This document shows, piece by piece, positions 1-51,283 of a DNA stretch of 51,283 nucleotides. Origin of the DNA: Clostridia bacterium (GTDB lineage Bacteria > Bacillota > Clostridia > Oscillospirales > SIG627); NCBI GenBank assembly GCA_017439965.1, contig JAFSID010000041.1, positions 1 through 51,283 on the forward strand. Direction: 5' to 3'. The translations under genes and the position numbers were made by a program. Within the stretch, counting starts at the first letter, position 1. Each line of letters starts with the position of its first letter. The notes below the pieces were generated by a model that was not told where the DNA came from, ran no database searches, and worked only from the letters and a program-made list of their open reading frames with translations.

Positions 1-3
1 GAG

Positions 4-76
4 CCCGAGAGGGCTTCCGCCGTTAAGAAAACCTTTCGGGGAATGGTTTTTAGGTGGAAGGGGTGAGACCTTCAGG
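4..76. repeat. Host repeat, empty copy
   Basis: A left block (4-44, beginning CCCGAGAGGGCTTCC) is followed almost directly by a right block (47-76, containing AGGTGGAAGGGGTGAGACC). Both blocks recur at 162-202 and 366-393 with near identity, but there they are separated by about 163 bp. This copy therefore looks like the uninterrupted form. Read on the minus strand it gives a short open peptide, but there is no start, RBS or continuation, so I treat it as an intergenic repeat. Confidence 0.7.
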
Positions 77-161
77 TCGAGCCGTGCAGATTGCCGCGAG
101 GCAATATGCGTCGATTCCCGTGTGGAAAATTTTTACCGTTGCCGTTGATGGAGATTTTTAA

Positions 162-393
162 CCCGAGAGGGCTTCCACCGTTAAGAAAACCTTTCGGGGA
201 ATAGTAAATTGAATATGGTCGCATAATCGCCATCGACAAGGGCTTCTTTTCGGCTATAATTACGCTTTGTCGTTTGGAATACCTGTGTATTCCTGCACTT
301 CGCATCGCAATTCTATCTCGAAAATAATCTCCTTGCGATAACGACTCTGAACCACATTCAATTTATTTAGGTGGAAGGGGTGAGACCTTCAGG
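162..393. repeat. Host repeat, interrupted copy
   Basis: Left block 162-202 and right block 366-393 match the two blocks of the copy at 4-76. The interior (203-365) is absent from the upstream copy and carries inverted ends of its own, so this is the filled version of the same repeat. Confidence 0.7.
203..365. mobile_element. MITE-like insertion with imperfect terminal inverted repeats
   Basis: About 163 bp with no coding capacity separates the two halves of a repeat found uninterrupted at 4-76. The left end holds AAATTGAATATGGT (about 207-220). The reverse complement of the right end holds AAATTGAATGTGGT (about 351-364). The similarity continues inward (TCGCCATCG against TCGTTATCG), giving ends of roughly 30 bp. 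An internal hairpin GGAATAC...GTATTCC lies near 275-292. No transposase is present, so movement would need one supplied elsewhere. No clean target duplication could be settled by eye. Confidence 0.55.
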
Positions 394-400
394 CCCGGCA

Positions 401-431
401 GGGGGCGGCGCCCTCGACGCCCCCGTTTTTT
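401..431 (+). terminator. Rho-independent terminator, + strand
   Basis: The stem GGGGGCG (401-407) pairs with CGCCCCC (418-424) and a run of T follows (426-431). It would end a plus-strand transcript arriving from the repeat region or from beyond the left edge. Confidence 0.6.
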
Positions 432-458
432 CGGCGTTAAAGAGAAGTACAATAAACG

Positions 459-497
459 ATATGCACTCCAAAAGTCAGCTGCTTTTGGAGTGCATAT
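459..497 (-). terminator. Hairpin downstream of the SLH protein gene
   Basis: A perfect 15-bp inverted repeat (459-473 with 483-497) lies 12 bp after the stop codon of the minus-strand SLH gene. The T-run on the minus side is short, so it may act partly as a 3'-end stabiliser. Confidence 0.6.
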
Positions 498-509
498 TTC
501 GAATTTCGG

Positions 510-3500
510 TTAATTGCCAAGCACCTGACCAGAGAAGCCGAAGGTAAGTCGCGCACGGAGAGGTGCGGTAGTCTGAGCTTCTGCCGAGAGGGAGGCGGAA
601 TAGCTACCCTTTACGGTAATGCTTCCCGTGAAGGTTACCTCCTCAGTGGTCTGCGTTGCATTGTGATAGAGAATAGCCTTGTTTGCATCGGGGTCGAACT
701 CAAGGTATTCTCCTCCACTCATTTCACAGTTAAAGGTGATTGACTGACCGCCGACCTTAACCGTGGGATTTTTGATGGGAGCTGCGTTGTGGGGCTGAAG
801 GATAATATCATCCATCATAGCATTTTTGCCCGTATCACCGGTCATACGGATGGTGACTCTGTTTATTGCGGATAGTGTGGGAATAAAGCGATAGGTGGGA
901 TAGGTTGCACCCGTTGTGGTAACACCCGAGAATTGATACTTGCTTGTGTCATATTGGGCGTTGTCGCTGTCGATAAATATAAACTCTCGCCAGCCCTCAT
1001 AGTTGAGGTCGATGAAGTGGTCACGGCGTCCGTCAGCGCTTTCTCCGTTACCCGACGAGAAGGATATAAGCATCGCATCTCCGTCCTTAGCGGTGCCCTT
1101 TACCTTTACGGTCATAACGGCACCTGCCGAATTCATACTGACGCTTGAGAAGGTCTTGACAATATTGCTTGCGCCGACCTCCTTGGTTTCGTCAAATTCA
1201 AGAAGCGTATACGGTTTATCGAGGAGACTCGAATAACGGGACTCGATTCGGATAAAGGGAGTCTGCTCCAGGAAGATGTTAGTGCCGTCAAGAGTGCTGT
1301 CAACACCTATTACGTCGCCGAGGTTAGCGTATTCATAGACTCTTCTTTGGAGCGCGTATTTGCCGTCCTTTTCAAAGACTCTCCATTCACCGCCGATTGA
1401 TTTGACCTGATCGAGAACCTCATCGGAGAAATACTTTGATTTACGGAGCTCTGAATAATGCTCATTGTAATATTCAATATTTGCCATAAGGTAAGGGTTC
1501 GAATTGAGTTTTTCGTTGGTGAACTGCTCGTAAACGATAGATGAATTGTAAAGGAGCGCCTGTAAGCCGAGATAGTCTATCTCATCACGGAAAAGGGTCT
1601 TTTCAAAGGTGTTCTTGAGACCGAGCTCGGGCTCGCGGTCGGGCATAAAGTTAAACCAACCAAGTGTTGTTTGCTGATTTCCGTTGATCGCGGATTTGTT
1701 TGCTTCGACATGATTGGCGATGTGCTTTTTATGGGCGTAGTTTGCATGGTCCCAAGCACCTGACCTGCCTCGGAAGTTCCAGTCGTTAGGTCCTCCGTTT
1801 GAGGTTTCGATGATGGGAGTACGCTCGCACTGTGAAAGAATGCGGTGGATAAACATACAGTGATAGTACCAAGCTTCGTGACCGTCGGGGGTGTGCTTTC
1901 CGAGACCGTCGATGGCGTCTATGTATATCATATTGAAGCCGCCTTCATTATAAGCCTTTGCCGTACGGTCGGCAATATGATAGAAAAGCTCGCTTCCAAG
2001 TATTGGGGTGATCATACCGAAGTAGCCCTCAAGATGATATATCTTGGCATCCTTCTTGTGTGTTGTTGCAATTGTACCGCAGGAACCTCTCGTACAGTTA
2101 ATGAGACCAGAGGCGGTGCCGCTTCCGACACGAATGATTTCTTCGTCGATAAGGATGAAACGGCTCGTCTTGTTAAAGAAGGTTGCATTTACGTCGATTT
2201 TTGACGCGTCCTCGTTGGTCGCAATGTTTCGGTTTGTTGCCGAGAGGTTTTTGCGGAGCGTGTATTCATCGGGCATAAGCTTTATCTGCTTTTGCCATTT
2301 GGAATTTGAAAGTATTTCGGTAGAGCTTGGAGAAATATAATAAGCATAGGTATGAAGACCCGTTATAAGTCCCGCTTCCTCTATTTTTTTGCTGATTTTT
2401 TCATAAAACTCGGCAGCCGTACCGCTCTCGGTATGTACAAAATAAAAATCACCTTGAATGAAGTTGTTGGCGCCCTGATGAATGTCAAGCTGGTCAACGC
2501 CAAGCTTCTTGGCAAGTGCAATAAGCTCGTCAAGATTTTCGGGATTGGTGTCCTGCAATATTACGTAGTCGCCTGAAAGTCCCTCCCATTCCTGAGCGTA
2601 AGCACCGCCCGCCTTTGAGGTAAGTCCGTATTTGGGGTCGATGGCATCCGTAATCTGCTGAAGGATCGGAATGGCATCAGCCTTGTTTGACATAACGATG
2701 CCGACCTTCGCTCCCATTATGCCCGTGTCATAAATTGTATGAGCGTGAGCGATGGAGGTGTAGCAGGAGTCTCTGTATCCCGTGTTTGCAATCTGTGTCC
2801 AGGCGGTCATTGCCATACTGTTAAGGAGAAAGCCATTCTTGGCAACCGATGAGAATATCGCAAGATTTCCGAAGGTAACCTTCTTGATACTCTTAGGAAG
2901 CTCGGAGTCAATCTCGAAGGTCATATAGTCATCCTTAACCTCTGCTATGAGATATACGACGTTTTTGTCCTTAAAGGTGACCTTTAGTCTGTTTCCTTCT
3001 GTCTCAAAGCGCGTAGGAGCAACGACAGAGCCCTTTTCGTTTGTCAGGTAAACGAAATAGGGAGTTGAGGGGGCGCTTAAAATAGACTCACCGTTTTCAA
3101 GGTTGATTATTTCGGTGACCTTTCCGTTCTTTTTGGATACTGTAAAGGAGAAAAGCTTATTTGCAAAGGTTATGTCCGCGGCGTTGTCGGTAATTCCGTC
3201 AAGGCTTGCCGAATAGTAGTAGCTTCCGTGAACGCTTGAGTTTGAAGCCATAAGCACGTTGAGTCTTGCCCAGTGCGAAGATATGTCAACGAACTCGTTT
3301 TCAAGCCTTGTTGTGTCAACGGTTCTGTCGGTTGCTTTAAGACCTAAAAGTCTGTTGATAACGGTTACGACCTCGGCGCGTGTTATGGTTTTATCCGGGC
3401 GGAAGGTATTGTCCTCATAGCCGTTGACAAGTCCCGAGGAGGCTGCGGCAAGAATAGACTCGTAGTAGAAGTGACCCTCGGGGACGTCTGTAAAGGAAAC

Positions 3501-4940
3501 GGCTGCTGTTCCCGATAGAGATGAGGCGAGATTTGCCAGCTCAACGAATTCAGCACGGGTTATAGGCTCGTTGGGTGCATACGTGTTATTTTCGAGACGG
3601 TAGAAAAAGCCCGTTTCATCAAGATATGCTATGGCGTTATAGAACCAATCGCCTGTTTTGACATCCTGAAATCGTGAGTTATAGCCGTCCGGAATGGTCT
3701 GTGTGCCGAGAAGAAGTCTTGCAAAAATGGTACAAGCCTCGGCTCTCGTCATATTTGAATTCGGTCTGAAGACATTTCCATCATAGCCGAAGATGTATGC
3801 CGTATTGCTTCCGTTTTGCTGTAGGGGTATTTTGGGAAGTGTATCGTTTGTATCTTTTTTCTGAAGTGTGGCTATCTTGTCAAGCTTTATTGTAACGGTG
3901 CTTGACTCGTCAATTCCCTTGTAGGCGGTTGCCCAGGTGCAGGTCAGCTCGGTGTTGTCCTCGGAAAATTTGGTGAGAAGAAGTGTCACTCCATTGTTAT
4001 TTGTACCGTAGTCGGCATTTGCACAAACGAGAGCGGTTTCAATGCCGTTGTCATTTATAGCCTTGCCCGTTATGATGTTGGAGGTTGCAATACCCTTTGT
4101 GTAGGAGGAAATAACCGCAAGTATGTTGTCGAACTGCTTGAGAGCATAATTCCATACACCCTCTCCGTCGCGAGGCTTTCCTGAATTGGCGATGTTATAG
4201 CTCTTGAGATTGGTGGTTCCCTCAAACTTGAAGCCGTTTGCCCAATCCCACATCGTGTACATCTTACCGTCGGTATCTGTGAAGGAGTTGGTATAAATTA
4301 TGACGTACTTGTCGAGGTTTTCCTTGACGGTTTCCACAAACCAGTCAAGCACGGACGCTCTTGGCCAAAGCTCAAGCGAGAATATGATGTATTCCGTACC
4401 GTTGTTTTCTACAACCGTGTAGCTGTTGAGCTCGTCAAGATAGTCACATTCATATTCGCCGTCAAGCATATACGAATCGGTGGGTAAATACTGTGAAACA
4501 AGATTTGTTCTTTTCCATCCGCTTGGGAGATAATCCTCAAGAGCAAAGCTTATACCTATGGGCATATCGTCGTCAGTGAGCGGAGCTACTGCCCTTGTGA
4601 ATGCTTGATACTGGTCGTGCCAGGGCTGATGCGCAAAGCACATCTGCTCAAGCAGACTTGAATCCTGACCAACCGAGCCGATGGAGTAGGGCGGTGCATC
4701 TGCGATACGTCCCAAAAAGCCTACGAATTTTACGTTGTAGGCTTCCTTGGAGTCAAGCACCCAGTAGGTAGAGTCCTCAAGAGCGTTGATGTTCTTACCC
4801 GCGCCTACGAAGGTGTTAACGCCGTTGTAGCTTGCAAGCGTGAATTCGTTATCACCGACGGTAAATGCCGCTGATACGGTAACGCAAGCGGTGGCGATTA
4901 TCATCAGGACGATCAAAAACGAAAGAATAAGCTTTTTCAT
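510..4940 (-). CDS. Exported SLH-domain protein: degenerate phosphoesterase-like domain, glycosidase-like barrel, carbohydrate-binding-like tail
   Basis: 1476 aa. A signal peptide covers about residues 1-24. Residues 25-365 follow the layout of calcineurin-like phosphoesterases, but the motif positions are changed: GRI for GDI, SFALEDY for GNHDY, TNS for THS, SSY for SGH. This domain is therefore probably not catalytic. Three SLH repeats (about 382-540, each with a TRAE motif) should bind the cell wall. Residues of about 580-1240 resemble a TIM-barrel glycosidase, with a YIDAID strand as a possible catalytic site. About 1265-1390 looks like a beta-sandwich carbohydrate-binding domain. An AAGGAG site lies upstream of the ATG and the gene is monocistronic. 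The SLH call is secure; the enzyme activity is inferred and its substrate is unknown. Confidence 0.9.
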   Translation of the reverse strand: MKKLILSFLIVLMIIATACVTVSAAFTVGDNEFTLASYNGVNTFVGAGKNINALEDSTYWVLDSKEAYNVKFVGFLGRIADAPPYSIGSVGQDSSLLEQMCFAHQPWHDQYQAFTRAVAPLTDDDMPIGISFALEDYLPSGWKRTNLVSQYLPTDSYMLDGEYECDYLDELNSYTVVENNGTEYIIFSLELWPRASVLDWFVETVKENLDKYVIIYTNSFTDTDGKMYTMWDWANGFKFEGTTNLKSYNIANSGKPRDGEGVWNYALKQFDNILAVISSYTKGIATSNIITGKAINDNGIETALVCANADYGTNNNGVTLLLTKFSEDNTELTCTWATAYKGIDESSTVTIKLDKIATLQKKDTNDTLPKIPLQQNGSNTAYIFGYDGNVFRPNSNMTRAEACTIFARLLLGTQTIPDGYNSRFQDVKTGDWFYNAIAYLDETGFFYRLENNTYAPNEPITRAEFVELANLASSLSGTAAVSFTDVPEGHFYYESILAAASSGLVNGYEDNTFRPDKTITRAEVVTVINRLLGLKATDRTVDTTRLENEFVDISSHWARLNVLMASNSSVHGSYYYSASLDGITDNAADITFANKLFSFTVSKKNGKVTEIINLENGESILSAPSTPYFVYLTNEKGSVVAPTRFETEGNRLKVTFKDKNVVYLIAEVKDDYMTFEIDSELPKSIKKVTFGNLAIFSSVAKNGFLLNSMAMTAWTQIANTGYRDSCYTSIAHAHTIYDTGIMGAKVGIVMSNKADAIPILQQITDAIDPKYGLTSKAGGAYAQEWEGLSGDYVILQDTNPENLDELIALAKKLGVDQLDIHQGANNFIQGDFYFVHTESGTAAEFYEKISKKIEEAGLITGLHTYAYYISPSSTEILSNSKWQKQIKLMPDEYTLRKNLSATNRNIATNEDASKIDVNATFFNKTSRFILIDEEIIRVGSGTASGLINCTRGSCGTIATTHKKDAKIYHLEGYFGMITPILGSELFYHIADRTAKAYNEGGFNMIYIDAIDGLGKHTPDGHEAWYYHCMFIHRILSQCERTPIIETSNGGPNDWNFRGRSGAWDHANYAHKKHIANHVEANKSAINGNQQTTLGWFNFMPDREPELGLKNTFEKTLFRDEIDYLGLQALLYNSSIVYEQFTNEKLNSNPYLMANIEYYNEHYSELRKSKYFSDEVLDQVKSIGGEWRVFEKDGKYALQRRVYEYANLGDVIGVDSTLDGTNIFLEQTPFIRIESRYSSLLDKPYTLLEFDETKEVGASNIVKTFSSVSMNSAGAVMTVKVKGTAKDGDAMLISFSSGNGESADGRRDHFIDLNYEGWREFIFIDSDNAQYDTSKYQFSGVTTTGATYPTYRFIPTLSAINRVTIRMTGDTGKNAMMDDIILQPHNAAPIKNPTVKVGGQSITFNCEMSGGEYLEFDPDANKAILYHNATQTTEEVTFTGSITVKGSYSASLSAEAQTTAPLRARLTFGFSGQVLGN

Positions 4941-5010
4941 AAATTAACTCCTTGTTTGATTTTGTTGCTTTTCTTCTGGTAATATATATAATAGTAATAA
5001 AACTACTTTT

Positions 5011-5039
5011 ATTATATATTAAGAGAAATATTATGTAAA
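5011..5039 (-). promoter_or_regulatory. Promoter of the SLH protein gene
   Basis: On the minus strand TTTACA (5034-5039) and TATAAT (5011-5016) are 17 bp apart. The surrounding sequence is very AT-rich and contains an inverted repeat of ATATATAATA type. The leader to the ATG is about 65 nt. Confidence 0.55.
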
Positions 5040-5207
5040 TGAATTATTTTGCAAAGATATTGGAATATCTTGCAATATAAGTTGTGCTTTCATTATATCT
5101 GTTTTTAGAAACAGAGTCAATTGGGTTTGTTAATTATGAGAAGACTTTAACATTTTTAGGGAAGAATATTACTATTTTTACCACAATAAGAAAATGTGGG
5201 TAACAAA

Positions 5208-5240
5208 AAGGATTTCAGAAAACTGAAATCCTTCCTTTTA
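5208..5240 (-). terminator. Terminator of the isc operon
   Basis: The inverted repeat AAGGATTTCAG / CTGAAATCCTT is followed by T-rich sequence in both directions. It lies just downstream of the scaffold gene and about 170 bp upstream of the next promoter on the same strand. The region between holds nothing else recognisable. Confidence 0.75.
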
Positions 5241-5263
5241 TATATTATATAATAAACAACGAA

Positions 5264-5698
5264 TTATTCGTTATGACCGCAGCAATGCTCACAGTCACCC
5301 GAGCAGAATTGCTCCTTGTCATATTCTATGCCGTTGCGGTCATAGTAATCCTTAACTGCCGCCTTAACAGCCTCCTCTGCAAGCACCGAGCAGTGAATCT
5401 TTGCAGGAGGAAGTCCGTCGAGAGCCTCGACTACCGCCCTGTTGGAAAGCTCAAGAGCCTCTTCGATGCTCTTGCCCTTGATCATCTCGGTTGCCATGGA
5501 GCTTGTAGCAATTGCAGAGCCACATCCGAAGGTGTTGAATTTCACGTCAACGATGATACCGTCACGCACCTTGATGTACATCTTCATAATGTCACCGCAC
5601 TTGACGTTACCAACCTCGCCAACGCCGTCGGCATCCTCCATTTTACCTACGTTTCTGGGGTTTTTGAAATGGTCCATTACCTTTTCGCTGTATAACAT
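5264..5698 (-). CDS. iscU: Fe-S cluster assembly scaffold protein, NifU/IscU type
   Basis: 144 aa. This is the scaffold on which new Fe-S clusters are built from sulfur delivered by the cysteine desulfurase encoded just upstream. The conserved ligands are present: C34 with D36 (KCGDI), C59 (TFGCGSA) and C103 (IHCSVLAEEA). A C-terminal tail adds C132, C136, C139 and C140 plus a histidine, beyond the IscU core. An AAGGAG site precedes the ATG and the gap to iscS is 12 bp. It is the last gene of the Rrf2-iscS-iscU unit. Confidence 0.95.
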   Translation of the reverse strand: MLYSEKVMDHFKNPRNVGKMEDADGVGEVGNVKCGDIMKMYIKVRDGIIVDVKFNTFGCGSAIATSSMATEMIKGKSIEEALELSNRAVVEALDGLPPAKIHCSVLAEEAVKAAVKDYYDRNGIEYDKEQFCSGDCEHCCGHNE

Positions 5699-5710
5699 AA
5701 TAAATTCTCC

Positions 5711-6901
5711 TTAAAGTATAAATTCACGCTCGCCCTTTTCAAGCTCCTCCCAAACGGGAGAGATAGAGCGGAGGTATTCAACGACCTCACGGGTGTTTTT
5801 GATGATGTAGTCAACCTCTTCCTCGGTGTTTTCAACCGCAAGAGTCAGACGGAGTGAGCCATGCGCAACGTCCTTGGGACGTCCGATTGCAAGAAGCACG
5901 TGACTCGGGTCGAGTGAGCCTGACGTACAAGCAGAGCCTGAGCTTGCCTCAACTCCTCTGTCGTCCAGAAGGAGCAGAAGGCTTTCGCCCTCAATCCCCT
6001 CAAAGCAGAAGTTTACGTTAGAGGGAAGCCTGTTTACCTTATCTCCGTTGAGCACCGAGTGAGGAATTTCCGAAAGACCTGCAATAAGTCTGTCACGAAG
6101 TGTGATAAGCTTTTCTGCGTGAGCGTCAAGCTTTGCAACCGCCTCCTCAAGAGCTACCGTCATACCGACGATTGCGGGAAGGTTTTCCGTGCCCGCGCGC
6201 TTGCCTCTTTCCTGAGCGCCACCTTCAATGAGATTCTTGAGTATGACTCCCCGACGGGCGTATAAAGCACCGACTCCTCGCGGTCCGTTAAACTTGTGAG
6301 CCGAAAGAGAAAGAAGGTCGATATTCATTTCCTCAACGTTTATCTTAACGTGTCCGACAGCCTGCACGGCATCGGTGTGGAAAAGTACGCCCTTTTCACG
6401 ACAGAGCTTTCCGATTTGAGCAATAGGCTGAAGAGTACCTATCTCGTTGTTTGCCGCCATTACCGTAACCAGACAAGTCTTGTCGGTGATGGCTTTTTCA
6501 ATATCCTCAACCTTGACGATACCGTCCTCGTTTACGGGCACGAGCGTTACCTCAAAGCCCTCCTTTTCAAGTCTTTCAAGCACGTGCAAAACTGCGTGAT
6601 GCTCAAAGGCGGTTGAAACGATATGGGTCTTACCCTTTGACTTAAAGCGGTAAGCGGTTGAAAAGATTGCCTGATTGTCCGCCTCGCTTCCGCCCGAGGC
6701 GAAGTATATCTCGCGCGCCTCGTTAGCACCGAGAAGACCTGCCATTTTCTCACGGCAACGGTAAAGCTCCTCTGCCGCAAGCTGTCCCGAGGTATGAAGG
6801 GAGGAGGGATTGCCTATATATTTCTGCGCACATTCTACCATAGCGCGAAGTGCGCTGTCGCTGATTTTCGTCGTTGCGGCGTTATCCGCATATATTCTCA
6901 T
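5711..6901 (-). CDS. iscS: Cysteine desulfurase, NifS/IscS family
   Basis: 396 aa, PLP-dependent. It converts cysteine to alanine and passes the persulfide sulfur to the scaffold. The PLP lysine is K203 in SAHKF, and the sulfur-carrying cysteine is C325 in SSGSACTSGSLDPSH, on the long mobile loop typical of class I enzymes. The upstream histidine pair is in FEHHAVL (about 100-106). The start overlaps the stop of the Rrf2 gene as ATGA, so translation is probably coupled. With the neighbouring scaffold gene this is the housekeeping Fe-S assembly route of Clostridia; a role in supplying sulfur for tRNA modification is also possible. Confidence 0.95.
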   Translation of the reverse strand: MRIYADNAATTKISDSALRAMVECAQKYIGNPSSLHTSGQLAAEELYRCREKMAGLLGANEAREIYFASGGSEADNQAIFSTAYRFKSKGKTHIVSTAFEHHAVLHVLERLEKEGFEVTLVPVNEDGIVKVEDIEKAITDKTCLVTVMAANNEIGTLQPIAQIGKLCREKGVLFHTDAVQAVGHVKINVEEMNIDLLSLSAHKFNGPRGVGALYARRGVILKNLIEGGAQERGKRAGTENLPAIVGMTVALEEAVAKLDAHAEKLITLRDRLIAGLSEIPHSVLNGDKVNRLPSNVNFCFEGIEGESLLLLLDDRGVEASSGSACTSGSLDPSHVLLAIGRPKDVAHGSLRLTLAVENTEEEVDYIIKNTREVVEYLRSISPVWEELEKGEREFIL

Positions 6902-7332
6902 TTTTCACATCTCGCTTTCTCGTCTCCCGTCGCTTTTTCACGGAGCGCAAGGTCCGCCAGCGTCGTGGAGTCTATATAATCGTTTATTGCACGGTTAAGA
7001 CCCTCCCAAAAGGCGAAGGTCGAGCAGTTTTCACTGTTAGAGCATTTTGTTTCAACGCACTTGATGGGAGCAAGGCTTCCCTCGGCAACTCTCAGAATAT
7101 CACCTGCGGTATATTCCGACGGAGCCTTGGTGAGACGGTAGCCACCGCTCTTTCCTCGGGAGCTTTCCAGCATCCCTGCGCGTGAAAGCAGTGCAATTAT
7201 TTGCTCAAGATATTTCATGGATACCTGCTGTCTCTCGCTTATTGCCTTGAGTGAAACGAATTCATCGGCAGGAGAGGTCGCAAGGTCCATCATTATTTTA
7301 AGGGCGTATCTGCCTCTCGTTGATATTTTCAT
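6898..7332 (-). CDS. Rrf2-family transcriptional regulator (IscR-like)
   Basis: 144 aa from the chosen start. It has an N-terminal winged helix starting MKISTRGRYALKIMMDLA and a cysteine cluster C-x4-C-x5-C in the wing region (KCVETKCSNSENC), the place where IscR binds a [2Fe-2S] cluster. An ATG nine bases upstream (7341) is also in frame, but the AAAGGA site is correctly spaced only for the ATG at 7332. It is the first gene of the isc operon and probably senses Fe-S status and controls its own operon. A CymR-like role in cysteine metabolism cannot be excluded from sequence. Confidence 0.9.
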   Translation of the reverse strand: MKISTRGRYALKIMMDLATSPADEFVSLKAISERQQVSMKYLEQIIALLSRAGMLESSRGKSGGYRLTKAPSEYTAGDILRVAEGSLAPIKCVETKCSNSENCSTFAFWEGLNRAINDYIDSTTLADLALREKATGDEKARCEK

Positions 7333-7355
7333 AGGGCTCATCCTTTCATTTCCCG

Positions 7356-7384
7356 ATTATACCATAGGTTTAGTAGGAATTCAA
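7356..7384 (-). promoter_or_regulatory. Promoter of the isc operon
   Basis: On the minus strand TTGAAT (7379-7384) and TATAAT (7356-7361) are 17 bp apart. The short inverted ACC-TAT-GGT overlaps the -10 end of the spacer and could be part of an operator for the regulator encoded first in the operon. Confidence 0.7.
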
Positions 7385-7413
7385 TACTTTTTACAAAGAT
7401 TTTATAAAAAATA

Positions 7414-7442
7414 TTGACTAAAGCTCAAAACCATTATATAAT
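7414..7442 (+). promoter_or_regulatory. Promoter of the 7474 gene
   Basis: TTGACT (7414-7419) and TATAAT (7437-7442) are 17 bp apart, with transcription expected near 7449. This rules out the upstream in-frame start at 7414, which would lie inside the promoter. Confidence 0.8.
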
Positions 7443-7473
7443 TGTAAGGATGTCGCAGAAACAGGAGGTAAAC

Positions 7474-8061
7474 GTGGAAAATATTAAAATACCCGAAAAA
7501 TACCGTGAGGATTTTGACAGGGCACTCAACGCTGCCGTAAAGCTCGGAAGCTTTTCGGATACCGCGCTTGCAGAAGCGCTTAATATAAGTAAGCTCAACG
7601 CCGCAATACTAATCGGCTTTATGGATAAATACGAATTTTTGTTTCCCTCCTCAAAGAACGAGGTCAAGGCAGTAAGGCTCACCGAGGAGCAGTGGGAGGC
7701 AATCGGCTGTGATATCAGCCGTTACGTGCCTCAGCCCATCGAAGAAAAGCAGGTCTTCCGTCTGACGCCCGTCCCTGCAATTACGGGACTTGGCAAAAAG
7801 ACCGTCGAGGTAAAGTCGGAGGGCGTTATGATATGCCACAAGGATACCTCTATGTTTATTCCCGCAGAGGAGGTAACCCTTCCTCATTATAAGAAGGCAA
7901 CCCTTTTTTCGCGTGGCTTTATTTATTTTGGAGAAGAGCGCCCAAAGAATCCAAGAGTCGCATCCCGTGCTCTCTCCTCTTTGATTTTCAACCGCAAGCT
8001 TGAAGGAGAGATAGACACTCTTATGTCCAGCCTCATTTCCGACCTTGAACGCAAACTGTAA
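7474..8061 (+). CDS. Uncharacterised protein with an FtsK-gamma-like winged-helix N-terminus
   Basis: 195 aa. The start is a GTG at 7474, preceded by AGGAGG (7463-7468) with a 5-base spacer. Residues of about 10-55 (RALNAAVKLGSFSD..LAEALNISKLNAAILIGFMD) resemble the DNA-binding gamma domain of FtsK/SpoIIIE. The C-terminal half (about 80-165) is rich in beta strands and may be a small PH-like barrel. No signal peptide or membrane segment is seen. It is monocistronic with its own promoter and terminator. The function is unknown; binding DNA or protein is only an inference from the N-terminus. Confidence 0.75.
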   Translation: MENIKIPEKYREDFDRALNAAVKLGSFSDTALAEALNISKLNAAILIGFMDKYEFLFPSSKNEVKAVRLTEEQWEAIGCDISRYVPQPIEEKQVFRLTPVPAITGLGKKTVEVKSEGVMICHKDTSMFIPAEEVTLPHYKKATLFSRGFIYFGEERPKNPRVASRALSSLIFNRKLEGEIDTLMSSLISDLERKL

Positions 8062-8149
8062 AAATTTCGCGTCAAAACCGAACTAAAGTTGATTTTTTGA
8101 AAATTGTTCATCCAAGAGACTAATACACCGAAATCTTTAATTTGTCTAA

Positions 8150-8194
8150 AAGACGAAATTTTTTCGCAATTATTGAAAAAATTCGTCTTTTTTT
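8150..8194 (+). terminator. Terminator after the 7474 gene
   Basis: AAAGACGAA pairs with TTCGTCTTT across a T/A-rich loop, and seven T residues follow. It lies directly before the gdhA promoter. Confidence 0.7.
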
Positions 8195-8195
8195 A

Positions 8196-8224
8196 TTGAC
8201 AAGGCGGTATTTTGGTGATATACT
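8196..8224 (+). promoter_or_regulatory. Promoter of gdhA
   Basis: TTGACA (8196-8201) and TATACT (8219-8224) are 17 bp apart, close to a perfect sigma-A promoter. The leader is about 50 nt and contains a GAAAGGA ribosome site. Confidence 0.8.
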
Positions 8225-8279
8225 CTTTTATCATTTGTTAAAGAAATTGATATGATAATACCGAAAGGAATGATTTTTA

Positions 8280-9629
8280 ATGAACGCTTACGTTGAAAGT
8301 GTTATTAACAGAGTTCGTGAAAAATATGTATCCGAACCTGAATTTGTGCAGACTGTTGAAGAGGTACTTTCCTCGCTTTCTCCTGTTATAGACGCACATC
8401 CCGAATATGTAAAGGCAGATCTTCTTAACAGAATGACCGAGCCTGAGCGTATGATATCCTTCCGCGTTGTCTGGACAGATGACAACGGCGAGGTACACAC
8501 CAATACGGGCTACCGTTGTCAGTTCAACGGTGCAATCGGTCCCTACAAGGGAGGTCTCCGTTTCCAGAAGAACGTATACCCCGGAATTATAAAGTTCCTC
8601 GGCTTTGAGCAGACCTTTAAGAATTCTCTCACAGGTCTTCCCATCGGCGGTGCAAAGGGCGGCTCCGATTTTGACCCCGCAGGCAAGTCGGATGCTGAAA
8701 TTATGCGCTTCTGCCAGAGTTTTATGACTGCTCTCTACCGTTACATCGGTCCCGATATCGACGTACCCGCAGGTGACATCGGTGTCGGCGGACGTGAAAT
8801 AGGCTATCTCTTCGGACAGTACCGTCGTCTCAAGGGTGTTTGGGAAAACGGCGTTCTCACGGGTAAGGGTACCTCCTACGGTGGCTCTCTCATCCGTCCC
8901 GAAGCAACAGGCTACGGCGCAATCTACTATCTCAACGAGGTTCTCGCACACGAGGGTGAGAGCATCAACGGAAAGACTATCGCTGTCTCGGGCTTCGGTA
9001 ACGTTGCCTGGGGTATCTGTAAAAAGGCTATGCAGCTCGGCGCTAAGGTCGTAACCCTCTCGGGTCCCGACGGCTATATCTACGATCCCGACGGTGTATC
9101 CACCGAGGAAAAGGTCAACTATATGCTTGAAATGCGTGCCTCCGGCAGAAATCGCGTTCAGGATTACGCTGACAAGTTCGGAGCAAAGTTCTTCCCGGGT
9201 GAAAAGCCCTGGGGTGAAAAGGTTGACATCATTATGCCTGCCGCAATGCAGAACGATGTAAACATTGATTCCGCAAAGAAGATAATCGCCAACAACATCA
9301 AGTATTATATAGAAGTTGCAAATATGCCCACTACCAACGACGCACTTGAGCTTCTCAGAAGCACCGAGGGTGTTATAGTTGCTCCCTCCAAGGCTGTAAA
9401 CGCAGGTGGCGTTGGCGTATCCGCACTTGAAATGGCTCAGAACTCCGAGCGTCTCGTATGGACCGAGGAGGAGGTAGACGAGCATCTCGGCGCAATGATG
9501 CGTAATATCCACAAGGTATCCGCCGAAGCTGCCGAGGAATTCGGTCTTGGCTACGACCTCGTTGCAGGTGCAAACATTGCAGGCTTCAAGAAGGTTGCGA
9601 CGGCAATGCTGGAGCAAGGCATCTTCTAA
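8280..9629 (+). CDS. gdhA: Glutamate dehydrogenase, NADP-type family
   Basis: 449 aa, the usual length of the hexameric small-subunit enzyme. It interconverts 2-oxoglutarate plus ammonia with glutamate and so links nitrogen assimilation to carbon metabolism. Visible family motifs are YKGGLRF and the substrate region LTGLPIGGAKGGSDFDP (about residues 120-140), a cofactor-binding fold around VSGFGNVAWG, and the C-terminal NAGGVGVS segment. The strong promoter suggests high expression. A 446-aa open frame runs on the opposite strand across the whole gene, a known artefact of gdh genes with this codon bias, and is not annotated. Cofactor preference for NADP is inferred from family likeness. Confidence 0.97.
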   Translation: MNAYVESVINRVREKYVSEPEFVQTVEEVLSSLSPVIDAHPEYVKADLLNRMTEPERMISFRVVWTDDNGEVHTNTGYRCQFNGAIGPYKGGLRFQKNVYPGIIKFLGFEQTFKNSLTGLPIGGAKGGSDFDPAGKSDAEIMRFCQSFMTALYRYIGPDIDVPAGDIGVGGREIGYLFGQYRRLKGVWENGVLTGKGTSYGGSLIRPEATGYGAIYYLNEVLAHEGESINGKTIAVSGFGNVAWGICKKAMQLGAKVVTLSGPDGYIYDPDGVSTEEKVNYMLEMRASGRNRVQDYADKFGAKFFPGEKPWGEKVDIIMPAAMQNDVNIDSAKKIIANNIKYYIEVANMPTTNDALELLRSTEGVIVAPSKAVNAGGVGVSALEMAQNSERLVWTEEEVDEHLGAMMRNIHKVSAEAAEEFGLGYDLVAGANIAGFKKVATAMLEQGIF

Positions 9630-9660
9630 TTTTTGCGGCAGATAAGCGGCGCACTACTTT

Positions 9661-9802
9661 GTTAAAAACAAGATAGGCATACCTCGAAATACGTAAGTAT
9701 TCCTTCGGTATGCCTACTTCTTTTTGCCTCGTATTGCTTGCTTCTCTTTGCAAAAACAGTGCGAAGCCGTAATGAAGGATTAAAAAACACAAAATATACT
9801 GC
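9661..9802. repeat. Tandem intergenic repeat, unit 1
   Basis: The first of three units spaced exactly 142 bp apart (9661, 9803, 9945), each beginning with a (G)TTAAAAA-like segment. The hairpin at 9676-9716 has outer arms AGGCATACC / GGTATGCCT and an inner core around ACGTAAGT. A conserved tail follows (TTGCTTCTCTTTGCAAAAAC then AGTGCGAAGCCGTAA). Confidence 0.8.
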
Positions 9803-9944
9803 GTTAAAAATAAGATGGGGGACACTCGGCTTACGTAAGTAAGCCGTCGGTGTTCCCACTTTCGTTTTAGTTGTCTTACTTGCTTCTCTTTGCAAAAACA
9901 GTGCGAAGCCGTAACGAAGGATTAAAAGATATAAGTTATATTGC
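9803..9944. repeat. Tandem intergenic repeat, unit 2
   Basis: Same tail and same ACGTAAGT core as unit 1. The hairpin arms differ in sequence yet still pair: CGGCTTAC / GTAAGCCG inside, GGGGACAC / GTGTTCCC outside. The change is compensatory rather than random decay. Confidence 0.8.
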
Positions 9945-9990
9945 ATAAAAAATGGGAGACAGGTTGTGCCTCCCACTTTTTTTGCCTTAT
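9945..9990. repeat. Tandem intergenic repeat, partial unit 3, acting as terminator
   Basis: The third unit holds only the head and a short hairpin (TGGGAG / CTCCCA, 9953-9975), followed by seven T residues on the plus strand and an A-run upstream that gives T on the minus strand. It can end both the gdhA transcript and the converging minus-strand sugar operon. Confidence 0.65.
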
Positions 9991-10006
9991 CGCAGTATCT
10001 TTGGGC

Positions 10007-12334
10007 TTATTTCTCAGGCATTGAGATAAGAAGGTGACCCGTGACGTTGCGAGCCTCGAAGAAGGTATCGTTGCCGATGGTGATAAACTCGCCCTCGGCG
10101 GGTGTGCCACAGAGGTTATCGTACCATTTGGAGAAGGTTACGTTGAAATTATCGCGGCAATAATCCTCGGCAAGTATTCTTACGGTGGCGTTTCTCAGAC
10201 CCTTGACGCGAATCATACGTCGATGCTCAAAGCTTACCGGAGGCTCTTCGGCAACCGTGACGATACCTGCCTCCTGCTCAACGAATACTCGGCACTCGGC
10301 ACGCATAAATCTTGGGAAATGATACTCACCCATACCGTCGGCAATTTTTACGTCGCAGGCGTTGAAAACGGGAATGCCGAAGGGAAATCTCATTCTCGTT
10401 TTACCCACGGCACAATGGCTGTACTCGGTAAAAATATATGCGTTGTTGTGACGGTGAAGGGTGAAGACGGGGCGCTGAAGATTCTTGTCAATCTCAATGG
10501 TATAGCCGAGTCTTGCAAGAGCGGTCAGCATAATATCCTCGCCGAAGGCAAGGTCGAGGGTCTTGGGCTTTAAGGGAGAGGTCGCAAGCCTCTTGGTGCT
10601 CAGGCATCCTCTTACCCAGAACGCGTTATCCTTCTGAATAGCAACGGCTCTGCCGTTTGCGGTGGCAAAGACTCCCTCGTCTGCCGTTTCGATAATTTCT
10701 CCTGCGGCAACTCTCGGATCGTGGAACAAGGGCTTTTGCGCCTCTCCTTCAACTACGTAATCGAGGTCGCCGAAAACGCCGTCGGTGTGCTTTATACCGA
10801 AAATACTTAAAAATTCGGAACTCGCAAATTCTGTCGTGCCGTAGAAAATAACCTTTCCGCCGTTTTTGGCATAGTCGATTATATTTTGCTCGAAGGGGTA
10901 ATTTCTTCTCGGAACGGGTGTGACGATAACGCTGCTTTTGAAAATGTCCTTGTTACAGGTAGTGAAATTGGCGGTTGAAATAACGCTTGCTACGGGCAAG
11001 GCGCAGTTTATTGCTCCTCGCATAAAAAATTCCTCGGCGTATATCCTTCTCACGTCCGCTTCACTGTCGGCATCCGAATACTCGTCAAAGGGATACGCCC
11101 ACACGATTGGCGCAGGTCTGTCGGGACATTCCTTCAGGGCTCTCAGAAAATGAGGCAACGGCTCAACGACGCAAGCCTCGGGCATATTTCCGCGTGTGTT
11201 GTCAATTGACAGAATACTCATATGAGTTGGGTTTTTGACCTTGCCCTCACCGTCGATTCTTGAGCAGGCGAGAGGCAGATAAATGTCGTGAGGCAAGGAA
11301 TTGTATCTGTCGTACCAAGGAGAGTTCTGCCACCACGGGTCGTGCAGATAATAGCGGAACATATATTTGTCACTCGGCACGTGAGCAATTCTCGACATAT
11401 ATCCCGAAAGCTCGATTCCGAGGTCAAAGTTTATAGCTGCCCAAGGAGAGTTTGGGGGCGGAAGTATATCGAATTTATCGTAAATATCGCGGAGCGGCAC
11501 GCCGTCGGTCGAAAGGTCGATGCCCATCGTCATATTCGTTCCGCGCGTTTCAACGGGATAGTGACATTCCTTTGTGAAAAGCTCCCAGAATTCGTACACT
11601 CTCTTTTTGACCTTGTCAAAATTTTCAATGTGAAAATCGGTGCCGTCAAAAATCTCTCCTATGGGACTCCAGGTATCACTTCCGAAGCCGATTCCGTTTG
11701 AAAGCCAGATGTAGTCGAAGCCCATATCGGTCATAAATATTTCCGCCTGCTTGCCCAAGAAGGTACCGAAGGGCGTTTTGTCGGGGATTCCGTCGGGATA
11801 TGCGGCGTATTTGTGGTCGTCTCCGTTGAGATAATCGTGAGCGCATATCATATGGAAAAAGTTTGCGGTGCCTCGGCATATTTCGTTGTGTCTTTTATAT
11901 TTGAAGTCGGAAACCGAAAACTCGGGACCGGGGTCAAAGGTTGTGCCTACTCGGATAATTTTATTCGGGAAAAGTCTTTTGCCCGTTTCCTTGATGCACT
12001 CAACTATGCTCTTGAGTATTTTGTAGGTCATTACGGGAGGATTGTCCATATACAATTGGCGGCCTCGGTAAAGTCCTCTGGCATCAGGGTGCGGAGTTGT
12101 AGGACGGTTAGCGTCTCCTCCCCATTTTCCCCATTCAAACTCCTCGTCAAGCTCACCTTTATAATCGAGAAGCTCACTGCCGTCGGCTGTCCATAGCATA
12201 ATGCTCACGCCCTCCGACTTGTCAACAAGCCTTCTCCAGTCCTCAAAAACTGTTTCGCAAACCTCTTTTATATACTCTAAATCGGTCTTTTTAAAGGGCT
12301 TTAAGCTCATTTCGAGCGTTATGTTTTTAAGCAT
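10007..12334 (-). CDS. Uncharacterised glycosidase-like protein in a sugar isomerase operon
   Basis: 775 aa, not recognised with confidence. No signal peptide, so probably cytoplasmic. The first 450 residues are rich in Trp, Asp and His segments (for example LHDPWWQNSPWYDRYN, WLSNGIGFGSDTW) that suggest an alpha/beta barrel acting on carbohydrate. Around 465-540 a segment (SSVIVTPVPRRNYPF..NIIDYAKNGGKVIFYGT) looks like the amidotransferase-like domain found in some beta-galactosidase families. The C-terminal part is beta-rich. It follows the isomerase gene with a gap of 4 bp and so is co-translated in one operon. Substrate and reaction are unknown; a role in breaking down a sugar or glycoside handled by the isomerase is inferred. 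Confidence 0.8.
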   Translation of the reverse strand: MLKNITLEMSLKPFKKTDLEYIKEVCETVFEDWRRLVDKSEGVSIMLWTADGSELLDYKGELDEEFEWGKWGGDANRPTTPHPDARGLYRGRQLYMDNPPVMTYKILKSIVECIKETGKRLFPNKIIRVGTTFDPGPEFSVSDFKYKRHNEICRGTANFFHMICAHDYLNGDDHKYAAYPDGIPDKTPFGTFLGKQAEIFMTDMGFDYIWLSNGIGFGSDTWSPIGEIFDGTDFHIENFDKVKKRVYEFWELFTKECHYPVETRGTNMTMGIDLSTDGVPLRDIYDKFDILPPPNSPWAAINFDLGIELSGYMSRIAHVPSDKYMFRYYLHDPWWQNSPWYDRYNSLPHDIYLPLACSRIDGEGKVKNPTHMSILSIDNTRGNMPEACVVEPLPHFLRALKECPDRPAPIVWAYPFDEYSDADSEADVRRIYAEEFFMRGAINCALPVASVISTANFTTCNKDIFKSSVIVTPVPRRNYPFEQNIIDYAKNGGKVIFYGTTEFASSEFLSIFGIKHTDGVFGDLDYVVEGEAQKPLFHDPRVAAGEIIETADEGVFATANGRAVAIQKDNAFWVRGCLSTKRLATSPLKPKTLDLAFGEDIMLTALARLGYTIEIDKNLQRPVFTLHRHNNAYIFTEYSHCAVGKTRMRFPFGIPVFNACDVKIADGMGEYHFPRFMRAECRVFVEQEAGIVTVAEEPPVSFEHRRMIRVKGLRNATVRILAEDYCRDNFNVTFSKWYDNLCGTPAEGEFITIGNDTFFEARNVTGHLLISMPEK

Positions 12335-12338
12335 ATTA

Positions 12339-13784
12339 TTACCTCACTATCACACATTCTATACCGAGCACGTCGGCAATTTTCGCAATGACCTCAGCCT
12401 TGTGACCTACACCGAGCGCGTAATGATGGGTGGGACCCTCCATTACCCATTTCTTCACAAATTCCTTGGTGGTCGGCTCAAAGAAGGCTCTCGTATTCGT
12501 GTTACCCGTCGGCGGAATCGGTCCCTTCTTGGAAATTCCTTCACCGACTACCAGCTTGAAGCGTCCGTCGGCGGTTTGCGTAATTCCCATAAGGGTTATA
12601 TCTCCCTCGCGGAGCTTAAACTCAACCGATGCGCCGTGACCCGGCTTGCCGTGATATTTTTTGAGCGAGCGGAGTATGGGCTTACCCTCGGCAACCGCAA
12701 GGTGATGCGGTCCGTCGTGACCGACGAGAATAAAATCCTCGCTGAAGTCAAACGGATGAAATTCGGCAAAGCTTCCGCCGATTCCGAGGCTGTCCATTAT
12801 AAGCATTGCAATGCAGGTCTTGACGTCGTATTCTCCGCACATGGGAATACCCTGGGCGTTGAGTATCGAGTTTCCGACGATAAGAGTGCTTGATACGAGT
12901 CGGTGGAGACTGTTTTCCTCGCCCTCGTAGTAGTAGGCAAGGCCTGAAAGCTTGTATTTTTCAACGAAGCGGTCGAGCGCAACGGCGCTTTTTGCCGCCT
13001 GAAGCTTGTCCTCGTCGGTAAGCTTAGAGGTAACGGGGTCGGACACGGGCTCGGGCATATCAAATTCACGGTCGATAAGTGCGAGCTTTTCCTTGACCGC
13101 ATCCTCGTCAAGCTCTCTGTAAAGCTTTATCAAATCGTCAACCTCAAGGAGAGGAACGTGTACGCCGAAGGCGGAAAATACTGCGGTCGGGTCGGCGTGC
13201 ATATCGTACATTGCCTCCATAACGTGACCCATAAGTCCTATTCTCGCTCCCTTGAGAGCGTGTAAGACCCTTGCAATATCGCACCAGTCAGAAAGCTCCT
13301 TTTCAGCTTGTGCATCGTTGTAAAGCGTGCCGATTATAACGTCGTATATTTTTTTGCCGAGTCTGTTGGCAACTCCGATAAACTCGGGCACCGAGCAAAT
13401 GTTGTCGTTTTCAAGCTGCATACGTGTGTTAGCCCTGCTGTAATCAAGAGCCGAAAGAGGCTGAAGGGCAACGAGTATCACGGGCGCCTTGCAGTCGCGG
13501 ATGACGGGAGCGAAAACCGAGCTTGTCGCATAGGTTATCATATTGCACATAATGAGGTCAACGCCATCTGCGTTGAGTCTTTCACAAGCCTCAAAGCCCT
13601 TTTCTGAGGCATCTACCATTCCGACGTCAATAACCTCAACCCCGTTTTTCGTAAGCTTTTCGATAAACTCGGCGTGATAGCCGAGAAGAGCTTCTTCAAG
13701 CCCATCAAACTGCGAAAAATAGGTTGCGTGCGCAACGGCAAACGTACCGATTTTTGCACGTCTCACTGTCTTTCTTTCAATCAT
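12339..13784 (-). CDS. Sugar isomerase, L-arabinose/L-fucose isomerase superfamily
   Basis: 481 aa. It probably interconverts an aldose and a ketose with a divalent metal. The metal-ligand pattern of L-arabinose isomerase is retained at similar positions: Glu in CGEYD (about 316), Glu in AEFHPFD (about 341), His in GHDGPHH (about 355) and His in THHYALGVGH (about 449). The rest diverges from standard AraA, so the natural sugar may not be L-arabinose. RBS AAAGGAGG precedes the ATG. It is the first gene of a two-gene operon, divergent from an AraC regulator that probably controls it. Confidence 0.85.
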   Translation of the reverse strand: MIERKTVRRAKIGTFAVAHATYFSQFDGLEEALLGYHAEFIEKLTKNGVEVIDVGMVDASEKGFEACERLNADGVDLIMCNMITYATSSVFAPVIRDCKAPVILVALQPLSALDYSRANTRMQLENDNICSVPEFIGVANRLGKKIYDVIIGTLYNDAQAEKELSDWCDIARVLHALKGARIGLMGHVMEAMYDMHADPTAVFSAFGVHVPLLEVDDLIKLYRELDEDAVKEKLALIDREFDMPEPVSDPVTSKLTDEDKLQAAKSAVALDRFVEKYKLSGLAYYYEGEENSLHRLVSSTLIVGNSILNAQGIPMCGEYDVKTCIAMLIMDSLGIGGSFAEFHPFDFSEDFILVGHDGPHHLAVAEGKPILRSLKKYHGKPGHGASVEFKLREGDITLMGITQTADGRFKLVVGEGISKKGPIPPTGNTNTRAFFEPTTKEFVKKWVMEGPTHHYALGVGHKAEVIAKIADVLGIECVIVR

Positions 13785-13821
13785 ATCTTGCCTCCTTTAA
13801 AAAACATTGATTTATATATTG

Positions 13822-13850
13822 ATTTTAACTCTCTTGTGTGATAAACTCAA
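13822..13850 (-). promoter_or_regulatory. Promoter of the isomerase operon
   Basis: On the minus strand TTGAGT (13845-13850) and TAAAAT (13822-13827) are 17 bp apart. The 115-bp gap to the divergent AraC gene also has a TATAAT at 13865-13870 that could serve the plus strand, with a poor -35. Any AraC operator must lie in this gap. Confidence 0.55.
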
Positions 13851-13899
13851 TGTATAAGAATAAGTATAATTTGTAAAAAATAAAGATTTTGAGGTTGAG

Positions 13900-14763
13900 A
13901 TGAGCGTTGATATAAGGATGAGCGAGCTTCATCCGTTTGTAAGATATTCAAGATACGTCACTACTCGTGACTACCGTAAGCTTAAGGGGGAGCAGTGTGC
14001 CGTTGACTGCCGTCTGTTTTACTGTGTCGGGGGCAGGGGAGAGTTTGAGATAGAGGGTGAGCTTCATTCGGTGGAGAGCGGAAGCCTTTTGCTTATTCCT
14101 CAGGGTGTTGCCTATTCCTACCATCCTGACCTCAGTGACCCAATGAGCTTTCTTGCGCTCAATTTTGATTATACCGATAGCGCAAGTGCGCTTTCAACTC
14201 CCATACCTCCCGTAAAAAAAGAGCGCTTTAACCCATCCGATATACTTTCTCCCGTTGCCGTTACCGATGCCGTTGAGCTTAACAGACCCTTACTGCTTGA
14301 AAAAATGAACTCGGTATATCCGTTGCTTCGGGATATAAACGACGAGTACGAAAGGCAGGAGGCTTGGTTTGAGGTTAGGTGCTCCTCGCTTCTTCTGATT
14401 CTTTTGACCCGCGTGCTTTTGAGAGCGGGTCACGGTAGCGGAGGGCGTAGGTCGGAGGAGGTTTCTGCCTCTCTTATTGATTTTATCCGCGAGAATTACG
14501 CCACGCGAATAACCCTTGCCGACCTCGGCGCGCGCTTTGGCTATCATCCGAATTATCTTAATACGCTGTTCCGTCAGCATACGGGTAAAACGGTGTATAA
14601 TTATTTGCAGGATTACCGCATTACCGAAGCAATTCACCTTTTGCAGACGACGGATATGTCGGTCAGTGAAATTGCCGTAGCAACGGGCTTCTGCGATATT
14701 TCTCACTTTTCAAAGGCGTTTAAAAAGAAAACTGGCTTCTCGCCCGTTGAGTTCAGATTGTAA
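13900..14763 (+). CDS. AraC-family transcriptional regulator
   Basis: 287 aa. The N-terminal half (about 1-140) is a cupin-like sugar-sensing domain with the usual GEFEIEGELHSVESGSLLLI pattern. The C-terminal 100 residues form two helix-turn-helix motifs (LADLGARFGYHPNYLNTLFR and VSEIAVATGFCDISHFSKAF). It is divergent from the isomerase operon, an arrangement that normally means it activates that operon in response to a substrate or product. The ligand is unknown. Confidence 0.93.
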   Translation: MSVDIRMSELHPFVRYSRYVTTRDYRKLKGEQCAVDCRLFYCVGGRGEFEIEGELHSVESGSLLLIPQGVAYSYHPDLSDPMSFLALNFDYTDSASALSTPIPPVKKERFNPSDILSPVAVTDAVELNRPLLLEKMNSVYPLLRDINDEYERQEAWFEVRCSSLLLILLTRVLLRAGHGSGGRRSEEVSASLIDFIRENYATRITLADLGARFGYHPNYLNTLFRQHTGKTVYNYLQDYRITEAIHLLQTTDMSVSEIAVATGFCDISHFSKAFKKKTGFSPVEFRL

Positions 14764-14778
14764 ATATAATTTTATCAG

Positions 14779-14808
14779 ACAAAAAGCATCCGTAATCGGA
14801 TGCTTTTT
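14779..14808. terminator. Bidirectional terminator
   Basis: AAAAAGCATCCG pairs with CGGATGCTTTTT, with T-runs in both directions. It lies between the converging AraC gene and the zinc-ribbon nuclease gene. Confidence 0.8.
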
Positions 14809-14809
14809 G

Positions 14810-16963
14810 TCAATTCGTCAAATTATGTTTTTTGTGCTTGTTGTTGCAAATCGGACATTTACTACCTCTGTTTCTGCTTTTTATCATAGCGTTCCAACTA
14901 TGACCGAGGGGGCATTTCCACCAAACGTATTTGTGGCTGTGTTGAGTTACTTGCGAAGGCAAAATGTCATTTTTTTCGTAATCCCATTCTTTTGCCAGAG
15001 TCGGATTTTGTGATTCTAAATCATTTATTCCGGGGGTTGCTATCCTTCCCGCACAACGAGGGCATCCTGCTTTTTTTCGGGTGTGTGCAACAGATTCCCA
15101 TTCGTAGCCACATGTTTTGCACTTCCACCAAACTCTTTTTTTCGAACCGTAAGATATTTGCCACGGTGTCAAGTTCCCATTTAGCGTAGTATGCCATTCT
15201 TCAACGAGCCAAGGGTATTTGTTGGCAAGGCTGTTTTCTTTTTCGTTCAAAAGCATATTTTCATAAATTAGCATTCTATCACGTTGAATATTTATATCTG
15301 GTATAGGTAGTGATAAGATTTGAAAGATTGAAGTAATAACGCCATTTAAATTTTCGTAGTTATTATCGCATACAAATGAAATAATATCATTATTTGTTAA
15401 ATTATAATCAGCTTCTTCGACTCTAATTATACGAATCCTTTTGTCGTTAAAGAATTGTTGCTTTTTGTCGTCTTTTTCTTTTTTGTTATTGTGATAATAT
15501 TTTCCGTTATATTCTATTCCGGTTGCGAGATTGGGTAGAAAAACGTCTATTTCTTTATTGTGGATTTTATAGCGATTTAATGCATAAGTTACTTTTGACA
15601 TATAAAAAAATATGGCTTGCTCGGGAAATGAGGTGAACATTTCTGCTGCACAAGTAGGACATCCGTTACCTCTGACCCTGCTATTAATGCTAGCTTCCCA
15701 TGAATGTCCTTTTTGACATATCCACCACGCCTTTTTTCTTGAGCCTGCTGTTATAGTATGAGGTGTCATATTCGCATTTTTGGAATAATCCCATTGCTTT
15801 GATAAATCCGGATAGTTTTCTGACAAGCTACCTTTTTTAGCTATAATCGTTTTATTGCGCGATACTGGTCGGGTTTTTATTGCGCAGATTGGACAGTTTC
15901 TCCCCTGCACTCTTTCCACTACTTTCATTTTATAAGAATGACCGCTTGGGCACATCCACCAGATTGTTTGGTTGCTACCGCTTACCACATCAGTGGGGAG
16001 TAAGTTTCCATTTTTTGTTTTATGCCATTCTTGCGCAATTTCCGGATGGGTTGTAGATAGATCATTTTGACCTGATATCACAATCCTGTTTGCGCAAATA
16101 GGACAGCCCGTTTTTAGAGAAGTTCGAGAATAAACAGATGTAAAATAATCGTTGTTACATTTAGGGCAAAGCCACCAAACCTTTTTTGAGGAATGTGGGG
16201 ATATTTGGCTTTTAGACAAGTTTCCGTTTTTTGTCGGATGCCATTCTTCTGCGATTTCGGGAAAAATGGTGGCAAAATCATTATATCCGTTAATAATGGT
16301 TTTGTTCTTACAAATTGGACAAGAATTTCCACTTGTGTGATTAGCAACGCTTTGTTTATAAGAATAACCGCAAGTGTTACATTTCCAAAAAACTATCTTG
16401 TTTGAACCAGCAGTAACATTGTCGGGGGTTAGTGGTAAATTTTTTTCCGTATCCCAATCCAAGCACAAGTCGGGGTGGTTGTTTAAAATAGAGCCCTTGG
16501 TGGAAATTAAGGTTTTTATTCGCGTGTTTTTTCTTTGAGTTTCCGCACACTTTGGACAACCAGTGTGCTTTGATACTCGGCTGCATATAGAAGCTGACCA
16601 TTCATGTTTGCATTGAGAACATATCCACCAAACCTTCTGGTTTGAGTTAGGTAAATATTCCTGCGGTGTTTTTTTGTTTTTTTCGTAGTCCCATTCTGCT
16701 TTTAAGCTTGGGTATAGCGTCGCTAAATCATTTTCATTTTCAATTGGCCGCTTTCTCGCACAAAAAGGACATCCGGATTTCATTATACAGCGATGGTCAA
16801 TCCGAGCTTCGTATTTATGTCCTTTGTTGCAAATCCAAAATGCCTTTTTTGTGCTTCCGTGTGTTAATGTCGCGGGATTAAGGCCTATTTCTGAATTGCG
16901 TTCCCAGTCCCATTCTTTGATTAAATCTGGGATATTTTTAATAAACTGTTTATTTAAATCCAT
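14810..16963 (-). CDS. Multi-zinc-ribbon protein (DUF4379-like repeats) with an embedded PD-(D/E)XK endonuclease domain
   Basis: 717 aa. Eight repeats of about 70 residues follow the pattern WDxxKN...VWWxCxxGHxW...R...GCPxCA, as in DUF4379-type zinc ribbons: six before residue 442 and two after 577. Between them (about 443-570) is a Vsr/DUF559-like nuclease core with E448 (FPEQ), D473 (KEIDVF) and E484 followed by K488 (GIEYNGKYYH). It probably binds DNA through the ribbons and cuts it. The gene is visibly richer in A+T than its neighbours, has no operon partner and sits between two terminators, which suggests horizontal transfer. A defence, repair or selfish role is possible; none can be chosen from sequence. 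Confidence 0.88.
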   Translation of the reverse strand: MDLNKQFIKNIPDLIKEWDWERNSEIGLNPATLTHGSTKKAFWICNKGHKYEARIDHRCIMKSGCPFCARKRPIENENDLATLYPSLKAEWDYEKNKKTPQEYLPNSNQKVWWICSQCKHEWSASICSRVSKHTGCPKCAETQRKNTRIKTLISTKGSILNNHPDLCLDWDTEKNLPLTPDNVTAGSNKIVFWKCNTCGYSYKQSVANHTSGNSCPICKNKTIINGYNDFATIFPEIAEEWHPTKNGNLSKSQISPHSSKKVWWLCPKCNNDYFTSVYSRTSLKTGCPICANRIVISGQNDLSTTHPEIAQEWHKTKNGNLLPTDVVSGSNQTIWWMCPSGHSYKMKVVERVQGRNCPICAIKTRPVSRNKTIIAKKGSLSENYPDLSKQWDYSKNANMTPHTITAGSRKKAWWICQKGHSWEASINSRVRGNGCPTCAAEMFTSFPEQAIFFYMSKVTYALNRYKIHNKEIDVFLPNLATGIEYNGKYYHNNKKEKDDKKQQFFNDKRIRIIRVEEADYNLTNNDIISFVCDNNYENLNGVITSIFQILSLPIPDINIQRDRMLIYENMLLNEKENSLANKYPWLVEEWHTTLNGNLTPWQISYGSKKRVWWKCKTCGYEWESVAHTRKKAGCPRCAGRIATPGINDLESQNPTLAKEWDYEKNDILPSQVTQHSHKYVWWKCPLGHSWNAMIKSRNRGSKCPICNNKHKKHNLTN

Positions 16964-17070
16964 ATTTCACCAAAGCTATTTTTGTGTTTTGTATATTAAT
17001 TGTATCATATTTTTTGTTTTCTATCAAGAGTATAGTTTTGCGTGAAAAATCATATTGTAAATATATAACA

Positions 17071-17099
17071 AGAGGCAGAGTCAATCGACTCTGCCTCTG
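17071..17099 (-). terminator. Hairpin after the M23 peptidase gene
   Basis: AGAGGCAGAGTC pairs with GACTCTGCCTCT around a 4-base loop, just past the stop of the minus-strand peptidase gene. The T-run is weak. Confidence 0.55.
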
Positions 17100-17103
17100 A
17101 AAA

Positions 17104-18744
17104 TTATTCCTGATAAATGTAATTCTCGGGGTCAACGCGGTGTCCGTCAACTATTACCTCAAAGTGACAGTGATTACCAAGCGAATAACCCGTATTACCT
17201 ACCTGAGCGATAACCTCGCCCTGAGTTACCTCGTCTCCCACTTCAACGAGAAGCTTACTGCAATGAGCGTAGAGAGTAATCGTGCCGTCCACGTGCTCAA
17301 TCTTAACACAGTTTCCGAAGGAGCCGTTATAGTCGGCGTAAATTACCTTGCCCGATGCTGCGGCGTAAATGGAGGTACCGAAGTTAGCCGCCATATCAAA
17401 GCCGTAATGGAAGCTTCCTACTCCGTTAATGGTACGGTAGCCGTATTTATCGGAGGGTCGGAAGTTTACAACGGGATAAATCATATATTTGCCCTCGTTT
17501 ACCTCCTCCGAAAGCGTTTCGGGAAGGGCGCGCGTACCGACTCTTACGACCTCGGTAACGGGCTCGTATATGTAGCTTCTTGAATACTCGACTCTTGAGC
17601 TTTCCTCGCCGTCAATCATTGAAACGGCGTAGGTTATATCTGCAAGTCCTCGGCGTCCGTAGGTGGAAACTCTCGTCTGTCCCTTGTACAGTGAGCTGTC
17701 CTCAAGGTAACGTGTGGGATAATCTACCCATTCGCGATTTGTTTCGTAATCAATTGCCTCGTAGGTAATGACAACGGAGTTTATCTTTTCCATTCCGAGT
17801 GACTGTGCGATGTTAGTGGAAATGTCACCGTCCGTTTCAGTAACGGTAAGCTCCTCGGGAGATGCCGCAGGTGCGAGAAGTACGGGCTTTTCCTCGGTTG
17901 CCTCCGTCTGTATAGCGGTGAGCTTTTCCATAAGCTGAGCTCGGTTTATTACCTTGTTGCTTGCGTATTCCTCAAAGCGGATTTCAATCTTGTTGGCAAT
18001 GTGTGCATTTTCGCCCGTCAAGGCAAGATGCTGTGCCTCAAGAGTTGAAATTACGAAGGTTATATCCTGACGGTTAGAAACAACGGCAATTTCATTTTCG
18101 TCTATGTAAAGTCCGTATGCCCGACAGGTCTCGTCCTGAGAGTAGGAGCTGAGTGCCGTGTACAGCTCTCCGTCGTCAAGAGAGGTCTTGCCCGACGTAA
18201 GCTTGTATGAAATCGTGCAGGGGAGATCGTAGCAAGCTCCCGTGACGTCTGTAATTCTTTGCTCTACCTGACCTAAAACGCGGTCAACCGTTTCTCCGCT
18301 GTCAACCGTACCGACAGATACGCCGTTTACGAAAACCTCAAGGCTTGGCTGAGTGGCGTTGTTTGACACTACCATAAAGCCGAGAGTCAAGGCAAGTCCG
18401 ATTGCAACGACGTACGCCATACGCTTTTTGACAAAGCCGAGGGCACGCGATACTATCATAAGCGAGGAGTCCGAGAAAAGACTTATCTTTTCGCGTCTTT
18501 GGTGACCTCTTGCCGTTCTTGAAAGGTGGCTGAGAGGCCTTGAAAGTCTTTCGAGGAGAATGCGTGCTCTGTCGTTTGAGTCACAGACCTTATTATAAAT
18601 GGAATAGAAGAGGGAATCTATCGGAGAAAGACCTGCGTCACGGCAGAATCTGTAATCCGAGGTGCTCTCCTTTTTCGACGAAACGGAAGCCTTGGCGTCA
18701 CAAATGAAGGTATTCAGTTTTTCAATAACTATACGGTGGTCCAT
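17104..18744 (-). CDS. Membrane-anchored M23 (LytM) peptidase with a G5 domain
   Basis: 546 aa. Residues 1-105 are cytoplasmic and basic, followed by one membrane segment (about 112-128, MAYVVAIGLALTLGFMVV). An extracytoplasmic region follows, with a G5-like domain (about 365-430) that should bind cell-wall glycans. The C-terminal M23 domain has its zinc and catalytic residues: H and D in FHYGFD (about 444-448), H in LYAHC (about 492) and HxH in NHCHFE (about 525). It probably cuts peptidoglycan cross-links during growth, division or sporulation. RBS AAAGGAGG precedes the ATG and the gene is monocistronic. The long cytoplasmic N-terminus is unusual for this class. Confidence 0.93.
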   Translation of the reverse strand: MDHRIVIEKLNTFICDAKASVSSKKESTSDYRFCRDAGLSPIDSLFYSIYNKVCDSNDRARILLERLSRPLSHLSRTARGHQRREKISLFSDSSLMIVSRALGFVKKRMAYVVAIGLALTLGFMVVSNNATQPSLEVFVNGVSVGTVDSGETVDRVLGQVEQRITDVTGACYDLPCTISYKLTSGKTSLDDGELYTALSSYSQDETCRAYGLYIDENEIAVVSNRQDITFVISTLEAQHLALTGENAHIANKIEIRFEEYASNKVINRAQLMEKLTAIQTEATEEKPVLLAPAASPEELTVTETDGDISTNIAQSLGMEKINSVVITYEAIDYETNREWVDYPTRYLEDSSLYKGQTRVSTYGRRGLADITYAVSMIDGEESSRVEYSRSYIYEPVTEVVRVGTRALPETLSEEVNEGKYMIYPVVNFRPSDKYGYRTINGVGSFHYGFDMAANFGTSIYAAASGKVIYADYNGSFGNCVKIEHVDGTITLYAHCSKLLVEVGDEVTQGEVIAQVGNTGYSLGNHCHFEVIVDGHRVDPENYIYQE

Positions 18745-18787
18745 CGGACTAAGCCTCCTTTCCGCAAACTTTCCATAATACAGTGGG

Positions 18788-18816
18788 AGTATACCACAAA
18801 GATTTTAAAAAATCAA
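18788..18816 (-). promoter_or_regulatory. Promoter of the M23 peptidase gene
   Basis: On the minus strand TTGATT (18811-18816) and TATACT (18788-18793) are 17 bp apart. The remaining sequence up to 19128 is AT-rich and holds no gene or hairpin that I can support. Confidence 0.65.
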
Positions 18817-19128
18817 ATCGGCATTTTTAAAAAAGGGGTCTCAAAAAATCTGTCTTTTTTGGCGAAAATGCAAATTTTTTCGGTTTAAAGTGTAAATTTG
18901 TTCGAAAAATCGTAAATTGATTTTTGAGAGTTTTGCAAAATGCACAAAAACATATAGGATTTATTGAGCAATTTGCTAAAAATTTTTGGGTGTGCGATTG
19001 AAAAATGAGTTAAAGAGAATACAAAATAGGGAAAAGTTCACAGTTTTCTCGAAAAAAACACAACATATTGTGCAATCGATTGTTAAAAATCAAAAAAACA
19101 CAATACGAAATTTCGTGCCGCTTAATGC

Positions 19129-19157
19129 TTGACGGAAGCCGTTTTGTGTGTTACAAT
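19129..19157 (+). promoter_or_regulatory. Promoter of the cysteine T-box operon
   Basis: TTGACG (19129-19134) and TACAAT (19152-19157) are 17 bp apart, with a start expected near 19164, immediately before the T-box leader. Confidence 0.8.
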
Positions 19158-19163
19158 GTGAAC

Positions 19164-19383
19164 AAGTTGAATATTAAGGCTTTTCAGGTACGCTTTGTGC
19201 GTATTCGGGAAGAGTAGAGAGGCATCTGAGTCAACAGAGAGAGCGGAAAGGTGAGAGCCGCTTGACCAACGCCCCTTGAAAGTGCGCCCGCATTGTGATA
19301 CAAGCCTGAATTAAAAGTTATAAATGAGAGTGGAACCGCGCCACAGTGCGCCTCTTGCAGTTTTGCAGGAGGCTTTTTTATTT
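19164..19383 (+). ncRNA. T-box leader, tRNA-Cys specific (specifier UGC)
   Basis: The T-box core TGGAACCGCG is at 19331-19340 and is preceded by GAGAG. The stem I apical part (AGAGAGCGG...GGTGAGAGCCGC) lies near 19236-19261. Pairing of stem I (GTCAA with TTGAC, GGC with GCC, CGGG with CCCG) places TGC (19283-19285, after GAAAG) in the specifier position, a cysteine codon. The competing terminator is 19350-19373 followed by six T residues. Uncharged tRNA-Cys should stabilise the antiterminator and switch on cysE, cysS and the third gene. The specifier was placed by hand folding. Confidence 0.9.
19350..19380 (+). terminator. Regulated terminator of the T-box
   Basis: GCCTCTTGC pairs with GCAGGAGGC (one G-U pair) around a short loop, followed by TTTTTT. 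Its 5' side overlaps sequence that follows the T-box core. Confidence 0.85.
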
Positions 19384-19435
19384 GTCCGTTTTAACGGATA
19401 AGCATATTATATATAAGGAAGCTTTTGGAGGATAT

Positions 19436-20077
19436 ATGATTAAGGACCTTAAGGCTATACGCCGACGTGACCCTGCGGCACGCTCGTATCTTGAGATATT
19501 CTTTCTTTATTCGGGCTTTCACGCTCTTATCTATTACAGAATATCACACTTTTTTTACAAGGTACATCTGTTTTTTATCGCCCGCGCAATTTCTCAGTTT
19601 GCAAAGTTTCTGACGGGTATTGAAATACATCCCGGTGCTACCATCGGTACGGGGCTTTTTATAGACCACGGAACAGGAGTAGTAATCGGAGAGACCACCG
19701 AGATCGGAGACGACTGTACCATTTATCAGGGAGTTACCCTTGGCGGTACGGGTAAGGATACGGGCAAGCGTCATCCGACCATAGGCAACAACGTGCTTAT
19801 CGGCGCCGGCGCAAAGGTGCTCGGACCGTTTAAGGTCGGCAACAACGTAAAGATTGCCAGCGGTGCGGTAGTGCTTAACGAAATCCCCGACGACTGTACG
19901 GCGGTGGGCGTTCCCGCAAGAATCGTGCGCCGTGGCGGTAAAAAGGAGGATATGGACCAGATTCATATTCCCGACCCCGTTTCCACCGAGCTTTGCATAT
20001 TGAGACGTCAGCTTGAGCTTATGGAGGCGAGAATCAAGGAATTGGAAAACGCAAGTAATACAGAATCAACCAAATAA
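19436..20077 (+). CDS. cysE: Serine O-acetyltransferase
   Basis: 213 aa. It acetylates serine to O-acetylserine, the acceptor for sulfide in cysteine synthesis. The protein has a short helical N-terminus and left-handed beta-helix hexapeptide repeats (about 65-175), including IDHGTGVVIGETTEIGDD and GAGAKVLGPFKVG. The start is ATG 19436 with GGAGG at 19427-19431; an open frame reaching back to 19346 would begin inside the T-box terminator and is wrong. It is the first gene after the cysteine T-box, followed by cysS, so synthesis and charging of cysteine respond to the same signal. Confidence 0.95.
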   Translation: MIKDLKAIRRRDPAARSYLEIFFLYSGFHALIYYRISHFFYKVHLFFIARAISQFAKFLTGIEIHPGATIGTGLFIDHGTGVVIGETTEIGDDCTIYQGVTLGGTGKDTGKRHPTIGNNVLIGAGAKVLGPFKVGNNVKIASGAVVLNEIPDDCTAVGVPARIVRRGGKKEDMDQIHIPDPVSTELCILRRQLELMEARIKELENASNTESTK

Positions 20078-20098
20078 AGCTGTTTGAAAGGAACCGTT

Positions 20099-21514
20099 AT
20101 GAAATTATACAACTCACTCACAAGAACAAAGGACGAATTTATTCCTCACGAGCCGGGCAAGGTATCAATGTATACCTGCGGACCTACCGTTTACCATTTT
20201 GCGCATATAGGCAACCTCCGTACTTATATTATGGAAGACGTGCTTGAAAAGTACCTTCGTTACACGGGTCTTGCGGTTAAGCGCGTTATGAACATTACCG
20301 ACGTCGGACATCTTTCAAGTGATGCGGATACGGGCGAGGATAAGATGCTCAAGGGCGCAAAGCGAGAAAAGAAAACCGTTATGGAAATTGCAAAGTTCTA
20401 TACCGACGCTTTCTTTGCCGATTGCAAAAAGCTCAACATTAAGCTTCCCGACGTAATCGAGCCTGCAACGGGCTGTATTGACGAGTTTATCAAGGTTATT
20501 GAAAATCTTATTGAAAAGGAATATGCATACGAGGCAGGCGGAAATATTTACTTTGACACCTCAAAGCTCAAGCAGTATTACCTCTTCAACAATTTTGAGG
20601 AGGAGGACCTTCAGGACGGTGTCAGAGAGGGCGTTGAAAAGGACGGAAACAAGAGAAACAAGGCGGATTTCGTTTTGTGGTTTACCAAGTCAAAGTTCGA
20701 CGATCAGGAGCTTAAGTGGGACAGCCCCTGGGGTATCGGTTATCCCGGATGGCATATCGAATGCTCCTGCATTTCAATGAAGCACCTCGGAGAATATCTT
20801 GATATTCACTGTGGCGGTATAGATAACGCCTTCCCACACCATACCAACGAAATTGCACAGAGCGAGGCGTACGTCGGACATAAGTGGTGTAATTATTGGT
20901 TCCACGTTCTTCATCTCAATACCAACGACGGTAAAATGAGTAAATCCAAGGGCGAATTTCTGACCGTTTCACTGCTTGAGAAAAAGGGCTACAACCCTCT
21001 TGTTTACAGATTTTTCTGCTTACAGTCGCATTACAGAAAGAGTCTTGTTTTCACCTATGAAAATCTCGACAACGCCGTTATTGCGTGGGAAAAGCTTCTT
21101 GCAAAAATTGCAAAGCTTGACAAAAACGGAGAGGTAGATACTGCGAGATTTGAGGAGCTAAAGCGTGATTTCGTCGAGGCAATGGATAACGATCTCAACA
21201 CAAGCCTGGGAGTGACCGCCGTATACAACGTGCTTAAGGCGGATACGAACGACGCTACCAAGCTTGCGCTTATTGCTGATTTTGACAGGGTTCTTTCTCT
21301 TAATCTTATAGAAGAAGCCGAAAAGCTCAACAGCGCCGAAGAGCCTGCGGAGAACGATGAATTTGCCACGAGGATCGAAGAGCTTATTGCACAGAGAGCC
21401 GCCGCAAAAAAAGAAAAGAATTTTGCTGAGGCTGACAGAATCCGCGACGAGCTTAAGGCTCAGGGAATAATCCTTGAGGATACGGCTGACGGTACGAAAT
21501 GGAAAAGAGCGTAA
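20099..21514 (+). CDS. cysS: Cysteinyl-tRNA synthetase
   Basis: 471 aa, the usual length. It attaches cysteine to tRNA-Cys. The class I signatures are HIGN near residue 36 and KMSKS near 280. The zinc site residues are seen: the Cys in TCGPTVYHF, and C, H and E in the ECSCISMKHLG...HHTNEIAQSEA region. The start ATG at 20099 follows GAAAGGA. The gene is 21 bp after cysE and overlaps the next gene by 16 bp, so all three are one transcript under the T-box. Confidence 0.97.
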   Translation: MKLYNSLTRTKDEFIPHEPGKVSMYTCGPTVYHFAHIGNLRTYIMEDVLEKYLRYTGLAVKRVMNITDVGHLSSDADTGEDKMLKGAKREKKTVMEIAKFYTDAFFADCKKLNIKLPDVIEPATGCIDEFIKVIENLIEKEYAYEAGGNIYFDTSKLKQYYLFNNFEEEDLQDGVREGVEKDGNKRNKADFVLWFTKSKFDDQELKWDSPWGIGYPGWHIECSCISMKHLGEYLDIHCGGIDNAFPHHTNEIAQSEAYVGHKWCNYWFHVLHLNTNDGKMSKSKGEFLTVSLLEKKGYNPLVYRFFCLQSHYRKSLVFTYENLDNAVIAWEKLLAKIAKLDKNGEVDTARFEELKRDFVEAMDNDLNTSLGVTAVYNVLKADTNDATKLALIADFDRVLSLNLIEEAEKLNSAEEPAENDEFATRIEELIAQRAAAKKEKNFAEADRIRDELKAQGIILEDTADGTKWKRA

Positions 21515-22476
21515 GGCATTATTCCATTCCCGTTTTCGTGCCACACGAGGGCTGTCCGAATACCTGCCTTTTCTGTAATCAGCGTAAGATTTCGGGTAAG
21601 GCACGCTTTGATCCCGACAGCGTAAGAGAGGAAATAGATACCTGCCTTTCAACTATTCCTTCGGGAAGTGACGTGCAGATAGCCTTTTTCGGCGGAAGCT
21701 TTACCGCCATTGAGCGTGAGCTTATGCTCTATCTTCTCGGAATTTCCGACGGCTACGTTGAGCGTGGACTCGTTGACAGCGTGAGGCTTTCTACCCGTCC
21801 CGATGCGGTGGGTGAGGAAATTCTTGATATACTGTCCTGCCATCACGTCAAGGACGTTGAGCTTGGAATACAGTCAACCGACGATACGGTGCTTTTGAAA
21901 AACGCCAGAGGACATAACGCCGAGACGGCAATTTCCGCAATGAAACGGGTTGTTGACCACGGCTTTAGGTTGACGGGACAGATGATGACGGGAATGTACT
22001 CGGCGTCTGCCGAGAGTGAAATTCAGACTGCGCGCACGATAGTCGAGTGCGGTGCGGTAAGCACCAGAATATATCCAACCGTCGTTTTTCGTGATACGGG
22101 CCTTGAGGCTCTGTGCGAGAGCGGTGAGTTCAAGCCTCTGTCTCTTGAGGAGAGCGTTGAGCGTACTCTTGCCGTATACAGAGTATTCAAGGAGGCGGGA
22201 GTCAAGGTCTTGAGAATAGGTCTTTGCTCAACCGACGGTGTGCGCGGAGAGGATTCGGTCAGCGTTTACGACGAGGCTATGGGCGAGAGAGTTTTGTCCC
22301 GCGACAAGCGTGACGAGCTTGAGAAAAGGCTTTCCGAGATTCCCTTTGAAAAGGGAGATACCGTACTTATTTCCGTACCCTCCCGTGAGATTTCGGTAAG
22401 CGTTGGATTTCAGCGTGAAAACAAGCTCTATCTTGAAAATAAATACGGAATAAGACTTAAGATAAAAGGAGTGTGA
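21499..22476 (+). CDS. Radical SAM protein, Elp3-like family without acetyltransferase domain
   Basis: 325 aa. The [4Fe-4S] motif CPNTCLFC lies at about residues 19-26 (C-x3-C-x2-C) and the SAM-binding GGSFTA near 66-71. The layout resembles the radical SAM half of Elp3-like proteins seen in Clostridia, with no GNAT domain after it. The start overlaps the end of cysS by 16 bp, so translation is coupled. Its place under a cysteine T-box fits a cluster enzyme that depends on cysteine supply, but its substrate is not known. Confidence 0.88.
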   Translation: MEKSVRHYSIPVFVPHEGCPNTCLFCNQRKISGKARFDPDSVREEIDTCLSTIPSGSDVQIAFFGGSFTAIERELMLYLLGISDGYVERGLVDSVRLSTRPDAVGEEILDILSCHHVKDVELGIQSTDDTVLLKNARGHNAETAISAMKRVVDHGFRLTGQMMTGMYSASAESEIQTARTIVECGAVSTRIYPTVVFRDTGLEALCESGEFKPLSLEESVERTLAVYRVFKEAGVKVLRIGLCSTDGVRGEDSVSVYDEAMGERVLSRDKRDELEKRLSEIPFEKGDTVLISVPSREISVSVGFQRENKLYLENKYGIRLKIKGV

Positions 22477-22555
22477 AGGCATTCCTTTTTTCTTTGTTCT
22501 TCGTACAGTGCTTCTTGATTTTGCATCCGTCGGTGACGGTGAGATAAAAAATTGT

Positions 22556-22585
22556 AAGGAACGGCTAAAAAGCCGTTCCTTTTTA
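22556..22585 (+). terminator. Terminator of the cysE-cysS operon
   Basis: AAGGAACGGCT pairs with AGCCGTTCCTT, followed by T residues. Confidence 0.85.
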
Positions 22586-22586
22586 C

Positions 22587-22615
22587 TTGATATTTTAATA
22601 TTTTTATGTTATACT
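22587..22615 (+). promoter_or_regulatory. Promoter of the lipoprotein-to-pgsA unit
   Basis: TTGATA (22587-22592) and TATACT (22610-22615) are 17 bp apart, directly after the preceding terminator. Confidence 0.7.
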
Positions 22616-22664
22616 GTAATGTAGAATAGTATTGTTGTGCACTTGAAGTCGAAAAGGAGAAAAA

Positions 22665-23195
22665 ATGAAAAAAATTGCACTGTTGTTCATTGCCGTAATA
22701 CTCGTATTATCCGTGTCCTCCTGCAAGAAAGAGGAGAGCGACACACCTGATGGAATGTTTTACGAGGAGAATACCGCCGTTGATTACAAGCTCTATCTTC
22801 CTGAGGGATGGATAATCGACCGTAACGACGGAATGGTTTCCGCTCACGTTTCCCAGGAGGATAAAACTAACGTTTCGGTTACGGCGTTTGAGCTTCCCCG
22901 TGAGTTTACAACCCTTACCGAGTATCTTGACGGTGAGTATAAAACGAGATTTCAGCAGAATTTTACAAATATGGAAATAGTTGAGGATTTCACCGAGACC
23001 GAGCTTGACGGAAACGATGCTCGACGTATCGTTTTCAAGGCTGAGGTCGGAGGAGTCAGCTATCAGTTTATGCAGATACTCACTCTTCACCGTGACGGCT
23101 GTATCTACATTTTCACCTATACCTCAACTCCCGATTATTTCGACGTTCATAAGGAAAGCATTGATAAAATAGTTCAGGAATTTACCTTTAACTGA
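22665..23195 (+). CDS. Lipoprotein, PsbP/DUF1795-like
   Basis: 176 aa. The signal peptide ends in a lipobox VSSC (C20), so the protein should be anchored to the outer face of the membrane. The mature part (about 35-176) is one compact alpha/beta domain with a PEGW motif, similar in layout to PsbP-like domains. It leads an operon with DUF1385 and prmC. RBS AAAAGGAG. No enzymatic motif is seen and the function is unknown. Confidence 0.85.
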   Translation: MKKIALLFIAVILVLSVSSCKKEESDTPDGMFYEENTAVDYKLYLPEGWIIDRNDGMVSAHVSQEDKTNVSVTAFELPREFTTLTEYLDGEYKTRFQQNFTNMEIVEDFTETELDGNDARRIVFKAEVGGVSYQFMQILTLHRDGCIYIFTYTSTPDYFDVHKESIDKIVQEFTFN

Positions 23196-23206
23196 TAGGA
23201 GTAGCT

Positions 23207-24202
23207 ATGAAAAAGAAGGTTTGCGCCGCAACCCGTGTAGGCGGTCAGGCGGTGCTTGAAGGAATAATGATGAAGAGCGGTGAAAACGTTTGCACTGCGG
23301 TACGTCTTGCAGACGGCGGGATTACCACCGAAAAGCGTAAATTCACCTCGGTTACCAAAAAATATAAAATACTCAAGCTACCGATTATAAGAGGCTTTGT
23401 GAATTTCATTGAGACTCTTATAATGTCAATGTCCATTCTCACCTTTTCGGCTGAGGCTCAGGGCATTGAGGAGGAGCCGAGTAAGTTTGAAAAGTGGCTT
23501 GAAAAGCATTTTGGCAAGAGCATTTTAGCTATTGCCGCAGGACTTGGCTCAATTCTCGGCGTGCTTCTTGCGGTGGTGCTGTTCTTCTGGCTGCCTATGG
23601 GAATTTCAAAGCTTATTGACACCTACGTTTTTGAGCTTTCGCATATTTCAAAGAGCGTGCTTGAGGGCGTTATAAAGATATGTATTTTTATAGCGTATAT
23701 AGCGCTCGTCGCACTTATGCCCGATATCCGCCGTACCTTTGAGTATCACGGCGCAGAGCATAAATCCATCTTCTGTCACGAGGCGGGACTTCCCTTGACG
23801 GTTGAAAACGTAAAAAAGCAGTCGCGCTTTCATCCGAGATGCGGTACGAGTCTTATGTTCGTTATGATGTTCCTCGGTATTCTCACCTCGGCTTGTCTTC
23901 CCGCAAGTCTGTGGAACAGCCTTATACTCCGCGTACTCGTAAAGCTTCTCATACTTCCCGTGGTTGTCGGACTTGGCTATGAAATAACCATTTTCGCAGG
24001 CACTCACGAGGGCTTTATCATAAACGCTCTCACCGCTCCAGGTAAATGGGTGCAGAGACTCACCACCCGTGAGCCCGACGATAAGGAAATCGAGTGCGCG
24101 ATAGTGGCGCTCAAGATGGCGCTTCCCGACACCTATCCTCCCGAGACGGTTTTTGAGGGCATTGAGCTTCCCGAAAAGGCCGAAGATAAAGCGGATGAAT
24201 GA
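23207..24202 (+). CDS. yqhQ: DUF1385 membrane protein (YqhQ-like)
   Basis: 331 aa. The family hallmark VGGQAVLEGIMMKS is near the N-terminus. Four or so membrane segments follow (about 100-125, 145-175, 215-240, 245-270). Between them the FEYHGAEHKSIFCHE segment is rich in His and Glu that could bind metal. It lies next to prmC, as is common in Firmicutes. The molecular role is not established. The end overlaps the prmC start. Confidence 0.93.
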   Translation: MKKKVCAATRVGGQAVLEGIMMKSGENVCTAVRLADGGITTEKRKFTSVTKKYKILKLPIIRGFVNFIETLIMSMSILTFSAEAQGIEEEPSKFEKWLEKHFGKSILAIAAGLGSILGVLLAVVLFFWLPMGISKLIDTYVFELSHISKSVLEGVIKICIFIAYIALVALMPDIRRTFEYHGAEHKSIFCHEAGLPLTVENVKKQSRFHPRCGTSLMFVMMFLGILTSACLPASLWNSLILRVLVKLLILPVVVGLGYEITIFAGTHEGFIINALTAPGKWVQRLTTREPDDKEIECAIVALKMALPDTYPPETVFEGIELPEKAEDKADE

Positions 24203-24989
24203 GATTATCGGCAAATGCCGAGAGCTTTATAACAATTCTGACTTTGCCCGTGAAAGCTTTGCCTTGTGCGAGGCGCTCTCCTATCTTGCCGAGTGGCAGG
24301 GCGTGGAGTTTGACCCGATAATACTTCCTGCTTTGACCCCCGTTCAGAGAGAGCGTGTGCTTGAAGCCCTTGAAAAAGCGGTCAACGGCTATCCGCTTCA
24401 GTATATCGTAGGTAAGGCACGCTTTTATAAGTCGGATTTTACCGTTCGGGAGGGGGTTTTAATTCCACGAAGGGATAGCGAAACGCTGGTCGAGGAGGCA
24501 GTGAAGCGTATACCTCAAAACTCGCATTTTCTTGATTTGTGTACGGGTAGCGGATGCCTCGGAATATCGGTGCTTCTTGAAAGACCCGATACTACCGCGA
24601 CTCTCGTTGATATATCCGACACAGCGCTTGAAGCAGCCGAGGAAAACGCAAGGGCACTCGGAGTCCTTGACAGATGCAGACTTTTGAAATTCGACCTTTT
24701 GAGCCGTCCGATAAGCGAGCTGCCGAGTCACTCGGCTCTTATTATGAATCCTCCGTATCTTACATCTCTTGAAATGACACAAATTCCAAAAAACGTAGCT
24801 TACGAGCCATCCTTGGCGCTTGACGGAGGGGAGGACGGATTGATGTTTTACCGTTTGTTTGAAGGACATACGGGATTAATGCTTTTTGAAATAGGCTCGT
24901 CTCAGGCAGACGGCTTGAAAAGGATTTACCCAAATTCCGAGACTGTGTATGACCTATGCCGTAACCCAAGGGTTGTCGTAATATTCTGA
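24195..24989 (+). CDS. prmC: Peptide chain release factor N5-glutamine methyltransferase
   Basis: 264 aa. It methylates the GGQ glutamine of release factors, using SAM. The SAM-binding motif I is LDLCTGSGCLGIS and the catalytic NPPY is near residue 195. The N-terminal helical domain that recognises the release factor is present (LQYIVGKARFY). The start at 24195 overlaps the DUF1385 gene by 8 bp and lacks a strong RBS, so it probably depends on coupled translation. An earlier in-frame start at 24153 would add 14 basic residues not found in the family. Confidence 0.95.
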   Translation: MNEIIGKCRELYNNSDFARESFALCEALSYLAEWQGVEFDPIILPALTPVQRERVLEALEKAVNGYPLQYIVGKARFYKSDFTVREGVLIPRRDSETLVEEAVKRIPQNSHFLDLCTGSGCLGISVLLERPDTTATLVDISDTALEAAEENARALGVLDRCRLLKFDLLSRPISELPSHSALIMNPPYLTSLEMTQIPKNVAYEPSLALDGGEDGLMFYRLFEGHTGLMLFEIGSSQADGLKRIYPNSETVYDLCRNPRVVVIF

Positions 24990-25001
24990 AACCGTAACTT
25001 T

Positions 25002-25017
25002 AGTTGCCAAGGCAACT
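25002..25017. promoter_or_regulatory. Short palindrome before the glycosidase-like gene
   Basis: AGTTGCC / GGCAACT around a central AA, with a TATAAT-like box just after (about 25021). It may be an operator or a small RNA hairpin. No -35 at proper spacing was found. Confidence 0.3.
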
Positions 25018-25051
25018 TATTATAATCAAAGACAAAAAGGAGAAAGCCATT

Positions 25052-27256
25052 ATGGCACACGTTTACAAAGAAACAGTAGTTGACCCCAAAATCCTAAATG
25101 CTTGGTTTCCGACCGAGTATCAGGCGGTTCTTTTCAGAACGTGGGGAATGTATTCTGCAGAGAAGCTTGCAGAGGTGCTTGAAGCAACGCCCGAGGATAT
25201 CCGTGCTTCGTGGGAGCTTATGGGACTTGACCCTGACAGGAAGATAGACCCCGAATGGAGACGCCGTGGCTACATAACCACCGTCCGCGATACCTGGCAC
25301 ATTCTTTCCAAGCCTCAGCAGTGTACCCTTCTCGGTATTTCCGCAGAGGAATATGAGATAATGCTCCGTGAGGACGACTTCCTTGACCATAAGCTTAGCT
25401 ACAAGGCTGAGGGTACTCAGTGCTACTGGAGACCTCTCACCGAGGAGGAGACGGCAAAGACCCGTGAGCTTGCAAAGCTTTTGAAGGATATTGAGGAGAA
25501 GATTGGAGACGCTCCCGATACCGCCTTTGATTTTGCAAGAAATTACTATAAGCCCGCTTCTCCCATCACTACTCCCTATCCCACCTTCATTGGCAAGGAT
25601 ATGAAGTTTATTTATTCCTACTTCGCACTTTACGGAGATCCCCTGATTGACGAAACTCTCGATCCCTTCCCCGATAAGCTCCTTGAGGAATATGCAAAAT
25701 ACGGAGTTAACGGCGTATGGATGCAGGGCGTTCTTTATCAGCTCGTTCACTATCCCTTTGCACCCGAAATGTCGGCAGGCTGGGAGATTCGTCAGAAGAA
25801 TCTTAAGAAGCTCGTTGACCGTGCGGCAAAGTACGGCATCGGAATTTATCTTTACTTCAACGAGCCTCGCTGGATGCCTATGTCGGTATTTGAAAAGCAT
25901 CCCGAAATTCAGGGCAGAACCGTTGAGGATAAGGGTATGGCTTGTCTGTGTACCTCTACTCCCGAGGTTCAGGAGTATCTTGAAAACGGTGCGTATCAGC
26001 TTTTTAAGGCGGTAGAGGGACTTGCAGGCTTCTTCACTATCACAAGAAGCGAAAACCCCACCAACTGCTATTCTCATACCAACGAGGACAACTGTAACTG
26101 TCCCCGTTGCTCACAGCGTAGCGTTCCCGAGGTGCTTGCAGAGGTTAATAACTTCCTTTACAGAGGTGCAAAGCGTGCCAATCCCGACGCCCGTGGAATT
26201 GCTTGGGTTTGGGGATGGCCCGATAACAGAGTTGAAAAAGTTATCGAGCTTCTTGACGACGGAATTATCTTCCAGTCAACGAGTGAGACCCTTATCGAGG
26301 TCCACAAGGGTGCGCCCGTTAAGATTGCCGACTATTCAATGTCCAACCCGGGTCCTGGTGAATGGGCAAAGAACAACTGGAGGCTTGCAAAGAAGCACAA
26401 CCACGAATGCTGCGCTAAGGTGCAGTTCAACAATACCTGGGAATGCTCAGGCGTTCCTTATATTCCCGTATTCGATCTCGTTGCAGAGCACGCTGTAAAC
26501 CTCAAGAACGAGGGCATCCGTCATATGATGCTTTCCTGGACACTCGGCGGAGCTCCTTCTCCCTCGCTTTCTCTCGTTTCGGGAATTTTTGACGGCAAGT
26601 ACAAGCTTGACACCTGCGTTGACGAAATGATTGACGACGTGTTCCCCGTAGGCTGTGCCGAAACCGTTAAGAAGGCTCAGAGAATGATGTCGGATGCATT
26701 CCGTCAGTTCCCCTTCTCCTGCGCCGTAGTATACGCTTCTCCTCTTACCTCGGGTCCGAGGTCTGTGTTCTACACCGAAAAGACTGGCAGACGCGGTGCG
26801 ATGGTAGGTATTTCCTTCGACTCGGTTGACGCTTGGACCGCAGAGTACGCAGAGGACGTTTTCGAGAGACAGATGACACTCGTCGTTGAGCCCTGGCGTG
26901 AGGCTATAAAGCTTCTTGACGCTTGCGATGATAAGAGTGAGCTGTTTGAGGAGTTCAAGAGCTGTGCAAAGGGTACGCTCGTTCACTTTGAGTCCGTGCT
27001 CCACCTTACCCGCTTCGTAAGAGCGCGTAACGCTATGCTCGACGGCGAAAAGGTGATTGACGGCAACCGTGACGTTAAGCAGGTTATGATGCAGGCACTC
27101 GACGAAGAGGAGGCTAACACCATTAACGCCATCCGCGCACAGTCCAAGGATTCGAGAATCGGCTTTGAGGCAAGTAATCATTATAACTTCTCCCGTCAGA
27201 ATCTCGTTGAAAAGCTTGTTAATATTGATTATACAAGACGTAAGCTCAATAAATAA
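25052..27256 (+). CDS. Uncharacterised TIM-barrel glycosidase-like protein
   Basis: 734 aa, no signal peptide. The central region (about 180-500) has the alternating pattern of a sugar-acting barrel (GVNGVWMQGVLYQL, YGIGIYLYFNEPRWMP, GIAWVWGWPDNR). A cysteine cluster C339, C348, C350, C353 resembles the CxCxxC element of DUF4838/GH20-like proteins. The first 120 residues form a separate helical region. ATG 25052 has AAAAAGGAG upstream; the frame extends to 25004 but without an RBS. It lies between prmC and recA, an odd place for a carbohydrate gene. Substrate unknown; glycosidase activity is inferred from pattern only. Confidence 0.82.
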   Translation: MAHVYKETVVDPKILNAWFPTEYQAVLFRTWGMYSAEKLAEVLEATPEDIRASWELMGLDPDRKIDPEWRRRGYITTVRDTWHILSKPQQCTLLGISAEEYEIMLREDDFLDHKLSYKAEGTQCYWRPLTEEETAKTRELAKLLKDIEEKIGDAPDTAFDFARNYYKPASPITTPYPTFIGKDMKFIYSYFALYGDPLIDETLDPFPDKLLEEYAKYGVNGVWMQGVLYQLVHYPFAPEMSAGWEIRQKNLKKLVDRAAKYGIGIYLYFNEPRWMPMSVFEKHPEIQGRTVEDKGMACLCTSTPEVQEYLENGAYQLFKAVEGLAGFFTITRSENPTNCYSHTNEDNCNCPRCSQRSVPEVLAEVNNFLYRGAKRANPDARGIAWVWGWPDNRVEKVIELLDDGIIFQSTSETLIEVHKGAPVKIADYSMSNPGPGEWAKNNWRLAKKHNHECCAKVQFNNTWECSGVPYIPVFDLVAEHAVNLKNEGIRHMMLSWTLGGAPSPSLSLVSGIFDGKYKLDTCVDEMIDDVFPVGCAETVKKAQRMMSDAFRQFPFSCAVVYASPLTSGPRSVFYTEKTGRRGAMVGISFDSVDAWTAEYAEDVFERQMTLVVEPWREAIKLLDACDDKSELFEEFKSCAKGTLVHFESVLHLTRFVRARNAMLDGEKVIDGNRDVKQVMMQALDEEEANTINAIRAQSKDSRIGFEASNHYNFSRQNLVEKLVNIDYTRRKLNK

Positions 27257-27271
27257 ATAGATTAAGAATCG

Positions 27272-27296
27272 GCTGTCCCTCTTTTTGAGGGACAGC
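27272..27296 (+). promoter_or_regulatory. Hairpin in the recA leader
   Basis: A perfect 10-bp stem GCTGTCCCTC / GAGGGACAGC with a TTTTT loop lies 24 bp before the recA start. No T-run follows, so it is not a normal terminator. It may shield the recA message or mark an RNA processing site. No LexA-like box was found beside it. Confidence 0.45.
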
Positions 27297-27319
27297 AATA
27301 CTGAAAGGAAGGTCACACA

Positions 27320-28456
27320 ATGGCAAAAAAGGTAGATAAAAAGGGCTTTGAAAAGCTCGAGCTTGACAATCTTTCTTCCGAAGAAATAGCAAAAACAAAG
27401 GAACAGTCGAGAAATAAGGCTATTGCAGCCCTCGGCAAAAAGTACGGTCAGGGCACCGTAATGAAGCTCGGAGACGCTCCCTCTATGGAGGTTGAGGTTA
27501 TTCCGACAGGCTCGCTTTCTCTTGACCTCGCACTTGGCGTAGGAGGTATTCCCAGAGGAAGAATTATAGAAATATACGGTCCTGAAAGCTCAGGTAAGAC
27601 CACCATTGCGCTTCACATTGCCGCAGAGGCTCAGAAGCTTGGCGGTACTGCGGCGTTTATCGACGCAGAGCACGCTCTTGACCCCGTATATGCAAAGGCT
27701 ATCGGCGTTAACATCGACGAGCTTCTCGTATCTCAGCCCGACTACGGCGAGCAGGCACTTGAGATTGCCGAGGCACTTGTAAGAACCGACGCTATCGACG
27801 TCGTAATTATCGACTCGGTTGCAGCTCTCGTTCCCAAGACCGAGATTGACGGCGATATGGGACAGTCTGCGGTAGGCGCTCAGGCAAGACTTATGTCTCA
27901 GGCGCTCAGAAAGCTTGCAGGCGCTATTTCCAAGAGCCGTTGCGTTGTAATCTTTATAAACCAGCTTCGTGAAAAGGTAGGCGTTATGTACGGTAACCCC
28001 GAGGTTACCACGGGAGGTAAGGCGCTTAAGTTCTACGCCTCCGTGCGTATTGACGTCCGTCGCGGTCAGCAGATAAAGGAAAAGACCGACATTATCGGTA
28101 ACCATACCAAGTGTAAGGTCGTTAAAAATAAGGTTGCTCCTCCCTTCAAGACGGCTGAATTTGATATGCTTTACGGCGAGGGTATTTCCTCCGACGGCGA
28201 GCTTATTGATATCGGTGAGGCTCTTGACATAGTACAGAAGAGTGGCTCGTGGTTTGCTTACGGCAATATGAGACTCGGTCAGGGCAAGGAGAAGGCTAAG
28301 GAATTTTTGAAGCTCAATCCCGACATCCGCGAGGAGATCAAGTCCAAGATTCTTGCAGAGGGCAAGGACCTTGCTGATAAGATTGCCGCTGGTACCATCA
28401 ACGGACTTGACGAGGACGATGACGACGATATTTTTGACGAAGATTTCGAGGGATAA
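27320..28456 (+). CDS. recA: Recombinase A
   Basis: 378 aa. It forms filaments on single-stranded DNA, drives strand exchange and triggers LexA cleavage. The Walker A motif GPESSGKTT is near residue 90, the Walker B strand [12 protein letters not shown] in the usual place, and loop 2 around [15 protein letters not shown]. The start region is extended by about 25 charged residues compared with many RecA proteins, and the acidic C-terminus ([15 protein letters not shown]) is typical. RBS GAAAGGAAGG. recX follows after 3 bp. Confidence 0.98.
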
Positions 28457-28459
28457 AAA

Positions 28460-29053
28460 TTGAGATTCAAGAAGGCATACAGAAAAGAGTTCACGAAGGA
28501 CGTTGCCATCGTGACCGACGAGGGTGAGTATCCCATCTGGGAAAAGGATTATGAAAGACTGTTTTCAAGCCTTATGCCCGGTGACGAGATACGAAACTCT
28601 GAGGAGCTTGTTCAGTTGGCTGTCCGCCGACAGATAAAGAAGAGCGCGGTCAAAAAGATTTCCGCAGGCAATATCACGAGAAACGCTCTCGTTCGCAGAA
28701 TAACGCGAGAAAAAATGTTTGATATTTATCCCGACAGGGTCGAGGTCGAGTACGTTGTGGATAAGCTCGAGCGTGCAGGCTTTATCAACGATAAGTCCTA
28801 TGCGGCACGCTTCGTTGAAAATGCTTGTACAAAGCTTTGGGGAGAGTATAAGATACGCTCCGCAATGCGAGAGAGAGGCTTTCGCGGTGAGGATATCGAC
28901 GAGGCTCTTTATAAGGCGTCTCCCGATTGGGAGGAGCTTGCAAGAGCCTTTTGCGGTGAGCATCCCGATGAGGAACGCGCAATGCTCTTCCGCAAGCTTC
29001 AGGCAAGAGGCTTTTCAACCTCGGTAATTTCAAGCGTATTGGATGGAGAATAA
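28460..29053 (+). CDS. recX: Regulatory protein RecX
   Basis: 197 aa. It modulates RecA filaments. Three-helix RecX repeats are visible (about 60-195), including the KLERAGFINDKSYAARFVEN segment. It starts with TTG, three bases after the recA stop, with GAGGGA at the end of recA as ribosome site. The weak start and close coupling should keep RecX below RecA in amount. rimO follows after 2 bp. Confidence 0.92.
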   Translation: MRFKKAYRKEFTKDVAIVTDEGEYPIWEKDYERLFSSLMPGDEIRNSEELVQLAVRRQIKKSAVKKISAGNITRNALVRRITREKMFDIYPDRVEVEYVVDKLERAGFINDKSYAARFVENACTKLWGEYKIRSAMRERGFRGEDIDEALYKASPDWEELARAFCGEHPDEERAMLFRKLQARGFSTSVISSVLDGE

Positions 29054-29055
29054 TA

Positions 29056-30387
29056 ATGGCAACAAAGGTTGGATTCGTATCACTCGGATGTCCCAAGAAC
29101 ACTTGCGATACCGAGGTGATGTTAAAAAAACTTATAGATGCGGGCTTCGAGATAGTTCCCGAGGATCATATGGCTGACGTAATGATAGTCAACACCTGCG
29201 CGTTTATAGAAAGCGCAAAGCAGGAGTCTATCGACTATATTCTGGACCTTGCGTATCTCAAGGAGCATCATAACCTTAAGGGAATAGTCGTTACGGGATG
29301 CCTTGCAACCCGTTATGCCGACGAGATTGAAAAATCTCTTCCCGAGGCGGACGGTATCGTTTCGGCAGGCGCCGAGGGGGATATCGTTGAGGCGGTAAAG
29401 AAGGTTTCGGAGGGTGAAAGATATAAAAACGTCAAGCCCACCGAGTGTCTTGCTCTCGGCGGTGAGAGGGTGGTCACCACTCCCGATTACACTGCGTATC
29501 TTAAAATCGCAGAGGGCTGTGACAACCGTTGCTCTTACTGTGCGATTCCCGATATAAGAGGTAAATTCCGTTCAAGAGCGCTCGACGATATTATGACCGA
29601 GGCGCGTGAGCTTTACTCAATGGGCGTGCGCGAGCTTTGTCTCGTCGCTCAGGATACTACCCGTTGGGGTGAGGATATTTACGGTGAGTACAGCCTTGAC
29701 AAGCTTCTTGAGGCTCTTGCAACCGACAAGGAATGTGGATTTGAGTGGATAAGACTTCTCTATTGCTATCCCGACAAGATAACCGATTCACTCGTTGAGA
29801 CCATGAAGAAGCACGACTGTATTGCGAAATACATAGATATGCCCATTCAGCACATCAACGAGGACGTTTTGAAGCGTATGAACAGACGCGGAGGACGTGA
29901 GACGATAGTGTCTGCGGTCAAGAGACTTCGTGATGCTATGCCGAGCATCACTCTGCGCACCACCGTAATCACTGGCTTCCCGGGTGAGACGGCGGCAGAG
30001 TTTGACGAGCTTCTCTCCTTCGTTAAGGAAACGAAATTCGACAGACTCGGTGCTTTTGCTTACTCCAGAGAGGAAAATACTCCCGCTTATTCGATGCCAA
30101 AGCAGGTTTCCAAAAAGCTCAAGGAGTCACGCTGCGAGCGTATAATGGAGGCTCAGTACGTCGTACACGCCGAGAAAAACGAGGCGCTTCTTGACAAGAC
30201 CGTCAAGGTGCTTTGCGAGGGCTACGATAAGGTTGCCGAGATTTATTACGGCAGAAGTGAGGCAGACGCCCCCGAAATAGACTCAAAGATTTATTTTTCA
30301 GCCCGTCACAGAGTCCGTGACGGAGAGTTTGTAAACGTAAAGATTACCGAGGTTTCCGATTACGACCTTATCGGTAAAGAGGTATAA
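29056..30387 (+). CDS. rimO: Ribosomal protein S12 methylthiotransferase
   Basis: 443 aa. It adds a methylthio group to the conserved aspartate of ribosomal protein S12. The N-terminal domain carries the cysteines of the auxiliary cluster (SLGCPKN, VNTCAF, GCLATRY), then comes the radical SAM motif CDNRCSYC (about residues 156-163) and a C-terminal TRAM domain. The N-terminal SLGCPKN favours RimO over MiaB. RBS GGAG overlaps the end of recX. It needs two Fe-S clusters, tying it to the isc genes of this window. Confidence 0.95.
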   Translation: MATKVGFVSLGCPKNTCDTEVMLKKLIDAGFEIVPEDHMADVMIVNTCAFIESAKQESIDYILDLAYLKEHHNLKGIVVTGCLATRYADEIEKSLPEADGIVSAGAEGDIVEAVKKVSEGERYKNVKPTECLALGGERVVTTPDYTAYLKIAEGCDNRCSYCAIPDIRGKFRSRALDDIMTEARELYSMGVRELCLVAQDTTRWGEDIYGEYSLDKLLEALATDKECGFEWIRLLYCYPDKITDSLVETMKKHDCIAKYIDMPIQHINEDVLKRMNRRGGRETIVSAVKRLRDAMPSITLRTTVITGFPGETAAEFDELLSFVKETKFDRLGAFAYSREENTPAYSMPKQVSKKLKESRCERIMEAQYVVHAEKNEALLDKTVKVLCEGYDKVAEIYYGRSEADAPEIDSKIYFSARHRVRDGEFVNVKITEVSDYDLIGKEV

Positions 30388-30413
30388 GAGTAATTTCAAG
30401 GAGAATTGAGAAA

Positions 30414-30986
30414 ATGAAATTAAATTTACCCAATAAGCTTACGGTTTTAAGGCTTTGCCTTGTACCCGTCGTTATGGTGTTTATTCTGTATCCCGCACTC
30501 AGCGGATACAATCCCGTCGTTCAGTCAATCGTGTGCACACTGCTTTTCATTCTTACGGCAGTAACGGATTTTATTGACGGAAAGATTGCTCGCAAGTATA
30601 ATCTCATTACCGATTTCGGTAAGTTTATGGACCCCGTTGCAGACAAGTTTATGGTTATCGGAACACTTCTTTGCATTACGGTTGCAAACGAGGCACTCAG
30701 ACCGTTTATGGTATGGGTTACCGTTATCGTTATATTCCGCGAGCTTGGTATTACCTCGATAAGACTCGTCGTTGCCAACAGCGGAGTCGTGGTTCCTGCA
30801 AGCTGGCTCGGTAAGTGTAAGACTATGGCGCAGTCCATTTCCATCTGCGTATTTCTCCTTGAGGGAATTATCTGGGATATGTGGATACTGTCGTATATCG
30901 GTATGGCTGTCACAGCTTTTCTTACCCTTTGGTCAGGACTTGAATATTTCAAGGCTTATTGGAAATACATTGACCCACAGAAATAA
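30414..30986 (+). CDS. pgsA: CDP-diacylglycerol-glycerol-3-phosphate 3-phosphatidyltransferase
   Basis: 190 aa integral membrane enzyme that makes phosphatidylglycerol phosphate. The CDP-alcohol phosphotransferase motif is complete: DFIDGKIAR followed by G-x3-D-x3-D in GKFMDPVADK (about 55-80). Four or more hydrophobic segments are present. It is the last gene of the recA-side operon. RBS AAGGAG. Confidence 0.95.
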   Translation: MKLNLPNKLTVLRLCLVPVVMVFILYPALSGYNPVVQSIVCTLLFILTAVTDFIDGKIARKYNLITDFGKFMDPVADKFMVIGTLLCITVANEALRPFMVWVTVIVIFRELGITSIRLVVANSGVVVPASWLGKCKTMAQSISICVFLLEGIIWDMWILSYIGMAVTAFLTLWSGLEYFKAYWKYIDPQK

Positions 30987-30997
30987 TTACTTAAAAA

Positions 30998-31030
30998 CGA
31001 CCGCTTCCGTCACGGAGGCGGTTATTTTTT
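30998..31030 (+). terminator. Terminator after pgsA
   Basis: ACCGCTTCCGT pairs with ACGGAGGCGGT (with G-U pairs), followed by TATTTTTT. Confidence 0.8.
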
Positions 31031-31083
31031 AGGACTTGGTATAAAGAAAGTGTAAAAATTTCGCCGTAAAAATGCCCGTTTTC

Positions 31084-31112
31084 TTGACGGGAGACGGGTG
31101 GAGAGGTATAAT
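31084..31112 (+). promoter_or_regulatory. Promoter of the alaS-rpoZ operon
   Basis: TTGACG (31084-31089) and TATAAT (31107-31112) are 17 bp apart. The leader to alaS is only about 45 nt, too short for a T-box. Confidence 0.8.
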
Positions 31113-31162
31113 GTACAATAGAGTAAAATGCATTTGTGCAAAAGCACCGAAAGGAATAAATT

Positions 31163-33781
31163 ATGAAATGGACAGGACTTAACGAGCTTCGTGAAAAATA
31201 CTTGTCATACTTTGAGGGAAAGGGACATCTCCGTCTCCCCAGCTTTTCGCTGATTCCTCAGAATGACAACTCCTTGCTTCTTATAAACTCGGGTATGGCA
31301 CCTCTCAAGCCCTACTTCAAGGGCACTAAGGAGCCTCCCCGTAACAGAGTTACTACCTGCCAGAAGTGTATCAGAACTCCCGACCTTGACAACGTAGGTA
31401 AGACCGCACGTCACGGCACCTATTTTGAAATGCTCGGTAACTTCTCCTTCGGCGATTATTTCAAGAGAGAGGCTATCTTCTGGGCGTGGGAATTTCTCAC
31501 GGTCACTCTCGAAATTCCCGCGGACCTTCTCTGGCCCAGCGTATACGAGCAGGATGACGAGGCTTACGATATCTGGACAAAAGAGGTTGGCGTACCCGCC
31601 GAGCGTGTCGTAAGGATGGGTAAGGCAGACAACTTCTGGGAGCACGGAAGCGGACCCTGCGGACCCTGCTCCGAGATATACTTTGACCGTGGAGAAAAGT
31701 ACGGCTGCGGTTCTCCCGATTGCCGTCCGGGTTGCGATTGTGACAGATATATGGAGATATGGAACAACGTATTCTCCCAGTTCGACAACGACGGAAAGGG
31801 CAACTATACCGAGCTTGCTCAGAAGAATATTGATACGGGTATGGGTCTTGAAAGACTTGCCTGCGTAATGCAGGGCGTTGACAATCTCTTTGAGGTTGAT
31901 ACCGTGCGCCGTATTCTTGACACCGTTTGCTCGCTTTCGGGCAAGAGCTACGGTGACAAGTACGAGAATGACGTTTCCATCCGTATTATCACCGACCACA
32001 TTCGTTCCTCCTCCTTTATGATTGCCGACGGAGTTATGCCTTCAAACGAGGGCAGGGGCTACGTGCTTCGCCGTCTTATCAGACGAGCTTGCCGTCACGC
32101 AAGACTTATCGGAATCGAGGGCTCGTTCCTTGCAGGCCTGTGCGACGTCGTAATTGATTGTAACAAGAACGCATACCCCGAGCTTTTTGAAAAGGCTGAT
32201 TACGTTAAAAAGATACTTTCACTTGAGGAGGAGCGCTTTGCCGCTACCATCGACGCAGGTCTTGAAAAGCTTGCCGAGATGACCGAAAAGGCTAAAAAAG
32301 AGGGCGCAAAGCTTCTCTCGGGTGAGGACGCATTCAAGCTTTACGATACCTTCGGCTTCCCGCTCGATATAACCAAGGAGATTGCTCTCGAGTCGGGTCT
32401 TGAGGTTGATACCGACGCCTTCGACGCACTTATGCTTGAGCAGAAGCAGAGAGCAAGAGAGAGACGTAAGGCAGGCGGAGGTTGGGACAGCACCTCGGTC
32501 AACGTGCTTGAGGGCACTCCTGCAACCGAGTTCGTAGGCTACACTGCACTTGAGACCGAGGCAAAGGTTATTGCTATTATCGTTGACGGTGAAAAGGTTG
32601 ATTCTGTCAGCGAGGGTGATGCGGTTATCGTGCTTGACAAGACTGCCTTCTACGGTGAAAGCGGAGGTCAGGTGGGTGACGAGGGCGTTATCCTTTGTGA
32701 CAAGGGTGAGATAAAGGTCGTTACCACCACCAAGCGTGAGGGTATATTCCTTCACGAGTGTGAGGCTTCGTGTGAGGTCAAGGTTGGCGATACCGTCAAG
32801 ACCTGTCCCGATAAGGTACGCCGTCAGGCGATTGCCCGTAACCACTCCTCTGCACATCTTTTACAGTCGGCTCTCCGTCACGTTCTCGGTGACCACGTTG
32901 AGCAGGCAGGCTCACTCGTTGACGAGCATCGAGTAAGATTTGACTTCAAGCACTTTGCCGCAACGACTCCCGAGGAGCTTGCAAGGGTAGAGGCGCTTGT
33001 AAACGAATATATTATGTCGGCGTATAACGTCGAAACAATTGAAACCGATCCCGAGACCGCTAAGTCGATGGGCGCTACCGCACTCTTCGGTGAAAAGTAC
33101 GGAAGCGTTGTCCGTATGGTTCGAATGGGAGACGCATCCGTTGAGCTTTGCGGTGGTACACACGTCGGAAACACTGCGCAGATAGGACTCTTCAAGCTTA
33201 TCTCGGAGGCAGGCGTTGCCGCAGGCATCAGACGAATTGAGGGCACAACGGGTCTTGGAGTATTAGAGCTTCTCGCTGAGAAGGAGGGACTCCTTGCAGA
33301 CGCCGTTTCCGCCGCAAAGGCGCAGAGCGGTGCAGTGCTCGTTGAAAGAATAAACGCTATGACCCGTGAGGTCAAGGAAACGGCTCAGAAGCTCCGTGAA
33401 ATGCAGGCTAAGGAGGCTTCCCGTGCAGTTGAAGCGCTTGAGGCTTCCATCGTTGAGGCGGGAGAGCTTAAGCTTCTCTTCGGTGAGATTGCGGGTGCGG
33501 ATGCACAGACTCTCCGCTCGGAAGGTGACAGACTCCGCGACAAGTATCCGAGCCTTGCAGGTGTGGTTTACAGCGTGGCTGACGGAAAGGTGCTCTTTGC
33601 GGCATTCTGCGGCAAGGAGGCTGTTGCACTCGGCGCACACGCAGGTAACACTCTTAAGGAAATTTCTCCCATTGTTGGCGGCGGCGGCGGCGGACGTCCC
33701 GACAGTGCCGCATCGGGTGGTAAGCTTCCCGAAAAGCTTCCCGAGGCAAAGACGGCATTCTTTGCACGCTACGGAAAATAA
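31163..33781 (+). CDS. alaS: Alanyl-tRNA synthetase
   Basis: 872 aa, full length. It has a class II catalytic core at the N-terminus, the tRNA-recognition region, the editing domain with the zinc-type HxxxH (HSSAHLL, about residue 565) and CGGTH (about 665), and a C-terminal DHHA1 domain with GGGGGGRPDSA near the end. An insertion rich in Cys (CGSPDCRPGCDCD, about 177-189) lies inside the catalytic domain and may bind a metal. It is the first gene of an eight-gene operon. Confidence 0.98.
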   Translation: MKWTGLNELREKYLSYFEGKGHLRLPSFSLIPQNDNSLLLINSGMAPLKPYFKGTKEPPRNRVTTCQKCIRTPDLDNVGKTARHGTYFEMLGNFSFGDYFKREAIFWAWEFLTVTLEIPADLLWPSVYEQDDEAYDIWTKEVGVPAERVVRMGKADNFWEHGSGPCGPCSEIYFDRGEKYGCGSPDCRPGCDCDRYMEIWNNVFSQFDNDGKGNYTELAQKNIDTGMGLERLACVMQGVDNLFEVDTVRRILDTVCSLSGKSYGDKYENDVSIRIITDHIRSSSFMIADGVMPSNEGRGYVLRRLIRRACRHARLIGIEGSFLAGLCDVVIDCNKNAYPELFEKADYVKKILSLEEERFAATIDAGLEKLAEMTEKAKKEGAKLLSGEDAFKLYDTFGFPLDITKEIALESGLEVDTDAFDALMLEQKQRARERRKAGGGWDSTSVNVLEGTPATEFVGYTALETEAKVIAIIVDGEKVDSVSEGDAVIVLDKTAFYGESGGQVGDEGVILCDKGEIKVVTTTKREGIFLHECEASCEVKVGDTVKTCPDKVRRQAIARNHSSAHLLQSALRHVLGDHVEQAGSLVDEHRVRFDFKHFAATTPEELARVEALVNEYIMSAYNVETIETDPETAKSMGATALFGEKYGSVVRMVRMGDASVELCGGTHVGNTAQIGLFKLISEAGVAAGIRRIEGTTGLGVLELLAEKEGLLADAVSAAKAQSGAVLVERINAMTREVKETAQKLREMQAKEASRAVEALEASIVEAGELKLLFGEIAGADAQTLRSEGDRLRDKYPSLAGVVYSVADGKVLFAAFCGKEAVALGAHAGNTLKEISPIVGGGGGGRPDSAASGGKLPEKLPEAKTAFFARYGK

Positions 33782-33806
33782 AATACAAAAGTGAAAGGAA
33801 TTAATT

Positions 33807-34142
33807 ATGGATTGTTTGTTTTGTAAAATAATCGAGGGCACTATCCCTTCAACAAAGGTGTATGAGGACGACGTAATGTACGCATTCCGTGATATCAATC
33901 CTCAGGCTCCCGTACACGTTCTCGTAATTCCCAAGCTTCACATAGACTCCCTTAACGGAGTAAACGCGGAAAATTCTGAGGTTATCCGCGCAATATTTGA
34001 AAAGATTCCCGAAATTGCCAAGGCAGAGGGACTTGACAGCTACCGTCTCGTTTCCAACTGCGGACCTGATGCTTGTCAGACCGTACACCATTTGCATTTT
34101 CACATAATGGGCGGTCGCGCTATGTCGGGCTTGATGGCATAA
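33807..34142 (+). CDS. hinT: HIT-family nucleotide-binding protein
   Basis: 111 aa. The histidine triad HxHxH is in VHHLHFHIMGG (about residues 94-104) and the N-terminus CLFCKIIEG is typical of the Hint branch, which hydrolyses AMP-lysine or AMP-amine adducts. Sitting after alaS, it could clear aminoacyl-AMP by-products, though that is inference. RBS GAAAGGA. Confidence 0.95.
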   Translation: MDCLFCKIIEGTIPSTKVYEDDVMYAFRDINPQAPVHVLVIPKLHIDSLNGVNAENSEVIRAIFEKIPEIAKAEGLDSYRLVSNCGPDACQTVHHLHFHIMGGRAMSGLMA

Positions 34143-34145
34143 TAG

Positions 34146-35219
34146 ATGGCTTATTATAACAAGCCTGTCGAAAGGGACGAGATAAAGGAGCTTAAGGCTA
34201 AAATCGACACGGAGTTCGTCGGCGCTTACCTTTTTCACGGCGAGGAGGAATTTCTCAAAAACCACTATCGCAAGCTTTTGAAGGATAAGATACGCGAGGA
34301 GGGGATGGCAGAGTTCAATCTCGTAACGGTTGAATTTGAAAGAGACGGCACTCTGTCGGATATTGCCGATGCGCTCGACACACCTCCCGTTATGGCTCCT
34401 CACAAGCTGGTTGAGGTTACGGGTCTTGATATTCTTTCTTTGAAAAAAGAGGAGGAAAAGCTTCTTCTTGAGGCTGTTTCGAGACGTGCGGAGGATACCG
34501 TTCTTATATTCACTTTTTACGGTAACGAGCTTGATTTGTCGGTCAAAAAGACGAGGGAGCGAAAAATAATCCGAGACCTCGTTGAAGCCGAGGTGCTTCT
34601 CGTTGAGTTCCCGAGACAGAAGATAGAAAAGCTTCGCTCGTGGGTGGATAAGTTTTTCACGAGTGAGGACCTTGAGATAACCAGCGTTGCTATCGACAGA
34701 ATGATTGAGCTTTGCGACTTTTCTATGACGAGGCTCAGAAGTGAGGCGGATAAGCTCGTTTGTCGGGCAAAATTCGAAAAGACCGTTGAGGTGCCGAGCG
34801 AATGGGTTTCCGAAATGGTTAAGCCGTCGGCAGAAAACGAGATTTTTGACCTGACCGATGCCATTGTCGCAATGAACGCTCAAAAGGCGGTTGCGGTGTA
34901 TGAAAACCTTCTCGGGCAGAATTTTGACCCTGCGCTCGTTTTTGCATCTATTGCAAAGACGGTCACCACTCTTGCAGTGCTTTGGTCTGCAAAGGAGTCG
35001 GGGGTCAGACCTAAGGAGGCTGCCTTGTCGGTTGGCGGAATTTTTGACTGGCAGGCGGAGAAGTATTACAGATTTCTGACCTCCCGTACGGGCAAGGGAA
35101 TGAAGAAAAGCATCAATGCGTGTGACCTTTGCGACAGAAGACTCAAGGGAGAGGGCTCGGACAGACGGCTTGCAGTCAGTGCTCTTATCGTTGAGCTTAC
35201 CTCGGAGGGCTGTAAATGA
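34146..35219 (+). CDS. holA: DNA polymerase III delta subunit
   Basis: 357 aa. It is the clamp-loader subunit that opens the sliding clamp. The N-terminal AAA+-like domain begins with AYLFHGEEEFLKNHYRKLL, which replaces the P-loop as usual for delta. It ends with the C-terminal collar domain (about 220-350). It starts 3 bp after hinT, overlaps the RNase M5 gene as ATGA and has only a weak RBS, so it is probably coupled. Confidence 0.92.
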   Translation: MAYYNKPVERDEIKELKAKIDTEFVGAYLFHGEEEFLKNHYRKLLKDKIREEGMAEFNLVTVEFERDGTLSDIADALDTPPVMAPHKLVEVTGLDILSLKKEEEKLLLEAVSRRAEDTVLIFTFYGNELDLSVKKTRERKIIRDLVEAEVLLVEFPRQKIEKLRSWVDKFFTSEDLEITSVAIDRMIELCDFSMTRLRSEADKLVCRAKFEKTVEVPSEWVSEMVKPSAENEIFDLTDAIVAMNAQKAVAVYENLLGQNFDPALVFASIAKTVTTLAVLWSAKESGVRPKEAALSVGGIFDWQAEKYYRFLTSRTGKGMKKSINACDLCDRRLKGEGSDRRLAVSALIVELTSEGCK

Positions 35220-35794
35220 AAAAGATTAAGCTTTCTCAGGCTGTCGTCTGTGAGGGCAGATACGATAAGATAAAGCTTGACGCACTGCTTGATGCCGAAA
35301 TAATCACGCTTGAGGGCTTTGGTATTTTCAACAACCTTGAAAAGCGCCGACTCTTATGCTCGATTGCCGAAAGGCGCGGTCTTATAGTTGTGACCGACAG
35401 TGATTCTGCGGGAGCAATGATACGCAACCATATCAATAACATAACGAGAGGCAACGTAGAGCACGTCTATATTCCGCCGACTCAGGGCAAGGAAAAGCGT
35501 AAGGCTACTCCGTCAAAGGAGGGGCTTTTAGGTGTTGAGGGAATTGAGCTTGAGGTTTTGAGAGGGCTGTTTGAGAGGTTTGAAGATCCCGACTATCAGC
35601 CACCCAATCAGATAAGCCGAGAGCGGTTTTACTCGGACGGATATTCAGGCACCGATGACGCTAAGGCACGGCGCGAAAGACTTGCCGAGGAGCTTTCCTT
35701 ACCCAAGAATATGAGCAGTAAGGCTTTGCTTTCCGCACTCAATATGCTTGTATCCCTTGAAGAATATGAAAGGATAACCGAAAAAATAAAATGA
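35216..35794 (+). CDS. rnmV: Ribonuclease M5
   Basis: 192 aa. It performs the last step of 5S rRNA maturation in Firmicutes. The Toprim domain (about 6-95) has the glutamate of VCEGRYDK and the TDSDSAG metal motif. The C-terminal part (about 115-190) is the DUF4093-type region of the family. Both ends overlap neighbours by 4 bp as ATGA. Confidence 0.93.
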   Translation: MKKIKLSQAVVCEGRYDKIKLDALLDAEIITLEGFGIFNNLEKRRLLCSIAERRGLIVVTDSDSAGAMIRNHINNITRGNVEHVYIPPTQGKEKRKATPSKEGLLGVEGIELEVLRGLFERFEDPDYQPPNQISRERFYSDGYSGTDDAKARRERLAEELSLPKNMSSKALLSALNMLVSLEEYERITEKIK

Positions 35795-36666
35795 AAAGTA
35801 TGACAGGCTACGGCAGAGCCGTAGTAATGATAGAAAACGACGAATATACCTTCGAATTAAAGAGCGTTAACAACAGATATCTCGACGTAAACGTGCGACT
35901 TCCGAGAGCCTATGCATTCCTTGAGGACGCTGTAAAAAAAGAGATAGGTCAGCATATAACAAGAGGTAAGGTTGACGTATATCTCACAGTGCGTAAGCTT
36001 GCGGGAGATACGGGCGAGGTCGTTTTGAACAGAGAGCTTTTAAAGGGCTATCTCACCGCTGTAAACGATGCGGTTGAGGAGTTTGGGCTGAAGAACGACG
36101 TGGGTGTTTCAAGTGCTTTACGTTTTCCCGAGGTGCTTGAGCTTCGTGTAGCAACCGAGGATGAGGACGAGCTTGCAGAAAGGGTAATGAGAGTTACCCG
36201 TGAGGCGCTTGCCGACTATGATGCAATGAGAGAGAGGGAGGGCGCAAGCCTTGCTCTTGACCTTTCGGAAAAGCTTACGAGACTCGAGGAGATTCGCGCT
36301 GAGGTTGAAAAGCTTTCGCCTGCATCGGTCGAGAATTACGAAAAGAGACTCCGTGAGAGAATTGAGGAGCTTCTTGGACGGGAGACACTTGACGAGACAA
36401 GGCTTCTTACTGAGGTGGCAATATTTGCCGACAAGGTTGCGGTTGACGAGGAGCTTTGCCGACTTTCAAGCCATTTTCAGCAATTCCGTGATATTATGAA
36501 GAGTCGCGGTCCAATAGGCAAAAAGCTTGACTTTCTCGTTCAGGAGATAAACCGAGAGATAAATACTACGGGCTCAAAATGCTCCGAGCTTGAAATCACC
36601 CGACTGGTCGTTGAGGCTAAGAGTGAGCTTGAAAAGATTCGTGAGCAGATACAGAATATAGAATAA
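35791..36666 (+). CDS. yicC: YicC-family endoribonuclease
   Basis: 291 aa. It begins with the family signature MKSMTGYGRA and continues with ELKSVNNRYLDVNVRLP. It contains the C-terminal DUF1732 part (about 205-290, including IGKKLDFLVQEINREINTTG). YicC-like proteins are RNases and are usually found beside gmk and rpoZ, as here. Confidence 0.95.
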   Translation: MKSMTGYGRAVVMIENDEYTFELKSVNNRYLDVNVRLPRAYAFLEDAVKKEIGQHITRGKVDVYLTVRKLAGDTGEVVLNRELLKGYLTAVNDAVEEFGLKNDVGVSSALRFPEVLELRVATEDEDELAERVMRVTREALADYDAMREREGASLALDLSEKLTRLEEIRAEVEKLSPASVENYEKRLRERIEELLGRETLDETRLLTEVAIFADKVAVDEELCRLSSHFQQFRDIMKSRGPIGKKLDFLVQEINREINTTGSKCSELEITRLVVEAKSELEKIREQIQNIE

Positions 36667-36679
36667 AGGACGAAGCCGT

Positions 36680-36943
36680 ATGAAAATGCTTTTGCTTGGT
36701 GCAGGTAATATGGTTTCCTGCGACAGAATAGTGTGTATAGTTTCTCCCGACACCGCACCCGTCAAAAGACTTGTGCAGGATGCAAAGGAGGAGGGACGTG
36801 TAATAGACGTTTCGGGCGGTAAAAAAACGAAGTCGGTAATTATAACCGATTCCGACCACGTGATTTTATCGAAAATCGTTCCGCAGAAGCTCCGTGACGC
36901 TATTGCGAACGATACCGACGTTGAGGAGGATGAGGATGAATAG
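36680..36943 (+). CDS. remA: RemA-like regulatory protein (DUF370)
   Basis: 87 aa. The RemA family pattern is clear: MLLLGAGNMVSCDRIVCIVSPD, then VIDVSGGKKTKSVIITDSDHV. In Bacillus it binds DNA and activates matrix and osmoprotection genes. In many Clostridia it sits in this yicC-gmk-rpoZ unit with an unproven role. The acidic tail overlaps the gmk start by 8 bp, and the GAGGAGG coding for that tail doubles as the gmk ribosome site. Confidence 0.93.
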   Translation: MKMLLLGAGNMVSCDRIVCIVSPDTAPVKRLVQDAKEEGRVIDVSGGKKTKSVIITDSDHVILSKIVPQKLRDAIANDTDVEEDEDE

Positions 36944-37568
36944 AGGAAAGGTACTGATAGTATCAGGCTCAGCAGGTAGCGGTAAGTCAACCGTCCTGTC
37001 AGGCTTTAAGGGCGGAGAGGTTGAGCCCTTCAGATTTTCCGTTTCCGCCACCACAAGACAGCCCAGAGCGGGAGAGGTTGACGGCAGAGATTATCTTTTT
37101 GTAACAAAAGAGCGTTTTGAGGAAATGATTGAAAACGGTGAGCTTTTGGAGCACGCAGTGTTCAACAAAAACTATTACGGAACGCCTAAAGCGCCCGTTG
37201 AACGTCTTATCGAGGAGGGCAAGGTGGTCATTCTCGAGATTGAGGTTGACGGCGCAGAGCAGGTAATGAATACCTTTGACGAGAGAGACCTTCTTTCAGT
37301 GTTCATATCACCTCCCGATTACGAAACCCTCGAGGCGCGTCTCAGAGGAAGGGGAACGAACACCGAGGAGGATATCCGCGAGAGACTGGAAAGAGCCAAG
37401 GTGGAGCTTGAATACTCCCGACTCTATCAGCATATTTTAATTAACTTCGACAATCGTAGCCAGGACGTAACGAGCGCAATTGTCGAGCTTGTAAACGGTC
37501 ATAGCCTTAAGGGTCTTGATATATACTGTGACAGCTCAGAAAAGCTTAAAGAAAGATTTTATAATTGA
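36936..37568 (+). CDS. gmk: Guanylate kinase
   Basis: 210 aa. It phosphorylates GMP to GDP. The P-loop is GSAGSGKST (about 9-17), the GMP-binding region SATTRQPRAGEVDGRDYLF, and the lid has RLRGRGTNTEEDIRERL. The start at 36936 is chosen because GAGGAGG (36923-36929) is 6 bp upstream; a longer frame from 36894 would add residues before the conserved MNRGKVLIVSG. Confidence 0.97.
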   Translation: MNRGKVLIVSGSAGSGKSTVLSGFKGGEVEPFRFSVSATTRQPRAGEVDGRDYLFVTKERFEEMIENGELLEHAVFNKNYYGTPKAPVERLIEEGKVVILEIEVDGAEQVMNTFDERDLLSVFISPPDYETLEARLRGRGTNTEEDIRERLERAKVELEYSRLYQHILINFDNRSQDVTSAIVELVNGHSLKGLDIYCDSSEKLKERFYN

Positions 37569-37584
37569 AAGGGGATAAAAAGCC

Positions 37585-37896
37585 ATGATGAATGAGCCTT
37601 CTATTGAAAAGCTTACCGCAGGCGGACTTAACCGCTACCAGATTTGTATTGCAACCGCAAAGGTTGCCCGTGAGATTATCGACGAGTACAACCTTGAGGA
37701 CCGTTTCGTTGCAGGTGACGAAAAGGCAAAGAAGCCCGTACACGACGATAAGCCCGTAAAGACCGCAGTTCACGCAATTGACGCGGGTGAATACGAGGTT
37801 AATCCTTATCCCTCCGAGGAGGGCGGAGAGGACGACGGTGCAGCCGTTCTTGAAGAAAACTATGAGGGCGGCGAGGATGCACCCTTAAACGAATAA
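37585..37896 (+). CDS. rpoZ: RNA polymerase omega subunit
   Basis: 103 aa. It is a small subunit that helps assemble beta-prime. The conserved N-terminal part is EKLTAGGLNRYQICIATAKVAREI (given here from its ends: EKLTAGG and AKVAREI). The last 40 residues are acidic and poorly conserved. RBS GAAAGGGG. Two adjacent ATG codons are possible starts. It is the last gene of the operon, after gmk as usual. Confidence 0.93.
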   Translation: MMNEPSIEKLTAGGLNRYQICIATAKVAREIIDEYNLEDRFVAGDEKAKKPVHDDKPVKTAVHAIDAGEYEVNPYPSEEGGEDDGAAVLEENYEGGEDAPLNE

Positions 37897-37912
37897 GGAC
37901 AAAAAAGAAAAG

Positions 37913-37956
37913 GGTCTGTAAAAAACTCTGCTTGAGCTTTTTACAGACCTTTTTTA
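37913..37956 (+). terminator. Terminator of the alaS-rpoZ operon
   Basis: GGTCTGTAAAAA pairs with TTTTTACAGACC, followed by seven T residues. A-rich upstream sequence lets it also serve the converging minus-strand gene. Confidence 0.9.
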
Positions 37957-37963
37957 TAACATC

Positions 37964-39517
37964 TTAAAAATCAAAGGGCTTGCTGCTTGTAACGGGCTTG
38001 AAGGTGGGGTCCTTCTCTGCAATGCGGTCGAAAATATATCTGAGACCGTACGCATTTCTTTCCTTTTTGCGTGGAATTATCGGGATAAGCTCGTCAACCT
38101 TCAGCTTGTGCTTGGTGTCCTTTCCGAAGTCAATTTCCGAATAGTCGCGGTCAAGATAGCCTATCATAGGACGGCATCTGTCATTGAGTACAAGCACCTT
38201 GCCTTGATTGAAGTGCTGAAGCTCGGAGACGGTAATGAGCGGATGTCTGTCTCCTGTATATGGGCTGAGATATTCACCGCAAAGCTTTTGAAGTCTTTCA
38301 AGGAATGGGAGGTTACGACAGCTTAAATATATCCATGTACGGCAGTTGGCAAGAAGAATCTCCATACCGTCCAATCCGTATTTCTGGGAGAGCTGGTCCA
38401 TACTCTGACAAACCAGAACAAAGCGTATTCCACGGCTTCTGGATGCGGTGAGCATTGAGCCGATAGCCTCCATTTTTGCAAAGTTTGCAAACTCGTCAAG
38501 CAAAAATACGGTTCTGTTGGGAAGTACTCCGTCGGGCTGTGCATCCGCAAGGCTTATAAGCGACGAATATACCTGTTTTACGAATACCGTTGCGATAGGG
38601 TAAAGCGCATCCGAATCGTCGGGAAGGATAAAGAAGAGTGCGGTGGGCTTTTTGCCTATGCTGTCAATATCAATCTCCGACTCGGAGAAAAGGTCAAGAA
38701 GCGCCTGCTGGCTCGTGTAAAGCGAGAGCATACCGTTGAGCATTGATATGATACAGCCCGAGGTGGTCTTTGCGCTTGTTACGGACATCAGCGTTGACAT
38801 ATTTTGCTTGATTGACGAGGTATCGGGGAGTGAGTCGATAAACTCTTCGAGGTTGCGGAAGTCACGTCCCGATGGGTAATTAAAGGAGGCAAAGATATCT
38901 CTTGCAACGTTTGATACGTTTTCAAAGGTAAGGCTGCCCTCGTCACCGTATTCGAGAAGTATTTCTATAATTCCCTTAATGGTGGAGATTGCCGCCAGGC
39001 TCCAATAAGGGTCCTTTTCGCTCTTTATGTTGTTTGAAAGGGTCGAAACAACGTCTCCGAGAAGCATAAACGCCGTGTCGACGGATTTTCTGTCTCCCTT
39101 GTGATAAAGCTTTTCAACAAGCCCGAGAGGATTCCACTTGTTTCCCTGCTCGGGATTACGGAAGTTGAGAGTGAGAACCTCGTAGCCCTTACTCTTCAGC
39201 ATATCGGCGGTGTATCTGTGAAGCTCTCCCTTGGGGTCGGAGATGACCATTGATTCACCTGCCTTAGCCATCAGATGAATGGTGGGGAGTATGAGTCGTC
39301 TCGTTTTACCGCTTCCCGAGTCACCGATGATAAAGCAGTGAAGGTCATTTCTCGTGGTAACGTAGGTGTTGTCGCTGAGTCTTGTCATAGGTACGCCTGA
39401 CGTTTCAAGCTTGGCGGCGGTAGTGTCGGAAAGTGTGGAGGCTTTTACGAAATTCTCCATACTTTCAAATTCTGCGCCGTGTCTTTTTATATAATTAGGT
39501 AAAATCTTTCTTGCCAT
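37964..39517 (-). CDS. VirD4/TraG-like ATPase without membrane anchor
   Basis: 517 aa. Walker A is GDSGSGKT (residues 65-72), followed by SDPKGEL (93-99), and the Walker B region is VFLLDEFANFAKM (about 340), with the sensor motif VLVCQSMDQL after it. The protein matches type IV coupling ATPases of Gram-positive conjugative elements. It lacks the N-terminal membrane helices of those proteins: residues 1-60 are polar. No relaxase, VirB4, VirB6 or integrase is nearby. It follows a gene of unknown function by 11 bp in a two-gene operon. Codon use looks like that of the host. It could be a relic, or a pump or defence ATPase reused by the cell. Confidence 0.88.
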   Translation of the reverse strand: MARKILPNYIKRHGAEFESMENFVKASTLSDTTAAKLETSGVPMTRLSDNTYVTTRNDLHCFIIGDSGSGKTRRLILPTIHLMAKAGESMVISDPKGELHRYTADMLKSKGYEVLTLNFRNPEQGNKWNPLGLVEKLYHKGDRKSVDTAFMLLGDVVSTLSNNIKSEKDPYWSLAAISTIKGIIEILLEYGDEGSLTFENVSNVARDIFASFNYPSGRDFRNLEEFIDSLPDTSSIKQNMSTLMSVTSAKTTSGCIISMLNGMLSLYTSQQALLDLFSESEIDIDSIGKKPTALFFILPDDSDALYPIATVFVKQVYSSLISLADAQPDGVLPNRTVFLLDEFANFAKMEAIGSMLTASRSRGIRFVLVCQSMDQLSQKYGLDGMEILLANCRTWIYLSCRNLPFLERLQKLCGEYLSPYTGDRHPLITVSELQHFNQGKVLVLNDRCRPMIGYLDRDYSEIDFGKDTKHKLKVDELIPIIPRKKERNAYGLRYIFDRIAEKDPTFKPVTSSKPFDF

Positions 39518-39528
39518 TGCTCATCACC

Positions 39529-40248
39529 TCAAAAACCAATCTTTTTGTATTGAACGGTTACGTGCGCAGGGTTTTCAAATTCGCTAAGAAGCTTCTTTAA
39601 ATTCTCTGTTTCTCCGTTATATCCCGCGTTCTTCAGATAGATTACCAAAAATTCTGCAACGTCATAGCCGTATCTGTTCTCCTTGAAGTAGCCCAAAAGT
39701 ATTTTACGGGTTTCCTTTACGTCGATGGCTACGTCCGAAATTTCCTCCATTGTGTATTTGCAAAGGTATTCGGGCGGAGGAAGAGTAATGGTAACCTTAC
39801 GGAATTTATCATACTGGCAGACGGTGTTGAGCATATCCATTATGTACAGCTCATTATCCGTGCAAACGATAAGCACGAAGACGATATCGGTATTAGTTCC
39901 GATGTAATTCAAAAGCGTCTTGAAGCGGTGGTGGTTGGTTTTACCGAGATACTCGGTTACGTCTATTGCAAAGCATCCTCTGAAGTGGTCGTTTTTTGCA
40001 ACGACCGAGGGGGACTCGAAAAACAAATTGAAAATAGCGTCGGGAGCATCGGGCTCGGGATACGCCAGAATGAGCTTGTGCTGTTCGGGAGGGGAGAAGA
40101 TGTTCTTCTTTTTTATTATTTTTTCAACCTTATAATCAATGTACTCCTCAAAGCCTACGTCACCGTCGGAGGGGAGGACGAGAAGGTTATCGAAGCAACA
40201 ATTGTCACTGTTGCAGGTTTCAAGAAATTCAAGTGCAAGCTTATCCAT
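39529..40248 (-). CDS. Uncharacterised protein, partner of the VirD4-like ATPase
   Basis: 239 aa, not recognised. ATG 40248 follows AAAAAAGGAG; the open frame reaches 40308 but without support. The central part has alternating strands and helices (KLILAYPEPDAPDAIF, CFAIDVTEYLG, DIVFVLIVCTDNELY, VTITLPPPEYL) that recall an AAA+ fold with Walker B and sensor 1 strands but no P-loop. The C-terminal 60 residues are helical, like an AAA+ lid. No signal or membrane segment. It is first in the operon, so it is probably made in step with the ATPase. The AAA+ likeness is an inference by eye. Confidence 0.75.
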   Translation of the reverse strand: MDKLALEFLETCNSDNCCFDNLLVLPSDGDVGFEEYIDYKVEKIIKKKNIFSPPEQHKLILAYPEPDAPDAIFNLFFESPSVVAKNDHFRGCFAIDVTEYLGKTNHHRFKTLLNYIGTNTDIVFVLIVCTDNELYIMDMLNTVCQYDKFRKVTITLPPPEYLCKYTMEEISDVAIDVKETRKILLGYFKENRYGYDVAEFLVIYLKNAGYNGETENLKKLLSEFENPAHVTVQYKKIGF

Positions 40249-40276
40249 ATCTTTCTCCTTTTTTGTCTTTTGAACA

Positions 40277-40305
40277 ATTGTAACATATAATTTGATATAA
40301 ATCAA
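40277..40305 (-). promoter_or_regulatory. Promoter of the VirD4-like operon
   Basis: On the minus strand TTGATT (40300-40305) and TACAAT (40277-40282) are 17 bp apart, giving a leader of about 25 nt. Confidence 0.7.
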
Positions 40306-40310
40306 CAAAA

Positions 40311-40346
40311 AAGCACCCGAATTTTGATAATTCGGGTGCTTTTTGC
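40311..40346. terminator. Terminator between the GH127 gene and the VirD4-like operon
   Basis: AAAGCACCCGAATT pairs with AATTCGGGTGCTTT, with T-runs on both sides. The 130 bp from here to 40476 holds nothing else I can support. Confidence 0.75.
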
Positions 40347-40476
40347 TATAATATGCAGTTTTGAAACGGAATTTATTTATACTAAGAACTTGTATTTAAT
40401 ACAACCTCGCCGTTTTACTTTGCTTGAGTGTATGCATAGATTGAGATAGGCGAGAATTGTCGGCGGCTGCCAGCCG

Positions 40477-42288
40477 CTATTTTACTTTTATCCATACCGC
40501 CATATCACATTCACCTCGGTTGGCAAACGCATGATAGGGGATTGCCGTAACGGTGTACGGCTCAAGGTCTTCCGTATATTTAGAATAGAGTTTATTGTCG
40601 GAGATTTTTCTCCAGCCCTTGAGCTTCAAAACGCTTGCGTTAAACTCGGGCTTGAATTCGCTCTCCCATTCAACGTCCTTGTCAATATAGAGGGAATGAA
40701 GATTTTCAACGTTGTCAACCGACTCAATGCAGTAAACGAAGGGGCCGTACTGAATTGCAGCCTTTCCTACGTTGTCACACACCTCGACGTTTGCGGATAT
40801 AAGAACGGGCTTTATATTGAGGTTTATTTCAACGCTTGAGGGATTTTCAATCACTGCATAGCCGTTTTCAACTGTGTAAGGCACGCTTGCCTCAAACGAG
40901 TCACACCAGGACGGGATGCGTATACAGAGCTTTTCCGTCCCCTCAGCCGTGATGCGTACGGTTGATTCGTTGGGGTAATTGGTTTCCTGACAAATTTTTA
41001 TGCCGTTTTGCTCGGCGCGGCTGTCCATAAATTGCTCGACCCAAACGGTTTTATCTTCGACGGCGTAGGTGTATTCACCCACCGATGCGATGAGCCTTAC
41101 AAGGTTTGGAGGACAGCAGGAGCATCCGAACACCTTGACTCTTTGAGTGATAGGGAAGCGCTCTTGTTGGATTGAGCATACGTTTCTTGAGCGTTTTTTG
41201 AGGTTTATTTCAAGTGGGTTTTCGTAGAAGAATTTATCGCCGTCAAGCGAGAGTCCCGACAAAGCACCGTTGTAAAGCTCTCGCTCAATAATGTCCGAAT
41301 ATATTGACTTATGCTCAAGCCTGAGCATTCTTGAACAAAAGTATATCATACCGATGGAGGCACAGGTTTCGGCGTATGCGTGCTCGTTGGGGAGGTCGTA
41401 GGGAACCGTGAAGGTTTCTCCCAAAAATGACGAGCCTATTCCTCCCGTTATATACATTTTTCGGTTGACGATATCCTCGAAAATTGCTTTACAGCTTTCC
41501 CCAAGCTCCTTGTCCCCAAGCTCAAATGCAAGGTCTGCCATTGCAGTATACAGATAAGCCGCACGTACCGAATGACCCTCTGCGGTGGTTTGCTTGCGAG
41601 TGGGCAGGTGGTCCTGACCGTATTTTTTTATGGGATATTCGTTTGCGGACGGAAGCTCGTCCTCTCCTCTTTTGCTGATAAAGAACTCTGCTGCATCAAG
41701 ATATTTTTTCTTACCCGTGTATCTGTAAAGCCTTACAAGTGCAAGCTCAATTTCGGGATGCCCGGGAGTTTTGAAGGGAGCGGAGCCCTCCTTGATAAAG
41801 ATTTTTTCCACAAGCTCCATACAGCGCTCTACCGCATCAAGAAAGCTACGGTCTCCCGATGCCTCAGTATACGCTATTGCCGACTCTATGAGATGTCCTA
41901 TACAATAAAGCTCGTGCCTATTGCGTTTTTTAAACCTGTCCTGCGTTTCCGTAACCGTGTAGTAGGAATTTATATATCCGTCACTCCATTGATTAGCAAT
42001 AATACTGTCAATCGCCTTGTTTGCCTTTTCAAGAAGCTCTGCTTCGGGTGACTTGGAATGAAGGTAGGATACTCCCTCTATCCACTTTGCAACGTCCGAG
42101 TCCCAGAAGAAGTGAGGCTTGATATGCTTATCGTCACCCTCCTTCCAGAGACAATCAAGAGAATCGAATCGTCCCGTTTCCGAAAATCTGTCGTATACGA
42201 CACCTGCCGTCACCTCTCGGTTGAGCTTTTGCTTGTCTGCCCAAAATCCTCCCGTTATATCAACGTTTTTTAATTTTAAGTATTCCAT
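40477..42288 (-). CDS. Beta-L-arabinofuranosidase, GH127 family
   Basis: 603 aa, cytoplasmic. It should release beta-linked L-arabinofuranose from arabino-oligosaccharides. The active-site residues known from Bifidobacterium HypBA1 are present with matching spacing: E291 (acid/base, FLGETF), E307 and C309 (AYAETC, zinc), and C391 and C392 (CSCCPPN, nucleophile and zinc). An N-terminal alpha/alpha barrel is followed by beta-sandwich regions (about 425-600). RBS AAGGAG. The divergent AraC gene probably controls it. This is the best-supported glycan enzyme of the window. Confidence 0.95.
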   Translation of the reverse strand: MEYLKLKNVDITGGFWADKQKLNREVTAGVVYDRFSETGRFDSLDCLWKEGDDKHIKPHFFWDSDVAKWIEGVSYLHSKSPEAELLEKANKAIDSIIANQWSDGYINSYYTVTETQDRFKKRNRHELYCIGHLIESAIAYTEASGDRSFLDAVERCMELVEKIFIKEGSAPFKTPGHPEIELALVRLYRYTGKKKYLDAAEFFISKRGEDELPSANEYPIKKYGQDHLPTRKQTTAEGHSVRAAYLYTAMADLAFELGDKELGESCKAIFEDIVNRKMYITGGIGSSFLGETFTVPYDLPNEHAYAETCASIGMIYFCSRMLRLEHKSIYSDIIERELYNGALSGLSLDGDKFFYENPLEINLKKRSRNVCSIQQERFPITQRVKVFGCSCCPPNLVRLIASVGEYTYAVEDKTVWVEQFMDSRAEQNGIKICQETNYPNESTVRITAEGTEKLCIRIPSWCDSFEASVPYTVENGYAVIENPSSVEINLNIKPVLISANVEVCDNVGKAAIQYGPFVYCIESVDNVENLHSLYIDKDVEWESEFKPEFNASVLKLKGWRKISDNKLYSKYTEDLEPYTVTAIPYHAFANRGECDMAVWIKVK

Positions 42289-42320
42289 ATAGCTTCTCCT
42301 TGACTTTTTGTCTTGATTAT

Positions 42321-42349
42321 ATTATCATAAAGACAAGTGAAAAAATCAA
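42321..42349 (-). promoter_or_regulatory. Promoter of the GH127 gene
   Basis: On the minus strand TTGATT (42344-42349) and GATAAT (42321-42326) are 17 bp apart. Confidence 0.5.
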
Positions 42350-42358
42350 GTGAAAAAA
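42334..42358. promoter_or_regulatory. Direct repeats, possible AraC operator
   Basis: CAAGTGAAAAAA-like sequence occurs twice (42334-42345 and 42347-42358), 13 bp apart, covering the -35 and spacer of the GH127 promoter and lying just upstream of the divergent regulator. Direct repeats next to -35 are typical of AraC-family sites. Confidence 0.45.
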
Positions 42359-42384
42359 GATGATAATAAGTGAGAAAAACAAAT

Positions 42385-43167
42385 ATGCTTGAGTTAAACG
42401 GTAAAAAAAGAATTGAATACGTTTCTTCGGGGCTTTTTCGCTCGGTTGACAAGTGGTGCCATCCCGAGCGGATAATTGATACCTTTGAGGTGATTTTCGT
42501 CCTAAAGGGAGAGGTGCATATTCGTGAGGAGGAGACCGAGTACGCCCTGCACGAAAACGACCTGCTTTTGCTTGAGCCATCAAAGCTTCACGTAGGTACG
42601 AAAACGAGTGCCGAAGAGGTTTCTTTTTATTGGTTTCACTTTAATACCAATGCTGAAATTCCGTGGAAGAGGCTTAAAATTGAAAATGCTTATTCCTTGA
42701 AAACTATGATGTCACAGCTTTTGCATATTACAAATACTGCAGGCTATTCATCTGAAAGCCACGACCTTATATGCGCTCTTATTCTTGAGGAAATAGGCTT
42801 TTGTGTGAGCACTGATATTGCCTCTCCAACCTCTCTTTCCGTCGAAATCAAGGAGTATATACGTCTGAATATCTCCAAGCCTCTGACCGTCAAGGGTGTT
42901 GCCGAGCATTTCGGTTATCACGAAAATTATATCGGTAAAATCTTTAAAAGCGTTAACGGAGTCGGTATGAAGCAATATATTGCCGATATAAAAATCAAAA
43001 AAGCAAAGGAGCTTTTGAATACCACGCTTTATACCGTTAAGGAGATTGGCTTTCTTCTCGGCTTTTCCGGTGAGAATAATTTCATAAAGTTTTTTAAATA
43101 TCACTCAGGGTTAACTCCTACCGAGCATCGAAATATTTATACCAACATTCATATCAATAATGCATAA
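42385..43167 (+). CDS. AraC-family transcriptional regulator
   Basis: 260 aa. An N-terminal cupin-like sensing domain (about 30-100, VIFVLKGEVHIREEE, DLLLLEPSKLHVG) is followed by a C-terminal pair of helix-turn-helix motifs (VKGVAEHFGYHENYIGKIFK, VKEIGFLLGFSGENNFIKFF). It is divergent from the GH127 gene and probably activates it in response to arabinose-type sugars. The start is ATG 42385; a GTG at 42370 is also possible and neither has a strong RBS. Confidence 0.9.
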   Translation: MLELNGKKRIEYVSSGLFRSVDKWCHPERIIDTFEVIFVLKGEVHIREEETEYALHENDLLLLEPSKLHVGTKTSAEEVSFYWFHFNTNAEIPWKRLKIENAYSLKTMMSQLLHITNTAGYSSESHDLICALILEEIGFCVSTDIASPTSLSVEIKEYIRLNISKPLTVKGVAEHFGYHENYIGKIFKSVNGVGMKQYIADIKIKKAKELLNTTLYTVKEIGFLLGFSGENNFIKFFKYHSGLTPTEHRNIYTNIHINNA

Positions 43168-43203
43168 AAAGGACGAAGAATCATTACGATTCTTCGTCCT
43201 TTT
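43168..43203. terminator. Terminator after the AraC gene
   Basis: AAGGACGAAGAATC pairs with GATTCTTCGTCCTT, flanked by A-run and T-run, so it works in both directions. Confidence 0.85.
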
Positions 43204-43223
43204 GAGACACCCCAACATATACA

Positions 43224-43252
43224 AGTATATCATACCAAAAGTCAATTGTCAA
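43224..43252 (-). promoter_or_regulatory. Near-consensus promoter facing a terminator
   Basis: On the minus strand TTGACA (43247-43252) and TATACT (43224-43229) are 17 bp apart. Transcription from about 43217 would meet the hairpin at 43203-43168 at once, giving an RNA of about 50 nt, or antisense to the AraC gene on read-through. Confidence 0.6.
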
Positions 43253-43326
43253 TATAAAATTGAGCGTTTTAAACAAAATCTCCCTAATAAACAAAAAATA
43301 ATTGTAAACTTTGCACACCTTGTCAA

Positions 43327-43355
43327 TTGATTTTCTCTTAAGGGTGTGGTAAACT
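43327..43355 (+). promoter_or_regulatory. Promoter of the candidate structured RNA
   Basis: TTGATT (43327-43332) and TAAACT (43350-43355) are 17 bp apart, with a start near 43361. No open frame of useful size follows. Confidence 0.55.
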
Positions 43356-43360
43356 ATAGT

Positions 43361-43722
43361 CGAAGAAAGGAAGGTACACTCCAATGAACAAATAGTTCAA
43401 AAGTCAAAAAGGTAAGTCGCAGCTGAACGAAAAACAGAATACACGGCGGTGTTACGCATTACATATATTAAGAGTTCAACGAATTGTTCGGCAAGCAAAA
43501 AGACTTATCCTTCCTTCACCTGACACAAGGAAAAAGTGTAGGACAGAGCAAAATATCAAAGGTTGTGTTTTAGTTCAGCTCTGAGAATTGCAACGACTGA
43601 GTGCAGGTAGACCGCGAAAGAGAGGTTTAAGATGAAGACTGATTTTAAGAGTGAACAGAATTAGCCCTCGGGTATTTACGTGTAAAGAAACGTATGATAC
43701 ACCGAGGGCTAATTCTTTTTTT
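43361..43722 (+). ncRNA. Candidate structured non-coding RNA of about 360 nt, family not recognised
   Basis: A promoter and a strong terminator frame a region with no coding frame. A long-range helix encloses its middle: AGTCG (43415-43419) with CGACT (43594-43598), AGCTGAAC (43421-43428) with GTTCAGCT (43573-43580), and AAAACA with TGTTTT next to it. Inside are local hairpins ACAC-GGCG-GTGT (43441-43452) and CCT-ACAC / GTGT-AGG (about 43519-43543). The 5' part has TGAAC-AAATA-GTTCA. A possible pseudoknot joins GGAAGG (43368-43373) and CCTTCC (43509-43514). A three-codon frame (ATG at 43384) follows the GGAAGG. It does not show the marks of tmRNA, RNase P RNA, SRP RNA or a T-box. All pairings were found by eye. 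Confidence 0.5.
43659..43722 (+). terminator. Terminator of the candidate RNA
   Basis: GAATTAGCCCTCGG pairs with CCGAGGGCTAATTC, followed by seven T residues. This is one of the strongest terminators in the window although no protein gene lies before it. Confidence 0.85.
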
Positions 43723-43749
43723 GGATGATCTTTTTGTCCAATACTGCGT

Positions 43750-43910
43750 TGTCTGCGGGATATGAGCACCTCGAAATACGTAAGTATTCCATCGGTACTC
43801 ATACCCTTGACGCCTTGTCTTGAACAAAAATCTCTATCCAAAAAGCTCGCTTTTGCTAACGCTATTATTGAAATTAGTATTCCGTCGGCATTTCTACCCT
43901 CGATGCCTTG
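43750..43910. repeat. Palindromic intergenic repeat, same family as 9661-9944
   Basis: The core ACCTCGAAATACGTAAGTAT (43768-43787) is identical to the core at 9681. The outer arms (TATGAG-C-ACC with GGT-A-CTCATA) differ in sequence from the copy at 9661 yet still pair. The part from 43792 to about 43903 is repeated directly 199 bp downstream. Confidence 0.75.
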
Positions 43911-43990
43911 TACTGCTCGCTTCTCTTTGTCAAAAGCTATAAATTAAAAGCTATAAATTAGTAATAGACTTGCAAAAAGACAGGATTTCT

Positions 43991-44102
43991 TCGGTACTCA
44001 TACCCTTGACGCCTTGTCTTGAACAAAAATCTCTATCCAAAAAAGCTCGCTTTTGCTAACGCTATTATTGAAATTAGTATTCCATCGGCATTTCTACCCT
44101 TG
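43991..44102. repeat. Direct repeat of 43792-43903
   Basis: About 110 bp nearly identical to the segment 199 bp upstream (TCGGTACTCATACCCTTGAC through AAATTAGTATTCC). It starts in the middle of the palindrome, so this copy has only the right arm. Between the two copies AGCTATAAATTA is also doubled. Confidence 0.75.
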
Positions 44103-44131
44103 AAGCCTTTGCACTTTTTATAAAAAACAAG

Positions 44132-44168
44132 CGATACTCGGCATTTTTGCCAAGTATCGCTTTTTGTA
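44132..44168. terminator. Terminator after the MFS transporter gene
   Basis: AGCGATACTCGGCA pairs with TGCCAAGTATCGCT (one G-U pair), with a TTTTTT run on the minus side and TTTTT on the plus side. Confidence 0.8.
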
Positions 44169-44174
44169 TAAGAA

Positions 44175-45473
44175 TCAGTTTTCCGCAAGCCCTTCTTCCT
44201 CAGCCTTTGCCATAACTATATCACGCACGTGATGAGCCGAGGTAATAACGAACTGCATTCCGATAAGGACGGCAATCATTATGCATCCGAGGATTATAAG
44301 CATTGGAGTATAGCTTCCGAATTTTTCAAAGCCGAAGTTAATAAACGGACCGCCTACGGCATAGCCTGCGGTATTGATGGAAATAAAGAGTCCCATCATT
44401 TTATTGTACGCCTTCTGACCGAAGAGGTCCCCTGCATAAAGCGGAAGCATTACGGTCTCAAGAGGCAGAGCAAGTGCGGAGAATATTGCGTAGGCAATAC
44501 CCGATACCTTGCCGATAGGTGAATTTGTCATAAACGCAAGCAAGAACATACCTATAACTGCAGAAACACAGCATATGCTTATGGTTTTTCGGAGTCCGAG
44601 CTTGTCAAACAGAAAGCCCGAAAGAAATTTAGTTCCCGTCAGCGAAAGCGAGCTTATGCTGGCAACAAGCGCAACGAACTCAGGAGACATACCGTTATCA
44701 AGCATATGCGCCGAGGCAATTGCGCCCTTTGCGTGAAGGCTCATACCCGTGAGAAATATGCACACAGCCGCACCGTAAAAATATGCGGTGTGACGGGCAT
44801 CCTTGAAGGTGATGCCTACCCAGGCTCTTCCGCGGTATTTTTTCTTTACCTTTGCAGTCTGGGAATTTATTTCCTCGCGGGACTTGTCACGGAAAAGAAC
44901 GAGCATTACGAGAGCTGTGACCGTAAGCAGAATTGCTATAAGTCTGTATGCGTCGCGGTATCCGAAGGGGTTACCCTCCTGATATATTATAGGAGTGACG
45001 ATCTGCGCGGCAATTGCACCGCCGATTCCGTTCGCCGAAAGCACCGCGCCCATAATCGTACCCGTATTCTCCTTACACCAACGGTTGACAATTGCACCGA
45101 CCATTGCCGTTCCCGACCACGAGAATGCAATACCGCTGAGTGCCTCGCTGACGCAGAAGGTGACAACGTTTGTTGCAACCGAATTGAGAAGCACCGAGCC
45201 GATAAGACACACAAAGCCTGCCAGTATAAGCTTTTTAGAGCCGAATTTGTACACGAGCGCTCCAAAAAACATATTGATTACCGAGGTGGTTACAAAGCGA
45301 CAGCTCGTTGCGAGTGAATAGGCGCTTCGCTTTATGTCAAGAGCCTCGGTTATAGCGGTAAGATACAGACTCTTGTTAGAGCTGCAAAAACCGAGACAGA
45401 AGAATATCATCATCGCACAAAGCACGACGTTGACCCATTTTTGTGCCTTTTCTGATTTAATAATAGGCTTCAA
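44175..45473 (-). CDS. Major facilitator superfamily transporter
   Basis: 432 aa with about 12 membrane segments and a central cytoplasmic loop (about 195-215). The first half has the MFS pattern of oxalate/formate-antiporter-like proteins (FGALVYKFGSKKLILAGF; SGIAFSWSGTAMVGAIVNRW). It imports or exports a small organic compound, identity unknown. It is second in a two-gene operon, 14 bp after a polysaccharide-deacetylase-like gene, so its substrate may be the product of that enzyme or a related sugar. Confidence 0.9.
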   Translation of the reverse strand: MKPIIKSEKAQKWVNVVLCAMMIFFCLGFCSSNKSLYLTAITEALDIKRSAYSLATSCRFVTTSVINMFFGALVYKFGSKKLILAGFVCLIGSVLLNSVATNVVTFCVSEALSGIAFSWSGTAMVGAIVNRWCKENTGTIMGAVLSANGIGGAIAAQIVTPIIYQEGNPFGYRDAYRLIAILLTVTALVMLVLFRDKSREEINSQTAKVKKKYRGRAWVGITFKDARHTAYFYGAAVCIFLTGMSLHAKGAIASAHMLDNGMSPEFVALVASISSLSLTGTKFLSGFLFDKLGLRKTISICCVSAVIGMFLLAFMTNSPIGKVSGIAYAIFSALALPLETVMLPLYAGDLFGQKAYNKMMGLFISINTAGYAVGGPFINFGFEKFGSYTPMLIILGCIMIAVLIGMQFVITSAHHVRDIVMAKAEEEGLAEN

Positions 45474-45487
45474 GCAGAGTCACCTTC

Positions 45488-46420
45488 TTATTTGAACTCG
45501 TCGGCGGTTATCCAGCGGTAGCCGAAGTCGGTGAGGGTCTTACCGAGCAGGTATACTCTTTCGGCAATATCGGGAATATATGCAAAGTAATCGGGATAGA
45601 AATACTGCTCGTGGAGGCATACGCCGATATATTCTCTGCCGTTTTCGTTAAACTCGGTAAGCTTTGCAAGGATTTCCTCCTGATTGTTATTGTTGAGACA
45701 GGGACCGCCGCCAAGCTGTCTGAAGCGAAGACCCGTTTCCTCATCGAGAATAGAGGTGTTTTTACCGATTACCAAGCTGTAATCCTCCTCGTCGAGATGA
45801 TTGTAGGAGCAAACGGAGGCGGAAATTCTCTTATCCTTACCGTCTCTTGTAAAGAGCATGGTTTCGGGCTGGCGGTTGTTGAGAAGTCTCTGTGCGTGAC
45901 CGTAGGGGAGAGTAGACTGGTCACCGTTGTACTCGGTTCTCTTTCCGTAGGTGGGAGACATAAACTTAACTCCGCAGTCCGCGAGTGCGTGACAGCCTGC
46001 ACGGCTTACGGGAAGCCAGTGAGGACAGAGGGCTACCGACAGTGATTTTTCACCTGCAAAGCGGATAATCTCGTCAACTATTGCGTTGTAGTTGTTTTTT
46101 AAATCGTCGTAGGTTGCGTTAACGTAAGGGTAATCGGGAAATTCCTGCTTTGCGTGGAATGCGAATTTGAGCCAATCGGAATTAGCCTCAAATTCTGCCT
46201 TGTAGGTATCGGGCATATCCTTGAGAGTGAACTCGTCGTCGCCGTAGAAAAAGTCCGTTCTGTAAAAGAGATTTATCTGAACGGTCATACCCGTATCGTC
46301 GTGAGCGTGCTTGAGCATCTTCATAAATGCGTTGTCGAAGATTGATGCAGGCTTCTCACGGGCAATATCTCTCATTACCCAAATAGTATCGTCAATAAAG
46401 AAAAATGCTTGCTTTTCCAT
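45488..46420 (-). CDS. Polysaccharide-deacetylase-like protein, no signal peptide
   Basis: 310 aa. The N-terminal FFIDDTIWVMRD holds the paired aspartates expected in a NodB-like fold. Later segments ALCPHWLPVSRAGCHALADC (about 149-168) and CLHEQYFYPDYFAY (about 271-284) provide histidines at places where deacetylases hold metal and catalytic residues. Similarity to the standard enzymes is distant. There is no signal peptide, so it should act in the cytoplasm on a small sugar or amide. RBS AAGGAG. First gene of an operon with the MFS transporter. Confidence 0.72.
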   Translation of the reverse strand: MEKQAFFFIDDTIWVMRDIAREKPASIFDNAFMKMLKHAHDDTGMTVQINLFYRTDFFYGDDEFTLKDMPDTYKAEFEANSDWLKFAFHAKQEFPDYPYVNATYDDLKNNYNAIVDEIIRFAGEKSLSVALCPHWLPVSRAGCHALADCGVKFMSPTYGKRTEYNGDQSTLPYGHAQRLLNNRQPETMLFTRDGKDKRISASVCSYNHLDEEDYSLVIGKNTSILDEETGLRFRQLGGGPCLNNNNQEEILAKLTEFNENGREYIGVCLHEQYFYPDYFAYIPDIAERVYLLGKTLTDFGYRWITADEFK

Positions 46421-46449
46421 ATCTTAGCTCCTTAGTATTTGATGAGGTC

Positions 46450-46478
46450 ATTGTAGCACAAAAGAATTTTCATTTCAA
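46450..46478 (-). promoter_or_regulatory. Promoter of the deacetylase-MFS operon
   Basis: On the minus strand TTGAAA (46473-46478) and TACAAT (46450-46455) are 17 bp apart. Confidence 0.7.
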
Positions 46479-46580
46479 TATAACCTATGTACAATTGTTA
46501 AATTTTCCATAATATTGAGGGATTTTTACATATTTTGAAGGCTTTATTCCGACAAAAAAACAATTTTTGTGACGTAACGC

Positions 46581-46609
46581 TTGAATTGTAATACGCTTTG
46601 TGATAGAAT
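46581..46609 (+). promoter_or_regulatory. Promoter of the phosphoesterase lipoprotein gene
   Basis: TTGAAT (46581-46586) and TAGAAT (46604-46609) are 17 bp apart. The start codon is about 22 nt after the expected transcription start. Confidence 0.7.
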
Positions 46610-46637
46610 ATGTGTATTGAAAAGGAGTGGTATTATT

Positions 46638-49376
46638 ATGAAGCTTAAATTTTTGCTTTTGTTGGTTTTGTGCCTTGCAATGCTGGTATCCTGCGCGGAC
46701 GACACTGCGAAGGAGCCTTGGCTTGAGGAGCCGGGTAACGATTATACCTTCGGTGTGTTTGCGGATATCCACAGCAGTGCGGCGTATTTCAACCGCACGC
46801 TTGACAATTTCTTCACCTTAACAAACAACGGCGAAGAGCTTGACGGTGTTGTGATGGTAGGCGATATTCTCTATACCCCCGAGAATAAGACTCCCAATTA
46901 CGATTTTGTAAACGAAAGCGAAAAATATAATATTCTCTCGGATGCAGGTAAGATTGCCTACGCTATGGGTAACCACGAATTTCCCTTGAACGCAGTCGGT
47001 GAGGACGAAAGAGTTCAGTCTTCAATCGACCTTTTCCGTGAAAAGACAGGTCTTGAGACTCAGGCTGACACGGTATGGAACGGCTATCATTTCATCACCA
47101 CGGGTCCCAAGGATTACTCGGGCGTGCTTACCGCAGAGCAGGAGTCCTGGATTATCGAAAGGGTTGAGAACGCACTTGCCGAAAGTGCCGAGAAGCCCGT
47201 ATTTCTCTTTATACACCATCCCATCGACAATACTCTTAACAGCTCGAGAAACTCTGACAGACAATCAAGTGAATTTGAGGAGTTTATAAAGGGTCAGCCG
47301 AGACTTATCGTAATCAGCGGTCATACCCATTACACCCTTTCCGACCCTCATTCGATATATCAGGTACCGGGCGGTACTACCTTCCTTTATACCAGCGTGG
47401 TTTATACCAGCGTCGGACAGAGTATGGCTTACGCAGATACCGACCACCGAGAGTTTTCTTCCCAGGCAATTCTTCTCAGCGTTAACGATAAGACCAACGT
47501 CGTAACCCTCAAGCGCTTTTACGTTGATGAGGAAAATCCCACCTATCTTGAGGGCGGTGACTGGACCTTTGACGTCCCCGCAATGATAAAGGAAAGCAAG
47601 AAGATAGACGTTTCAACAGACGTTTATAAGTATACCGACAAGCGTGAGGAGTTGAGCGTTGCACCTTGTTTTGCTGAGGGCGCCGAGATTACCGTCTCCG
47701 ACTATACGGATTCTTCAATCGAGATCTCCTTTCCCAACGCACTTGCGGGAGCTGAGGGAGAGGACAGCTACGTCGGTTACTACAAAATAGAGGTGTTTGA
47801 CACCGAGACCGACGAGCTTTTGATGAGCAGTAAGATTATAAGCGACTTCTTTATTTTGAATAAGCTTGACACTGTATCTCACGCCTTTTTCGGTATGCCT
47901 AACGCAAAGGGCTGGCGCGTTTCGGTAACCCCCGTTTCAACATGGTACGTTGAGGGCGCTCCCTTAACCGTTGAGGTAACTCCTCCCGCACCTGAGTTTG
48001 AGGAGGTCGTATTTGACGAGGAGCACGTTTATACCGCAATCGCAAAGGATATAACCCCCGTAGGTAATTCGGGACACTATTCAAAGTACGACGAGTATAT
48101 AAACGTTACCCACAAGGGCAACTGCACTATGAGATATAACTTCGACGTTGAAAAGACGGGTAAATACCGCGTTATTATCAACGCAGGCGCAGACAGTGCA
48201 ATCACTACGACTCTTTCGGTGACCTACCGTGACTCAAACGGCAACGATACCGTTATATTTGAAACCGAGGAAAAATTCGGAACGGGCTCTGCTTCAAAGG
48301 CAATTGATTTCACCTGCGCAGAGTTTGATGCGGACGAAACGGGAACGTATATCGTAAAGCTTAAAAAGTCGAAAGCGCTCGGTACTCTCAGAGTATTTAA
48401 CTTCACCCTCGCAAGAATAAGCGAGGGTGCAGTTTTTGATTATATTGAGGAGGATATTGAAAACGGTGCTACCGTCGGCAGTATCATACTTACGAAAAAT
48501 TCACTTCTGCCTCGTGTCTGGCCCAATTCAATCACCCGTGAGGAAATTACTTGGGCGGCCGAAAAGATGGGCGATAAGCTCGCAAAGCTTGATGAAGCCT
48601 GCAAGGCGGTCGGCGGTAAGGTCTTGTACGTCGGAATACCCGAGCAGCATTCAATGCTCCGCGAGGATTATCCCGAGGGATTTCACTGTGACGGAGAATA
48701 CCTCGATATTATCGAGGAGGAATTTTACAAGGCTCTTGATGAGCGGGAGCTTCCTTATATCAATATGAAAAGCATTTTTGAGGTAGAGGATTACCGTCGC
48801 TACTATTCTCCTACCGACCATCACTTTACGGTCTTCGGAGCGTTCAGGACCTATCTTGAAATTATGGATAAGCTTGAGGCTGACGGTCTTGCTGACGGCA
48901 GGCTTGCCGAGGAGGATTTCAAGGTCACCGAGCTTGAGAATGTTTTTTACGGTTCGAGAGCCCTGGCAATAGACCATATTTATCCCATTCCCGATAAGAT
49001 TTCCTACTATGAGCCGATAAATCCCATTCCCTTTGAGCGTTACGACAAGGGCGTCCGTGTCAACTGGATACACTATATTCCCAAGGATACAAGCAAATCC
49101 GTCGGCTATTATATCTATATGGGCGGTGATAATCCCGAGACCTATATTCATACCAACCGTCCCGAGCTTCCCGATATTATGATAGTCGGTGACTCCTTCT
49201 CAAATCCGCTTGAGGCTTTGCTTTATACCTCGTTTGATTCTCTTCTTGCCATAGATTTAAGACACAATAAAATAAAGAGCGTTTACGACTACGTCGAGGA
49301 ATTTAAGCCCGATATTCTTCTCGTTGTCCGTGATGATACCTGCTATCTGTCCTTTGACGGAAACGGCTCGTTTTGA
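46638..49376 (+). CDS. Lipoprotein: metallophosphoesterase fused to a DHHW/SGNH-like domain
   Basis: 912 aa. The signal peptide ends in a lipobox LVSC (C19), so it is anchored outside the cell. Residues 36-330 are a calcineurin-like phosphoesterase with intact motifs: DIH (43-45), GD (75-76), GNHE (111-114), HHP (about 195-197) and SGHTHY (about 230). A middle region (about 340-600) is beta-sandwich-like, with Fn3-type and carbohydrate-binding-like parts. The C-terminal 260 residues resemble AlgJ/AlgX/DHHW proteins: TDHHFT (726-731) and GDSF (851-854), as in acyl transferases or esterases of surface polysaccharides. AAAGGAGTGG lies before ATG 46638; the frame opens at 46581 but without an RBS. 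Likely role: remodelling phosphate and acyl groups on a wall polymer (inference). Confidence 0.88.
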   Translation: MKLKFLLLLVLCLAMLVSCADDTAKEPWLEEPGNDYTFGVFADIHSSAAYFNRTLDNFFTLTNNGEELDGVVMVGDILYTPENKTPNYDFVNESEKYNILSDAGKIAYAMGNHEFPLNAVGEDERVQSSIDLFREKTGLETQADTVWNGYHFITTGPKDYSGVLTAEQESWIIERVENALAESAEKPVFLFIHHPIDNTLNSSRNSDRQSSEFEEFIKGQPRLIVISGHTHYTLSDPHSIYQVPGGTTFLYTSVVYTSVGQSMAYADTDHREFSSQAILLSVNDKTNVVTLKRFYVDEENPTYLEGGDWTFDVPAMIKESKKIDVSTDVYKYTDKREELSVAPCFAEGAEITVSDYTDSSIEISFPNALAGAEGEDSYVGYYKIEVFDTETDELLMSSKIISDFFILNKLDTVSHAFFGMPNAKGWRVSVTPVSTWYVEGAPLTVEVTPPAPEFEEVVFDEEHVYTAIAKDITPVGNSGHYSKYDEYINVTHKGNCTMRYNFDVEKTGKYRVIINAGADSAITTTLSVTYRDSNGNDTVIFETEEKFGTGSASKAIDFTCAEFDADETGTYIVKLKKSKALGTLRVFNFTLARISEGAVFDYIEEDIENGATVGSIILTKNSLLPRVWPNSITREEITWAAEKMGDKLAKLDEACKAVGGKVLYVGIPEQHSMLREDYPEGFHCDGEYLDIIEEEFYKALDERELPYINMKSIFEVEDYRRYYSPTDHHFTVFGAFRTYLEIMDKLEADGLADGRLAEEDFKVTELENVFYGSRALAIDHIYPIPDKISYYEPINPIPFERYDKGVRVNWIHYIPKDTSKSVGYYIYMGGDNPETYIHTNRPELPDIMIVGDSFSNPLEALLYTSFDSLLAIDLRHNKIKSVYDYVEEFKPDILLVVRDDTCYLSFDGNGSF

Positions 49377-49386
49377 TTTATATAAG

Positions 49387-49418
49387 ATAGGCTACGGCAC
49401 TTAAATGCCGTAGCCTAT
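49387..49418. terminator. Hairpin between converging genes
   Basis: ATAGGCTACGGCA pairs with TGCCGTAGCCTAT; T-runs are short on both sides. It is shared by the phosphoesterase gene and glyS. Confidence 0.65.
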
Positions 49419-49422
49419 ATTC

Positions 49423-50799
49423 TTAGAACTCAAGCTTTGATTCGATGTAAGCCTTAACCTCTGCAATGGGGAGGCGTACCTGCTCCATTGTGTCACGGTC
49501 ACGGACGGTTACACAGCCGTCGGTCTCGGACTCGAAGTCGTAGGTGATACAGAAGGGAGTACCGATCTCGTCCTCACGGCGATATCTCTTACCGATAGAG
49601 CCTGCCTCGTCGTAGTCAACCATAAAGCTCTTGGAAAGCTCCTCGTGAAGAGCGGAAGCCTTTTCGGAAAGCTTCTTGGAGAGAGGAAGAACTGCCGCCT
49701 TGAAGGGTGCGAGCGCGGGATGGAAGCGCATTACGACACGGGTGTCGCCTTCTGCAATCTCCTCCTCGTCGTATGCTTCGCAAAGGAATGCGAGCGCAAC
49801 ACGGTCAGCACCGAGAGAGGGCTCAACGACATAAGGAATATATTTTTCGTTGGTTTCGGGATCGAAATACTCAAGGCTCTGACCCGAGTGATTCATATGC
49901 TGGGAAAGGTCGTAGTTTGTACGGTCTGCAATTCCCCAAAGCTCGCCCCATCCGAACGGGAAGAGGTACTCGAAGTCGGTCGTAGCCTTTGAATAGAAGG
50001 AGAGCTCCTCTTTAGCGTGGTCGCGGAGACGGAGGTTTTCCTTCTTCATATTGAGAGAGTAAAGGAAGTTAGCACAGTAATCCTTCCAGTAAGCAAACCA
50101 CTCAAGGTCGGTGTCGGGCTTACAGAAGAATTCAAGCTCCATCTGTTCAAACTCACGGGTACGGAAGGTGAAGTTACCTGGGGTAATCTCGTTACGGAAG
50201 GACTTACCTATCTGTGCAACGCCGAAGGGAACCTTCTTTCTGGAGGTACGCTGAATGTTTGCAAAGTTTACGAAGATACCCTGAGCCGTCTCGGGACGGA
50301 GGTAAAGCTCGCTCTTTGCATCCTCGGTAACGCCCTGGAAGGTCTTGAACATAAGGTTGAACTTACGGATGTCGGTAAAGTTGTGTGAGCCACAGTCGGG
50401 ACAAGCGATGTTGTTTTCCTTGATGTAATCCATCATCTGCTCGTTTGACCAACCGTCTGCGGGTGCTCCGCTGAAATCCTCGATGAGCTTGTCTGCTCTG
50501 TGACGGCTCTTACAGTCCTTACAGTCCATAAGGGGATCGGAGAAGCCTCCAACGTGTCCCGATGCAACCCAGGTCTCAGGGTTCATAAGGATGGCACTGT
50601 CAAGACCTACGTTGTACTTGGATTCCTGAACGAACTTCTTCCACCAAGCCTTCTTTACGTTGTTCTTGAACTCAACGCCGAGAGGACCGTAGTCCCAGGT
50701 GTTTGCAAGACCGCCGTAAATCTCGGAGCCACTGTATACGAAGCCTCTGCCTTTGCAGAGAGCAACGATTTTTTCCATTGTCTTTTCGCTGTTATTCAT
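49423..50799 (-). CDS. glyS: Glycyl-tRNA synthetase, homodimeric type
   Basis: 458 aa. It attaches glycine to tRNA-Gly. It is the alpha2 class II form, with motif [20 protein letters not shown] at the start, a zinc-ribbon-like insertion (CKDCKSRH and CPDCGSHNF), motif 2 near [10 protein letters not shown] and motif 3 near [12 protein letters not shown]. The C-terminal anticodon-binding domain covers about 355-458. Not the alpha2beta2 form common in other bacteria. ATG 50799 has GAGG and AAGGA upstream; longer frames start inside the promoter region. No T-box precedes it. Confidence 0.96.
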
Positions 50800-50833
50800 T
50801 TCCTTTTCCTCGTTTTTTCTATAATGATATATT

Positions 50834-50862
50834 ATTATAGAATGAAATTCCAAATAAGTCAA
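50834..50862 (-). promoter_or_regulatory. Promoter of glyS
   Basis: On the minus strand TTGACT (50857-50862) and TATAAT (50834-50839) are 17 bp apart, giving a leader of about 25 nt. Confidence 0.75.
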
Positions 50863-50994
50863 GTGTTTTTAATAAGGTTTAATAACACAAGACTGTTCCT
50901 TTGACAAAAACGACTTTATTTACTTCCGAAGACACTAATGAGGGATTTCACCGTTACCAAGCTTCTTTTCTGCGTTGGAGAGGGAACGAATCCT

Positions 50995-51283
50995 TTAAAA
51001 CAAATTAGAATCCTTACGTGGATTATTCGTAACAGCTTCGGGTATTTTTGTAAGCGGAGGCTTTGCATTAAAATAAAGTGTGCGTTTATACTTTTCCGCA
51101 ATATCAGTCATAACGCTCTTTATTATGTCAACAACGGATTTATCGTATATCTCAAAATTTGCAATAAGATTTGCGTTGAGTCCCATAGGAGAAAAGGAAA
51201 GCTTGAAAAGAGGATTTTCCTTTTTCTCGCCCCAAGCCCCTTTGGGATAGAAAAGCGTGTCAATTGTGTAGGTTCTCAAAAAA
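50995..51283 (-). CDS. Uncharacterised protein, cut by the window edge
   Basis: Only the C-terminal 95 or so residues are visible. The open frame runs past the right end; the first possible start inside the window is a TTG at 51279 with no room to see an RBS. Visible features are aromatic and basic segments (TLFYPKGAWGEKKENPLFKL) and a helix (about DKSVVDIIKSVMTDIAEKY). The family is not recognised. The 130 bp between its stop and the glyS promoter holds nothing else clear. Confidence 0.5.
   Translation of the reverse strand, partial: FLRTYTIDTLFYPKGAWGEKKENPLFKLSFSPMGLNANLIANFEIYDKSVVDIIKSVMTDIAEKYKRTLYFNAKPPLTKIPEAVTNNPRKDSNLF

Follow-up and report, generated by a model that had tools for sequence, protein, structure and literature searches.

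Is the transcript at positions 43362–43722 of the 51,283-nucleotide stretch of Clostridia DNA that we analysed (hereafter the window) a non-coding structured RNA, as its initial annotation had proposed, or a gene that is translated? We conclude with high confidence that it is a translated micro-ORF RNA gene rather than a non-coding structured RNA, and it is probably worked by ribosomes. The transcript, like all of the gene's features described below, lies on the + strand and is about 360 nt long, with a predicted start about 6–7 nt after the −10 element. The promoter proposed earlier is present at 43327–43355, with TTGATT as −35 element (43327–43332), a 17-nt spacer, TAAACT as −10 element (43350–43355) and, in addition, a TG extension at 43347–43348. 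The same spacer length occurs in 68/71 copies of the gene, where the −35 consensus is TTGAAA/TTGCAA and the family layout reads TTGAAA/TTGCAA, 17 nt, TG.TATAAT, ATAG.CA.AGAAAGG. A block upstream of the promoter (43278–43326; tCTCCCTA..AACAAAAAA..TTGTAAACTTTGcACA) is also conserved in the homologues, with the consensus ATTTCT...TTTT.(A)CAnAAAA...ATTTTGTACAAAATTGCATA over 71 copies, and is a probable operator, dedicated activator site or UP element. Read 5′ of the −35 element in the window and its homologues together, this conserved block takes the form ATTTCT..TTTTGCAnAAAA...TTTTGTACAAAATTGCATATTGCAA.

At the other end of the gene, the very strong terminator noted previously was found at 43657–43722, as an intrinsic terminator of 15+5+5 bp whose 5′ arm takes in the final sense codon, as well as the stop, of a short 3′ ORF. 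In an alignment of 104 sequences, each of the 18 modelled pairs of the stem has a both-side change in at least one place, the paired cells amount to 95.3% and both-side changes number 352 versus 92 in shuffles; these figures lean upwards, the alignment having been fitted to the structure and including a few reverse-strand matches, but the effect is large. The aligned copies show that the terminator covaries and that it contains the stop codon of the 3′ ORF.

We compared the locus with known RNA families and examined its surroundings. The window had no match in Rfam 15 (including tmRNA, 6S, RNase P, SRP, T-box, ROOL, GOLLD and OLE) at gathering or permissive thresholds, in agreement with the earlier statement that the RNA lacks the marks of tmRNA, RNase P, SRP, 6S and T-box RNA; on the homologous loci the only Rfam 15 matches were to tRNA and the ZTP riboswitch, in the flanks. 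A separate strong tmRNA was found elsewhere in 5/6 carrier genomes (the incomplete G000 assembly had no match above the cut-off), and the 6S covariance model matched other loci in 3/6 genomes, one of them over the cut-off, so that both identities were rejected. A match to a mobile element, raised initially as grounds for refutation, did not emerge: relatives of the RNA gene were absent from phages, plasmids and viral contigs, the last including exact-pattern scans. Neighbouring genes are common within a genus, not between genera, and among the neighbours examined there was no linked partner gene, receptor or transporter included. The downstream gene is not a conserved one, and lies on the opposite strand in 20/35 copies and on the same strand in 15/35; in the window it is on the opposite strand. 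Since its neighbours are not conserved, the gene is free-standing: a stand-alone gene, not a leader. The suggestion of a free-standing RNA gene, perhaps of a new family, is thus borne out by its own promoter and terminator, by homologues in many families, and by the lack of a conserved neighbour or an Rfam match.

These homologues were sought, as the initial annotation had advised, among related genomes, and relatives were found in many families of Clostridia. Searches with blastn returned pieces in a sister species and in a second family of this order, and reading those loci revealed that the pieces common to them are translation signals: a 5′ piece, GAAAGGAAGGTACACTCCA-ATG AAC AAR TAR, and a 3′ piece, AGAGAGG...ATG-TTA-GAT-x-AAG...stop, with the stop inside the terminator. 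Assemblies of ruminant-gut Clostridia/Oscillospiraceae also yielded copies in exact-pattern scans. R2, a covariance model built on the 3′ block and containing no upstream sequence, matched 78/394 genomes of the same order at E ≤ 0.01 and about 67/394, in eleven families, at E ≤ 1e-5. At E ≤ 1e-8 it also matched about 15 genomes of the class that belong to other orders. The E-values of this home-made model are rough. Outside the class, 249 genomes drawn from the phylum served as a natural negative control and gave a single weak match. A promoter of the same architecture stands upstream of the R2 match in 102/110 copies, and a genome-wide pattern search with the promoter-minigene block mainly returned these loci. 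The middle motif, used as a search pattern, gave mostly noise at 2 mismatches. Several matches from the pattern searches (L016–L018, L020, L021, L025, L029 and L031) proved to be unrelated and were for the most part the starts of ordinary genes. Two to four copies occur in some genomes, in tandem in some, and the transcripts of 102 homologues have a median length of 358 nt (range 174–951). The gene apparently represents a widespread, undescribed family across Clostridia, encoding a short transcript with two micro-ORFs. Carriers make up roughly one in six sampled genomes of the order, and the gene appears unannotated because its ORFs, of about 3 and 9–10 codons, fall below every gene finder's limit and because it is too variable for RNA-family searches.

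The first of the two ORFs lies at the very 5′ end. A strong Shine–Dalgarno (SD) sequence, AAAGGAAGG (43366–43374), some 5 nt away from the predicted 5′ end, leads through a GG-N6-CC-A box (43373–43383), with CC at −3,−2, to the minigene ATG AAC AAA TAG (Met-Asn-Lys-stop; 43384–43395), whose start site has counterparts in the homologues. There, a strong SD and an ATG with a stop after 2–4 codons, the features by which we recognized minigenes, were found at 73/89 homologous start sites, whereas such stops follow only about 15% of random positions in the same RNAs; exactly three codons precede the stop at 54 of the 89. This statistic is not circular, because the promoter finder gave a bonus to the GG-N-C-start pattern and none to a following stop. 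TAA, TAG and TGA are all used, and 13/102 copies have no start site fitting the search pattern. CC at −3,−2 precedes 85/89 minigene starts versus 10/96 starts of 3′ ORFs, an excess partly built in by a search pattern that required one C near the start, and the GG-N-CC-RATG box is specific to minigenes. The encoded residues vary (Tyr-Arg, Asn-Lys, Tyr-Lys, Arg-Lys, Phe, Trp, Ile and others), as do the last codons. Comparison of the homologous start sites shows that the amino acids of the minigene are largely free and that the stop almost always comes directly after the start.

The second ORF is introduced by its own SD, GAAAGAGAGG (43616–43625), and encodes MKTDFKSEQN followed by a stop (43632–43664), with the family consensus M(x)L-[DE]-x-K-x-x-x-K and a stop. 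A 3′ ORF of 7–15 codons is present in nearly all of 100 R2 matches and has 9 or 10 codons in 92/98 aligned cases. Leucine codons other than TTA still encode Leu in 23/30 distinct-ORF cases, compared with 22% expected for single changes, and lysine codons other than AAG still encode Lys in 14/21, compared with 11% expected; all 13/13 non-GAT codons at the Asp position are acidic, although this test is partly built in, the ORFs having been aligned on that residue. Extra single codons (MM, MK, MT) are inserted in frame, and the residues that are well conserved are only positions 1–5 and the last. Such codon patterns demonstrate, at the level of aligned ORFs, selection on the peptide itself, and they support the ORF. 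The initial annotation had seen no coding frame here; the two micro-ORFs, each with its own SD, turn out to be the most conserved parts of the gene.

What might these two ORFs do? What selection has kept is that ribosomes can reach the 5′ end yet do not enter the body, together with a short peptide-coding ORF that ends in the terminator. From the anatomy of the gene alone we tentatively propose a specific mechanism, whose chances we put somewhat short of even: a ribosome cap at the 5′ end and, at the 3′ end, a micro-ORF or peptide that serves as an effector or sensor step. The 5′ minigene would act as the cap by binding ribosomes beside the 5′ end and releasing them at once, with 30S/70S ribosomes binding and cycling there without entering the body; this would shield the RNA from 5′-end-dependent decay (RNase J/Y) and would tie its level to free ribosomes. 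A 5′-proximal ribosome-binding site is known to stabilise RNA in Bacillus (PMC3997798), and the review in question also cites a mini-ORF whose ribosome-binding site protects an mRNA in E. coli. Capping of the 5′ end leaves the conservation of the 3′ peptide unexplained, and the copies that have a longer 5′ ORF, or lack a start site matching the search pattern, also speak against the proposal. A ribosome on the 3′ ORF would have to open the terminator stem to reach the stop, and the effector or sensor step could lie in the peptide, whether nascent or released, or in a ribosome retained at the stem. A further-reaching version, which we consider rather unlikely, would make this a new class of bacterial RNA 'bookended' by ribosomes, the minigene capping the 5′ end and the ribosome on the nine-codon ORF being parked against, or having to melt, the RNA's own terminator hairpin; in many gut Clostridia the RNA would in this way sense or sequester ribosomes. 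Should the minigene indeed function, it would show that the conserved function of a gene can lie in translating just two or three codons, and the family would offer a natural system in which to study micro-peptides, start-stop ORFs and the capping of RNA by ribosomes.

With a real but minor probability, the gene could instead be a plain gene for a peptide of 9–10 residues (MLDIKSEQK-like), acting as a trans signal or intracellular effector, with the minigene and the long leader regulating its translation. The synonymous variation of the Leu and Lys codons, the consistently acidic replacements at the Asp codon and the frame-preserving one-codon insertions all favour such a gene, but conservation that is confined to positions 1–5 and the last residue does not, nor do the lack of an export signal, the absence of a linked receptor or transporter gene, and a body far longer than a leader needs. 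The string MLDIKSEQK itself was absent from the open-access literature, the part that could be searched. We regard it as improbable that the RNA is a ribosome or tRNA sink, in which the minigenes are translated over and over and keep initiating ribosomes or peptidyl-tRNA occupied, the effect that minigenes have when overexpressed. Toxicity of a two-codon minigene through slow peptidyl-tRNA recycling has been described (PMC8708949), and the start-stop minigenes here have a strong SD and sometimes stand up to five in a row; yet there is usually just one, very high expression would be needed, and no one tRNA is targeted, because both the minigene amino acids and the last codons vary.

Returning to the preferred reading of a translated micro-ORF gene, we asked how much of the RNA could be explained by structure. 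Between the two ORFs lies a variable middle (43396–43615) that is A-rich, depleted of SD sequences and little structured. Middles differ between copies in length and sequence; 23.8 kb of them contain 50 SD-like sites versus 95 expected, an about twofold depletion, while ATG occurs 357 times versus 358 expected and stops are likewise not depleted. Their folding scarcely exceeds that of shuffled sequence (mean z about −0.8, 22 copies). The window RNA as a whole gave a fold z of −5.3 with the terminator and −2.3 without it, most of the former being due to the terminator. Its minimum-energy fold comprises helices of 5 bp (43377–43381/43649–43653), 7 bp (43400–43406/43640–43646) and 6 bp (43413–43418/43502–43507), so the long-range helix described initially can be seen in the window, where it pairs the spacer between SD and start with the 3′ ORF, but it is not conserved. 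The nearest homologue, in the sister genome G004, keeps the 5′ arm CACTC and has GACAG instead of GAGTG; across 102 homologues the 3′ arm occurs without the 5′ arm in 27/33 cases, the arms being independent across the family, and a conserved helix was therefore ruled out. This verdict does not rely on the pairwise alignment, which is poor at the 3′ end.

The possible pseudoknot (43442–43457) falls in a core, ACACGGCGGTGTTACGC (43441–43457), that could form an H-type pseudoknot through CAC/GTG and RCG/CGY and is kept in 19/102 copies, the nineteen, window included, having CACGRCGGTG..ACGY in common. One R–Y pair changes in a compensatory manner (G–C to A–U) in 4/18 sequences, which lends modest support, and the outer stem never varies. 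That the gene is a non-coding structured RNA with coincidental ORFs is very unlikely: the folding of the window RNA and the small conserved core speak for it, but chance would hardly produce the minigene stop or the synonymous codon pattern, the long-range helix is not maintained in relatives, the middle is variable and folds like shuffles, and what is conserved consists of translation signals and codons. Hardly credible at all is a leader-peptide attenuator, in which a ribosome stalled on the 3′ ORF would cause terminator read-through into a downstream gene, since, despite a stop codon inside the terminator stem as in such attenuators, there is no conserved co-directional gene downstream.

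How does a translated micro-ORF gene of this kind relate to known systems? The bar minigenes of phage lambda are cis elements in operons, with an ORF of two to four codons and a strong SD. The minigene mg2 of axe-txe, a cis element within its operon, resembles the present minigene in these two features and in acting via the ribosome (PMC8708949). Unlike both, which lie inside operons, the present minigene stands first in a free-standing gene and has a conserved 3′ micro-ORF in the terminator as its partner. STAB-SD and similar 5′-end stabilisers also have a strong SD that lies at the 5′ end or close to it (PMC3997798), but they stabilise a long downstream mRNA, whereas here conservation extends to the start and stop codons and the minigene is not followed by a longer ORF. 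The dual-function small RNA VcdRP is likewise a free-standing small transcript with a small ORF; that ORF, however, has 29 codons and the RNA base-pairs with targets (PMC8672173), while the present ORFs span about 3 and 9–10 codons and the comparison revealed no conserved region for pairing. With leader-peptide transcription attenuators the gene shares a short ORF that overlaps the terminator stem and ends in it, but not a regulated downstream gene. No description of a free-standing RNA with conserved three-codon and nine-codon ORFs was seen in the open-access literature searched.

Several variant copies were also observed. In genus g137 (L113, L120, L128) an ORF of 13 codons whose peptide is conserved (MYTKRQSPKVTGR, MNTARRNPKVTGK and MYTLNEAPKATGR, each followed by a stop) takes the place of the 5′ minigene, and two of these three loci have tandem copies of the RNA. 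Three to five minigenes per copy are present in L023/L070, L024/L071 and L030/L078, where one longer unit is conserved as codons (MVKIISLLKRKEI, MAMFKFLPKKEI and MARTKFLPKKEI, each with a stop), with TGA/TAA exchange. A second type of RNA, type B, in genus g26 (L045, L046, L049, L042) combines a strong promoter, TTGACA..TGTGGTAGTAT, with several start-stop minigenes in an array (MY, MNK, MAN and MYN, each before a stop) and one or two conserved peptides of 17–21 residues with the signature KExSExxPP[NDE], for example MKILKTIKETSEGNPPDR followed by a stop. It is oriented divergently to a gene with an HTHGTE motif that is reminiscent of spoIIP; R2 had no match in the sampled type B genomes and matches other g26 members. 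Directly downstream of the RNA gene in the window, at 43770–44109, lie two direct repeats, nearly identical and each about 140 nt long, with a spacing of 199–200 and no clear gene between them, and downstream of the G004 copy (L002, 2050–2700) are duplicated tRNA-associated repeats, with repeated 'acaaagctaaaaacagtcctcaggactgtt' units and partial tRNA copies.
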